A program made the position numbers and the translations under genes. Below are positions 1-64,000 of a DNA stretch of 64,000 nt, piece by piece (position 1 is the first letter of the stretch; every line of letters starts with the position of its first letter). The notes under the pieces were generated by a model. It did no database searches. It was not told the origin of the DNA and was given only the letters and a program-made list of their open reading frames with translations. Origin of the DNA: Acanthamoeba sp. SK_2022b (Eukaryota > Discosea > Longamoebia > Acanthamoebidae). The DNA is taken from positions 1 through 64,000 of the forward strand of contig JANDJZ010000241.1 of assembly GCA_027943245.1 (NCBI GenBank), read 5' to 3'.

Positions 1-1736
1 TGGCGGTCGTCGGGTCGGTCTTCTCTCGTCGCGAGTATTCGTACATGGTCGACAACAAAATGGCCCATCCCAGCTGCGAAGCAAAGAGGGATTGGGAGAG
101 GAGGGAGGGGAGCGTGAGTGGGCGGGCAAACTCAAATGGATGGACGGGTGAAAGATGAAGCGACGTGGCTGGCGTACCACCGTTTGGCGGGGAGGAAGGA
201 GGAACTCCTTGAAGCGGCCTCGCCAGAACTGGGACAGCAGATTGTTCTCGGGCATCTCTTTGCTGTTGTTGTCGATAAAGACCAGCGCATCTGTCACAAA
301 CCCACATCGAGTTAGCGAAATAAAAATATGATATAAAAATAAAAGTAAAATTAAATAGATAAATAGATTAATAAATAGAGCTCGCTTGGGCTGTTTACCC
401 GAGGTGCTCCGGGCAAAGTAGAGGGGGTGAGGCAGGGAGTTGGCGATGCGCTTGGGGTCGTAGTTGATGTTGTAGTGCACCAACACGAAGCCCTCGAGGA
501 AATAGACGGCCGACCTGACCATTTGGCGTACATGTAGCACACGAGCATGAGCGTGTGGCCGATGACGATGAAGCTGATGAAGAGGGTCGGTGTTTGGGAG
601 TGGGAGGGGCACCGGTTGGTGTCGCCTTTGTACAGGAACTGCGCCCCGTTCTGCTCGAGGCAGAAGAAGAGGATGGCCAGCGGATGCGTGAGCTCCTTTC
701 CCGGCCATCGCTCCGGTCCCGGCGCGCTGCGGGACGTCAGGGTGAGCGTGTGTGAGGAGGGAGACACGACACCGATCTTGCGGGAGGGAGGGGAGTGGGG
801 AGGGAGAGGGGCACCTCTCTCGTATGTCAGCGATCTTGTAGAGATCGGCGGCTTGCTCCCGCGTGTGTCGCCCGATCACAGAAATCACCGTCACCGGCCT
901 GCAGTCGCGCCACCGCCAAAGAGCGATCGATGAGCCTGCGTGCACGCAAGCGAGCAAGCAGCGCAGCTCGGGGAGAGACGCCGCCGCGAGCTCATCAGGC
1001 GGTGGGCGGTGGGCGAGGAGGGCGACGCACTTGGAAAAATTGGGGTTGTCGCGGAAATGGGATATGAACCGGCGCACGTTGAGCGCCAGGTACTCCTCCT
1101 CGGAGGTCGACAGCAGCTGGAAGTTGACCGTCGCCTCGACGCGCTTCTTGCAGATCGGACACCTGGCGGTTGTTGATTGGTCATCCACGCGAGCCCGCCC
1201 CACCCCGCGACCAGGGAGGGGGAGGTACCTCGCGTTGAGCTTGACGAGCTTCTCGATGCAGTACTGGCAAAAGGGGTGGCCGCAGAACATGAGGCGCCCG
1301 CGGCACTGGTTGGTCTGGCAGATGAAGCACACCTCGCTGTTGAGGACACGCGGGGAGACAGACTCGACCAGCAGCAGGAGGCGACTGAAGAAGTCCAGCG
1401 GCTGGTACTGCAGCTTGTTGTAGGCGGCGTGCTCCTTGATGAACAGCTCGCACAGGTGGGCCTCGAGTTCGGCCTCGTCGGCGTACTCCTGCGCGCGACC
1501 GGAGGCGTAGGAGGTGAGCGCCACCGCGTGGGAGTGCCTGCCAGCACGCAAGCAAGGGAGGGGGGGGGGGCGCAGCACCTGGAAGGGCCCGTCCCACACG
1601 TTGAGCTGGGACGCCATCTTTCGGTAGAACAGCTTGCCAAACTGCCGCCTCGCCTTGGCCCACATCACCCTGGAGTTGTCCGGGCGAAGAGTGGATGAGA
1701 GACGCCGCTCGACAGGCGAAGCGTGAGGGGGAGGGG

Positions 1737-1794
<58 letters not shown>

Positions 1795-4636
1795 ACCGAA
1801 CCTGGGGTAGAAGGGGAGGTTGGAGGCTTCGGAGACCCAGATGTCGGTCTGGCTTCGGTGGGAGATGTGGCCGTTCCTCACCTGCGTGCAGTAGATCGGC
1901 ATTCCATCCCCGTCCACGCATTCCGGCCGCTTGGCCGAACACGGGCCCACCTGGCGCCCACACAAACCGGTCAACAAAAATAAATATATCTAAATAAAAA
2001 GAAACCATAATTGCATATAAAATAACGTAGTATATTATAAAATGAGTAGTATGCATTCCTTTCTTCCATAAGTATTTATTAATATTTATTGTTAATAGTA
2101 CCTCGTGAAAGCGCTGCCAGATGAAGCTGACCAGGCTGCGGTAGAGTTTGTGTTCCTCGAACTCGACCTGGCGTTGGTAAAGAAGCGTGAGCGTACACCA
2201 GACGGACGCAGGGCAACTGGCTGCGCTTTCGTCATACCTGTTTCGTCTTCTGGTGGTCGAGGAGCGACGGAGTAGTGGGCGAGGACACGGGCGGCGACAG
2301 ATGCCCCATCGCCTGTGTAGCCGAATGACCATGGGTGTGGGAGAGCAAGCGAGCGAGTTAAAGTTGTTGTGTGCGTGCTTGAATCGGATTGTAAGTGGAA
2401 TGAAGTTAAGCACCTCGCTTCGCACTTTCTCGACCGCGCGGAAGGGCGAGTGTGTCGTGTTTGGCGAAATGAGGGCCGTGTAGAGATCGCGCAGCAAGGA
2501 TCCGGTGGCGTCTGATCGCGCGATAGACGAGCATACACTCCGAGTCAGAAACACAGTCGGTACGGGTGAGGGGGGGGGGTAGCACGTGCCTTTGCTGTCG
2601 AAAGGAGCATCGGGAGACTTACTGGTCGCGCGGGTGCGCAGCAGGCCAGATATGCTGAGCGACTGTAAAAATTAAAAAAAAATATTTTTTTAAATGCATA
2701 GAAAAATGTTGGTAAGGTGGCTATGAGATCGAATCGGGGGGGGACGTACAGGCATGGGCTCTTCTCCTTCGTGGCCTTCGTCGTACACGATACTCGAGAG
2801 CATGCCGTCGACCACCTTGTTCATCTCTGGCAGCGATTGCGAGAGGAGTGCCTCGTTGTTGGCAGCCACCGTCATCATCGCCAACAGCTTGATCGAGGCT
2901 ACACACACCAGATACCACATGGGATCGTGCACAACGGTCAGTATGGGCAATCCCTTGGGTCCACACACACTCGTAGAAGTAGTATACCTTCACAGGCGAG
3001 CTTGTAGTTGTCCCACCGGCCCTCAGACGGGTTGTCGTCGTAGATCGAATGGAAGAAGTCGACGATCACCGACTCGAGTTTGTACTACACGAGCCCGTGT
3101 AGGGTGAGCACATCGGCCGTTGTAGAATAAAATTGGAAAATAAATAAAATTAAATTAATATGATTTAAAAGAGAAACGCTTGTGGTACCTGAGGTCCTAT
3201 CTTGAGCGAGACTTCGTAGGGCGTGACCTTGAGCTCCTGGTGAAAGTTGTACACGATCCACCGAAACTTGTCGCCCCACTGCGCTCTGTTCAGATTGCTG
3301 CTCACAGACGGCGCGCCCACACGGGTCGTTCCAGCGGTGAGCAATACTTTCACAGAGAACAGGACCTCTCCCGTGGTTGAGTTGTGTGATATGTGGGAGC
3401 GGGGCGGGACCTGTTGTGCTGTTGTCTGATCTGCTCCTGTTCCTGCAGCAGCAGCTCCAGGTGCAGCTTGAGCACGTTGATCTGTTGCAGGAATCGGAAG
3501 TAGTTCTTCTCCGTGCCCTTGTCGGGGATGTACACGCACACGACCCGCAGGAAGGCCTGGCCCAGGAGCTTGTTCTTGTCGTGCGTCTCCAAGTAGAGGC
3601 GAGTCGTTTCCTGCGTTTGTTGTCAGCAGCAGCAGCGGCGGCGGCGATGATTGGTCAGTTCGTTCCAGTCGACGCCTGAGACCAAGTATGTGGCGTACCT
3701 CGACCGACATCTCGAGGTCGTTGATGGTGCACTTGTTGCACACGATGAGCAGCGACGGCGGAAACGACGACGCGACGCCGGTGGTCGACTGTTGCGCGAA
3801 CTCGAGCATGTGCTTGAAGGGGCTGTCGACAGCACGTGTGTGGTTAACAGGAGGAGCCTCGCCACGCGCGTCTCGACGAGCAGGGGCCGGCCAGCCCAGT
3901 ACCTTCGACGGGCAAAATTGGCTTCGTCGACGTAGATGATGACGTTGGATATGGTGTAGCAGAGCCGGGGTAGCTTGTTGACGTTGCTCAGCCTCTGCTT
4001 GATGTCCCGAATCGACAGCTTCTTGATGTCTTTGGCCGTCACCGAGGGCGTGTTGGGCGAGGCGTCGATGCCTATGTCCAGAGACACGAAACGGTCACCC
4101 GCCGCTCGTCGTGTGCAAGGAAAGGGAATAGAATGGGGGGGGGGCAGGGATAGCTTGCCTTCTACATCGAGGACGAGAATGCGCTTGGACGAGACTTGCT
4201 CCTTGAGAGTGGTGGTCGAAAGGAACATGATGTCGTCGTACATGTTTACCTTTTTTTTTTTGTAAAAAAAAAAGAGATTGATTTAATGTTAAGCATCAAA
4301 TTGTATTAGAAGAGAAAAAGTGCAACAATGAACGTACGTTGTTGGTTGTCGGTTGGAAGACACCCTTCTGGGAGACGCGCGGCCGTTGCGGCATGTGCGG
4401 GTACATGTGGCAAATCAGTGTCGACTTGCCTGCGAGGGGACCGAGAGCACAGCCAACGGGATCAGGTCACGCCACCACCCCACACACGACCAGGGAGACC
4501 GAGAGCTCAGGGAAAGGGAGTGGAGGAGAGGTGAGGGGTTTACCCGAGTGGGTCGGCCCTACGAACGACACCACGCGCGAGGTTTGCTTGGGATAGTTCC
4601 GCAGCACCTCCGACAGAAGGTCCTGCCCAGGCAAAC

Positions 4637-4710
<74 letters not shown>

Positions 4711-5415
4711 GCGCACGTCCGATTTCATTGTGAGCACTTTCTGAGAGAAAACGAAAGCGAGATAGCAATGGCCAAAGGCGGGGGAGTGGAGAGGGGCACC
4801 TCGTTGATATCAAACCGGTTGGCTTCGGTCACTTGTAGCAGCTCGGTCTCCAGCTCCCGGACACTGGGCACGTCGGTGGTGGCGGAGAGGTGCTCGCACA
4901 GGACCTGCAGGTTGCTGCGATAGTCCTCGGTGATCTCGAGCAGCGCTTCGAGCTCCTCTTTGCGTCCCTTGAACATAGGGTAGTTTGTCTGGTAGATGTG
5001 TCTGTGATGTGTGACCATGTGAGTCACTCTCCAGAACTACACACACAACACACACAACACACACAACACACACGCACGCGCATACAGACCTGCGTAGTTT
5101 GTTGGCCAGTTTGTGCAGCCTGGTCATCTTGGCGATGGCGATGGAAGTATTGAGCGGGATGCCGTTGGCGAGGAACTCGATATCGTTGTACTTGCGGTAC
5201 AGCTTCTCCATCGAAAAGTCCTGGATCTGCCGGATCTCCTTGAAGATGATCTGCGCGTACTTCTCGTCGCCCAATATGGCGGCCAGGTCTTCGAGGGGCA
5301 CGCTCTTGAGCGTCTCGTAGTTGGAGATATGACACTCCCTGTGAGACGAAACGAGCCGCACCGCCCCCACAAACGAGGGTCAGTCGCGCTTGGTGATCGA
5401 GCATCTAAGCACGTC

Positions 5416-5490
<75 letters not shown>

Positions 5491-6929
5491 GCACGCACAC
5501 AAATTGCGTACATGAGCTGCTCGGTGATCTGAGCCGACACGACCGGGCTCTTGAGTTTGGGGATCATGCGGAGGAAGGCCTCGACGTCCATGTCCAGCGG
5601 CGACTCCTCGCTCCGGTAGAGGGTGATCAACTCTTGCTGCAGCAGCATAAGTGAGGACCACGGTGAGTTGCACGTATGTAGACAAGAGAGCGACCGAGCG
5701 AGAGCCCGCATAGCAATGGCTCTACCTGGAGGCAGCTCAGGAATCGCTTGACCGGCCAGTTCTTTACCACGTGGGCTTTCGTGACTGGGCTGTCCAAGTC
5801 CAATTCGGAGAATTCTTTGATCGTGTGGACCTGTGTGTGTGGTGTGTGGTGTGTGGTGTGTAGTGTGTGGTGTGTAGTGTGTGGTGTGTGGTGTGTGGTG
5901 TGTGGTGTGTGTGGTGCAAGGCGAGATAAGCTTGCATACGTGGATCGACCACTCAAAGAAAAAGAAGTGATGGGCGGCAGCGCCGAACCTTGAGGTTCTT
6001 GTTGAGCACGTTGCGTGCCCAGGCGATGTCCTCGTTTTTGAGGCGGCAGTGGTGCGTGCAGGACAGCACGCGGTGCAGCGCGTCGTCCAGCGTCTCCTCC
6101 CTCGTCGGGTGAACGACCGACGGGGGCGATATGGAACTCGGCGAAAAGTTCAGCAGGCGGCTGGCCGATGACGAAGAACCCAGGTCTGCACGCACAAGAC
6201 ACAGTGTTTTCCAAAGGGGAGCGCGTTGGTTGAGCGAGTTAAGAGAAAGAGAGAAAGCGGGGGAGGCGCACGTGATACGGTTCCTTCGGGATGAGGCGAG
6301 GCCGGCCGCTTCGGGAAGGAGTCTCTGAGCTTGTTCTGATGCGAAAAGAAAGGAGGAGTGAGCAAACCGGAGTCGAGTGGAAGAGCGGTCTGTTCAGCCC
6401 CAGCGCACCTCCATGTCCGGATCGTCCAACACGTCCTCCATCGACGTAAACTGCAACGACACAGGCCGGAAAACATGGCTTCAGCTTCGCTACACACGAA
6501 AAACGACCACGACCACCACGACGATTGCCGATGATGCAGCGACAGCGCGACAGGGCAGTAGGCTGCGGGCAGGAAAAGATAAATAAAAAGAACTACTACC
6601 ATAAAAACAGCACTCACCCTGGCGGGGCCAAGCCTCTGTCCGCGGCGTGCGGTGGGCGAGGACGGCAGCGTGGCGAAGGTGCCACCGAAAGACCGCGGTG
6701 ATCGGCTGGTGCCCGCAGCCGAAGCCGAGGATGCGAAAGCGGACAGGCTGCATGGTGAGTTCTCTGGCGACTTCGGTAGTAAAATTACACTATAATAAAA
6801 TAACAACAAAAAAGATTAATTAACTGACCTGCGTCGCTCTTCCTTCTGACGCTGCATGGCATCGTGGCTGGGACTGCGCCTCAACTCACGTTGTGTATGC
6901 CGGCTACTGGACGGCCCGGGGATGTCCAT
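1..6929 (-). CDS. Large P-loop GTPase / RING-finger / membrane protein (3' end outside window)
   Basis: The start is placed at 6929 (MDIPGPSSSR...). An N-terminal helical region of several exons (about 6900-4800) precedes a G domain. Its P-loop GPTHSGKST is split by an intron (4434-4547), followed by a PTT switch-I-like stretch, LVLDVEG (G3, near 4160) and VCNKC (G4-like, near 3735). A C3HC4 RING follows at about 1340-1125 (CFIC...CGHPFCQYC...CPIC), itself split by a 66-bp intron. Next come hydrophobic stretches, including FIVIGHTLMLVCYMY near 580-540. The last exon seen (LGWAILLSTMYEYSRR) runs off the left edge. Known: RING fingers of this type recruit E2 enzymes. Inferred: a membrane-associated GTPase with E3 ligase activity. 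I do not recognise the family. One junction near 530-545 needs a frame change I could not resolve. Two adjacent genes are possible, but no stop or start separates the GTPase and RING parts. Confidence 0.6.
1739..1793. repeat. (GT)n microsatellite, intronic
   Basis: An uninterrupted GT dinucleotide array of about 55 bp lies in an intron of the GTPase/RING gene. Confidence 0.97.
4638..4710. repeat. (CA)n microsatellite, intronic
   Basis: A nearly pure CA array of about 73 bp, with one interruption near 4697, lies in the intron before the P-loop exon of the GTPase/RING gene. Confidence 0.97.
5040..5083. repeat. Short ACACACA/ACA tandem repeat, intronic
   Basis: Four imperfect copies of a 10-bp ACACACAACA-like unit occupy an intron of the GTPase/RING gene. 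Confidence 0.85.
5418..5500. repeat. (AC)n microsatellite, intronic
   Basis: An AC array of about 70 bp is followed by GCAC variants, in an intron of the GTPase/RING gene. Confidence 0.97.
5830..5912. repeat. GTGTGTGGT-type minisatellite, intronic
   Basis: GTGTGGT-type units repeat with occasional GTGTAGT variants. This is a degenerate short tandem array in an intron of the GTPase/RING gene. Confidence 0.9.
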
Positions 6930-7720
6930 ATCTGAAAGGAAACCTACATAAATTGAATGCAAGAAACAAGAAATAAGATGGTCAAGGCCTTCAAGTTGTC
7001 GTACCCGTCGGCTGGGAGATTGAGATGCCAAAGATTGAAGCACAGCACCGCCGAGTGACCGTCTCTTTCTGATTTTCTGAAGTTTTCTCTTGTGTTTCTT
7101 GCCTGCGCCGCAAAACTTAACACAATAATAAGTTGTTGCTCCTTCTTGCCCCTCATACCAAAGCACTGTATGGAGAGCTAGACAAGTAAAAAGGGTCAAT
7201 CAGAATTAACTGATGAAAAGGCCATGACTGACTACACCAACAAGACAAACACTCTTTCTCTGCAAGCAGTGCAATTCTCACACCATGCAATATATGCTGT
7301 TGTTTCCTTGCCAAAACCCTGCCACAAAGAAGATCCCTCAAGCAAACAGTGGAGTTGAATTATGCAGTTAGAAGTGCAGTAGTCAAAGAACTGCTTCCTA
7401 TGCAACTTTGGCAGGGCATCACCCCAGCCCATGGCTTGCTGCAGGTGCTGAGGTCATCTTGCCTGGTTTTTTTGTCCCTCTGGTGGCCCAAGTCAACATT
7501 CTTTGCAATCAAGGGTCACACCTGACAATGCACCTGAGTACATGTTTATCTTGCACCCTGGCAGGGGAATTGCTGATAGTGATGGTGTTCTGACCAAGCA
7601 ATATTCAGGCCAAATGAAGTGGCAGTTGAGTCCCTTGGCTTGTAAGCTCAGAAAAGTTTGTAGATGAGATGAAGATGAAGAAGAACAGGAGAGAAGGTGG
7701 CAGAGAGCAAAAGGAGGAAA
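6930..7720. other. Intergenic region: GTPase/RING upstream region and 5S 3' flank
   Basis: I see no convincing gene. Base composition is more AT-rich than the neighbouring coding DNA. Positions from about 7620 to 7720 match the flank of the second 5S copy (11050-11139), including an AAGCTCAGAAAAG block and GATGAAGATGAA repeats, so this part belongs to the duplicated 5S unit. The rest holds the upstream region of the GTPase/RING gene. An open frame continues upstream of its start to about 7199, but nothing in it looks coding. Confidence 0.6.
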
Positions 7721-7839
7721 AGGATACGGCACGGTGGATTCCCGGGTGGTCGCCCACCCCAGTACTAACACCGCCTGGCGCAGCTTAACTTCGCTGTTCG
7801 GATGGGAAGCGGTGCTTTCTGCGCAGTATGGCCGTATCC
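7721..7839 (-). rRNA. 5S ribosomal RNA, copy 1
   Basis: This is a complete 119-nt 5S rRNA on the minus strand. The 5' end GGATACGGCC pairs with the 3' end GTGCCGTATCC (helix I), and the internal pol III promoter region is intact. It is base-for-base the same as copy 3 wherever I compared them. A T-run follows the 3' end (TTTTCCTCCTTTT on the minus strand) and can serve as pol III terminator. It stands alone rather than in a tandem array or an rDNA unit. Confidence 0.96.
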
Positions 7840-8201
7840 AACAATCCCGTATCACCCCTGTGCTGTGGCCTGTGCCTCTCTTCTTATGTTCTGTGCAGAA
7901 AAACAAGATGGTAAAAAGCTCTTGGCTTGGGCTTCCTGTTGATGTGATTAAGAAGTGGTCATGTATGATATGGGCAGGTGCTTGCAAGTCATACTCAACC
8001 ATTCTCAACAGCCACCTCACCATACTTGCATTTCAATTGCATTCAAATATGGACAACGTTCCTTCCCCACACATGCTTGCTCTTCCATTGTGTCCAATGT
8101 GATTTGTCTGCCAGTTGTGTTAAATGTTTGAAGCTCCAGAGGAGTCAGTTGCTAAATGAAACATCATGAGAATGCCTGGCTACGTATTAAGCTGAAAGTT
8201 T
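7840..8201. other. Intergenic region upstream of saposin-like gene
   Basis: No gene is seen. The first 25 bp or so resemble the 5' flank of 5S copy 2 (CCAACAA, then GTATC and CCCCTG). The rest is AT-rich and probably contains the upstream region of the saposin-like gene. Confidence 0.5.
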
Positions 8202-8677
8202 ATGGTGTACACACTGCATTTCTATAAAGGTAACCACACCCTCCAAGGCAGATCACGCCACGATGCAACCTCACAACATAGCCGCACTTTGCTCTGGGCC
8301 TCAACAGTACGTACCGCGCTCTCTATATCTGTTTTCTAGCCTTGTTGGTGCTGACCCCTACCTATACCATCACAGACCTGAACCATGGCAGCAAGATGAT
8401 TCTCAACAAGAAGGTTACTGCGCCTCAGGCTGAGGAGAAGTGCTTCTTCTGCACGATGGCCATTGGCTCGATTGAGGCCTACCTCGAACAGAACCAGAAC
8501 GGCGTTCAACAGCTGCAGGCATACCTGGGTGGCCTGTGTCGCCTCACACCTGACGCGGGCGACTGCGTCAGGATGGAGAACACCTACCTCCCTCTTGCCA
8601 TTCACTATCTCGAGAATGCTAGTCCCACAGGCGTGTGCGAGGAGCTGGCAATGTGCGCGAGAGCAAACCAACACTAG
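8202..8677 (+). CDS. Saposin B-type domain protein (small, amoebapore-like fold)
   Basis: The main exon (from 8340) encodes one saposin B domain. Its six cysteines are arranged as CFFC, then GLC, GDC, GVC and AMC near the C-terminus, the spacing that forms three disulfides in the SapB fold. It ends NQH at a TAG (8675-8677), directly followed by AATAAA at 8681. A possible first exon, 8202-8229 (MVYTLHFYK), has a good donor AAAG|GTAACC and joins in phase to ALLVLTPT, but it makes a weak signal peptide, so the 5' end is uncertain. Known: such proteins bind or permeabilise membranes, or help lysosomal lipid breakdown. The sequence alone does not say which applies. The chitinase gene follows 206 bp downstream on the same strand. 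Confidence 0.75.
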
Positions 8678-8883
8678 CAATAAATGGTGCCGGATTCCAG
8701 AAATGACACTGTCCACAGTGACCACCAGGGCACGTAGATGATTGTGATTAGCTGGGATGACGCCAACGGGGAGTGGAAAAAGCATGATGACCAATGGCTA
8801 ACTGCCAAACAGTTGTTGGTAACCCCTACTGCGGATAAGTGCGCAACAGGTCCCACATTCGCTGACCAACCTCAACAACAAGC

Positions 8884-10193
<1,310 letters not shown>

Positions 10194-10288
10194 GCCTTGC
10201 TTGTAGCAGGGCCATCTTCCAGCAATCAATTACACGGCAGCAGTTCCCCACTCTCGTCTCCATCTGTCATCGCCACCCTTGCCCAAGG

Positions 10289-10799
10289 TCACTTCCTGAC
10301 GAAGAGGTAGGTTCCCTGGGAGGTGTTCATGAGGTCGTCCAGGACCAGCCCGGTCAGCTGCTGCACTAGATCCACGCCCAGATTGGTCACATGTTGAAAG
10401 AGTCCAGTAGTAGTGGCCAGGCAGTGGAGCGCGTACTCCAATGTGGGCAAGCCCCGAGTCGGTGAGCTGGTCGCTGCCCACGCCCAGCGAGCGCCCTTGG
10501 CCAGCTCCAAAAGACCTGAAAAATAAATGAATGAAATAAGATTTAAAAAAATAAAATTAACAAAACTAAAAGAAACACAAAATCAAACGGAGACGCAGCT
10601 GCGTCAGCTCCATCAGCGCGGGAACGCCCTCGTCGGTGAGTTCGGTCTGAGAGAGGTTGAGCAGCGTCAACGACGACAGCTTGCCCACGTCAGCCGCAAA
10701 CTGCGTGCTTTTAGCATGAATGTGCTTGGATGTATAGCTTGCATTGGCAAGAAGGTGCTGTCTGCCTGTCTTGTGGTTCATGTCACCCTTCACTGACAA
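10289..10799 (-). pseudogene. Leucine-rich repeat protein fragment, probably broken
   Basis: Minus-strand sequence encodes LRR-like units: DVGKLSSLTLLNLSQTELTD, then EGVPALMELTQL, then across an intron LLELAKG, GSDQLTDSGLAH and LEYALHCLATTTGLFQHV, ending YLFVRK and stop. The pattern (sLtlLnLsqTeLtdeGvpaL) is that of cysteine-free RI/AMN1-like LRRs. The frame changes between LTDSGLAH and LEYALHCL, so a 1-nt indel or unseen splice is needed. No start codon or upstream repeats are found. It is most likely a 3' remnant of an LRR gene next to the 5S-rich block. Confidence 0.5.
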
Positions 10800-11138
10800 C
10801 TCAATGCACTTTCAGTCCTAAAGTGCTACAGGTTGCTTTTCTGTTTGTAAAAGAGCCCTAATCGTTGCACAGGCTATGCTGAATATAGATAGATAGATAG
10901 ATATCTTGGATTTACATTACCTTTGTACAGTAGAGTGCTCCATGTGCAGGTGATGTTGATAAAGCACATGTTTTTCTTGAAAGGAAAGTAAAGTCATGTG
11001 GTGAATACAGGAGAAGAGCAGAGCAAAAGGAAACAGGGAGGAGGAAAAGGCAGTTGATTCCCTTGGCTTGCAAGCTCAGAAAAGATTATAGATGAAGATG
11101 AAGATGAACAGGGGGTAGCAGAGAGCACAAGGAGGAAA
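10800..11138. other. Intergenic, AT-rich; 3' flank of 5S copy 2
   Basis: No gene is seen. A short (ATAG)n run lies near 10890. From about 11049 onward the sequence is homologous to 7620-7720 and forms the 3' flank of the 5S unit. Confidence 0.6.
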
Positions 11139-11654
11139 AGGATACGGCACGGTGGATTCCCGGGTGGTCGCCCACCCCAGTACTAACACCGCCTGGCGCA
11201 GCTTAACTTCGCTGTTCGGATGGGAAGCGGTGCTTTCTGCGCAGTATGGTAGGGCGTCGCAACCAGATCTGCAGTGTTTTTACTTACCCCGTAAGGAAAT
11301 TTCGTTTTTCTAGCTATTTTATCATTGGTCGATTCAGACTATTTCAGGAATGTGGCCCTCTTTCTTTGAAATCTGATTGGTGCTTTCAGACTATTTCAGG
11401 AATGTTGCTTAACTCGCTACCTTATTGGATAATTTAGCGGAAAACACGTGGAGATGATGGTTTATCAAAAGAATTGCCCCGAGAGCACCTTTTTAAGGTA
11501 ATCAACAAGTGATTTCTCTGGGTTTTTGTTCAGAAATCGTTGATAATGATTATTTAGTTTACGGAATAGGTGAAGACGGAGGAATGAAAAGAATGACCAA
11601 TGAGAAAACAAACAGATCAAACCGGTTGAGACAGCCTACAGTATGGCCGTATCC
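11139..11654 (-). pseudogene. 5S rRNA copy 2, split by a 389-bp insertion
   Basis: Positions 11654-11647 hold the first 8 nt of 5S rRNA and 11249-11139 hold nt 9-119. Between them sit a 389-bp insert and a second copy of nt 9-16. Removing the insert and one copy of the 8-bp duplication restores a normal 119-nt length. The downstream part, including the internal promoter region and the 3' T-run, is unbroken. Transcription could therefore still occur, but the product would have a foreign 5' end and could not form helix I normally. Confidence 0.9.
11250..11638. mobile_element. MITE-like non-autonomous DNA transposon (hAT-type features)
   Basis: This 389-bp insert is bounded by an 8-bp direct repeat CAGTATGG (11242-11249 and 11639-11646), a target-site duplication. 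Its ends are imperfect inverted repeats: left TAGGGCGTCGCAACCAG, right (reverse complement) TAGGCTGTCTCAACCGG, matching at 13 of 17 positions, with ATCTG shared a little further in. An 8-bp duplication and TAGGG-type ends are typical of hAT elements. There is no transposase ORF. The interior is AT-rich and has a 21-bp direct repeat (11333-11353 and 11385-11405). Assignment to hAT is inference from the ends alone. Confidence 0.85.
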
Positions 11655-12749
11655 AACAACGCCACGTATCCCCTGCAGAGTCCTGCTAGCTGGTGCATCA
11701 ACAACACCACATTTTCTGGACATGTCTGGCTCCTGAGTGTCCCAATATATGTGGGTGACCATGTGGCCACTTGTCATTGACAGCACTTCAGTTTGAGCTT
11801 GTGGTCTCTTTAATCATTTGGCATTTGTGGTGCAGGCAAAGCTTGGTGGTGCCATCTGTCCTGAAGTGCTGCTCATTTCCACTCATCTTAAATCACTTGT
11901 TTTTAACTGCCTCAATGATATCTTCAAATATGTCAATCATCATCTCTGCATATCTGCAAACAGAAAAGGTAAAAAAATTGTAAGGGCCACAGAGTGCAGG
12001 CATATTATTGAGATGTAGGGATGTTTGTTAAGGAGGTTTCAGTGGCAAAAAGGAAGTCCATACATCCCAATACAATAGAGGTTCTGGCAAGAATCAGGCC
12101 CCATCACCTCCAAGAAATTCTTCTCCTCTTGTTGCTGTTGTTCCTTTTTGCTTGCCATTCCATTCTAGGCCTCCTTTTAATTTGCTCCTTATATTCTCAT
12201 AGGTGTGGTTATATCCAATATCACCACACCAATGAGAATATCAAGAAACAGTCATGGTACTTGTAGTTCCTTGCCTGCTGTTTGAGCTCTCTGGGCCTTT
12301 TTCCTCTTTGCCTAAACAAGGCCCATGAAGTAGTCTTGGAGGTCCAGTATTTTTAAAAATGATCTTAATGTCAAGATAGAGTCAAAAAATGTGTAACTTC
12401 CAGATCTTCACTATGAGATATCTGTGCAACTTAAACATTGGAAAATCACAGATATACCTGTGACTTGTGCTGCCTGTGCACAGACTTCAGTGTATCCCTG
12501 CTATGGCATTGCACCAAGCAAGTGCCCCTTTTTCTCCATACACATGTTTAGTATATCATGCACCACTACCACCACACAAACCTGCTATCTGGTGATGTAC
12601 GTGTGTGTGATACAGTTATTATATTCTTACTTGCAGTGGTTAAGCTGAGAAATGAGCTGGAGCTCATGGTTTTTCTCACTCACCTTGGTTTTCAACTTGT
12701 TTATCTCTTTTGCAAACTCAGCATACCTATTAACATACCCTTTCCTGTT
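11655..12749. other. Intergenic, AT-rich region between 5S copies 2 and 3
   Basis: About 1.1 kb with no coding-like frame on either strand. Short open frames here have random composition. The first 30 bp resemble the 5' flank of 5S copy 1. Confidence 0.55.
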
Positions 12750-12868
12750 GGATACGGCCATACTGCGCAGAAAGCACCGCTTCCCATCCGAACAGCGAAG
12801 TTAAGCTGCGCCAGGCGGTGTTAGTACTGGGGTGGGCGACCACCCGGGAATCCACCGTGCCGTATCCT
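12750..12868 (+). rRNA. 5S ribosomal RNA, copy 3
   Basis: A complete 119-nt 5S rRNA on the plus strand, opposite to copies 1 and 2. It begins GGATACGGCC, ends GTGCCGTATCCT, and is followed at once by TTTTCCTCCTTTT, a pol III-type terminator. About 35 bp of 3' flank (TTGCTCTCTGCTACC and onward) match the other two copies. The 5' flank is different. Confidence 0.96.
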
Positions 12869-13249
12869 TTTCCTCCTTTTGCTCTCTGCTACCCTCTCTC
12901 CTATCTCAGCAATGGTAATAAGAGCCATGTACATTACATGGTCCTTCCAGAAGCAAGAACAAACAACAGGATAATACTGATGTGACATGGTATCATCCAA
13001 AATACATACTCCTTTCACCATTTTCTGTATCTACATACTCATAGCATCAGGTGCAATGACATATGTTTGCTGTACTGCTTGGTTTTACCTGTTCCTGGTC
13101 ATCTACCCAGATAACTAAAGGTTTTGAGCAATCCTGTCTGCATCATAACACATCAATCCACACCTGGTCTTACAACAATGATTGTTTTAAAAACCAACCT
13201 TGTTGTTCCTCATGAATGAATGTGGACTGTACAGGTGCAGGCGGTAATC
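12869..13249. other. Intergenic region
   Basis: No gene is seen. It contains the shared 5S 3' flank and then the downstream region of the acidic-protein gene. Confidence 0.5.
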
Positions 13250-13655
13250 CTAGTACAGGGTGTTGGTCTTCTGGATGCGCTTGATGAGATTCATGGTCTC
13301 GGCCTCGTCCTCCTCATCCATCATGGAGAGCGAGGATGTGAGCGAGAGCGAGATTGAACCGGCAGCGGAGGGACCACCAAAGATCGAACTGCACGCAGGT
13401 GCCTTCGACGATAGCGCTGCCGGCTTCTTGGTCGACTTGCTGATGTTGAACTTGGCGTTTGCCCTCTTGGCTATGGCCATGCCGTTTTCCTTGTCGCTGT
13501 CGTCATCATCATTGTCCTGCCTATTGTCGTCTTCATCGTCGTCTTCATCATCCTCCTCTTCCTCGTCCTTGTCGTACATGTCCCACACCTTTACTTCGTG
13601 CTGACGCTTCGCCAACGCAGCTCCCTGTTGCCGCTCGGCCTCCTCGTAGCCTGCC

Positions 13656-13686
<31 letters not shown>

Positions 13687-16519
13687 AGCCGTCGTCCTCG
13701 TCCCTGTCTTCGGGGTCGAGCTCGCCAGGACAGAAGCGTCGCATGATGGCCTTCAGCTCCTCGTCCTCCCTCTCGTTCTGCCACAGGGCATGATAGGACG
13801 TTGCCTTGGCGCCCGAGCCTGCGGACTCCTCCTCCGCATCAGACTCGGCATCGTCGTCGTCCTCCTCTTCATCATCATCGTCTTCGACAGGGCGGGCCTC
13901 GTTGCCTCCTTCAAGTTCGGCGATGAGGGCCTCCTCGTCATCAAGGGCCTCGTCGTCGCCCTTGTGCTCAACTGGCTCAACTGTCGGCTCGGCCTGGGCG
14001 AGTGTGTCGGACTTGGCCTCCTCTTCACTGTCCACCTTGTCCCCTTTCGTAGGCTCCGCCCCGCCAAAGATGGTGCCCAGATCGTCGTCGTCCTCACCGG
14101 CCTCCTGCGTGCATGCAGAGAGCGGCGCCTATCAGATCAGATACGCCATGCACGCAGGCCTCGACGCAGAGCGCGTGCAAATCATAACCGCAGCGGTGGA
14201 GCTCCTTGAGGCCGTACCAAGGCAGGCGTTGTAGCGTCGTCGAGGGCCATGGAGGGATCGAGCGTAGGCTCGTAGGTGAGCGCAACCGCGTCCAACTGGG
14301 GCTGGCGCGCTGAGCGCTGTGCCAGAGCGTCGGTGGTGTCCTCCTCCTTCTCGACGTCGCCGGCGAGTGGCTCGTCATCGCCGCGGCTCATGGCCCAGAG
14401 GTCCTGGGTGGTCTCCATGGGCAGCTCCAGGCTGGCCGCAGCCCAGTTGGTCGCCGGCGGTGCCTGCAATAAGAGGAGTGAGTGCCTGGCTCAGGCCGCC
14501 TGTGCAGGTGCGTCGACGTACAACGGGCTGCGGGGCCTGGGCGTCCTTCTCAGCGGCTCGGTCCTCGTCTTGGAGGAGGAGCCTGTGGTCGACGGCCATC
14601 TTCTCGTCGGTTTCCGTCTTCGCCGCCGCTGCCGTCGTAGTATCTTTGGTTTGCTCTCCCGCCTCCACGGACGGCGGACAAACGTAGAGGCCTGCAACGA
14701 GCGCGAGACGCAATCAGACCACGCCCATGGGCAAAAAGGACTTGCATGTGTGCAACGCACCGCCAGCACGCGGGGGCTTGGTGTCGGCAGTCAGCCGGGG
14801 CACGGCCCTGCATCCATGCGAGCCGCGGTTTAGCGCATGGAACGGTAAGCTCTCCCTCTCCCCTCACGCACGTATCAATGCGTACATGGGCGTGTTGCGC
14901 AGGATGGCAGCTCGGCGGATGAGGCGGCCAGCGAGAGCCTGCGCGTCCATCTGCGGCGCTTCGATCCTCTCAAAGTTGAGCCTTCCCTCTGTTGGCATGT
15001 ACGTCCGATGAGCGTGTGAGTCGATCATTGCAGAGGGGGGTAAAGCTCGCGGCATGGGCCGTACGGCGCATGATCTTCTGGGTGACGCGCGAGGCCTTCT
15101 CGCGGGCAGACTCCACCTCCTTGGCCATCTTGTTCTTCTGCCGCTTGCTGGGAGGGCCGTCCTTCTTTGCCTTCTTACCGCCTCCCTTCTTCGTCTTTGC
15201 ATCTTTTTCGTCCCGGTAGTCCGTGTCCTTTTCTCCCTCGCTGTCCGAACGACGGCGCTACGCGTGCGTTGGCCAACCTCAGACGTAAGCAACCGCTGCA
15301 TGGCCAAACTTGCAAATGCATGTGTGCTGTACCTTCTTGCTGGAGGTAGAAGGTTCGGAGCTGGCGTCGGTGGTGCTGACCTTCTGTTCCGCCTCATCTT
15401 CGCTGAGGTTGTCGTTGAGGAAGTTCAGCAGCTCGTCCTCCTCGTCCTCTTCGCTCCCGTCGTCACGCCTCCGCTCGAGTATCCGATCCCCAATGGGGCG
15501 TCTGTCCTCCTCCTCCTCTTCCTGGGCCTTCTTGCTAATCTGCTTCTTCTTTGTCTTCTCAGCCACGGACGGCTTCCTTTGGTTGTCTTCATCATCAGCA
15601 GTGTCGTGTTCCGTTTGCTTCTGGGTTTTCAGCTTCATGGTCTCTTCCTCACGCCTGGCACGTTCCTCCTCTTGGCTCTTCCTCAGAGTCAGCTTTGCCT
15701 CTCTTTCCTCATCTTCTTCCTGCTCTTTTCGCCTCAGGGCTTCCTTGTTCTCGCTGCTTGTCCTCTCCGGCTTGTCAGCGGGGGCGACGCGAGCAGCCTT
15801 CGCTTCTTCAACGACGTTAGCCGCTGGTACGCCTACATCATGCTTCGTTTCGGTGGCCTGCTTCTTAAGCACTGGAGCCGCCACCGCCTTCGCTGTCTGC
15901 GTCTCTGTGGCCACAACGTTAATCTTAAGACTCAACACTCCATTGGATTCGAGTAGAACTGGATTAGGCACGAGAACGCACCTTGTTGGACTGGTTGGGA
16001 GACAGCGGGGTTCGCCGCAGGTGGGTTGCTGGCGAGCTCTTCCTCGGGCGAGGCGATCTCTTCGCACAAATCGAAGTCATCGACGTCGTCGTACTGGTCG
16101 CTCTCGGCCGAGAAAGGAACTACGTCCTTGTGCCCAAACGCGTGCAGCTGCTTTGCAAGCGTCTGAAGCCCTGCCGCCAGTCCACCTGTGTCTTCGTCTT
16201 GGTCATCATCTTCTACGGCCTTCCTTTTCTCCTTCTCGAAGGTGATTTGAGGTTCCTCTTCATCCATCGCGTCATCTTGCGTGGCGTCGTAACCTAACGT
16301 CGCAACCAATCGCTCGAACGCATCGCTAAGCTTGGTGCCAACCTTGGACACCACCTCCTTCTTTGTTGCTGGCTCAGCCCTTGGCTTCAGCTTCAGTTTC
16401 ATGTTGGGCCCTGCCGGGCCGCCTTCATCTGGCACTGTGGTCGACTGCGCGTTGATCGTGTCGTTCTCGGATCGTTTCCGCCTAGCATAGCGCACCGCAG
16501 GACTCCCCTTACCCTCCAT
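13250..16519 (-). CDS. Highly acidic, low-complexity protein (nuclear type), function unknown
   Basis: The start at 16519 gives MEGKGSPAVRYARRKRSEND, with a basic patch (RRKR) that could be a nuclear localisation signal. The next exon is a charged coiled coil (KEALRRKEQEEDEEREAK, then EEERARREEETMKLK). Middle exons hold FERIEAPQMDAQALAGRLIR-type and KMAKEVESAREKASRVTQKI-type helical segments. The last exon, to the stop at 13250, is extremely acidic, with repeated ED tracts, a conserved-looking YHALWQNEREDEELKAIMRR block and a C-terminal MNLIKRIQKTNTLY. At least six exons are used. I do not recognise a domain. Acidic tracts of this kind are known in histone chaperones and chromatin or ribosome-biogenesis factors, but that is only an analogy. 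The F-box/ankyrin gene ends 119 bp upstream on the same strand. Confidence 0.7.
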
Positions 16520-16638
16520 GCTTGATAGATTTTGGTGTTGACGAAGATGTCTGTCTCATCCAAACGTTCCGAACGCTCGCGTACTTTCGCGCCAAATGAA
16601 TCAGACCGTTTGCGTTTTTTGATTTTATCTTCACTTTT

Positions 16639-19107
16639 TCAAAAAGAAAAGAAAAGAACTTGAGCTTCCTCTTCCCCTTCTTCTTCCTCGCCATCGTCCT
16701 CTCGTTCTCTGCTGTCCTCAAGGTCGTCTTCCGGCATGACTGCGCCGGCGTTGAGAAGATCAACAACGACCCCGAGATGGCCGCCTCGCTGGGCCTCGCG
16801 CACTGGCAGCTTGTCAGGCCCTCCGCCGTTGACGTCGGCGCCTGCGGCCAGCAGCTGTAGCACCACCTTCTGGTGGCCCTCGGCCGCAGCGCAGCTCAGC
16901 GGCGTGGAGCCGTCGCTGGCCACGATGTTGACCTGCGCGCCGGCCTTTATCAGCCTCTCGACCACCTCTAGCTGGCCGTAGCTCGACGCGATGAGTAGCG
17001 GGGCGGCACCGCTCTTGCGGCGGGCCTCCAAGTTGGCCCCCGCCGCGATCAGCTGCTCCACCAGCGAGACCCTGCCCGCTTGGCTGTTGCCACATATACA
17101 ACCCTTATCAGCACATCTCCCTGCACCGCCCACACTCCCGAGATGAGAGTACCAGCTGATGTAGAGCGGGGTAGCGGCGTTCTGGTTGCCAGCGTCGACG
17201 CTGAGCCCGATCCTCTCGGCGTTGGCCAGGAGGTACTCGACCACGCTGTCGCTGTGGGAATGTCCGTCAAGAGAGGAGCATCGAAGCGGGTCAGTCGTAG
17301 GCCTGTCCCAGCACGTGGCCGTCAACCTGGTGGGTCACCGTTGTACCTGCCAGCATCACAGGCAACGTAGAGCGGGGAAGCTCCGAAATCGTCGGGGCCA
17401 GCGTGTTCATTCACCGCGGGCAGTTTCTTGTTGGCCGGGTCCAGCAGAGCCTTCACCGCATTCAACCTACGCATAAAGCAAAGAGGCTCCATCACCACAC
17501 AACCCACACGCGAGAACCAACGCACACCGATAAAGGCAGAGGAAAGGGGGGGGGGCACAAAGTTGGCATGCGTACCGGTCCCACTTGCAGGCGATGTATA
17601 GCGGGAAGGTCCCATCGGAGGCCTTGTTGTCCACGTCGGCTCCGAGGTCGAGCAGCGCTCTGATCGCCTCGGGCTTGTCCCTAGACGCTGTGGGTGGGGT
17701 TCGTGTCACCTCTAGCGAGGGAGCGTCGGAGCAACCAGCGGGCAGTGGGTGGCAAGGTACCGGCGATCCAGAGCGGCGACGATCCTTTGGCCTTGGCTCT
17801 CGGGTTGGACCGGAAGATTCGGAAGAGGTTGAGTCCGCACGAGCAGCCACTAACAGGGGATCAACGTTAACGTGGCAACCAATCAAAAAAAAATCACTCA
17901 AAAATAAGGAGAAAACCGGTCTCGTACCCACAACCGCCCTCATGGCCAGGTTCTATGCCCGCGTCCAGGTCGGCTCCCTCGCTCGCGAGCTCCCTAATGG
18001 CCCCCACGTGACCTGCGGGGGAGAGTCATGACCGAGGCGACCGCTGGTGGCTCCCCGCCCACAAACTATCCAGGAAAGGAACCAACCATTCTTGGCCGCA
18101 CAGTAGAGGGCGGTCGTGCGTTTTGTGTCGACTGCGTTGACGTCAACCTTGTGAGACAAGATGTACCGGATGACCGGCACATGGCCCTTGCTGGCGGCCA
18201 CGCGCAGCGCAGGGGTCCCCAACGCGGGGTCATCGAACCCTCGGCCGGGCAGCAGGCCTGCGCGGGCCCAGGACTTGAGGACTTGATCGTAACCCTCACG
18301 CACAAGAGCCAACACCACCTTCCCCCTGGACAAGGCGACCACGACGGAGCGGGTCAGTCGGCCGACGTTGCCATCTCCTCCCACTATTCGCACAACCCAC
18401 GTACTTGGCTATATCCAACTTCTTGTGTGCTTTTCGCGCTGTCGTGATTGTGCGAGAGTGAGATGGAGCCAGGTGAGCATGACAAGAAAGCGTTGAGGCA
18501 GAGCTACCTTTCAGTTGGTCGTTCTTGCCTACCAAGGCGTTGAACTTGGCTTCGGCCTGGGCGTAGCTCCGCCTGATTTTGTCCATTTTCAGTGCGGCCT
18601 GGTAACAGACAAGTCGCTGCGGCAGCTTCCTGGCGGCGCGGCCTGGCTCAGCAGAGGCTATGCCAGCCGTGGAGTCTGCATTAGCACTCTGGTCTTCCGA
18701 GTCATGCTCCATCGAGTCTAGTTCTTGCTCTTCTTCCTTTGTATCCGCGATCTCCTTCTGCAGGGCCTCGAGCAAGTCCGCATCGCTTGAAAACCTTCTC
18801 TCATTTCACTTAACAAATGAGACAAGCGAAGTATTGAGGTTTGGGGGGGGGAGCAGACCAGCGAAGCCAGAGGAGGCGCCAGAGGTGAGGTGTATCGGTG
18901 CACTCATGGAAGCGATGACACACGGCGGACAGGTTCTGAACCTCCTGTACGGGCTCCAAAAACTAATACAACACAAAAAAGAACTCGAGTTAAGTGGTTG
19001 CCCACAGAAGGTAAGAAAGCGAACAACCCCCTCAAGCAAGAACGAAGGCGGACCTGGAAAATGTGAAGGAGGAGTTCGTTAGTCAGCGACAAAAGGCTGG
19101 TCGTCAT
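16639..19107 (-). CDS. F-box and ankyrin-repeat protein
   Basis: The first exon (MTTSLLSLTNELLLHIFQ) splices to FLEPVQEVQNLSAVCHRF and HECTDTPHLWRLLW, forming a standard N-terminal F-box of about 45 residues (LP-like start, SLVCRRW-like helix). A coiled-coil exon follows (LLEALQKEIADTKEEEQELD). Then come ankyrin repeats spread over many exons: GTPALRVAASKGHVPVIRYI, AIRALLDLGADVD, DFGASPLYVACDAGRYN, GAAPLLIASSYGQLEVVERL and DGSTPLSCAAAEGHQKVVLQ. A short acidic tail ends at 16639. Known: F-boxes bind Skp1 in SCF ubiquitin ligases, and the ankyrin stack would choose the substrate. Ankyrin rather than LRR or WD40 substrate modules are common in amoebae. At least eight exons are used. Confidence 0.85.
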
Positions 19108-19933
19108 CTTGCAAGCAATGGATTGAATTTGTGGTGGGCAAGAGAAAGAAGAGCGTGGTGCAAATTCGTTCCAAGAACTAAAGTTTTGAAGAATGACAGC
19201 AATGCCAGCCGAGAAGCAAGGCCCTCCACTGTGGAAGGAGCCGACTCGCGTTCTGGAAGCTTAGCCGTCTCACCGAGGTGTCCTGGCTGGCGGGACGCAT
19301 CTTCTCCAGTTGAGCTTGTACATCACCCACCGCCTAGGCCGGCAGATGGGAAATGCGTTGATAACCGTCACTATCCGGAATTGTTCCGCCGTTCAGCAAC
19401 TACAAAAAAGGCTGTGGGCGGAACGACGCAAGATCAGAAAAGGAAACCCACAAGCTATTTTTCGTGGTTCCCTGTAACTGTGCGGAGATTGCGCAGTCAG
19501 TGGAGTAAGCCTGTATGGTGAAGGTGTGCAAATAGAGCGTTGAAAAGTCGATGGGTAATGACTACGGTTACAGTGGAATGCCCCAATGGAACAGCGCCAG
19601 CACAATGGAAGCTTCCAGAACCTTTCTGGCCAGACACAAAACCATCGCCCGAGCCCAAGTTCTTGACTTTACTCCACCTCACAATACCAACAAGGCGCCC
19701 GGACTACCTCTTCCCCAGTACCATGGCCTTCATCACCAGCGCCTTCAAGAACCTCTTCTCCTCCCTTGCTGCCCCTGTGGCCTGTGCTACGTCGACCTTC
19801 TCCTTATCATGTCATCAGGACTGTCAAATACAACGCTTTTCTGTCCTTTTCAACCACGCTGTGTGCATCGACGGTGAAGAGGTGTGGCAAGAGAACGCAA
19901 TGCATTGTTGCACACGGCATCCAGAAAAAGGTA
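19108..19933. other. Intergenic region upstream of F-box gene
   Basis: No gene can be supported. A plus-strand frame from 19723 (MAFITSAFKNLFSSLAAPVA...) reads for 81 codons with a plausible beginning, but its later part is cysteine-rich and unlike any family I know, and no exon continues it. The minus-strand F-box gene starts at the left border. Confidence 0.45.
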
Positions 19934-21370
19934 TCACACAGCGGGCTCGATGGTCTGAGGCCCCTTGAACAGCTGGTTGGGGTCGTAGGCCGCCTTGATG
20001 ATGCGCAGCCGCGGGTAGTTCTCGGCGTAGTAGGCCCACTGCCAGTTAGCCATGTTGAGGTCAGGGTAGTTGTTGTAGGTCTCGCCCGACATGAAGGGCG
20101 CCATGCGGCGGTTGTTGGTGATGCTGATCCAGCGGGAGTACTCGTCGGTCATCGAGTCGGGCACGTAGGAGGCGAGCCACACGGCGTTCCACGGGTAGGT
20201 GCGGTGAACAAAGGCCACGGCGTTGCGGGGGCGATCGAGCATCTTGCCGCCCTGCCAGTAGAGGTTGAGCCTCGCGGTGTTGGTCGTGGCGTCGGACTCG
20301 GGGCCGTCCTCGATCGAGCGGCGGATGGCACGGACGGCCTTGGGCGTCAGCTCCTTGAGGAGGCCGCCCTTGGTGAAGCTGCGGCGGCCCTTGGGATCGG
20401 TTCCCTTGCGCACGGTGGCGTCGTAGGGCTCGACGATGGGCGAGCTGGAGAGCGGCGTGACGCCCGTGGCGGTCGCGTTGGCCCAGCGGCCGCACACGCG
20501 GTCGCCCACATCAGGCGGTCCGTTGTAGAAGCACGAGAGGGCGACGCTGAGCTTGGCGGCCGACTTCCAGCCGGTGAAGTAGAGGTTGACTTGGTCGGGC
20601 ATGGTCTTGGAGTAGTCGGCGACGCGCTTGAGGATGGCCTCAAAGTCGTCCCACGCGTAGGTCACGTACGTCGAGTAGAAGGTGGGCTCGATGGGCGACA
20701 GACTCAGGGTGATGGCCGTAACCACGCCCAAGCCGCCGTGTCCTGCCCCACGGAGGGCCCAGAAAAGGTCCTGGTGTGAGTCATCCGAGGCCTCGACCAC
20801 GCTGCCGTTGGCCAGCACAACCTGGAAGGCGAGCACGTTGTCGAGCGAGTAACCGAGCATGGTCGCCAGGTCGTTGGCTCCACCGCCCAGGGATGAGCCA
20901 CCCACGCCCACGCCGGGGCAGCTGCCGCCCGGCGCTCCGAGACCGAGCGGCACCGTGGCCGTGTAGAAGTCGCCCCACCTCATACCGGGCTCCACCACGG
21001 CCTTCTTGTTGTCGACATCGATATTGATGGCCTTCATGTTGGAGAAGTCGATTACCACGGCTTCGTCGAGCACGCCCAGCAGCTCGGCCGAGTGGGCACC
21101 GGAGCGCACAGAGACGGTGAGGTTGTTGGTGCGCGCGTACTCCAAGGCCAGCTGAACTCCGGTCACGTTGCGAGGCGAGACAATGACCGCCGGGAGGCGA
21201 GAGTAGCGCTGGTTGTATCCCGTGCGTAGGTCGTTGTAGCCTGCATCTTTGGCCGCGCGGACGTCGCCGCCCAGCTGGGCGCGCAGCTGGGTCAGGGTGA
21301 GCCCGTGGGCCTCGAACGCGAGCAACGCCACCAACACCAACGCAGCGGTAAAGGTCACACCGCGCTTCAT
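19934..21370 (-). CDS. Secreted FAD-linked oxidoreductase, berberine bridge enzyme type
   Basis: A single uninterrupted frame of 478 codons starts at 21370. It has a signal peptide (MKRGVTFTAALVLVALLAF, then EAHG). The FAD PCMH domain shows PAVIVSPRNVTGVQLALEYA, VSVRSGAHS and VVEPGMRWGDFY, then PGGSCPGVGVGG. The His of SGAH and the Cys of GSCPGVG are both present, as in bicovalently flavinylated family members. The C-terminal BBE motif is YAENYPRLRIIKAAYDPNQL, ending FKGPQTIEPAV. Known: these enzymes oxidise alcohols, sugars or alkaloids with O2 and release H2O2. The substrate cannot be read from the sequence. Oddity: it has no introns although nearly all neighbours have many, which may point to bacterial origin or retrocopying. 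Confidence 0.92.
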   Translation of the reverse strand: MKRGVTFTAALVLVALLAFEAHGLTLTQLRAQLGGDVRAAKDAGYNDLRTGYNQRYSRLPAVIVSPRNVTGVQLALEYARTNNLTVSVRSGAHSAELLGVLDEAVVIDFSNMKAINIDVDNKKAVVEPGMRWGDFYTATVPLGLGAPGGSCPGVGVGGSSLGGGANDLATMLGYSLDNVLAFQVVLANGSVVEASDDSHQDLFWALRGAGHGGLGVVTAITLSLSPIEPTFYSTYVTYAWDDFEAILKRVADYSKTMPDQVNLYFTGWKSAAKLSVALSCFYNGPPDVGDRVCGRWANATATGVTPLSSSPIVEPYDATVRKGTDPKGRRSFTKGGLLKELTPKAVRAIRRSIEDGPESDATTNTARLNLYWQGGKMLDRPRNAVAFVHRTYPWNAVWLASYVPDSMTDEYSRWISITNNRRMAPFMSGETYNNYPDLNMANWQWAYYAENYPRLRIIKAAYDPNQLFKGPQTIEPAV

Positions 21371-21541
21371 CGAGGAGACCTTTAATGGTGTGTAATCGGA
21401 GTTGGGTGTGTAAAACGCGGGCGGAGGAGGAAGATGGTCTTCTGTCCGTGCGTGCCTTGTTTGCTTTGTTGTGTTGGTTGTGGCGCCAACACGCTTTCAG
21501 CGGGTGGCACCGATACAAGGAGCTCCGGGGCTATAATTGGA

Positions 21542-23462
21542 TCAGCTGGCTGGAAGTGAGAGGTGGGCTTCCTTGTCCCAGAGCTGCCGGAGGGCTTCCT
21601 TCTCATTCTCAGAAGCGAAGATACACTCAATGCCGGCGCGAGAGAGCTCGAACAGCTGCTTTGGGGAGAGGTTGAAGGCGGCTGCCGCCAGAGCGTACTC
21701 GTGCGAGAGCGACGTCGAAAAGATGCCCTTGTCGTCCGTCTGCTCCCGCGCACGTCGCTGTCAGCAGACCATAAGCTGTAACCTTGGGACTGCCCCTAAT
21801 AATAAATAATAAATAATAAATAATAAATAATAAATAATAAATAATAAAGCTGGGCGGTGCACTCAGCAAGGCGTACGCATAGAACGACCGGATGCTTGGC
21901 GCTGTAGAGCTCCTTGAAGTGGTGGGCGTCGAGCTCCTGAAGGACCATCGTGCAGCGGTTGGACGACAGGCAGACCTCGAGCGGGATCTCTTGTTCGAAA
22001 AACAGGTCCCAGTGTCTGTGTTGTGTTGGCCACAGGGTAGGTTAGCTCACTTGGCCGTGCGCTCGCCGCATCGATTGCCGCTGGCGGCGGCCAGATGGTG
22101 GCACCCACTTGTCGAGATAGCAGGCATGCCCGACCCTTTCGGGCTTGAACCGAAGCACGGCCTCCGTGTCCGCGTGATTCAGCACCTCTGTAAGGGAGGG
22201 CGCGGTGAGCGTATGGGTAAAAGAAAAAGGGAAAGCCACGCGCACCAGCGAGGTGGACGGTGATGGGCAGCCCGAGGCTCCTGGCCTTGACCAGCACCGG
22301 GACAAAGTCGACAAAGTTGACCTGGTGGGTGGGGGGAGGCACAACACGTGAGTCGATGACGATGAGCTAACAAACCGGGGCAGCGATGCCGAAGAGAACG
22401 CAAGGATGAGGTGAACATGCGCGTACCAGGAGCGGGTTGCCCGAGAAGTCGATTCCTACCACTCCGCGGTCCTTGAACTCGTTGGCCAGCATCACCACCT
22501 CCATTGCCTCATCACTGTTCGAGGAAGGAGAATGTAATTATTGAATCAATCGCACCTGAGGTGGGGTCGTCATGCAGGTGGCCGTACAGTTTCATGGCCC
22601 GGTTGATGCTCAGCAACAGCTTGGCGCGTATCGGATACGACTTGGAGCACTGTAGGTGTGGGAGAGAGGTTGGCATCATTTATACACAAACCGAGAGAGT
22701 GTTTAGAGCGAGTGCGCGTGCAATCGATACCTCATCGATTGTAGACAGTACAGCTTCGACATACTGCCGCTTGGTCATGCCTTCGGTCTCGCCCTCCTCC
22801 GGCGCCACGTCCTTGGGCGTCGTCCGCAGCTGGAAGCGCGCGAGCAGGCGTGAGAGTGAGGACAACATATACTAAGAAGGCTGGGGCCATTCCACAGTGT
22901 TGCACTCACCTCGATGTACTTGACGTTCTCCTCTGAGAAATCTTCCAGCACCTGGTTGGCCCACGACGACGCACCAAAAGCATGCACGCGTGGGATTGAG
23001 CTCGTGGTCCTGCTCGCACTTGATGAGGCGGCGTACCTCTCGCGTGATCCGTTTGATGACGTCCAGGGAGTTGGTCAGCTTGTGGATCAAGCCGAACACT
23101 TGAAAGCATCTTACGAAATGCCAGCCACCCACGCAGAACACGACCAACAAGCACGATCGCGTGAGCAGGTGAGCGCGCACGCGTACAGGGAGGAGGCGGA
23201 GCGCGCACTCGTCGAGGCTGCGATTGCTCTGGAAGAGGTAGGCCGGCAAGTCCTTCTCCGCGGTGTCCGGCTCGCCTTGCCGCTTGCGCTTGGCTTTCAA
23301 AAGATCTATAACTGTCGCATCTCGCAGGGAGCCGTTGAGATGGGCATGCAACTCCTGATTACGATTTAAAATTAAATCAATAAAAAAGAGGAAAAAAGGA
23401 GCTGCCAGGCATACGATTTTGGGGATCGCCCGGAAGATCTCTTCATCCTGCCGCTTTTCCAT
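21542..23462 (-). CDS. Adenosine deaminase-like protein (ADAL / N6-methyl-AMP deaminase family)
   Basis: The start is at 23462 (MEKRQDEEIFRAIPKI), splicing to ELHAHLNGSLRDATVIDLL, which carries the first metal-binding HxH. Later exons give FGLIHKLTNSLDVIKRITRE, MTKRQYVEAVLSTIDE, GVVGIDFSGNPL, LGLPITVHLA (metal His), LRFKPERVGHACYLDK (catalytic His) and IPLEVCLSSNRC. The last exon has TDDKGIF (metal Asp) and SLSHEYALAAAAFNL, ending SLPAS. The HAHLNGS and TDDKG motifs separate ADAL from classical adenosine deaminase. Known: ADAL removes the N6-methylamine of N6-methyl-AMP, giving IMP during turnover of modified RNA. The first exon begins only 62 bp from the divergent zinc-knuckle gene, so they share one promoter region. 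At least nine exons are used. Confidence 0.88.
21798..21848. repeat. (TAATAAA)n heptamer repeat, intronic
   Basis: About seven copies of TAATAAA lie in the last intron of the ADAL gene. Confidence 0.95.
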
Positions 23463-23524
23463 CTCCCTCCGGTTGCTGTTTTTGATGAAGAAAAGGGAAA
23501 AAGAAAGGGAAAAGGCCAACCAAG
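23463..23524. promoter_or_regulatory. 62-bp divergent promoter region
   Basis: This stretch separates the start codons of the ADAL gene (minus) and the zinc-knuckle gene (plus). It is purine-rich on the plus strand (GAAGAAAAGGGAAAAAGAAAGG) with no clear TATA box. Both core promoters and 5' UTRs must fit here or overlap the coding exons. Confidence 0.5.
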
Positions 23525-25929
23525 ATGAGCACACACGAGCAAGGCCAGAGCAGCTACGCCCCACCTCGGCCGACGCCTGAGACTGCGCAAACGCCTGGCG
23601 GACATATACCAACCTCATTTCTGCATTTCCCTGCGCACAGCCCCAGCCCCCACGCGCAGGTTGGTTCGTCAATCAACGTGGTCTACGGCAACTACTTCTT
23701 CCCACACCCAGCACAAGTTGCTCAATTTGCATCACCAACACATGTGCCCGCACAACCCTCTGGCGCCGAGACCGCGCCGCCTGCCATCCAGCCATATCAG
23801 CGGAAGCGGAAGCTTGCACCCCCAAGCGCGGCGCAGGAGGAGCCCCAACCACGTACGCAGATGCCCACTCACTGTGTCAGTTCTGTGGTTGATGCTCACC
23901 GTTTGTTGGACGTAGTTCTGCCCCTGCTCGACGAACTACCAGGGGTGCACGACCGCCGGACCACAGCTACCTCTGCGGTAACGAGACCTGCGGCGGGCGA
24001 AGGCGAGAGAAAGAAGCCGCGGGTGCAAAAGACGAAACTCTTTGGCAGGACGCACTGGGTGGTGAAGGAGGACGAGGAGGAGAAGGGCAAGGAGGCTGCT
24101 GCACAACACAAGAGCGCGGTTCTGGAGTCCATCAAGCACACCCTCGGTACCGGAGGCGCTCAACGCGCGCGATACCTTGCGCGTGGGACCTCACGCGTGA
24201 TTTTGCACTGGTGTGGGCAGCTTCAGGCGGCAAGGCGTCAAAGGCACAGAAGAAGGCATTGGCCAGGGATCCTGCGGTGCTGGCCAAGCTGCCCACACCA
24301 AAGTTCATCGACGCCCGGGTCGGTCGAGGTTCGTGCCCGCGTGCGCGTGGCACGTTTCGGAAGTTGTTCGTTTGTCCCTGCCTGCCTAACGATCTGGCCT
24401 GTCACGCGTCACAGGAGTAAAGCCAGACGACGCCAAGAAGGCGGAGCAGCTGCACTCGCGCAAGTTGATCGGGACACAGGTACCGTTGTTCCCTGTAAAA
24501 ACCCTCCTGCGTGGCCGCCTCTCAGCGGGCTTGTTGATGTCTTCCTGTTGTCCTGCAGTACCACTTGGCCACCCAGGGCACGGGGAGTGCGGCTCTCCGA
24601 GCGAACAGCCGTCGGCGAGGCCGCGGAGACGGAAATCCGTATTAAATTTGTAATTTTTTGGCCAAGGAGAGAAAAAGAAGGAAAAAGAAAATTCACAAAT
24701 GATTTCTTTTTGAAAGTGAAGAAGATGAAGCTCAATCTGCCTCCCCCTGTGCACTCTTCGGCTTCTTCGTCAGGACAGCCTACCTCCATTACCACGGGGT
24801 CATCTGTGTCAGCAACGGCACAGGCTTCGGCATCTTCTGTTCTGCCTCCACTACCAGCTTCATTCTTTTCATCTCCAGCCGTCCCGCCCCCAGCACAAAC
24901 TGTGTCCCACGCACGCAGCCCAGCGCCGGACCTCTCGCCTCCCGATGCGGGTACGCTCTCCTGTTTTGCTGAGCTAAATAAATAAAATAAATAAAATAAT
25001 ATTCGCACAAAAGGCTTCTCTATGCTTCTCGTTTACTACGGTCCCTTCAAAGAACGCCATCTTGCCATCTTCTCGTCAATGTGCTTATCTTGTGGCAAAC
25101 GGTGGGCAGGATCTGCTGATGGCCCAGCGGACAACGGGCGGCACCAACAGGGACGTGGAGGACGTGGCTGGGATCAACAGAGGGACAACAACACGTCGTT
25201 CGGTGGTGGCAACAACAACTGCTTCAACTGTGGCGAGCCAGGGCACCTATCTAGGGATTGTCCCACATCAGGTGGAGGTAGAGGGCGCTTTGGGGGTGGT
25301 GGGCGGGGAGGGCGGGGTGGGCGGGGACAACGAGGAGGTGGACACAAGAGACCCAGAGACGGTGATCAGCACGGGAACAACCAGCGACAGCAGGCAGGCC
25401 ATCAGCGTGATAGCACACAGTACGTGGCTCACCCTTGGTCATCTTCGCGTCAGCGTTAGCATCAATTAGCGCCTGTATCTTATCTCCCTGCATGCAACAC
25501 CGGTGGGTGTTCGTTCGCTTTTTTGGTGAACAACGCCTGATCCCGTGACCTAACTCGTGCGATGTTCTTTGGCTTTGCGCGTTCGGCCACCATCTCGCGC
25601 CTCGGCTCAGAGGCCCGTATTTCAAGCCTTCCTTTCTACAAGACCCCTGGCGCGACCTCCTGACCGGCCGCGGCGTCCTCCCGCTGCCGCACCCGCCACA
25701 AGGGCTGCCTCACGCGTGCGACCTCGCGCCCGTCTACCAGGCCGGCGGAGTCCAGCAGCTTGCGCCTGTACGATTACCCGGGACGACCGAACTGCTGCTG
25801 CCACCTCCTGTCCTACAGCTCCCTCTCGGCGGCCCCGGCCACTCCACTAAAAACGCAGAGGAGATCGATCTTGACGCCCTCGTCGGCGACGAGGACGAGG
25901 ACGACACCGGCGTGGCGAACGACGAGTGA
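23525..25929 (+). CDS. CCHC zinc-knuckle / RGG protein with C-terminal MPLKIP-like motif
   Basis: The start at 23525 gives a Pro/Gln-rich N-terminus. Middle exons are basic (GERKKPRVQKTKLFGRTHWV, then SKAQKKALARDPAVLAKLPT). A later exon carries a CCHC zinc knuckle, CFNCGEPGHLSRDC (near 25220), followed by an RGG box (GGRGGRGGRGQRGGG). The donor at 25420 joins in phase to an exon at 25611 reading GPYFKPSFLQDPWRDLLTGR, which ends with an acidic EEIDLDALVGDEDEDDTG and the stop at 25927. Known: the knuckle and RGG box bind RNA. YFKPSxLxDPW resembles, as I recall it, the conserved C-terminal motif of human MPLKIP/TTDN1. The last splice is inferred from phase and site quality. Reading through it would end the protein at 25459. 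Confidence 0.72.
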
Positions 25930-26694
25930 GCTGTGCGACCGCTGTGCCAGACAGGGTCTGTCACCCGCAGACCAGAACACGCGGCCACTTGCTGTGACCG
26001 TGTGTGGTGCGGGGCAATCAACGTGGTGTAGATCCCTCTTGACAAGCCTATTTTCAAGGAATCAGCTCTCGCCCAAGGAACCGACGGGGTATTTTGCTCC
26101 CGGGTGTGTCCCGGTGTTGTTGTGCTGCAGGCAGCAGGGAGCAACCAGGTACACGTCTCCACCAGCTACCGCACGCTGCGTAAGACCGGTGTCGACACCA
26201 ACGGCCGCCAACCACACGTCATGGCTGGCGTTAACTCCGTGAAGAACTATCCGAAGCTGAAATCGTGAGCTATTTTCCGGGAGAATTGCAGAAAGTGTGC
26301 AACTGTTGTGTCGACGTGCCGGCAAAACCGTGCGTCGTTGCCTTCACTTTCATTTTACGACTTGCTGCCTTACCCGTCCAGACCCCAACCACTACTCGCG
26401 GCCCGCCTGAGCTGCCAGATACGACCAACCAGACACTTGCAGTACTAGAGCACGAGCCCTTTCGTCGTTCGCTGCTGTACGTACACGTCAAGACGCAAGG
26501 GAGGACCCGCACTCTCCTTGCCTCTTCGCTCTTCTCTCTCGGGCTGCTGCTCTTCGAAAATAGAATCGACAACGCGCGCTACTCGAATTCGAAACAGAGA
26601 GATTTCGAATCTGCAACGCAACAAGGAGGAGCATAACGGCACCTGTATTGCCGTTCAGGTTTCCGTCCGGTCCTCTGGAGACGACCACACGCGG
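25930..26694 (+). other. Intergenic region with one unexplained coding-like frame; SREBP-like promoter
   Basis: Most of this stretch shows nothing. Between about 26040 and 26270 one plus frame without a start codon has coding-like composition (SNQVHVSTSYRTLRKTGVDT, then NGRQPHVMAG, ending NYPKLKS at a stop). No splice from the preceding gene reaches it in frame, so I do not call it a gene. The rest should hold the promoter and 5' UTR of the SREBP-like gene. Confidence 0.4.
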
Positions 26695-29600
26695 ATGGAC
26701 GTTCTTCAACAAAACGATTTAGAGTACCTTTTTTCGAAAGTGGCCCCGGCGGCAGACGCAACCTCGATCCACGCCGCCACATCGTCCAGCCTCACCGGCA
26801 CTCTCCCTGCCCTTACTGTCTCTACCGCTTCCGGCAACCCTTCCACCGGCAGCAACACTCTCTCCCTCTTCGCTCCGCCGACGTCTTCATCGTCCGACAG
26901 CGGCGCGTCACTCTCGCAGTTCCTCTGCCAAACGCTCGAGGTCCCTGCCGTAGACGATACAGCTGCCCAGCAAACAGCTGCATCGGCCATCACTCACACC
27001 ACAGCCGCACTCACCGCTGACCCGGCCGTCGCTGCTGCCACTACTGTCAACGGTCTTCATATTTCGAACATCAACAATATCAACCGGGCCATCCAAGAGA
27101 CCGTCTCGGGGTTCGAAAACAGCGCTCAGCTACACAAGCTCTTCAAGACCGAAGGATCTGAGAGCGGCGAGCTTCAGGCCCTGCCCTCGCTCTTTGATCT
27201 CCCTACCGACCCGACTCTTTCGCTTTCCCCGGGCAAGGTCTCCTCTTCCTCGCCTTCGTCGACCGAGCACTCCACGCCCGCCTCGTCGCCTCTTAGCCAA
27301 CAGATGATGCATGAAGCCGAGTCCAGCGAGACGCCATCGCCTCTCCTGCCGCCTTACCCCATGGCACCGCTCTCTCTGTCGTCGGGTTCTTCATCTAGCG
27401 GACGCAAGCGTTCGATGGACGACGCCGGCCTCTCTTCGGGCTCCAGCTCGTTCCCGGCCGTGCCCGTGATGAACCCAGGCGGTTTCCCCCTCTCCGGGGT
27501 AGCCAGTAACACCGATGGTGGTGTTGGCGGCCACCGTCTCTCAATCGACAACCACAGCCACCGCTCGTCGATTGACAACTCGGCGGCTCCCGATGGCGCT
27601 ACCTCCGCGCTGTCGTCGTCTGTCTCCTCACCGCGGTCCTCGTTCCAGGACGATGTCGAGCCGTCACAAGGTACAACCGGACTGGTCATACTGTAGGCCC
27701 GTCGCTGTTGCGTTGACAGCTGACCGGTGTGGTGCCTCGCACAGAGCAACTCGAGGAACTCTACAACATGATGGAGTGGAGCTCCGATCTGCGCTTCCGG
27801 CCCGCGAAGAGGTTAGTACTTGGCCACTTCTTCTCTTTTTCCTTTCGTCTCGTGTGATGTGTCGTGGTGCACGACAACCTCTCTCCGTCACATCGATCTT
27901 ATTCGCCCAATCCTTGTTCGGTTTGACGTATTCGGCGGTGATTGGTGGAAATTATTTGATTGAACTAATTTCCCTCCCTCGTTGACGTTTGTTGACGTGT
28001 TGTTCTGCAGGAAACGCGAAAGCAAGACCAAGGAGGCACGCAAGAAGAAACACATCCTCTCCGAACAACGGCGACGAAATCACATGAACGAGGCCATCGA
28101 CACGCTCAAGGCCTATCTCCCTGGCCAGAACGTGCGTGTCCCTCCTTTTGGCCTTGTGTTGCCCTCGACCGTTCTGTTGACCTCAGCCACGTCGTAGGTC
28201 GAGTCGCCCGAAGCCGAGCCGCCTACGTCGGGCCAGTCCAAGAAGACCAAGGTGGCCGTGCTGAAGGAGTCGACCGTGTTCCTGTCCCGCATGCGCGATC
28301 TCACGCTGCGCCTGATCGACGAGAACAAGCGCCTCACATCGGAGAACAAGGGCCTCAAGGAGCAGCTCAAGCGGCTTCCGTTGCCACACGACCTCGCCCA
28401 ACAGCAGCAGCAACAGCAGCAGGCCTTTGCGCTCTCTGGACTGCCCGCACACATGGGACAGCCCCTGTATTCTACCGGGCCGATGATACCGACCCTTCCC
28501 GCAGCGCCCTACTACGCACAGGCTCAGGTCGTTCAGCAGCAGCTCGACGTAAGCTATCCCCTCCCTCTCCCCCCCCTCCCTTGAGAGCCCGTCGAGGCGC
28601 CTGTTGCTCATGTTCGCCACTCTTGCTTTGACGACTCTGCAGCAGAGGTTGAACGAGCTCAGGATGCAGCAGCTTCAGCAGCCACAGCAAGCGCCCGTTC
28701 AACATACGTACGATCTGTTCATTTCCGCTTGCTGGCTCTTCTGGTCGATCTCACACGCCCGTCTACTACTCCTGCAAATATAGGATGGCCTCGCTCGGTC
28801 AAGCCTTCCCTCAGCAGCCGCAGCAGCAACAGCAGCAGCAGCAACAGAAGACGGACTCGTTCCCGCTTGTCCTGGGCTCGTCGAACGCGTTCCCCGACTT
28901 CCAGGCCATCCCCTTTTACCCTGCCCAGGACGCCTTCGCCCACGTCGACCCGAACCAAACCCTCCAGGTAGGTCAGCCTTCCTTTGGCGACGTGCGGGCT
29001 ACAGCAAGGCTCACTTGCCCCTCTGCCTTTTTCCCATTCAGAATCCTGCCTCTGGCCTTGTCAACCGACGCTTTGCGGCTAACCCCAACAACGTCGCTGC
29101 TGGCACGACACAAACCCAACAGCAGCAGCAGCCGGCGAGTGGAGCAGGCGATAGCGAGCGAAGTGGCTTCCTCTCGCAGCAAGGCTCGAGGTTGCTCTTT
29201 GTACGCCCCGCCGCGCAACAATGACGCCTCGAGCAGTTAGCTGCTTCGCAACCCGTTGATGATGCTGATGATGCTGGATTACGACGATGACGGTGGACAT
29301 GCAGGGCGTCTTCTTCATGATGTTCGTTGCCTTTGGCGCGCCGTGGGATAGCATCTCCTACGCCGACTCGAGCATGCCCCTCGCTGCGCCCGGTCGCGTT
29401 CTCATGTCCGACGCCGACCTCGACGCCGATCTCGGGGCGGGAGTAGGCGGGTACGATTGCTCTCATGCGTGCCTGCGAGACGTCCTGAAGAAGACTGCGT
29501 TGCTAATCGTTCGGCCTCGTTTCGTCTGACTGCGTGCAGATTTGTCCCCCTGGCCATGTTCTGGCTGAAGTGGGTCCTGTTGCTGACGGCGTGCTATATC

Positions 29601-31421
29601 ATCATGACCCTGTGGCGAACGAGCCGCATCTGCCACCAGTTCCAGAAAGCCAGCCACGACCTCCAGGTGACCGACGTCTACCTCAAGCGCGGCAACATTC
29701 GCCAAGCCGAGAGTTCCTCGCGCGACTGCCTCGAACACCTGGGCAGCCCGCTGCCGTCGAGTCTCGCGGCACGCTTCGCCATGACAGCGTGGGAGATGGT
29801 GCGCCACGTGCTCCACATCGTCTTCATCGGTCGCTTCATCGAGACCGTTATGATGTACGCTCGCAACGACGTGGCCATGTCCTCCATGCAAGCCCGCGCG
29901 CTTTCCGTCTTCCTCAAGTACGTCTCGGACCCGTGCCCACAGCCCGCTGTGTTTTTTCCTGTCTTCTCGAGGCGGCGGCGCAGAGGTTGACCGTGCGTTG
30001 ACGTGAACACGCAGGACTCACGAGAAGCTGGACACCGAGTGGCTCTACGCTGCCCTGACCGCCTTCAACACGGCCCAGGCCACGCAGAACCTCAGCCTGC
30101 AGGCCGAGGTCAATCTCGGCATCATGCTCCGCCTCCACGGCAACCCCTACCTCACCAAGCTGTTCGCGCCCTACATCCGCTACCGCTCTTGGCTCGTCGT
30201 GCGCAAGTCCGCTGCCTCGGGTCAGGAACTCGGTATGTCTTGTCTCCTCCGAGGCTCGGCGCACTCGCGACCGTCAAACTCACCTCAACCGATCTGTTGC
30301 GTCGCCCCGGGGACAGGTTGGGTGTACTATGGCGAGGCGATCACGTGCATGTGCGCCGGCCAGCTGAAGCAGGCCTCGCGCTATCTCAAGAAGGTGGCCA
30401 GGCTCAGCAAAAACAACACGGCGCTCAAGAGGCACGCGGCGACCTACCTGGCCCTCATCTGCACGCTCTCCGGGAAGACCGCCAAGGGCCGCCAGCTCTA
30501 CAAGTGGGTCTACCAGGCCTCGCTGCTCGGCAACGACCTCGTCACTCTGTGCCTGGCTTTGCTGGGCCTGGTCCGATCTCTCATGGCGACCAACGAGCTC
30601 AACGAAGCGCAGGAGGTGCTCAACGTGTTGGAGCAGTTCCCCTGGAAGTCCCTTAACCGCTCCGACCGGATCCTCTTCCGCGCTCTGCAGGTATGACCGA
30701 CATGCCCCTCTTCCCCCCCCCTTCCTGTGGCCGAAACTCACGCCCCCCCCTTCCCTCTGCCCATACACTTCAGGCCTACGTCCACTTGAGGTCGGGCCGG
30801 ATCGAGCCAGCCTTCGCCATCGCGTCCGGGTTGCACAAGGAGATCGAGGAGGAGAATACCGTGCGCTACCACGCCAAGTTCTACTCCTTCCTCTCCTACC
30901 AGGCACTGGCCGAAGTTTCCCTGGGGCTCTACGAGGAGTTGGCCAAGAACAACGTGCGTGCTCTCGTTTGTTTGCTTGTTCGTTCGTGCGGGAGCTTGGT
31001 AGTTTGTGCGAGACGAGCGTCGAGCTCACATGAAGGTGGTGGACAATGCAGGATCAGCTCACGGGCAAGGTGACCAGAGAGGATATGGAGAGCATGGCAT
31101 CGGCGTCGCTGATGCACGTGAACATGTTTGCCGAGGCTTACCCCGTCAACAAGCCTTGCGCGCTTCGATGCCACGCCGTCTACAGCCACATCACGCTCGG
31201 CCCTTCCGGTACGAGCGCGCCTTCCTCTCGACGAGCGTCGTCCACGAGTGAGTGTGTGCCCCCTTTGCTGACTCGGCAAAACCACAGCGGTAGGGAAGGC
31301 CAAGTACTATTGTGAGCGAGCGCTCACAACAGCACGAGAGATGAAGCTGCGCGTAGAGGAGGACAGGTGCCAGCAGGCATATCAGAAATACCTTCTCTTG
31401 GACGCCGTCTCCACCGTGTAG
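26695..31421 (+). CDS. SREBP-like membrane-bound bHLH transcription factor
   Basis: Exon 1 (26695-27670) is a Ser/Thr-rich activation region. Exon 3 (28011-28131) holds the basic region and helix 1 (HILSEQRRRNHMNEAIDTLK). Exon 4 from 28198 holds helix 2 and a leucine-zipper-like coil (VAVLKESTVFLSRMRDLTLR, LIDENKRL), then polyQ stretches. The exon ending at 29200 (GSRLLF) joins in phase to 29305 (GVFFMMFVAFGAPW), making TM1. A loop of about 30 residues has GRVLMSD. The next exon (29540) gives FVPLAMFWLKWVLLLTACYI, TM2. The C-terminal domain follows: DVYLKRGNIRQAESSSRDCL, then EHLGSPLPSSLAARFAMTAW and EMVRHVLHIVFIGRFIE. These match, in order, the RGDFAQAAQQL, LGRPLP and LIRHLLQRLWVGRW regions of human SREBP. 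Known: SREBPs are ER precursors cut by site-1 and site-2 proteases when sterol or lipid is low, so the bHLH part enters the nucleus. The tyrosine typical of SREBP basic regions is arginine here. Confidence 0.87.
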
Positions 31422-32461
31422 TCGGTCGCCCCCCCACCGGCCACACACCGTGGTGGCCACCCCACGGCGCGAGCGACTCGTTCGCGTTTCTCTCGGTACG
31501 CCTTCGCCATTTGCCCCCTCTCCTGCTCCATTCCTCACATGGTTCTTTCTCTCCCGACCAACCACAAACAGTTGCGCTCACGAGACAGAAGGACAGAACA
31601 CAAGAGAGCCAACGACCCAACCCCTCACCCAGGGGCAGCAGCGCAGGAGGACAGAGGACAGACACAAGCGATCTTTTTTTCAACAGTCGAAGAAACGAAC
31701 GCGTCCAAACACACCCACCCTACAGCAACATTCATCAGAACCGTTGCTTGCGAGAGGCAGCCCCACCCCAATTCGCTCGTCATCCTTTTGAGGAAGGAGG
31801 AAGGCTTCCACGTCCCCTTCAACAATACCCCAACAACCACCACCACCATCGTCATCTTCATCATCAACATCTGTTCACCCACCACCCTCAACCCAACCCA
31901 AACTACTACTCTAACACTTCTACTCCCCCTCTATTTTGTACTTTGTTCAACACTTGATATCAACATTCTTTGCTTGAATCTTCTCGTCTCTTCTTCTCCC
32001 ACACAACCCTATCTTCCGCAGAAATGGGGTCGGCGGAAAGATTGCGTGTTGCATCTTTCGTGGAAGGGATTCGTGGTTGTTTTTTTCTGCGCTAGTTCAT
32101 TTTTCAAAGGTGGGCAACAAGATCAAGACGATCCCTGAAGCATTAGCTCTCCCGTAAGGCCTTGAATCTGGAACTGCGGTACCTCACATCTCATAATGGC
32201 GCATAGGACTGCCGATGGTTGTTTGGCGCGGGGTGCTTGATTTTACGGAAAATAACTAATTGGGTTCATTTCATTTCAGCATCGCCAGCTGAATCCGTTC
32301 AGCTACTCCCTTGTGTTAGTGGATACTGCTCAGCGGATAGAACGGGTGACCTACTGCTTTTCCTCTCAGGCATCACTTGCGTTTGCTTGGCGGCCTTGGT
32401 TTGGCCTCTTCTCTTGCGACTGCTGCCCGCCTCGACGTCGAATTTATCAACCAAGCTTCAC
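31422..32461. other. Intergenic region upstream of RING-H2 gene
   Basis: About 1 kb with no convincing gene. It is C/A-rich in the middle (CCACCACCACC near 31840). An open plus frame from 32219 runs into the RING-H2 gene without a stop, so that protein could start further upstream, but the sequence there does not look coding. Confidence 0.5.
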
Positions 32462-34053
32462 ATGGAAACGCCAAGTGGCCACGAGCCCAACCCAGCATCA
32501 ACGTCAATGCAAATGGATGTAGTACCCGACTACGAAGACTCTACATCGACCTCTGCCTCGCCCTCGGTGTGTGCCGCTACGTCAAAGCAGCAGCAGCAGC
32601 AGCTGGACAATGATCATCACCACGATGGGAACGATGCCGCGCCATCAAAGGACGATTCCAAGATGGATTCGACCGCCCCACCGCCCCCGGGCGACAGCAG
32701 CGCTGGTGGGGGCGAGTTGGCCATGAGCGACGAGGAGCTGGCCCGCCTCCTGGCCAAGCAGTTCGAGGACGAGGAGCGCACCCTGGAGGACGACGAGTCC
32801 TTTGCCCGGCAGCTGCAGGAGATGGAGGAGCGCGAGCGCCAACGGCAGAGGGCCGACCAACGCCGCCAGCAGCAGCACTTCCAGCAGCTCCAGCAGCAAC
32901 AGCAGCAGCATCACCATCAGCAGCAGCACCAACACCTCCAGCAGCAACAGGAGCAGCTGCAGCAGTACCTCCAGAACGCGCAGCGCCACCTGGCCGCCGC
33001 CGCCGCTACCGCCTCGGCCGCCTCCTCCTCCTCCGCCTCGTCTTCCCTGTCCTCGGGCTGGGAGCCCCCCAGCCTGCCCTCCCACTTCCTCTTCGGCTCG
33101 AGCGCCAGCGCCCCACCGCCCGTACGCCCTCCGCCTCGCGTCGCCCCCCCCCCCCTTCTACTTGCCTGTTGCTGTTGTGGTTGGTCTCAACAACTGCGCG
33201 CCCTCCTTTTTGCCTGCAGATGCCCTCCTCGGTGCCTTCGCCCTCCCCGCTCGTTTCTCCGCCGCCCGCGCCAGCCCCGCCCGTGTCGTCCCTGCACGCA
33301 GGTACCTCCCCCCCTCTCTCCCCTTCCACTGCCCTCTCTCCCTCTCCCCCCTCGTCTCCGCCTTTTTTTCGCGCCTCGCCGTTGTGTTGCTGTTGAGTGG
33401 CTGCGTAGGAGAGGGGGGCGAGGAGGGAGGACCAGAGGAGTGGCTGACTAACTGTTGGTCCTCTCCTCCTCTCCCGCGCCACCCACCGTCTCCATTCCAG
33501 CCTTAATGATGGCGAGGGAGAACAAGAGAAAGAGAGAGGAAGAGGAGAGGAGGGGATTCGGTAAAAACAGACATCACCCTTTGGGTGCATGATGTGACTG
33601 ATTGCTTTCGAAATTGCCTCTCTTTCTCTCTCCGCTCCGCTCTGCTCTTCTTGGTTGCAATGCATGCGACTGACTCCTCTCCTCTCTCTCTCTCTCTCTC
33701 TGTCTCCGTGTGGCCAGCCACGAGGTCGCCGTTCTCGCGAAAGAAGCCGAAGGAGGGCCAGAACGAGACTGCATCGACGGCGGAGAAGACCGATCCGCCG
33801 ACCACGTTCACCTGCCCCATCTGCAGCGAGGTACCTCTCGCGTGGTGGAGGGGGGGGGGGTTGTGTGTGTCCTCCCCCTTTCCCCCGAGCTTTGCTCACG
33901 CCTGGTCGGTGATCCGCCGACTGCCCAGGCCGACATCAAAGAGGACGAGCTCTACACCCACACGATGGAGAAGCACGCCGACGCCGGCCAAGTCCGGATG
34001 GTCTGTCCCATCTGCGCCGCCCGGCCCAGTACGCCTCGCCCTATCTCCCTCTC

Positions 34054-34120
<67 letters not shown>

Positions 34121-34991
34121 GTGGGCGGGTCGGTGGCTCATCGTTGCTGCGGTGCGATCCAGATGGGAATCCCAACTACAAATCGAGGGACTACATGGGC
34201 CACCTTAACATGCGCCACAAGCCCGCTCGCCTCCGCGGCAGCTCCGGTACGGCCTCTCTTGCGCATGCCGCAGCCTTGGTTTTATCGTTGGTGATGGGGA
34301 GAGGGAGAGAGGGGGAGAGAGAGAGAGAGAGAGACTCACGCACACACGCACACACTACAGCCGTGAACGCTCTGCATGCGGCCCCGCCTCCACAGCTGCG
34401 TCAGTCCCGGCCTCGCACCCATCTCATCACGCGCACCGCCCGCGGCTTTCAGATGATCTCCAATCGCTCGCTCGACGTACGTGATGCGTCTCGGTTTGGG
34501 GGGGGGGCGTGCTGCTCGCTGCTGTCTCCGCCGCAACTCACGGGCGCTCGCTCCGTGTACTCGCGGTGCAGACCCTTTTTGATTACCTCATCCACGTGGA
34601 CAGCGACCTCGCCCAGCTGCCTCCCTGCCAGCTGTGCCAGCGCAGGCACGTCACTCACCCAAATTAAAAAAATAAATAAGAATAAATAAGAATAATAATA
34701 CAATAAACCTAATTTAATGCTAATAATGATAAACACACGTGTAGGATGAAGCCCACCCACACGCGGGCAATTCTGGCGTGCGGGCACCATTTCCACGCGC
34801 AGTGCTTGCCGTCGGGTTCCCCGTCGCCCACGTGTCCTCTTTGCGAGCGCAAGGCCGCCCGCTCCTCCCTCGCCTCTTCCTCGTCTACGGCTTCCTCCTC
34901 CTCCTCTTCCTCCTCTTCGTCATCGCAGCGAGAAGGCCAAGGGAGCGAGAGCAACCCGGTGGACGAAAACGAAATGAAGTGCGAGGACTGA
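32462..34991 (+). CDS. RING-H2 ubiquitin ligase with UIM-like, polyQ and Di19-type zinc-finger regions
   Basis: From METPSGHEPNP the N-terminus is disordered. MSDEELARLLAKQFEDEE and ESFARQLQEMEERE then form two UIM-like acidic helices. A long Gln/His tract follows (about 32860-32965), then Ala/Ser- and Pro-rich exons. TFTCPICSE, DELYTHTMEKHAD, MVCPICAARP and GNPNYKSRDYMGHLNMRH together make a Di19/KCMF1-type zinc-binding region. The C-terminal exons give CQLCQRRMKPTHTRAIL, then ACGHHFHAQC and CPLCERK, a RING-H2 finger (C3H2C3). The last residues are a Ser-rich acidic tail. Known: RING-H2 domains recruit E2 enzymes, and UIMs bind ubiquitin. The target is unknown. RNF114/KCMF1-like proteins share the Di19 part but place their RING or ZZ domain at the N-terminus. 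Short exons are separated by C- or GT-rich introns. Confidence 0.82.
34056..34119. repeat. (GT)n microsatellite, intronic
   Basis: A pure GT array of about 64 bp lies in the intron between the two Di19-type zinc-finger exons of the RING-H2 gene. Confidence 0.97.
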
Positions 34992-35264
34992 TCGATCGGC
35001 TTAGAACACCAGAAGACCAGGCCTTCTACCACGCGGATGAAGAGGAGGGAAAGAGGAAGAGGACAACTACGATGCCGGCCAGAGCCAAGAAGAAACGGAC
35101 GAACCAAGGTGTGCTGAGGAAGAGACGGGAAGAGCGGTGTATGTGTGCGTCTATGTGTTGTGTACAGAAAAGGCCGACGGTGCGGCCAGCATTTCGATTG
35201 GACTGTGGTGGTCAGCCCCGCTTTAGCCGAATCACCGACCCTCCTGTTGTTGGTGGGCCTGGGT

Positions 35265-38200
35265 TTAGCGCCCACGGGGACTACGTGGGAGAGGGGGGAG
35301 GGGGGGGTCAACGCTACCTCCAGTCTTGGGCGCGTTTTCTTGGTTGAGGGCGTTGTGTAGTTCTCGCATCCAGTTGTCCTTGTCCTGCTGCGTGCGCGCC
35401 GAGAGCAGCAGCAGCGGCTTCTTCTTGCCGACGATCTGGAACGAGTACTTCTCTTTGTAGTGGAACGAAAGGGTGAGCGAAGCGGCAAGCAGCCTCTCTG
35501 GTTTGTGGTGGGCTTGAGGTACGTACTGGCTGGCAAGTCTTCCACGCATAGGTTGTGCTTGGGGGGAAAGAGGTTGACGGCGCCCTTGTACACGAAGCTC
35601 TTTCGTTTCTCCTGCGCGTAGATGAGGATGTCGCTGAACAGGAAGAAGGTGCGCAGCTTTTCAACGCCCGACTTGCCTGTATTGCGACGCAGTTGATTGT
35701 GAGCGGTTTCAGCACGTTGTGATCAAAACAAAAGAGGCTGTGTTGGCAGACCAGATGAGGGCTTCTTCGAGAGCGGTCCTTGAAAGATGAACTTGCGTCC
35801 AGGTTGCACCAAAGGCTGGCCAAGGAAGTGGGAACATGAGAAGGTGGGCAGGGAGGGCACAGGCGAGATGAGTGCGATACTACTTACCGCCTCCATGCCA
35901 ATGATCTTTCCCGAGAGTTCTGCCATCATGTCGTTGTTCGACTTGTAGCTGTCTACCCACTGCGCGACTTCCACAATCTGTTTTCTGTGCCGCCAGTCCG
36001 GTCGGGTCAGCAAGCTCACATTCGCAGTCTCCCCCCCCGCCACGAAGTTTTGAAAGCAGACGTACTGTGCTTTTAGCAGGTTCTGGTAGTCGCTGTGTTC
36101 TGGTGATGTGTGCTTAATGAGCACCTGTTATTTGGAGCCAGATAGACGCCTGTGAGGGTTGGCACGATCTCCTCTCTACAGGTAAAAGAGAAGGGTGGGC
36201 CATACGTCGATAAGCATCTTATAGCGCGGTATGCGCTGCACCGGCATGATGAGGAAGGAGTAGATGTTGAGGTTGTGACAAGACTCATGTTGCATACAAC
36301 ACTGCGGTTCGATTTGGGTTGTCAAGCTGAGGGTCAGCATTGAAACACTTTGGCAAGGAGTAAGCAGGCTGAGATAGGCCGAGCACACCTCCAACCACTG
36401 CATGGCGGCAACCGAGGAGAAGATCTTCTTGAGCTCGGCCGTGCACTTGTCGTATCGAGAGCAGTATTCGCTGTACAACTTGAGAAAAGGCATCTGTGGA
36501 CTCAACAACGCCGACGCTTGTTACCAGGTCTGAACGTATGGAGAGGGAGAGAGGGAGAAGCAACGCCGAACGACGACTGGGGCATACCATCTGCACGAGA
36601 ACGTCCCCCAGCTGCGTCTCGGGAGTGTAGTCCTTCATACGCGCCTTAAGCTGTTCCAAGAGTTGAACGTGGAATGCGTGTATAGACTCAAGCAGGGTAA
36701 ACACGCTTTTGGAGTGGTCCTTGACCGCATAGACGCTCTTCCAGAACGGCTTCGCTCGCATCACGCACACGATTAGTAAGTAGTAAGTAGTTTAAGGGGC
36801 AATGGTGGTAGCTGTACTTGTTCTTGTAGAGGATGAAGGTAGACTTCGATAAGGGTGGTGAGAGAACTGAGATACGTGCTCTCCGTGCTCAACAGCTCGT
36901 GTGCGGCCTTGCTGCACAGCTCACTCGCTGATGTGACACGTCAAACACAAACCGACCGGTGGGGGAGTGTGGGGAGGTACATGACATCGGGGTTCGAATG
37001 ATTGAAGTCAAAGGATGCAACGAGGTCTCTTGGGTGGTCACAGCTCTCCGCATGGGCAGGTGGTTAGGAAGGCTCCTTGGCACGTCGGGCGAGGTGGTAA
37101 CACCTCTTCGCAAGGGCCGGAGCATAAGGAGCGTCTGCATCCGGCCGGCGCAGTAGTGTGTCAGATTCAAAGGCTGGCCTCATGAGCAATGGAGTAGAGA
37201 AGCAGCCACTACTCCATACCCCGTGTTTGAAGTTGTATTCAATGAGCATTCGTCCATTCTCTAGCCACGTGCCCTCGTCCTGACCCACTTCTCGAGCCTG
37301 GGCCTTGCGCTTCTGCATGAGCTCGTGCAATTCGCCCACAGCTGGATTCTGATGCAATAGACGGACAGAAGCGTTGAGGTCATGCTGCCTTGCCGTGGGG
37401 TAGACGAGGTGGAGAAAGCGAGCATTGTACCACGTTACCCCTGATCGAGGCAGCCTGTTTGTCGCTGAACTTATAGGCAACACTTCTCGGTCTCAGCGTG
37501 TCCCCAACCGACTTAACTCGTCGCAGCTGTCCGATAGAGCGAGCTTTACTCTTCTTGGTCTCCGTGGAGGGTTGTGTGCGTGCTTCGCTAAAGATGTACG
37601 GGTCCTTGAGTATAGGCAAGGAAGACCCCGAAGTCGAGAGGTTGTAGCGCTGGGGGACAGCCAGCGCTGGTGGCGGTCGGACGGCGAAGAAGCCAGAGCG
37701 CACCCGACTTCCCCGGTCGCACTTGATCTCTTCTTCCTCCTCGTCCTCACCGTCGTCTTCAAAGTCCTCGACAGCTTCGTCTTCCGATGGTCGAGACACT
37801 ATTGTAACCAGACCGTTCTCTCCCGCTATGCTTTGCACGCCTGTCGCCGCCCCACTGCTGATTTTCGCCAACTCGGCAGCGTTTTTCGTTCCTCGTCGGC
37901 CCATCACTACCAACCCTCGCTTACTGTCATAGACGCCCGAGCCCTGTAGCCATTGCGATAGCCTCTTTGAAGATGAAGTGGAAACTGGAGTTGGAGTAGA
38001 AGAAGTAGTGGCATCGAAGGGCGAGGGAACACTTTCCGAGCCGTTATCAGAGCTGTTGTCGTCGCCATCTTCATCGAAAAAATGTAGTGTTTGGAGCTTG
38101 GGGCAGAAAAGGCCTCGTTCTGGGGTGCCAGGGCTTTTGTACTCGTCGGCGCTGCACGTCACCTTGTCAAAGGCCCTTTCAATGTCTGCCAGGCACCGAG

Positions 38201-38366
38201 CTATGGTGTCGTTGGGAGAGAGAGACATGATCTTCATCTCTCGCCTCTGCGGGCAGTACACCCGAAAGTTGAGGAATGTGTTGGGTGTGGGCATCTGCTC
38301 CGGATCTATCCTTCTCCTTGCTCCTTGTGATGACTCCTCCACCACCACCTTGAACGTGTGCTGCAT
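35265..38366 (-). CDS. DH-PH Rho guanine-nucleotide exchange factor
   Basis: The start at 38366 gives a basic N-terminus and a possible ubiquitin-fold region (FLNFRVYCPQRREMKIMSLS, then PNDTIARCLADIERAFD). A Ser/acid-rich stretch follows (about 38100-37550). The DH domain spans about 36900-35880: AAHELLSTESTYLSSLTTLI, then PFWKSVYAVKDHSKSVFTLL, PFLKLYSEYCSRYDKC, and the hallmark SFLIMPVQRIPRYKMLI (helix 8). The PH domain (about 35780-35300) has GRKFIFQGPLSK, VEKLRTFFLFSDILIYAQ, KYSFQIVGKKKPLLLLSA and DNWMRELHNAL. Known: DH-PH proteins load GTP onto Rho/Rac GTPases at membranes and so control actin. The exact target cannot be told. The gene converges on the RING-H2 gene with 273 bp between stops. 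At least nine exons are used. Confidence 0.92.
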
Positions 38367-38855
38367 CTCTCTCCCTCTCCCTCTTCCAATCTCTCTCGCT
38401 TACTACCCCAACCTCGCGTCGGCTAATACAGCCTCGGCGACGTTCACTTGCGTCTGGCATGTGCCTCTTTAAAAAAGCTCAACACGCCCGATTATGGAAA
38501 CGTCTTGCGCGCCTTATTTGCGCAGAGGCCACCCCAGAAGAGATGAAAGGGTGTCGTGGAGCTTGCGCCGGCTAACGATAGCGCGCAGGAGGCTTATAGA
38601 ATACTGGTGGTGTAATTTGATACGATTATTTCTACACGACGGCGGCCTTCCACTCCTTAGCACCTTCGCTTGGTTGGTGTGCTTGCTATTGTTTTACCCT
38701 ATCCTCTCCCTCGCTCTACCTCGACTCTTTCTCTCCTACGCTCCTTTCCTTTCGCCTTTACTGCTACTATCTCCTCCTCCTCCTCCTCCTTCTCCTGCTG
38801 CGTGTTGCTGCTTGTTGTTGGTCGGTCTGTGCTAGCGTCCTATTCGCGAGCGTCT
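38367..38855. other. Intergenic region between RhoGEF start and G-beta end
   Basis: No gene is seen. It holds the upstream region of the minus-strand RhoGEF gene and the 3' region of the G-beta gene. A pyrimidine-rich (CTC/TCC)n stretch lies near 38770-38800. Confidence 0.5.
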
Positions 38856-40228
38856 TTACGCCCATATCTACAAGAAGTCGTACGTAGAAGAAGGTGAGCT
38901 ACTAGTGCTACTACAAAGTTGAAACAGCAAACGGACGGAAGTAGGGGGGGGGCGTACCCTTAGCAGTTTGTCCCAGCTACCTGTACACAAAGCCATACCG
39001 TCGGGAGACACGCCCAAGCAACTGACGCGGTTCTCGTGGCCCTTGAGGGTGCCGATCCTCTCGCCCTTCAGCGTGTCCCACACATGGCAGTGGCAGTCCT
39101 CGTAGCCGGCGAAGAGGTATCTTCCGCTGACGGAGAGCGCGACGGAGGTGATGCCGCACAAAATGCTGTCGTGCGTGTACTGCATGAGCTCCTTGTGGGC
39201 GCGAATGTCGAACAGACGGCACGAAGCGTCGTCCGAGCCGGTGACGAAGCTCAGCCCGTTGGGGAAGAACCTGTTGTAGTTGGTTGGGGAAGGTCAGAAG
39301 GAATATCGAGCCAGACAAGGGACGGAAGGTGGAGGGGGGGGGTACTGGATGGAGTTGATGTCGGATTCATGACCCTCGAAGGTGAGCTCACACTTACCCG
39401 ACCTGATGTCCCAAAGCTTGGCGGTAGAGTCGACGGCGCCCGAGATGAAGTAGTCGCGCTTCTCGGGGATGATAGACACGCTTTAATTGAATCAAGAAGG
39501 GAAAGGAATCCATATCAATCATTTGAACCGGACGAATGCGAGGGCTGGTCGATCCGAAGCTCGAAAAGGGAAAGGCGAGGTACCTCATGACGTCACCGGT
39601 GTGGTCGCTGAACTCGGTGACCTTCGTGTCAACCTCGAGATCCCAGAGGGCGCAGGTAAGATCGCCCGAGCTCGTAACAACATCCTTGTCATTGAAGAAC
39701 CGACAGCAGGCGAGGTAGCCGGTGTGGGTGAGTTCTCGGAAGACACGATTCTGGGCCTGTCGCAGGTGGTAGACGGAGCAGGTGTTGTCGAGACCGCCGC
39801 ACGCTACAAAATTGCCGCTGGGGGAGTAGGCGCAGGACATCACCCAGGCCGATCGCATGGGGATGATGCGTTCCTTGTTGGTCGTAAGGGCATCCCACAC
39901 GAGCAGCTTACCATCCTGCGATGCCGACACGATGTGCCTCTTGTCGCCCGACCAATGCATGGCGTAGATTTTGTGCAGATGGCCCTCCAGTTCCCTCCTC
40001 TTCTTCATAGCGCAGCGAGGAAGCGTCTTCACATCTTTTGTGAAGTGGCCCACTGCATTGGGGAGGAGCAACGTTGTAGAGACAAAAAAACGGCTGGTTC
40101 AAGGAAAGGATGTGAAGGAGGGAAGGCGTACGAGAGACGTCGCTCCTCGCTGGCTTCCTCAGGTTTTCCTTCATCGAGGCGGCCGAAGATGAGGCCTGAG
40201 CGATCTTTTCGTCTTTGTCTTGTTGCAT
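38856..40228 (-). CDS. Heterotrimeric G-protein beta subunit (7 WD40 repeats)
   Basis: The start at 40228 gives a helical N-terminus ([20 protein letters not shown]). WD40 blades follow in canonical G-beta form: [136 protein letters not shown] and [15 protein letters not shown] final 12-bp coding exon (38867-38856) adds IWA and the stop, the normal G-beta C-terminus. Known: it pairs with G-gamma and G-alpha downstream of GPCRs at the plasma membrane. Length, about 350 residues, is normal. At least five exons are used. Confidence 0.94.
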
Positions 40229-40695
40229 CGTGATCCTCTTCTACTTTCAAAATTGAAGAAATGGGGCCTAGAGAAGGAAATCAACGAGTCCTCTATGTAG
40301 GTACCTCGAGAGGAGGATTTGAGGAAGCCTTTTCGAACGGGGCTAATCCAGTCAATCGACACACAGCTCTCCTTCCAAGCAGCGCTGTCAAACCGACGGT
40401 TCGTTTTGTCCTTCCGGTGCGGGAGGGGGGCGTGCTCAACGCCGTGGCGCACACCGAATACCGAAATTCAGCGCCCCCGCATTATTGGCTGTCCTTTAAT
40501 TCTATTTAGTTTTCAATTTCTCCTTAAAACAGCTTAAGAAAACGCCAAAGAAAAGCATAGCTTTACATGGGCACGTGCACTGAGATTTCCTGGGCTCCGA
40601 GATAAGCACCAGCAGGGAACACCTCTCACAAGTGCAGGCACACAACCTCACAATCAAAAGTTTGCGGCTTGAACAAATCACGCCCTTAACCCAAA
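40229..40695. promoter_or_regulatory. Divergent promoter region, G-beta / histidine phosphatase
   Basis: These 467 bp separate two divergent start codons. No coding sequence is seen, and I recognise no specific element. Confidence 0.45.
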
Positions 40696-41439
40696 ATGGC
40701 GATGGCTCCACCGATCGATTTGGTGCTGGTGAGGCACGGCGAAAGCGAAGGCAACATCGCCCAAGAGATGTCCAAACTCAACGACGACACGCTTTGGGAT
40801 AAGCAGGGCTTCAAGGAGCGCCACACTTCCAAATACAGGTGCGCCAGCGCGCTGCCTCCTGCCTCTCTCTCTCTCTCTCTCTCTACTGCGTCTACGCTGG
40901 ATCTGTTAACGTCGGCCATTTTACGAACTTGCTTGCCTCCTCGTGGGCAGATTGACGGACCTGGGCCGCAAGCAGGCGAGCCTTGCGGGCGACTACATCC
41001 GCAAGTACATCTCCAAGAAGTTTGATCGCTACTACTGCTCCGAGTATATCAGGTAACAGTCCGCAGACTGTTCTGCCCACAACGTTGTGGCTGTGTTGCG
41101 TTTTGGGGTGCGTGCTCTGGCCACGCACGCTTTCGCTGGCGCTCATTTGCCGCGCTCCCCTGCTCCCGCTTAGGGCGATGGAAACGGCTTCGCTCCTTGG
41201 GCTCGATGGCGCCCAATGGTTCTGCGACTTTTACTTGCGCGAGAGGGACAAGGGCGTACGCGTCACCCTCTTCGACGCGCATCGCGCATGCACACACAAA
41301 TGCGCATGCGGTCTCTTACCTTCCTCCCTCGACACTCAGTTGCTCGGCGGAGTGTCCGATCTGCAGAGGAAAGACGAAGAGCAGTACCGCAGCGTGATGA
41401 CGCACCAAGAACGAGGCACGCACTTGCCCGCACCGCTTC

Positions 41440-41509
<70 letters not shown>

Positions 41510-42385
41510 GCGTTCTGTGGTTGACTCGCTTTCTCATGGCTTGCTTTCCCCGCTCCGCACAGACGCCTTCTACTGGGCGCCGCCGGGCGGCGAGTCCATT
41601 GCCAGCTCATGCCTGCGCGTCGATCGCATGCTCGACATTCTCAGGACGTCGTGTTCAGGCTTCAAGGTGATCATGGTGTGCCACGGCAACATTATGAGGG
41701 CCTTCCGCGTGCGAATCGAACGGTAGCTCCTCCTCCTCCTCATTCATCACCCCCCCCCCCCAAAACCCCTGGCGCGATGCACTGTCGAACCTGCGTGACG
41801 CGGCATCTATTGTGGTGACAGAATGAGCCAGAGGAAGTTCAGGGAGACCGAAGAGAGCACGGACGACCGGGACAAGCTTTGGAACTGCCAGATCATCCAC
41901 TACACCCGGCGCGACCCCGAGACTGGCATCGTCGCGCCCAACTTCTACTGGGTGCGCTCGATCTGCCCGTGGGACACCAGCCTCTCCTGGAACGTGTGGC
42001 AGCCCATCCACAGGTACACGGAAGCCTCCACACTTTTTGGCGCACGCGGGGACACTCGCTAACATGGCGCGTGCGCTGTAGGCCGACGTACTCGAGCGAA
42101 GATCTGGCGGCCGAGGTAGCTCTCGTGCCGCAGCTGATCAACAACGACGACGTGGCGGTGCTGGGCCGGACGGCCACGGAGGAGATCATGAAGAAGAGGG
42201 CCCTCCTCACCGAGTGGAAGGAGCGCGAGGAGGCCATCGCCAAGAGCGAGGAGGCCGAGAAGGAGAAGGAGGACAGGAGGCGGGCCAGAGAGTCGTGGCT
42301 GCCCTCCAACAACCCCGCCACCACCACCACGGGAGGAGGTAACCAGCCGCACCAGCTCCAACAACTCGAGCGCACTGGCCTCTAA
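40696..42385 (+). CDS. Histidine phosphatase (phosphoglycerate mutase-like) family protein
   Basis: The start at 40696 is followed at once by DLVLVRHGESEGN, the RHG motif with the phospho-acceptor His. Then come LTDLGRKQASLAGDYI, YYCSEYIR|AMETASLLG (the SxxxRAxxTA region) and WAPPGGES, and VIMVCHGNIMRAFR with the second catalytic His. C-terminal exons carry IIHYTRRDPETGIVAPNF, WNVWQPIHRPTYSSEDLA and a charged coiled coil (LTEWKEREEAIAKSEEAE). AATAAA lies at 42400. Known: members are phosphatases or mutases working through phospho-His. The long C-terminal extension and lack of glycolytic mutase features argue for a phosphatase of unknown substrate rather than a glycolytic enzyme. Around seven exons are used; one intron contains a GT array. 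Confidence 0.87.
41442..41508. repeat. (GT)n microsatellite, intronic
   Basis: A pure GT array of about 67 bp lies in an intron of the histidine phosphatase gene. Confidence 0.97.
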
Positions 42386-42923
42386 CGCTCGTGAATAGCA
42401 ATAAAATTATTTATCGCCACTAAAAGCAAAGCATTTAATAATTTTTAATTGTTGTGTATTTTTAATTGTTGTGTATTTATCTTCCGGTTTATTCGTAGTT
42501 CTCTGACTCACGCTTGTGGGGCAGGAGGAGGCCGAGTGGATGAGCTGCGCGATTCCGGGGGTCAGAACTCCTCGGGCTCGCCGCTGCCCACGAGACCCAC
42601 TTGCCCACGCGATACCCCTCGTGAGCGCCTCTTTCTCGGCTTCCTCTGACGCGTGAGGTTTGAGGAGAGGGAGGGGGTCATCATAATACACACAACCACG
42701 ATGCACTTGCAGGCGTGCGGGCCCTCCTTTGTCTTCTTGTTCTGGCCGCGTTTCTCATGCAACAGTGGCTTCCAGGGCGGAACCCCTCGTTGATGTTCGT
42801 TTATTCAAAAATCGAACTTTGTTGTGTCTCCAACATGCCTTCGTCAAGACTGCACAGCCGGTGACAAAACTGATGTACCTTGGTAAGCCCCAACAAGGTA
42901 TAACCTAAAAAAAACATAACCGC
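42386..42923. other. Intergenic region between two convergent genes
   Basis: No gene is seen. It contains the histidine phosphatase poly(A) signal at 42400 and a duplicated TTTTTAATTGTTGTGTATT block at about 42438-42480. Confidence 0.55.
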
Positions 42924-45900
42924 TCACACATCGCTGCCCGTGGTCTCGCCGCTGTCCTCCTCCTTTCCCTTGTTGTGCTTGGCCGCGGCTTCGAGGTCGC
43001 CCTCATCGTCTTCGCTGCTGCCGCTGGCTTCGTCGTTCGCGGGGCGTCTCAGGCACGCCAAGCATCCGCCCACCGAATGGCGCGTGTCGATGTAAGCCGG
43101 CGTCTTGAGCGGCGGATGGACGACCAGCAGCGACGTCGTCGACGAGCCCACGAGGTCGCTGAACTGCACAGAGCCATCGTCCTCGCATTCGTTCTCGTTC
43201 TCGTCGTCATCTTCATCGCCCCGCAGGCGTTGCCCCAAGCGAAGGTGCGGGAGGTGGTGGCGGTGAAGGTTGAGGTGGTGATGCACGTGGTGCTGGGCGC
43301 GCGACCACTTGCGCTCGTTGCCGATCACGATCATCTGGTACACGTGCTTGGCCTCCTCTTGGAGCGCCTCCTCCAGCACGTCGTCGTTCTCGCTCACGAC
43401 CAGCGACATGTTGGGCCGGGCGCGCACGAGGGCCTGCACGCCTTCGAAGCTCTCCATGAACTGCTCCTCGCTCCGCTTCTGCTCCGCCGTGAACGCCGAC
43501 GGCAGCATCGAGCCCGCGCCCGCAGTCTCCAGCGCGATCGAGGCCGGTTCCTGGCTCTGTCACACGAGTCAACACGTGCGTGTGCGTGTGTGCGTGTGTG
43601 CGTGTGTTGTCGTACCGAGAGGCTGACGCGGGGAGACTCGGCGAGGTCCTCGCCGTCGCTGCTGCTGTCGTTGTTCTCGGGGCTGTGTTCGCCGGTGGTC
43701 TTGCGCTTCCTGCCGCCGGTGTTCGTCTCCTGCATCTCCACCTCGGCCTCCTCCTGCTTCGTCGGCGACGAGACCGAGCGTCTCCGCTGCGGATCGGGTC
43801 GGGGGCCGTGGACGCCGCGCCGCACCAGCCGCACGAGCAGGCCGATGAGGAACAGGATGTCAAAGTACTGGTGCCACGCGGCCCTCTTCTTGGTGGCCGC
43901 CGCCGAGGCGGGAGCGGATGATGACGACGACGACGACGAGGCCTGGGCCGTGCGCGGGGTGAGGGCGTCGCCAGAGAGCTGGCCGCGCTCGCGCATGAGC
44001 CACTCCTTGCGGGGCACGAGGACGGTGAGGTGGACGTCGGGATCGCGGGCCATCTCGAGCGCCACCCGGACCGCCTCCCTCTCGAACGTATGGAACGAGT
44101 AGACGAACAGGACGCGCTCGACGTTGGTGCGGTCCCTCAGCCTGCCCTTATCGACGAAAATGCCTGCGCGCGCGCGTGTGGCGTCAGCGGGGGGGGGGGG
44201 TAACGCGGAGGTGGTGGGCCGGGCTTACCGACGGGGCTACGGATGTGTTGCATGAGGTGGTGGGCTCGGCGACCGCCCTCGTTGATGGGATCCGATTTCT
44301 GTCGATTCCAGCCCAGGATGACCAGGTCTCGCACCTGCAGAGCGAGCGGGCAACAGAGTGTGCGTGGTTACAACGCAGCGCACGACGATGCGTGAGAGCC
44401 AGGCGGGGAAAGGGCGTGGTTACGCGCGAGTTGGCGATCTTGGTGAGGTCGGCAGCGATGTTGCCCGAAGCGCGGGCGGAGACCTTGAAGTCGACGTTGA
44501 GCACCGACGCCCTCTGTCGCGCAAACTCGACCGCGTCCGACTTGTCCACTCGCAACTGCGTCGACACACATGCACGTACACTCAACGCATGAGCACGATT
44601 AAGGTAGCGGCGGCGGCAGGGTCGGTGCGTACAGCAAAGAAGTAGGTGGATGGCCGCTCGGAGATCTCGGTGAGGTGGACCGCGTTGACGCGAGGCTTGC
44701 GCTTGGAATCGATGCCCTTGGCGTGGGCCTTGGCCAGAGCGCCGGCGACGGTCACCATCGACACGCCGATCCTCGGCTCGGGAATGCACACCAGCACCGA
44801 GTACTGGGAGCTGCCAGCAGCCAAACGCGTGAGTGGTGAGCGCGCGGGATTGCGGCAGGAGCTCGCGTAGATGGACAGGAACCTTTTGCGCATAGTGGGG
44901 TTGTGACGCTTTTCGTTGCGAGTCCACAGCAGCCACACGATCGGCGTGGTGAGGAGCGTGTTCCAGATGGCCATGACGACAAAGGCAGCGAAGATCTCCT
45001 TGGTGAGGACGCCGATGTCGAGGCCCACGTTGAGCACCACCAGCTCAACCAGCCCCTTCGTGTTGAGCAGGAATCCGATCGTGAGCGACTCCCTGTAATA
45101 CAACCACAGATTATTTAAAAAAAATAAATGATACAAATAAAATAAAATAAAATAAAATTAGATTAAAGAAGTTGAAGCTGAGATGATGGGGCCGTGCCGC
45201 CAGGTGTTGCATAGGAGACGCGAGGCGATGGTGGCGCCGCCAATCTTGCCCAGCATGGAGACGGCGATGACCAGCAAGACAGTAACGCCGGCCTGCCACG
45301 AGTTGAGTGTCGACAGGTCGGTCCTGAGGCCCGAGTAGGTGAAGTAGAGCGGCACGAGGATGACCATGATCAAGTCCTACCCGCGATATAGCTGTCAGTT
45401 GTCTGCGAAGCTTAGGCTTGCGCGGAGCAGCTTGCGCACCTCGATTCGTTCGGTCATGCGCACGGCGAACCCGTTGCCGCGCGGAACGATGACGCCCAGG
45501 AAGAATCCGCCGAACATGGAGTGGACGCCAATGACCTGCGCGCAGTCGCGGATGAGAGCCGAGTGGGGGAAAGGGGCAAGAGAGAGAGAGAGAGAGAGAG
45601 AGAGGAGATCAGGGTGCGGCGGAGAGCGTACGTCAGTGGTCCAGGCCGAGATAAAGAGGAGGACCAAGATGAGGATCACGAATTCGTGCTTCATCGTCTC
45701 GCGGGCGTGCACTCTCCTGTTGGTTGGTCGACACAAATTCGGTTAGGTTGAGGTGCAGCGGCAAGGCGAGGCGAGCGCGAGGCGAGGGACGTGCTTGGAG
45801 AGCCAGCTGAGAATGGGCCGCAGGACGACCACCATCACGAGCACGTAGCCGGCGAAGACCAGAAGGGTGTAGAGGGCGGTGAGCGAGCCGGCCGACCGGG

Positions 45901-46915
45901 CGATCGAAACGACAATGGCCAACAAGATCCACGCCCTGTCTCCGACGAGGAAGGGAGGTGAGGCCAAGATGAGTCGACGAGAATGAAGGGGGGGGCTTGA
46001 TACGTGACGTCATCCACGGCGGCCGACGAGAGGGCGATGATGCCGACTTTGGATTGGGTGAGGCCCTGGTCGGTGAGAATGCGGGCCAGCACGGGGAAGG
46101 CCGTGATCGACGTGGCCACGCCGACGAACAGCAGGAACGACGCGAACGTGGCGGTCTTGGTCTGGACCAGCCCGCCCGGTGAGCAGAGCAACGAATCAAG
46201 CAGACTGAGTTGTGGGGACAATGGGCACACCATTGGCATTTCGTAAAAGATGTAAGCCGAAGCGCCGATGCCCAGACAGAAGGGCACCACCATGGCCGTG
46301 ATACTGATGACGGCCGAGCCCTTTAGGTTTCTACGCATGAGAGCCGGGTCAACCTCGAGCCCGACAAGGAACCTGGAGAGAGCGAAACAAGTGTTGGTAA
46401 TCAGGCCGGGAGGGTTTCAGGAGGAAGGCAGCGCAGGAGAGGAGGAGACGAGACGAACATGAAGAGGATGAGGCCCACGTTGGCGATCACTGTAATTGGG
46501 GAGGCGAAAAGGTTGGCGTTAGTCGAGTGTTCCGTCTCGGTACGATGGCCACAGAAGGTTCCCGAACCATTGAAGACAGTGATGGAGGAGGCGGGAAAGA
46601 TGTTGACGGTGAAGCCCTTCGCGAAGCCCATCACGGAGGGCCCCAGCAGGATGCCCGTGATCACCTCGGCGATGACGCTCGGCTCTGTTATTTTTGATGT
46701 TCGTAAGCACACAATATTTGTCGACATATTATTATTGCATTTTCAATAATAACGACATCAAAAAGTCATTAAGGGGCGCGCGTACGTTTGATGAACTTGA
46801 AGAAGTAGCTGAGCACCTTGGACACAGTGACCACGATAATGAGCTGGATGATGAACAGGTCCAGCGGGGAATTCAACAGCGGGTTGTCGCCCTGGTAGAT
46901 GCTCGTTTGAACCAT
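42924..46915 (-). CDS. CPA2/CHX-type monovalent cation/H+ antiporter with large cytoplasmic domain
   Basis: The start at 46915 (MVQTSIYQGDNPLLNSPLDL) leads into about twelve TM segments: FIIQLIIVVTVSKVLSYFF, EVITGILLGPSVMGF, VIANVGLILFMFVFLVGLEV, ISITAMVVPFCLGIGASAY, FASFLLFVGVATSITAFPVL with ARILTDQGLTQSKVGIIAL and AAVDDV, then HSMFGGFFLGVIVPRG, IMVILVPLYFTYSGLRTDLS and TKGLVELVVLNVGLDIGVL. FPVLARIL and the AxxxD(D) motif are the CPA2/CHX signature. The C-terminal half is soluble, with USP-like strands (SQYSVLVCIPEPRIGVSMVT, VRDLVILGWNR, ERVLFVYSFHTFEREAVRVA) as in plant CHX proteins. It ends in a His-rich, then acidic, tail. Known: these exchange K+ or Na+ for H+ in endomembranes or plasma membrane. 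About thirteen exons are used. Confidence 0.9.
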
Positions 46916-47589
46916 CCTGCCCCTAGACCTGCGGCCGTCTGTCTCGATTGTTGGGGTGTCTCCTGTGTCTCTCTCTGGCCTTCCGGAAACGAGCAAAAGG
47001 CGTCTACGCCTTGACTAGCTCTTGTCTCTCTTCCAGAAATAGAAAATAGAAGTCAAGCAGAAGTTTTTGCGGTGTAGCCGCTTCTAGCGGGCGGCGTGGG
47101 TCGAGCTCAAAGAGATAGGAAGCTGCGACTGAGCCTACGTCCGTGGCCTTTTAAGGCGTGGTGAAGGGGGCGGAGAGTGTATCCCAGAGGCCCAAGCTTG
47201 GCGAGGCGATGATGAGGGCGATATTATTGGAAGGGAAGCGAAACAGAACGTTCCTGAAACACACGGATTGGTCGATGACGCTGGCCGAAGCCTGGATAAA
47301 GTCACGAACCATCAAGATCGTGCCAATCGCAGCGACCCGAGAACCGGGGCCGGGAGACTTCTCGTCACGTTTCCTGACGCCGTGTCCTCGCCTCCCTTGC
47401 TCCGTGTTCTGACAAGAAGCGACGAAACACTCACGCCATTTCATGTAGACACACCTTGTATTTTTTTGTCAAGTGGCGATGATTAACCAAAGAGGGGGAG
47501 AGCCATCCCATCCCATCCCAATCCACTCCAGTCGAGTGGTCACCTCCGGCTGGCCGGAGGAGAAGGGCTTGTATGGCGCGGGGGACCTC
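46916..47589. other. Intergenic region between antiporter start and kinase-SH2 end
   Basis: No supported gene. Both strands have an open frame of about 85-97 codons near 47151-47444, but neither shows a family motif, and there is no exon to extend them. This is likely the antiporter promoter plus the kinase 3' region. A tandem ATCCC run is at about 47508-47520. Confidence 0.45.
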
Positions 47590-50355
47590 TCACTGTCGCA
47601 CGTTGTAGCCAATCTCGCTCAACTCGTCGGTCGGTTCCGCGTTGAGCTGCGCATAGAACACCGCCTTGGCGAACGGAATGTGTGGGTAGATGAACTCCAG
47701 GTCCTGCATCAAGATAACACACAGCACAGCACAGCACAACACAGCAACACGACCGAATACGCATCAGCGCCGCCCTTTGCTCGCGTATGTGTATGTGTGC
47801 TCACCTTGTACTCCTCCTCGGTCTCTCGCAGGACCTTCTTCAGGGTCGTCCTGATGTGTTCGTTCTTTGTAGAAAACCCACCTGCACGCACGCGCACGAC
47901 GCCGCAGTCAACATGCGTGTGTGCGTGTGCGTGTGTCCGCGCGCGCGTGTGCGTGTGTGATCGAAGAGAATACCTTCGGACACTTTGATGAGGTCGTGCC
48001 TCGTCTTCTCGCCCTTGCGCGCGAGATAGGAAATGACGAGCGAATCGAGCTGGGAGGAGCTGAACCGGAAGATGACCGTGCGGGGCTCGTCCAGGGTCTC
48101 GAGCAGCTCCTCCACTTGCTGCCGCGACGCAAAGCCGTGAATGAAGCCGACTCGCCACAAGCCGTGCAGCTGCGCGCACCAAACACACACCGGTCAGCTG
48201 CCGCTATTCCACCTCAAGGCCAGGCCAGGCAGCGAGCGCAAAATAATAATAATAATAATAATAAAATGCGAAGCATTACCCGCGGGTCCTTGATCAGTTT
48301 GTAGATGGCCGAGTACCACGCCCAGAAGCTTGTGAACTGCGATAGTGTTACATATTCACCGCCGCCATTGGCTGGATGTCGACACAAACGATCGCAAATC
48401 GCAGATGGTGAGCGCAGGAGAAAGCCAAAGGCCATCGCGCGTGCGTTGCGTTGCGTTGCGAGATGAGCCCATCGTACGTATCATGCTGGCGATGTTGGCG
48501 AGTTCGTCGTCGTTTAGCTGTCGCTCCGTCTCGTCCTTGATCTGCTGGGCCACCGCGTCCAGAATATGCTGCGCCTTCACCGTACACTTGTCCAACTCCG
48601 TGAAGGTCTGCAGGGGAGCGAGGGCCAGCAGCAGCAGGGTGAGTGCGCCAGGCGGAGAGAGCAGAGCGAAGGGAGGAGGTGGACGGCAGCGTACACCCGT
48701 GCACAGCGAGAGGAAGAGGTCCCTGCCCTCCGTGGTGATGGTCTGGCTATCGAGCTCCCTGGTTAATCGCTTCAGCTCCTTGTTGAGCTTGTCCAGGCGT
48801 TCCACGACCTGGGCGAGCGATGGGCGAGCAGCGGGATCCTCTTGGCAGCAGGCGATGGCGAGCTTCATCAACGCCGGCGGGCAATCTGAAGCTACGCTCG
48901 GCCAAACGTGTCGTGTCGTGTCGTGTCGTGTCGTGTCGTGTCGTGTCGTGTCGTGTCGTGTCGTGTCGTGTGTGAACGCATGCATGTGCGCACGGATAGA
49001 CCGCTCATCGTTGTCTCGCTGTGGATGGGCGTACCAGTCTGGGAGACCATCTCGGAGAGCTTGGACGAGTCGACGCCAAACTCGAGCTTCTTGGACTTTT
49101 GGTAGACCATGCCCAATCGAATGTGCTCTCCGTCGAATCGGGTGATGATCTCGCCCAGCACTATGCCGTAGCTGTCCACGGTGGAGACAAATAAAAGTTC
49201 ATATAATTAATTAAATAAATAAACAGATTAATACAAGTGCTGAGCCAAGTCCAAAATCAATACCTGAAGATATCGGCCCTCTCGTCGTACTCGTAGTTGT
49301 CCACCTCAGGCGCTCTGATAATTGATAGATCGAAGAAGAGAAGCGATTAGGGCGAGCGGGAGTCGGTAAGCGGTCAACGGAGGTACCGCCACCACGGGTC
49401 CCCGACGGCCGAGAGCTTGGCGCCGCCCTTGTGCAGTACAGCCAGACCGAAATCTGCCACTTTACACTCCAGACTCGCGCCCAGCTGTGCGCAGCAGGGT
49501 CGCGTAATGGCGTGAGCGGTGATGAATAAACAACCAAATAAATAAATAAAAGTGCGGACACTGTGAGCCAGTCGCGCACCAGCACGTTCTCGCTCTTCAG
49601 GTCGCGGTGAAGGATGCGTCGGTCGTGGAGATAGCCCAGAGCGTTCGCAATCTCGAGCGCCATGTTCACACGTGTCGACCACGAGCTCTTCTTAGTCTTC
49701 AGGAATGTCGACAGGGTGCCTGTTTGGGGGCACAGCACGGTCACTCCCTTGCGTTGCTCTCTCCTACACGGATAAAGAGAGAGAGAGAGAGAGAGAGAGA
49801 AGCATGGCAGCGGTGCGGGATACCATTCGGAACGAATTCGGTGACAATGGAGAGCTCGCCCTTCTCCGTGTCGTGCTGTACGCCCATCCACAGCACGATG
49901 TTGGGATGCCGCAGATACTTCATGATTTGCACCTGCACACATAAGGAGAGAGAGAGAGAGAGAGACGAGGAGGAGAAATGTTGGATGAGCGTATTGTCTA
50001 CGAGTAGTAGCAGAGCCTGGGTGGTACAGCGAACCTCGTGCAGGAAGTCTTTGGCGATGTCATCGTTGTGTTCGTGCAGCTTCTTGATGGCCACGGTCGT
50101 TGTCAGGTACTTGCCTTTGTACACCTAGGCGATCACAGTCCCGATCGCACAGGGGAACGCGAACGTGAGGGCGAGGCCACGCTACTCGAAGAAAAAAAAA
50201 GGGAAGAGGAGAAGGTCGAAAGAGGGGGCCAAAGCACGTACAACACCAAAGGCACCGCGACCAAGCTCACTCTGGATGGTCAGCTTGTCAGCAGGAATCA
50301 GCCAATTCTCTTGGAGCTCTGTGATGCGCTCCTCGCTTGGTGGCTCGCCGTACAT
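47590..50355 (-). CDS. Protein kinase with C-terminal SH2 domain (SHK-like)
   Basis: The start at 50355 gives MYGEPPSEERITELQENWLI. The kinase domain follows: LGRGAFGVVYKG (glycine loop), TVAIKKLHEHND (VAIK Lys), QIMKYLRHPNIVLWMGV, LHDRRILHRDLKSENVLV (catalytic loop), VADFGLA (DFG) and APEVDNYEYDERADIFSYGI. The kinase domain ends with CCQEDPAARPSLAQVVERL. After a helical linker comes FTSFWAWYSAIYKLIKDPR, then an SH2 domain: WRVGFIHGFASRQQVEELLE, TVIFRFSSSQLDSLVISYLA with the phosphotyrosine-binding Arg in FRFSSS, and EFIYPHIPFAKAVFYAQL. Known: the order kinase-SH2 is that of the Dictyostelium SHK family, whose kinases are dual-specificity or TKL type. It probably acts in phosphotyrosine signalling. 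Around thirteen exons are used. Confidence 0.9.
48903..48970. repeat. (GTGTC)n pentanucleotide repeat, intronic
   Basis: About thirteen perfect GTGTC units lie in an intron of the kinase-SH2 gene. Confidence 0.97.
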
Positions 50356-50793
50356 GCTATGTGGTGTGGTGGCCCCTTAGATTGGTCAAGATGTCAATTG
50401 GGGGAGCCAAAATCTTAAGCTTCCTGGAGCTGTACGTTTTAATCACTTTGAAATGGCCAATGTGCTGCGCCCACCGAAAAGATGTTGCCAAGGCAGCTAC
50501 ACTTTTATGGGTGAAAAAATTTGAATCTGGGCATCATTTCTTTCAGAATTTCTTTCTGTAAGGGAAAAAGAAAACTTGGCACAAGAACAGAAGCGGTGTG
50601 CTGCTCGTCTCTTTGATTCCTTGAATACTGTTTTGTCCCAGTGGCACCTCTTGCAGTGGGCATACACACTCTCAGGAAGGCTCTAATCAAGTTATCATAC
50701 AATTAAACCAAAATGTCTATGGTACCTCGCCACACAGATTGATCTCTTCTTATCTTTGTAAATGTGCTTACATCCTGTGGGACCTAGCACGGC
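50356..50793. promoter_or_regulatory. Divergent promoter region, kinase-SH2 / RabGGTase alpha
   Basis: These 438 bp lie between two divergent start codons. The sequence is more AT-rich than the flanking exons. No coding frame or specific element is recognised. Confidence 0.45.
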
Positions 50794-53026
50794 ATGACCA
50801 AGGAAGAGTACTTGGCCTCGCGCACCGAGGAGAACCTGGCCAAGCGCAAGGCCCTCGGTGTCGAGTGGAAGGAGAAGTTCGCACGCCTCACCCAAATGGT
50901 GCGTGCCCCCACCCCTCTTATCACAACCCCTTCTCGCACACCACTGCAGTGCCACCAACGCGCCCTCCACCACACAAACACCAAACGGACAGAAAAAGGA
51001 CAGCGAGTTCACGGACGAGGGCCTTCGGCTGACTGAGCGGCTGCTGGACTTCAACTCGGACTGCTACACGATCTGGAACTTCCGCAGGCTCATCCTCCTC
51101 AACAAGATCAGGGAGGCCAACGAGGAGCAGGCCCGGTTGGCCATCGAGGCCACCGAGCAGCACCGCCAGCAGCTACAGCAGTCATCGGTTGCTCATGCTG
51201 TGGAGGACAAAGCTACGGGCGAACAGGCGGTCGCGGAGAAGCAGGAGAACGAGGAGCAAGGAGATGAGAAGAAGGAAGAGAAGGAGCAGGAGGAGCAAGC
51301 CGCCAGTGCACAGGAGGAAAAGAGCGACGTCACGGCCGAGGCAAAGAACGAAAGCGAAACGAAAAGCGAAGGCCAAGCGGAGGTGGAGCAGCAGGAAGGG
51401 GAGGCCACACCAGAGGAGAAGAAGGAGTTGACAGAAGAGGAGAAGAAGCAGCTCCTCGACGACAAGCTGAATGAGATAGAGGTGGCCAAGGTCAAGCGCC
51501 TGTGTGCCCAATTCGAGCGCGAGCTCGACGCCATCACCAGCCCCGCCATCAAGAGGAATCCCAAGCACGTGCAATCCACACCACAGCGACGCTTCGGCTG
51601 TTTTAACATTTTATTATTATTATTATTATTATTATTATATTTATTGTGTATATTTTGTTTTGTTTTATTTTGTTTTTGGACTAACGCTGCTGCCACGTAC
51701 GTGAACAGGTCCTACTGGCCGTGGAATCACCGGGTGTGGTGCATCCAGCAGCTCGAATCCATCGTTCCCGCGTCCACGCCACCCGCTGCCGAGAGCGAGG
51801 GCGAGGCCAAGGCCAAGGCCAAGCCCGCTGCGCAGACCAAGGTGCGCGGTCACGCATCGCTGACGAGGCCAGTTCGAGAGAGAGAGAGATTTCATTCTCA
51901 TGCGCTCTGATCACGCGCAGGACTTGCAATACTTCTTGAAGAAGGAGCTCGGTCTGTGTGAGCTCTTCCTGCGCCTCGATGGCCGAAATTGTACGCGCGT
52001 TGTGACAAGGCGCCACCGCTGTTGATGGATAGGATCGTATCTGATCACCCTTCCCAATCGATTCGTGCGCGCGTGCAGTCCATTGCTGGAACTACCGAAG
52101 CTTCATCACCGGCAAGGCCGGCATCACGCTGCAGCAGGAGCTCGCCTTCACCGAGCAAAAGATCGGCGAAGGCGGCCAGTTCTTCTTCGCCAGCGCCGGT
52201 ACCGCACGCGCACACGCACAGAGACTTGATGACTGTGCGATGACCGTCTTGGTGGATTTATTGCAGGAGGAAAGAACAGCTTCTCGAACTACAGTGCTTG
52301 GCATCTGCGCAGCAAGGTGCTGGGCCAGCTGTGGGACGACATGCTCGCCAACCACAAGGACGAGGAGTATTGGCAGTCGGTCGACGAAGGTAACGTGGCC
52401 GCGCGTTTTTGGTTACTGCATCGCCTCGTCACTGACACACTCTGTATTTTTTATATTTTATTTTATTTTATTTTATTTATTTTTAGAGTTTCGATTGCTC
52501 GAGCAGTCGCTGGTGATGCATGACGGCGAGAGCCCATGGCAGTACCATCGCTGGCTCATGACCAAGGGTGAGTTTGCTCTCATGGATGAGTCTGTTCTGC
52601 CCAAGTCATGCGTTGGGTGTGCGTGTGTGATGTGTTGGTGACTGCAACTCACATAAGCGCTTTCGGTCGGTGTAGTGCCCAGCGAACGCAAGGAGGAGAT
52701 GATCCAGCGCGAGCTCGAACTCATCGACGAGATCATCAGGACTGACGAGGAGCTCTCGCCCAACAAGCCACCCAAATGTACGCCACCACGCATCGTGTCG
52801 CGTGTTTCGAATCGCTGATCGCGGTCTGACGTGTGGTGCTTGGGTTCGCGCGACGTCAGGGGCGATGCTGTCCAAGGTGTATCTGCTGCAGGAGCAGGCC
52901 GAGCTGAAGGGCAAGGACGAGGAGCACCAGGAGAAGACGCGCGACCTCATCGCCAAGCTGACCGCCCACGATCCCTTCCGGAAGAACTACTACGCCCATC
53001 TCCTCGACAAGTACCAAAAGGCCTAG
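50794..53026 (+). CDS. RABGGTA: Rab geranylgeranyltransferase (type II) subunit alpha
   Basis: The start at 50794 gives MTKEEYLASRTEENLAKRKA. Protein-prenyltransferase alpha (PFTA) repeats follow: CYTIWNFRRLILLNK, SYWPWNHRVWCIQQL, FHCWNYRSFITGKAG, NYSAWHLRSKVLGQL and SPWQYHRWLMTK, each with the conserved W-x-x-R core. The C-terminus (AMLSKVYLLQEQAEL, then RDLIAKLTAHDPFRKNYYA) is typical for the alpha subunit. Known: with the beta subunit and Rab escort protein it attaches geranylgeranyl to Rab C-termini in the cytosol. The LRR and Ig-like parts of mammalian alpha are absent, as in yeast. Oddity: a charged E/K/Q-rich insertion of about 130 residues lies between the first two repeats. AATAAA is at 53089, only 22 bp before the next gene's start codon. 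Confidence 0.93.
51612..51650. repeat. (ATT)n microsatellite, intronic
   Basis: A TTA/ATT trinucleotide array of about ten units lies in an intron of the RabGGTase alpha gene. Confidence 0.9.
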
Positions 53027-56718
<3,692 letters not shown>

Positions 56719-56806
56719 AACGTTGGGCCTTTGATTGGGTTACGAGTGTGGGCTGCGGGACAAGCGAGCTTCTCTTCTCTTCTCTTCTTTCCTCTTTCCC
56801 ACACGC

Positions 56807-57676
56807 TCAGTCGTCGACACAGGCAAAGGTGTGGAGCAGGTAGTGCTGCTGGTTGGCGCCGTGGCACGTCCCCTGTCGCACCTTCTGCACGCTCTCCAGG
56901 GCCTGCTCCCCCGACATCCCGAGCGCCTTGAGGCAGCACGCCGTCACCAGCCCTGTCGCCAGGCCACCACAGTGACGCAACGATCAGATCAGCAAGTCTA
57001 TTTATGATCAACGTCCTCCTGTGCGGTGGTGTACCGGTGCGGCCCAGGCCGGCCTTGCAGTGGACGACGACGTTGCGGCCGGCCTCGAGGTGGCCCCGCA
57101 TCTTCGTTACCACGGCCTGGGCGTCCTCCAGTGACAAGGGCGTCTCTCCGTCTGCGTTGGTTGGTGGTCCCTGGGAGTATGAGTTGAACGCGAAACGCAG
57201 GCAAAGTAGTAGTAGCGAGAGTGGTAGAGGAGGTCACCCACCGACGATGGGGAAGTGGATGACCTCGATGCCGTGCTGCTTGCACGTATCGAAGAGGTGC
57301 TCTATGCGGTAAAGCTCGTACTCGTGCACTTCAAGCAGGGACACCAGCACGTCGGTCCCGTGCGTCTCCCGCAGTACTCTGAGCCCCACCCTGAGTCAGC
57401 AGTGTCCCAACTCGACACGCGCGAGTGCGGGCGAGCACCTGACGTCGGTGGCCACGTCGCGGTGCCAGTTGTTGCCCGTGGGCGTGTTCTCCTGGAACTT
57501 GCCCGGCGCGAAGGTCATACCTGTGGGGACGGTGGGCGGCAGGTTGTCAGGGACGGGCAGAGGAGCAGGGAAGGTAGGCGCATAGAGGTACCGAGCTTGC
57601 CCTTGGTGGGAAGGCCCACCACAAAGTCCACGTAGAGCGGATGAGTGTCCGAGGTCATGATTGGCTTGGTGCTCAT
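56807..57676 (-). CDS. CDKN3-like dual-specificity/tyrosine protein phosphatase
   Basis: The start at 57676 (MSTKPIMTSDTHPLYVDFVV) is the first in-frame Met that leaves a compact protein; an upstream frame is open, so it could be longer. The exons read LPTKGKLGMTFAPGKFQENT, NWHRDVATDVRVLRETHGTD, VLVSLLEVHEYELYRIEHLF, HGIEVIHFPIVDG, the active site VVVHCKAGLGRTG (HCxxGxxRTG with catalytic Cys and Arg), and ESVQKVRHGTCHGANQQHYL. The general-acid Asp is probably that of PIVDG. Known: CDKN3/KAP-type phosphatases share the LGxTxxPGK start and FPIxD loop and act on phospho-Tyr or phospho-Thr proteins such as CDKs. The gene converges on the GMC oxidoreductase with 88 bp between stops. Around four or five exons are used. 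Confidence 0.88.
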
Positions 57677-58208
57677 GGTTGGCTTTGTCTTCCAGTGGCT
57701 TTGAATTGGACGGCAACAACAAAAACTACAGAAAAGCCCCCACCGAAAGACAAAGAAGCAGCTCTTCACCGAACTTGGTCGTCGACAGTTGCACTTGCTT
57801 GTGGTTGGCGGGACTCCGCACGCCCAACAGGGCCAGAGGCCAAAGGACAGTTGTGCGGGTGCCAAGCAAGACGGTGAAGGAGGTCGGCCACCTGCGATCA
57901 CCCGGAGCTTGTCGGGAGTTCAATTCCTTTTACAGTCCAACCCACTAGCCGCGAAGCCACGTGTAACAACGCTAGGAGCATATCGCGCGTTTCCCCGCCC
58001 TCTGGGATGGCCATGGCATGGTTGCACTTGAACACTTGGTGACTCTCAGCGAAGAAAATGGTAATTTTATCTCTCCCAAAAGGAGAATACAGTTGTCCTT
58101 TCCGCGCCGTTCCCCTAAGCAGGGCAAACGTCTTTTCCTTCGGTGGGGGCAACCGCCAGGTCAAGAAGCGTTTGGTTTGAAAGAAGGACAGAAGGAAGAC
58201 GATAAGAC
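57677..58208. promoter_or_regulatory. Divergent region between phosphatase and Ser-rich protein genes
   Basis: These 532 bp separate divergent starts. No gene is supported. The phosphatase reading frame stays open to about 57901, so its first exon may extend into this stretch. Confidence 0.4.
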
Positions 58209-59505
58209 ATGATGATGGACCCGAACGAAGAGGTGGTGGCGGAAGACGACAGAAGCTTGAGCAGACCCACGACTACGACAAAGAAAACAAAGAAGAAGAA
58301 AAAGAAGGCCGATGGCAGTAAGACAGGAAACCAGAAGATTGCCTCCAACGGGTTGGAGGAGGTGGAACTCTCGACATCGCCCCCCGAATCATCGATGTCG
58401 ACACCTACGTCTCCACAGGCAGCTCGCCGTCGCGGAGATGCGCTTCGGTGGTCTAGCCAGGATGTGCGGACCAAGGGCAGCGGTAGCGACATCGTCCGGT
58501 CGACGAGAGACCTTGTGTCCTCTTCGAGCGATGACGAGGAGGAAGAGCAGAGCGTGGACGGGGAGGGCAGGACGCTTGGCACCAAGGCAGGCAAGATATC
58601 ATCGGCTCCTGATCTGTCGCGAGCGCGCAAGGTGGAGATGGTGGTGAGCAAGCTCTACGAGCTCGGCAACACAGCACCACACAAGAAGAAGAAGAAGTTC
58701 CTTCGGCGACTGGGTCTACTTGCCGATGAGGTATGCGTTGTGCACCTATCCCATCGCTATGCTCGTGTTTGACAACGTGAGCTGATTCTGAGCAACCTTG
58801 GTCCTTCGGGGTGAGCAGCACCTTCAGGACGAGCTCAAGTACAAACAACTCAACGACGAGATACAGTCGCTATCGCACGAGCTGGCACTCTCCCCTCGAG
58901 GAAGCCACGCGTCGCCCGTGCTCTCCCTCAAGGCCATGAAGCTACTTGGCATGGTCAACATAGAGGTCACCTCTTTTGAGGCCTTAGAGAGCCAAGGTTC
59001 CTCGGACGACTCTACATCCCCGCAATCGTCCCAGTCGCTGGTCGCCAGCACTTCGACGAGAAGCAAGCAGGTAGCGACGACTGCGGTGCCGCTAAAGGCG
59101 ATGAAGATGTTGGGTGTGATGGAGGGCGCCAGCGCCAGCACCAGCACCAGCGGGAAGAAGCGATCCCTGATAATGCGCGCCGCCGCCACTTCGACGAGCG
59201 TGAGTAACAGTGGCGGCGGGAGCTCAGGGACGGACACTGACGACGAGGCCACGACGAGCAGCATGTCTCCGCTGGCCATGCTGCTGGACTGGAAGGGCAG
59301 GAGGGCGCGATCCAACAGCAAGGAGACGCTCTTGCTGGACAGTCCCTCGAGCAGCAGCAGCGCGTCTTCTGATTCCGAAGGAAGCTCGCAGGCCGTGCGG
59401 GTAAGACGGGCCCGTACGCTCAGCAAGGAGGAGGTGGTTGACATGAGCATTGACCAGCTTGAGCGACGAGAGAGGAGAGCCAGAACGCTCAGCAAGGGGA
59501 TATGA
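58209..59505 (+). CDS. Ser-rich protein with repeated basophilic kinase motifs, function unknown
   Basis: Two exons, 58209-58730 and 58819-59505, join ADE to HLQDELKYKQLNDEIQSLSH. The N-terminus has an acidic segment and a lysine tract (KKTKKKKKK). A helix (VEMVVSKLYELGN) and a basic patch (KKKKKFLRRLGLL) precede a coiled coil. The C-terminal half is Ser/Thr-rich and repeats short motifs: SLKAMKLLGMV and PLKAMKMLGVM, then GRRARSNSK, RRARTLSKEEV and RRARTLSKGI. The RRAR(T/S)xSK units look like targets of AGC-type kinases and possible 14-3-3 sites. No known domain is seen. The next gene downstream, also Ser-rich with similar basic-Ser motifs, may be functionally related, but that is a guess. 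Confidence 0.72.
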
Positions 59506-59981
59506 TATGTTACATAGCTTGGCATTCCAGTAAAAGTGTACTATAAGCTGTGCCTGGCATCTCAGACGGTTGGTCCACTAGTCGGCAGCAAACACGTGTT
59601 GCAGGCGAAATTTCAAATAAACTGGCTGGGCGGGCGAGCTTGTGGGTGTCAAGTGGCCTGACATTTCCCTGGACCATCTGGCGCTAGAGTTGAAGCCTCA
59701 ACACCCCCACTGGCTAGCCCTTCTTATCGGAGCTGCTGCCCGCAAAGCCTCTCCTTCTCCCTTTCTTCAGGCACAGGCCACAAGAGAAGGTGATACATTC
59801 TACTCACAAGACTTGCGCCTTCTCTTCAATTCCATTCCCAAAGGGGATAGGTGTAAGGTAAAGAGCCTGCAAGCAACGTGCGTACCTCCGTGGGGCAATG
59901 CATTCATCCGCTTCCCTTCCTCCTCCTTTCCTTTCATCCAAAGGAATGAGTTGCCGGAATTAATGTAATGAATGGCCTTAC
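59506..59981. other. Intergenic region upstream of C2/papain-like gene
   Basis: No gene can be supported. A plus frame at 59642-59968 (VGVKWPDISLDHLALELK...) lacks family features. The CATGCAG|GTAG at the start of the next gene resembles a splice acceptor, so an upstream exon of that gene could lie here. Confidence 0.4.
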
Positions 59982-62075
59982 ATGCAGGTAGTGGGGCAAA
60001 TGACCAGACAAGAGGAAGGAAGGCGGCCAATCCTGGACAGCACCAAGGATGGACGTGAAGGCTCAACGTCGGCCAGGTCGAAGGTTGCATCAAAAGCGGC
60101 CGAAATGGCCGATGCCAAGGCCCGCGGCGCGGGGTCGCTGGCAAGCAGCCCCATCAAAATCCATGGTACTCCCGGTGACAACAATAAGAAGAAACCCAAG
60201 ATGAGGCAGGAGGCGCCCCAGATGGACGTGAGCATACAACAACAAGATAAAGAAAAGTCCAAAAGAAACGATGAGGAAACCCCCAAAGGAAACACACACA
60301 AGAAGAAGCAGCGAACAAAGAGCAACAGCAAGAGCAACAGCAGCACCAACAAGACCGTAGACGAGGAGAGGAAGGAAAGCGAAAACGAGGACGACGTGGA
60401 GGAAGAGGAGGAGAAGAGCAGCACCGAGGAGAGCACCGGAGAGGAAGAGGAGGACAGCGCGTCCGTCGATGGGGGAGAGGTGGCGGACGAGGAGGACGAG
60501 CGGTCGGGCGTGGGCTCCGGCGGCCTGTTCTTCCTGCGCCGGCGCAGGAGCCGGGCCAAGGCCCGCGCCGCGAAGCCGAGGGAGAAGCCGCGGGAGGCGC
60601 TCCGGAGCGAGAAGCGCCAGCAGCTGATCAAGCTCAAGCGGCTCGTCGAGGCCGACACCGCGCCGCTGCACGTCGAGTTCGAGCTCCCCGGCGGCGAACG
60701 CAACGTCGACTTTGTGACCAAGAAGGTCGCCGCGTGCTTCACCAAGCCCAAGGAGGAGCACGGCGATGACGACGACGACGCGGTCAAGACTCAGGACTCG
60801 TCCGACGGCGACGAGGCCACGGCGTCTACGAAGGACCGCAGCAGGAAGAACAGCCTGGGCTCGTTCGGATACGGGCTGTGGGTGCCGCCGTCGGGCCGCA
60901 GCCGTCGCGCGATGACGGACTCGGAGCTGGTCATCACCGAACGGCCCGACGTCGACGTGCCCATGCGGCGCAAGGGCTCGCTCACCAAGGGACCACTCGT
61001 CGCCACCCTCGTCCTGCCGCGCAAGGGCAGCGACAACGCCGCCAAGCAAAAGGACAGCGCGCCCAAGAAGGAGCAGCAGGACAAGACCGACGGCGCCAAG
61101 GCGACGGAGAGAGACAGAGAGCAGGAGAAGAAGGAGAAGGAGAAGGAGGAGCGCAAGAAGAAGCTGAGGAATCTGTCGCGATCGGCGCCCGCCGGCCCCG
61201 CATCGAATGTCCTTTCGGAGGAGGACGAGTGTGACGACGAAGACGAAGAGTGTGACGACGATGAAGAAGAGTTTGAGGAGGAGGACGATGTTGACGACGA
61301 AGATGACGACGAGGAAGACGACGACGATGACGAGCGAGCGTGTAGATACAACCAGGACGGGAGCTCCCACGACCACCGATCGTCCCCCGCCTTGCGAGAC
61401 CGGAGCATGTCGAAGGAGACCGGCGACGACGACGAAGAGTTCGTCCCGCGCGCCGCCTTCCTCGATGTCGTCCGTACGTCCGCCGCGCCTCTCTCCGCCT
61501 CCACGCCCGATTGGTTGCTGTGGTGGTGAGTGAGTGGTGGGTGATTGGCGAATGGTGGGTGATTGGCTGACCGGTGTGTGTCCCCATGGCGCAGTGGCCG
61601 AGGCCAAGGATTTGCTGGTGCTCAACAAGCGCGCCATGCGGAAGCTGTTCAAGTACAAGCTCTTCTCGCCCTTCTTCACCGTGAGCGTGGGCGAGAACAC
61701 CACCCGCACCAAGCGCACGACCATCGCCAGCCCCACCTTCAACGATCACCTCACCTTGTACGTCGTCCAGTCTCTCCCCTATAAGTCATGCGTGTGTTGC
61801 ATCGAATGACCGAGTGTGTGTTGGTGGACCACTGCAGCGTGTATCAGGAGGGCCCCGGGGAGACCAAGCCCACGCTGTCGGTCAAGCTGTTCTACCGGTG
61901 CCGCACCAAGGCGCACCGGGCGCGGCGGCTCCATGTGGGCACGATCGAGGTGCCGTTGGCTCGGCTGGCCGCCGACAGGACGCACGACATGTGGCTGCCC
62001 ATCATTCCCACCTGCGACTACCAGCTCCTGTGGAACTGGCAAAAGCTGGGCAACGACGCCAGGTGCGCACACAAT

Positions 62076-62146
<71 letters not shown>

Positions 62147-63262
62147 GCATCTCTCCGCGCCTCCCCGCTGCACGCACTTGCCAGCGCTCTTGTGTTTGTG
62201 CTCACTCCACATGTTTTTTTTCCTCATTTGGCCAGCAACGACGCCCGCGATGCCCGCATCTCGGGGAAGAGCAAGGACCGCAGCCGGATCAGGCTCGGGA
62301 GTGTACATATGACCGTACGGCTGCCCCCCCCCAATACTGAGCCCAAGGCGTGGGCGGATGGGTGGACTCAACCCGTTTTCTTTGGTTGGGCGGGCGCGCG
62401 TTCGCAGATCCACAAGACGCTCGACCAGAGCACGGGCGCGCTGAGCCGGCTGGGGCTGCCCTCGTTGGCCGTGCCGCTGCGCCTGCAGGTGGGCGACGTC
62501 ATCCTGTTCCACTGCTCGCAGTTTGCGTCGCACGGTGCGAAGCTCGCCACCCGCAGTCGCGTACGCCCCTCCTCCTCTCCCGCTCGCTCCCCTCTACACG
62601 AGACCTCCCCCCCGCTGACTGGTGAGCTCGCCCTGGGCGCAGTGGGACCACGTGGCGATGGTGGCCAAGCATCGCAAGCGCGAGGGCCTGTACCTGTTCG
62701 AGGCCACGCGGGACGGCGTGCACCTGTTCCACCTGGACCGACGCCTGGCCTTCTACCTCGAGTCGCGCACGGAGCTGGGCGTGCGTCGCCTGCGCACCGA
62801 ACGCACGCGGGAGATGGAAGAGGCCCTGCACGACTTCGTGGCCGAGGTCGATGGGCGGCCCTACAAGACCAACCCGCTCGAACTGCTGCGCGCTCTCCGC
62901 GACTCCAACGAATCCGACAACTTGGACACCATCTTCTGCTCTCAGCTGGTACACGACACGCAACACTACACCAACACGCACGCGGCACGAATGCCATTTG
63001 TACTGACGTGTGATGACGTCAGGTGGCGGCGGCGTATCAGCGAATGGGAATCCTGTCGCAGGAGCTGTGCTCGAACAACTACCTGCCCGCCGACTTTGCG
63101 ACGACCAAGATCAGCGACAACCTCATCGGCGCCGAGCTCGACGACGTCGTGCTCGTGCCGCCGGTCCGCCAAAAGGGCAGCCTCAGCAACGACCAGCCCT
63201 TTGGCAGCGGCGTCGGCGGGAGCGCTCCGGGGAGCTTCCAGATTGGCAGCTTCCCCTTCTGA
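59982..63262 (+). CDS. C2-domain protein with C-terminal permuted papain-like (YiiX/NlpC-P60 type) domain
   Basis: The first 500 or so residues are disordered and charged (acidic tracts, RSRKNSLGSFG, MRRKGSLTKG). The start may be at 59982 or the next Met, and an upstream exon is possible. From about 61440 a C2-like domain follows: AAFLDVVVAEAKDLLVLNKR, FSPFFTVSVGENTTRTKRTT, SPTFNDHLT, RRLHVGTIEVPLARLAADRT. The C-terminal domain reads LQVGDVILFHCSQFASHGAK, then RSRWDHVAMVAKH (catalytic His) and LYLFEATRDGVHLFHL, and later DTIFCSQLVAAAYQRMGI (catalytic Cys). His before Cys is the circularly permuted NlpC/P60 order of YiiX-type (C92) enzymes. Known: C2 domains bind membranes, often with Ca2+; permuted papain-like enzymes are thiol hydrolases or acyltransferases. 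The combination suggests a lipid- or acyl-bond enzyme at membranes. Confidence 0.83.
62079..62143. repeat. (CA)n microsatellite, intronic
   Basis: A pure CA array of about 65 bp in an intron of the C2/papain-like gene. Confidence 0.97.
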
Positions 63263-63451
63263 GCCCGCGACCCTCTTTCCTCTGCAGCAACGAACGTAGC
63301 CAACGTTGATGGTGTTTGTTTATATTTCTTGGACATATGTATCTTTTTTTCCTTGTTATGTGTTACAACCAATCTTGAGTAGTTTTTTGTATTGTACATA
63401 GAGTAGTTACAAGAAGAGCAGATGTGGCCAAGACACACCAGAGAGCAACAC

Positions 63452-64000
63452 TCACACGCCCATGGCCACGTTGTCGTCGTCTCCCGCCAGTTGCTCCAAG
63501 AATGTCACCACCGTCTCCATCGAGGGACGCTTCTCGGCAGAGGCATGCCAGCACTTCTTCATCATCTTGTTGAACTCGGGCGGGCAGTCGTTGGGGATCT
63601 GCGGCCGCTTGCCCTCGAGCACGTCCAGCGACACGCCCATGAAGTTGCGCCCGGCATAGGGCTCCCTCCTCGTTAACACCTGCCACATGATGATCCCAAA
63701 CGAGAACACGTCGACTCTCTCGTCGTACTTCTCGCCACGCAGCACCTCTGGAGCTGCCCAGCAGGGCGTTCCACAACGGGTCATCGTTGCGTTCTCCTCT
63801 TTGATGCGGGCGAACCCAAAGTCAGCCACCTTAACCTTCCAGTTCTCGTCGACCTGTTGCCTTTGTTGATGAGCACACCTGGCATTAGGAAGAGGGGGGG
63901 GGGAAGAAAAAGCTATGGAGGGGTTGCGTACGAGTAGATTGGAAGGCTTAAGATCTCTGTGCACGATGACGGGATGGAGCGAATGCAGGTAGCTGATGCC
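63452..64000 (-). CDS. TKL-type protein kinase, C-terminal part (5' end outside window)
   Basis: Minus-strand sequence from the right edge encodes ISYLHSLHPVIVHRDLKPSN (catalytic loop HRDLKxxN). After an intron it continues VDENWKVKVADFGFARIKEE (DFG), TRCGTPCWAAPEVLRGEKYD (APE) and ERVDVFSFGIIMWQVLTRRE, PYAGRNFMGVSLDVLEGKRP, FNKMMKKCWHASAEKRPSM (kinase subdomain XI), ending NVAMGV at the stop at 63452. Known: the GTPxWxAPEVL and KCWxxxxxxRPSM motifs are typical of tyrosine kinase-like kinases, abundant in amoebae. The N-lobe is not in the window. The gene converges on the C2/papain-like gene, 189 bp between stops. Confidence 0.92.
   Translation of the reverse strand, partial: GISYLHSLHPVIVHRDLKPSNLLVRNPSIAFSSPPPLPNARCAHQQRQQVDENWKVKVADFGFARIKEENATMTRCGTPCWAAPEVLRGEKYDERVDVFSFGIIMWQVLTRREPYAGRNFMGVSLDVLEGKRPQIPNDCPPEFNKMMKKCWHASAEKRPSMETVVTFLEQLAGDDDNVAMGV

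What the first reader, a model, noticed from the sequence alone, without database searches (positions are those of the whole stretch)
26695..31421. Full-length SREBP-like factor in an amoebozoan
Seen: bHLH and zipper-like coil, then two hydrophobic segments about 30 residues apart, then a long C-terminal domain. Splicing 29200|29305 and 29450|29540 keeps frame exactly across the hairpin. The stretch after TM2 (LKRGNIRQAES, LGSPLPS, MVRHVLHIVFIGRF) lines up with human SREBP (RGDFAQAAQ, LGRPLP, LIRHLLQRLWVGRW). Known: membrane-tethered SREBPs are best described in animals and fungi. Inference: this amoeba regulates lipid or sterol genes by regulated intramembrane proteolysis.
Basis: partly seen in the sequence, partly recalled or inferred. 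Interest (0 to 1): 0.8.

Follow-up and report, generated by a model that had tools for sequence, protein, structure and literature searches.

The report
SREBP-like membrane-anchored gene switch in amoeba
An Acanthamoeba gene encodes a transcription factor anchored in a membrane by a hairpin and followed by the same kind of regulatory domain as the animal cholesterol switch SREBP, but with a DNA-binding part of a different type, and that regulatory domain turns out to resemble one found in bacterial signalling proteins.

Summary
Window 26695-31421 (+) is one 14-exon gene, all introns GT-AG, encoding 1169 aa. Two 1172-aa database relatives on contigs too short for the introns agree at the junctions. 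The genome is Acanthamoeba-like (profilin 94%). The protein is bHLH, transmembrane hairpin, then a ~415-aa C-terminal domain homologous to SREBP's: a profile of 90 database SREBP1 sequences scores the three amoeba proteins 22.7-28.8 bits, best of 2000 shuffles 6.9. The domain also matches, nearly end to end, TPR domains of bacterial cyclase/kinase-ATPase proteins (45.8-47.4 bits); profiles of amoeba plus bacteria score the 120 listed SREBP1 records 27.5-44.7 bits, against 18.7 for the best PDB chain. Site-1 and site-2 protease genes are present. Against membership: the SREBP tyrosine is Arg and the bHLH does not match SREBP's significantly; SCAP and INSIG were not found, in searches without positive control. 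Most likely: a membrane-tethered bHLH factor released by S1P/S2P; a lipid role is inference. New variant of a known kind.

The parts
26695..31421 (+). whole gene, 14 exons: 26695-27670, 27745-27811, 28011-28131, 28198-28548, 28643-28707, 28784-28967, 29042-29200, 29305-29450, 29540-29917, 30015-30232, 30317-30690, 30774-30953, 31052-31208, 31288-31421
   Evidence: spliced translation of 1169 aa without an internal stop, all introns GT-AG; junctions matched by P0001 and P0002, 12 of 13 without a gap in each
28039..28287 (+). bHLH domain (residues 358-418; spans the intron 28132-28197), followed by a zipper-like coil to about residue 450
   Evidence: Pfam HLH 34.9 bits, cut-off 20.7; basic region reads E-Q-R-R-R, not the SREBP E-K-R-Y-R
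29195..29355 (+). first transmembrane segment (residues 640-658; spans the intron 29201-29304)
   Evidence: mean hydropathy 1.61 over 19 residues; residues 629-658 identical in 29 of 30 positions among three amoeba proteins
29395..29406 (+). lumenal-loop motif RVLM, candidate site-1 protease site (residues 672-675)
   Evidence: LAAPGRVLMSDADL identical in 14 of 14 positions in three proteins, the whole loop in 22 of 35; human SREBP1 has PGRNVL in its loop
29550..29606 (+). second transmembrane segment (residues 694-712)
   Evidence: mean hydropathy 1.96; residues 694-716 identical in 16 of 23 positions
29676..31361 (+). C-terminal TPR-type domain (residues 736-1150; spans five introns), homologous to the SREBP C-terminal domain

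Best explanation
The gene encodes a membrane-tethered bHLH transcription factor built like SREBP: a cytosolic N-terminal bHLH part, a two-span hairpin with a short lumenal loop, and a cytosolic TPR-type regulatory domain that shares ancestry with the SREBP C-terminal domain. The most likely mode of action is regulated intramembrane proteolysis: the C-terminal domain holds the precursor in the ER or carries it with a partner to the Golgi, site-1 protease cuts the loop at the conserved RVLM, site-2 protease cuts in the first transmembrane segment, and the bHLH part enters the nucleus. Shown: the gene, its splicing, the order of parts, the C-terminal homology and the presence of genes for both proteases. 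Inferred: topology, cleavage, the partner protein, the signal and the target genes (lipid or sterol genes are the first guess, by analogy only).
For: Gene model borne out by two relatives on contigs too short for the introns. Homology with SREBP1 from just after TM2: SREBP1 profile 22.7-28.8 bits for the three amoeba proteins, best of 2000 block shuffles 6.9; amoeba-plus-bacteria profiles 28.0-44.7 bits and 27.5-44.2 bits on 120 of the 120 SREBP1 records listed, best of 2000 shuffles 5.4; best of 177,635 PDB sequences 18.7 bits with the profile. The domain starts about 25 residues after TM2 in both amoeba and human. Stretch into and through TM1 29 of 30 identical among three amoeba proteins, loop 22 of 35, TM2 16 of 23; the 14-residue stretch around RVLM is 14 of 14. 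Site-1 protease gene at C398: 13 of the 16 matches, all colinear over residues 2-663 of the query, 34-81% identity, with the Asp, His and Ser motifs. Site-2 protease gene at C868: three colinear matches, HEIGH and LDGQ motifs.
Against: The SREBP tyrosine is absent and the bHLH scores only 8.0 bits (E 4.3) against an SREBP1 bHLH profile. No SCAP or INSIG found. S1P and S2P also serve other substrates (ATF6, plant bZIPs; general knowledge), so their presence is permissive only. A third hydrophobic stretch (956-974, 1.87) scores higher than TM1; if it spans a membrane the topology differs. The bHLH (96 of 106) and the C-terminal domain (423 of 453) are nearly as conserved as TM1, so its conservation is only suggestive. 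The match in SREBP covers about the first 110-160 positions of the domain, and the 120 SREBP1 records are close relatives, in effect one data point; an amoeba-only profile gives them 11.4-23.5 bits. Two AlphaFold models were poor (pLDDT 42.6 and 42.0). No processing data.
Confidence: 0.7

Rival explanations
1. Independent fusion: an ordinary bHLH gene acquired a membrane hairpin and a bacterial-type TPR domain on its own, and the likeness to SREBP only reflects that SREBP made a similar fusion.
For: The bHLH does not match SREBP's significantly; the C-terminal domain scores higher with bacterial TPR domains (45.8-47.4 bits) than with SREBP1 (22.7-28.8 bits).
Against: The order bHLH, hairpin, same TPR domain starting about 25 residues after TM2 is shared; adding three amoeba sequences to the bacterial profile raises the median score of the 120 SREBP1 records from 20.7 to 36.5 bits, so amoeba and SREBP share features the bacterial proteins lack.
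Confidence: 0.2
2. A membrane-tethered factor released by proteolysis but not for lipids: for example an ER-stress, hypoxia or encystment sensor using the same S1P/S2P pair. (This is a rival on the signal and targets only; it overlaps with the best explanation on mechanism.)
For: S1P and S2P genes are present but SCAP and INSIG were not found; the SREBP tyrosine is missing. A motif count is nearly uninformative: no CACGTG in the 1 kb before this gene, before the first S1P match or in a 1-kb stretch near S2P, and one SRE-like TCACNCCAC, before the first S1P match; the starts of the S1P and S2P genes were not fixed.
Against: None direct; the SCAP and INSIG searches had no positive control.
Confidence: 0.35
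3. Two neighbouring genes: a soluble bHLH protein ending near 29224 and a separate membrane TPR protein.
For: The frame after exon 7 is open to 29224 if intron 29201-29304 is retained.
Against: P0001 and P0002 read straight through (GSRLLF|GVFFMM) on contigs too short to hold the introns; a retained intron would bring an in-frame stop and cut TM1 short.
Confidence: 0.03

Closest known systems
Animal SREBP1/SREBP2
   Same: bHLH, two-span hairpin with a short lumenal loop, homologous C-terminal domain at the same distance from TM2, a PGR motif in the loop (compared with SREBP1 only), S1P and S2P genes in the genome
   Different: Arg in place of the SREBP tyrosine and no significant bHLH match; longer loop between the bHLH helices (by eye); C-terminal domain shorter and closer to bacterial TPR domains; SCAP and INSIG not found
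Fungal SREBPs (K. phaffii Hms1-1 and Hms1-2, S. pombe Sre1)
   Same: membrane-tethered bHLH factor, both ends cytosolic by prediction (PMC12926077, passages seen)
   Different: the K. phaffii proteins keep the SREBP-specific tyrosine (same passages); no fungal SREBP C-terminal family was among the Pfam hits of the amoeba protein
Bacterial adenylate/guanylate cyclase or Ser/Thr kinase - AAA_16 ATPase - TPR proteins (P0003; Ensifer/Sinorhizobium/Microvirga L068-L072)
   Same: TPR domain homologous over residues 736-1150
   Different: no bHLH among the Pfam domains of P0003, L068 and L069, which carry a kinase or cyclase domain plus an ATPase instead; a membrane hairpin was not looked for there
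Dictyostelium MrfA
   Same: membrane-tethered transcription factor in an amoebozoan (PMC3828593, passages seen)
   Different: Ndt80-type DNA-binding domain and self-cleavage, not bHLH and not S1P/S2P (same passages)

Membership tests
SREBP | bHLH domain followed by a zipper | tested here: met
   Pfam HLH 34.9 bits over a 20.7 cut-off; the zipper rests on inspection and on a helix to residue 434 of P0001 in a low-confidence model
SREBP | SREBP-specific tyrosine in the basic region | tested here: not met
   EQRRR against EKRYR in human SREBP1; EKRYR in 105 of the 120 SREBP1 records listed and EKRRR in 0; 14 of the 120 have no HLH domain listed. That the tyrosine marks the family: PMC12926077, passages
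SREBP | bHLH recognisably of SREBP type | tested here: not met
SREBP | two transmembrane segments flanking a short lumenal loop | tested here: met
   residues 640-658 and 694-712; a third stretch, 956-974, also scores high (1.87); topology itself not measured
SREBP | homologous C-terminal regulatory domain | tested here: met
   match limited to about the first 110-160 positions
SREBP | S1P recognition site in the loop | tested here: inconclusive
   conserved PGRVLM; fits the R-x-hydrophobic-x consensus as recalled; no cleavage data
SREBP | S1P and S2P in the genome | tested here: met
   (queries recalled from memory)
SREBP | SCAP partner | tested here: inconclusive
   no sterol-sensing domain, SCAP_N or SCAP membrane-part match; 44 matches to Beta-prop_SCAP, 0 over its cut-off; no positive control in a eukaryote, introns split domains
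SREBP | INSIG | tested here: inconclusive
   no match, no positive control
SREBP | sterol- or lipid-dependent release and action on lipid genes | not testable with these tools
   needs cells
Bacterial cyclase/kinase-ATPase-TPR proteins | TPR domain with a G...L..LG.P.P start | tested here: met
   46.1 bits over residues 736-1150
Bacterial cyclase/kinase-ATPase-TPR proteins | AAA_16 ATPase and cyclase or kinase domain | tested here: not met
   not found in the amoeba protein, present in L068, L069 and P0003

The most novel reading that the evidence does not exclude
The SREBP architecture predates the split of amoebae from animals and fungi, and its C-terminal (in animals SCAP-binding) domain descends from the TPR domain of bacterial-type cyclase/kinase-ATPase signalling proteins; the Acanthamoeba protein is the missing link that keeps the ancestral domain and an older, non-SREBP bHLH, and is released by S1P and S2P.
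Probability: 0.45. Interest if true: 0.82.

Novelty: new variant of a known kind. Interest (0 to 1): 0.64.

Why it matters
It extends the SREBP design to Amoebozoa with an S1P/S2P pair in the same genome, gives a testable root for one of the best-known membrane-to-nucleus switches, and proposes an origin for the SREBP C-terminal domain, to which Pfam assigns no family in human SREBP1. In Acanthamoeba, a host of intracellular bacteria and an opportunistic pathogen (general knowledge), it would name a candidate for the control of lipid supply.

Tried and rejected
Pfam and NCBIfam: only HLH above cut-off, weak TPR hints (Pfam on the window protein; NCBIfam on P0001, nothing above cut-off). PDB sequence search with the C-terminal half of the window protein: one weak TPR hit; with recalled human SREBP1: four weak fructosamine-3-kinase hits. 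Region search for further relatives: P0001 and P0002 only, of 447 candidates. Genome-contig scans for bacterial relatives: 51 and 132 stretches matched patterns, none confirmed; tblastn against plasmids worked for the P0003 domain, while the amoeba domain itself found nothing there. The PF02163 hits were bacterial genes, not the amoeba S2P. WD40 loci as SCAP candidates: for 8 of the 44 matches the sequence within about 1.5 kb was listed for hydrophobic segments; L010 and L015 show several, largely in simple-repeat frames, and this was not resolved; the other 36 were not examined. AlphaFold with 17 sequences did not improve on the single sequence. Foldseek on the poor single-sequence model puts TPR proteins at the top (LGN, an axonemal chain, O-GlcNAc transferase, kinesin light chain) with target TM-scores of at most 0.49 in the 50 rows shown; it counts as a hint only. 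Motif count in three 1-kb stretches: no CACGTG, one TCACNCCAC.

Papers: the ten searches showed, among the rows listed, no title on an amoebozoan SREBP or on kinship of SREBP with bacterial TPR domains; listings and starts of abstracts were seen, and passages (found by term) of PMC13294678, PMC5179073, PMC5064789, PMC5800844, PMC3828593, PMC9549277, PMC6213907 and PMC12926077. Not all matching papers were listed (30 of 130; 15 of 19; 15 of 70). No paper was read whole. Subscription papers and preprints are not covered.
Full report
What is there. Window 26695-31421 on the + strand is a single gene of 14 exons; every intron is GT-AG, the phases agree, and the product is 1169 aa ending at the stop at 31421 (introns 66-199 bases, GC3 0.79). 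A protein search with the C-terminal half returned three proteins with E <= 1 among the 7995 candidates scored: P0001 and P0002, both 1172 aa and 93% identical over that half, and P0003 (E 4.6e-4), a bacterial kinase-ATPase protein. Over the full length P0001 and P0002 are identical at 1005 of 1144 and 998 of 1151 aligned positions. Their contigs (longest 4266 and 4409 bases) are shorter than the 4727-base span of this gene, so they can hardly hold its introns and look like transcripts; in each, 12 of 13 junctions align without a gap and the thirteenth is a short indel in a variable stretch, a different junction in each. None of the three hits bears an ncbi, uniref, nr or eukprot source, so a full-length protein may be missing from those sets; shorter or split models would not have been seen because of the length filter.

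The organism. The window's genome (44.9 Mb, 1129 contigs) holds profilins 94% and 86% identical to the profilin I sequence of PDB entry 1acf; that 1acf is from Acanthamoeba castellanii is recalled. The assembly also holds bacterial sequence: the two Peptidase_M50 places found by Pfam are, by their translated neighbours, bacterial rseP-like genes beside bamA-, cdsA- and dxr-like genes (names by eye).

An unexpected link. P0003 aligns with the amoeba domain over about 420 residues at 22% identity. Relatives of that bacterial domain were found in 16 plasmid records: 14 Ensifer, 1 Sinorhizobium, 1 Microvirga. Five were fetched; of these L068 and L069 were scanned with Pfam and carry a cyclase domain and an AAA_16 ATPase, a layout like soluble adenylyl cyclase (recalled). 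A profile of these five plus P0003 matches the window protein over residues 736-1150 at 46.1 bits (P0001 47.4, P0002 45.8) and five SREBP1 records at 15.2-23.7 bits, best of 2000 shuffles 6.2. Adding the three amoeba sequences raises the scores of the 120 SREBP1 records from 13.7-28.0 (median 20.7) to 28.0-44.7 (median 36.5), best of 2000 shuffles 5.4. As a control for general TPR likeness, a profile of two amoeba and six bacterial sequences (A5) against 177,635 distinct PDB sequences gives at best 18.7 bits (a designed protein), with TPR proteins next at 16.7 and below, while the same profile gives the 120 SREBP1 records 27.5-44.2 bits. An amoeba-only profile gives them 11.4-23.5 bits, median 20.4. 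The match in SREBP covers roughly the first 110-160 positions; the rest of the mammalian domain has diverged too far or is different. The 120 records are in effect one data point in evolutionary terms. Profile-profile comparison agrees (probability 94% for amoeba-plus-bacteria against SREBP1).

Structure. AlphaFold on P0001 alone and on a 17-row alignment stayed at pLDDT 42.6 and 42.0. The C-terminal part is helical in both. This is a hint, no more.

The machinery. Site-1 protease: of 16 matches to a recalled human S1P, 13 lie at C398:51052-54250, colinear with residues 2-663 of the query, best E 8.6e-36, 34-81% identity; the exons carry FDTG, GHGTFVAG and LSGTSVASP. Site-2 protease: C868:5429-7047 holds three colinear matches to a recalled human S2P (53, 45 and 34% identity; E 4.2e-8, 2.1e-5 and 0.02), with VIHEIGHALAA and APIQWLDGQ in open frames there. 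SCAP and INSIG: nothing in PF12349, PF24006, PF07281 or with a recalled piece of human SCAP; 44 weak matches to Beta-prop_SCAP, none over the cut-off. None of these empty answers has a eukaryotic positive control, and introns cut domains, so they do not show absence. With P0001 as query the own genome gave 14 matches: 13 in this gene and one weak bHLH match elsewhere, so no second copy was seen. Pfam HLH gave five matches in the genome, this gene included.

How it most likely works. The bHLH part faces the cytosol, the loop the lumen, the TPR domain the cytosol; a signal lets the precursor reach S1P, which cuts at or near RVLM, and S2P then frees the bHLH part through TM1. The parts, the homology and the protease genes are shown; topology, cutting, the partner, the signal and the targets are inferred. 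The missing tyrosine suggests E-box rather than SRE binding (general knowledge of bHLH proteins).

Standing. It is designed like SREBP but fails a defining test of the family (the tyrosine), so it is filed as an SREBP-like protein, a new variant of a known kind, not as an SREBP. The ten paper searches listed no report of it; that covers only the open library searched and the rows listed.

Noticed in passing
window 7721-7839 (-), 11143-11257 (-), 12750-12868 (+): Three 5S rRNA genes within 5.2 kb, two at 113.8 bits and one at 87.6 bits, in mixed orientation. ARAGORN found no tRNA genes.
   Followed up: no
window 19934-21493 (-): A long uninterrupted frame encodes a berberine-bridge-enzyme-like FAD oxidase (FAD_binding_4 plus BBE), without an intron inside the matched part, unlike the 13-intron gene studied here.
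   Followed up: no
G000 contigs C309 and C333 (L006-L008): Bacterial-looking gene clusters (rseP-like beside bamA-, cdsA- or dxr-like genes, named by eye) in the assembly: contaminants or bacteria living in the amoeba.
   Followed up: partly
L068-L072 (Sinorhizobium, Ensifer, Microvirga plasmids) and P0003: TPR domain of bacterial cyclase/kinase-ATPase proteins with a G...L..LG.P.P start that resembles the start of the SREBP C-terminal domain; in L068 and L069 Pfam covers little or none of it.
   Followed up: yes
window 9023-10366 (+), 50798-51907 (+): Other genes in the window: part of a family-18 glycosyl hydrolase (chitinase-like) and part of a protein prenyltransferase alpha subunit.
   Followed up: no
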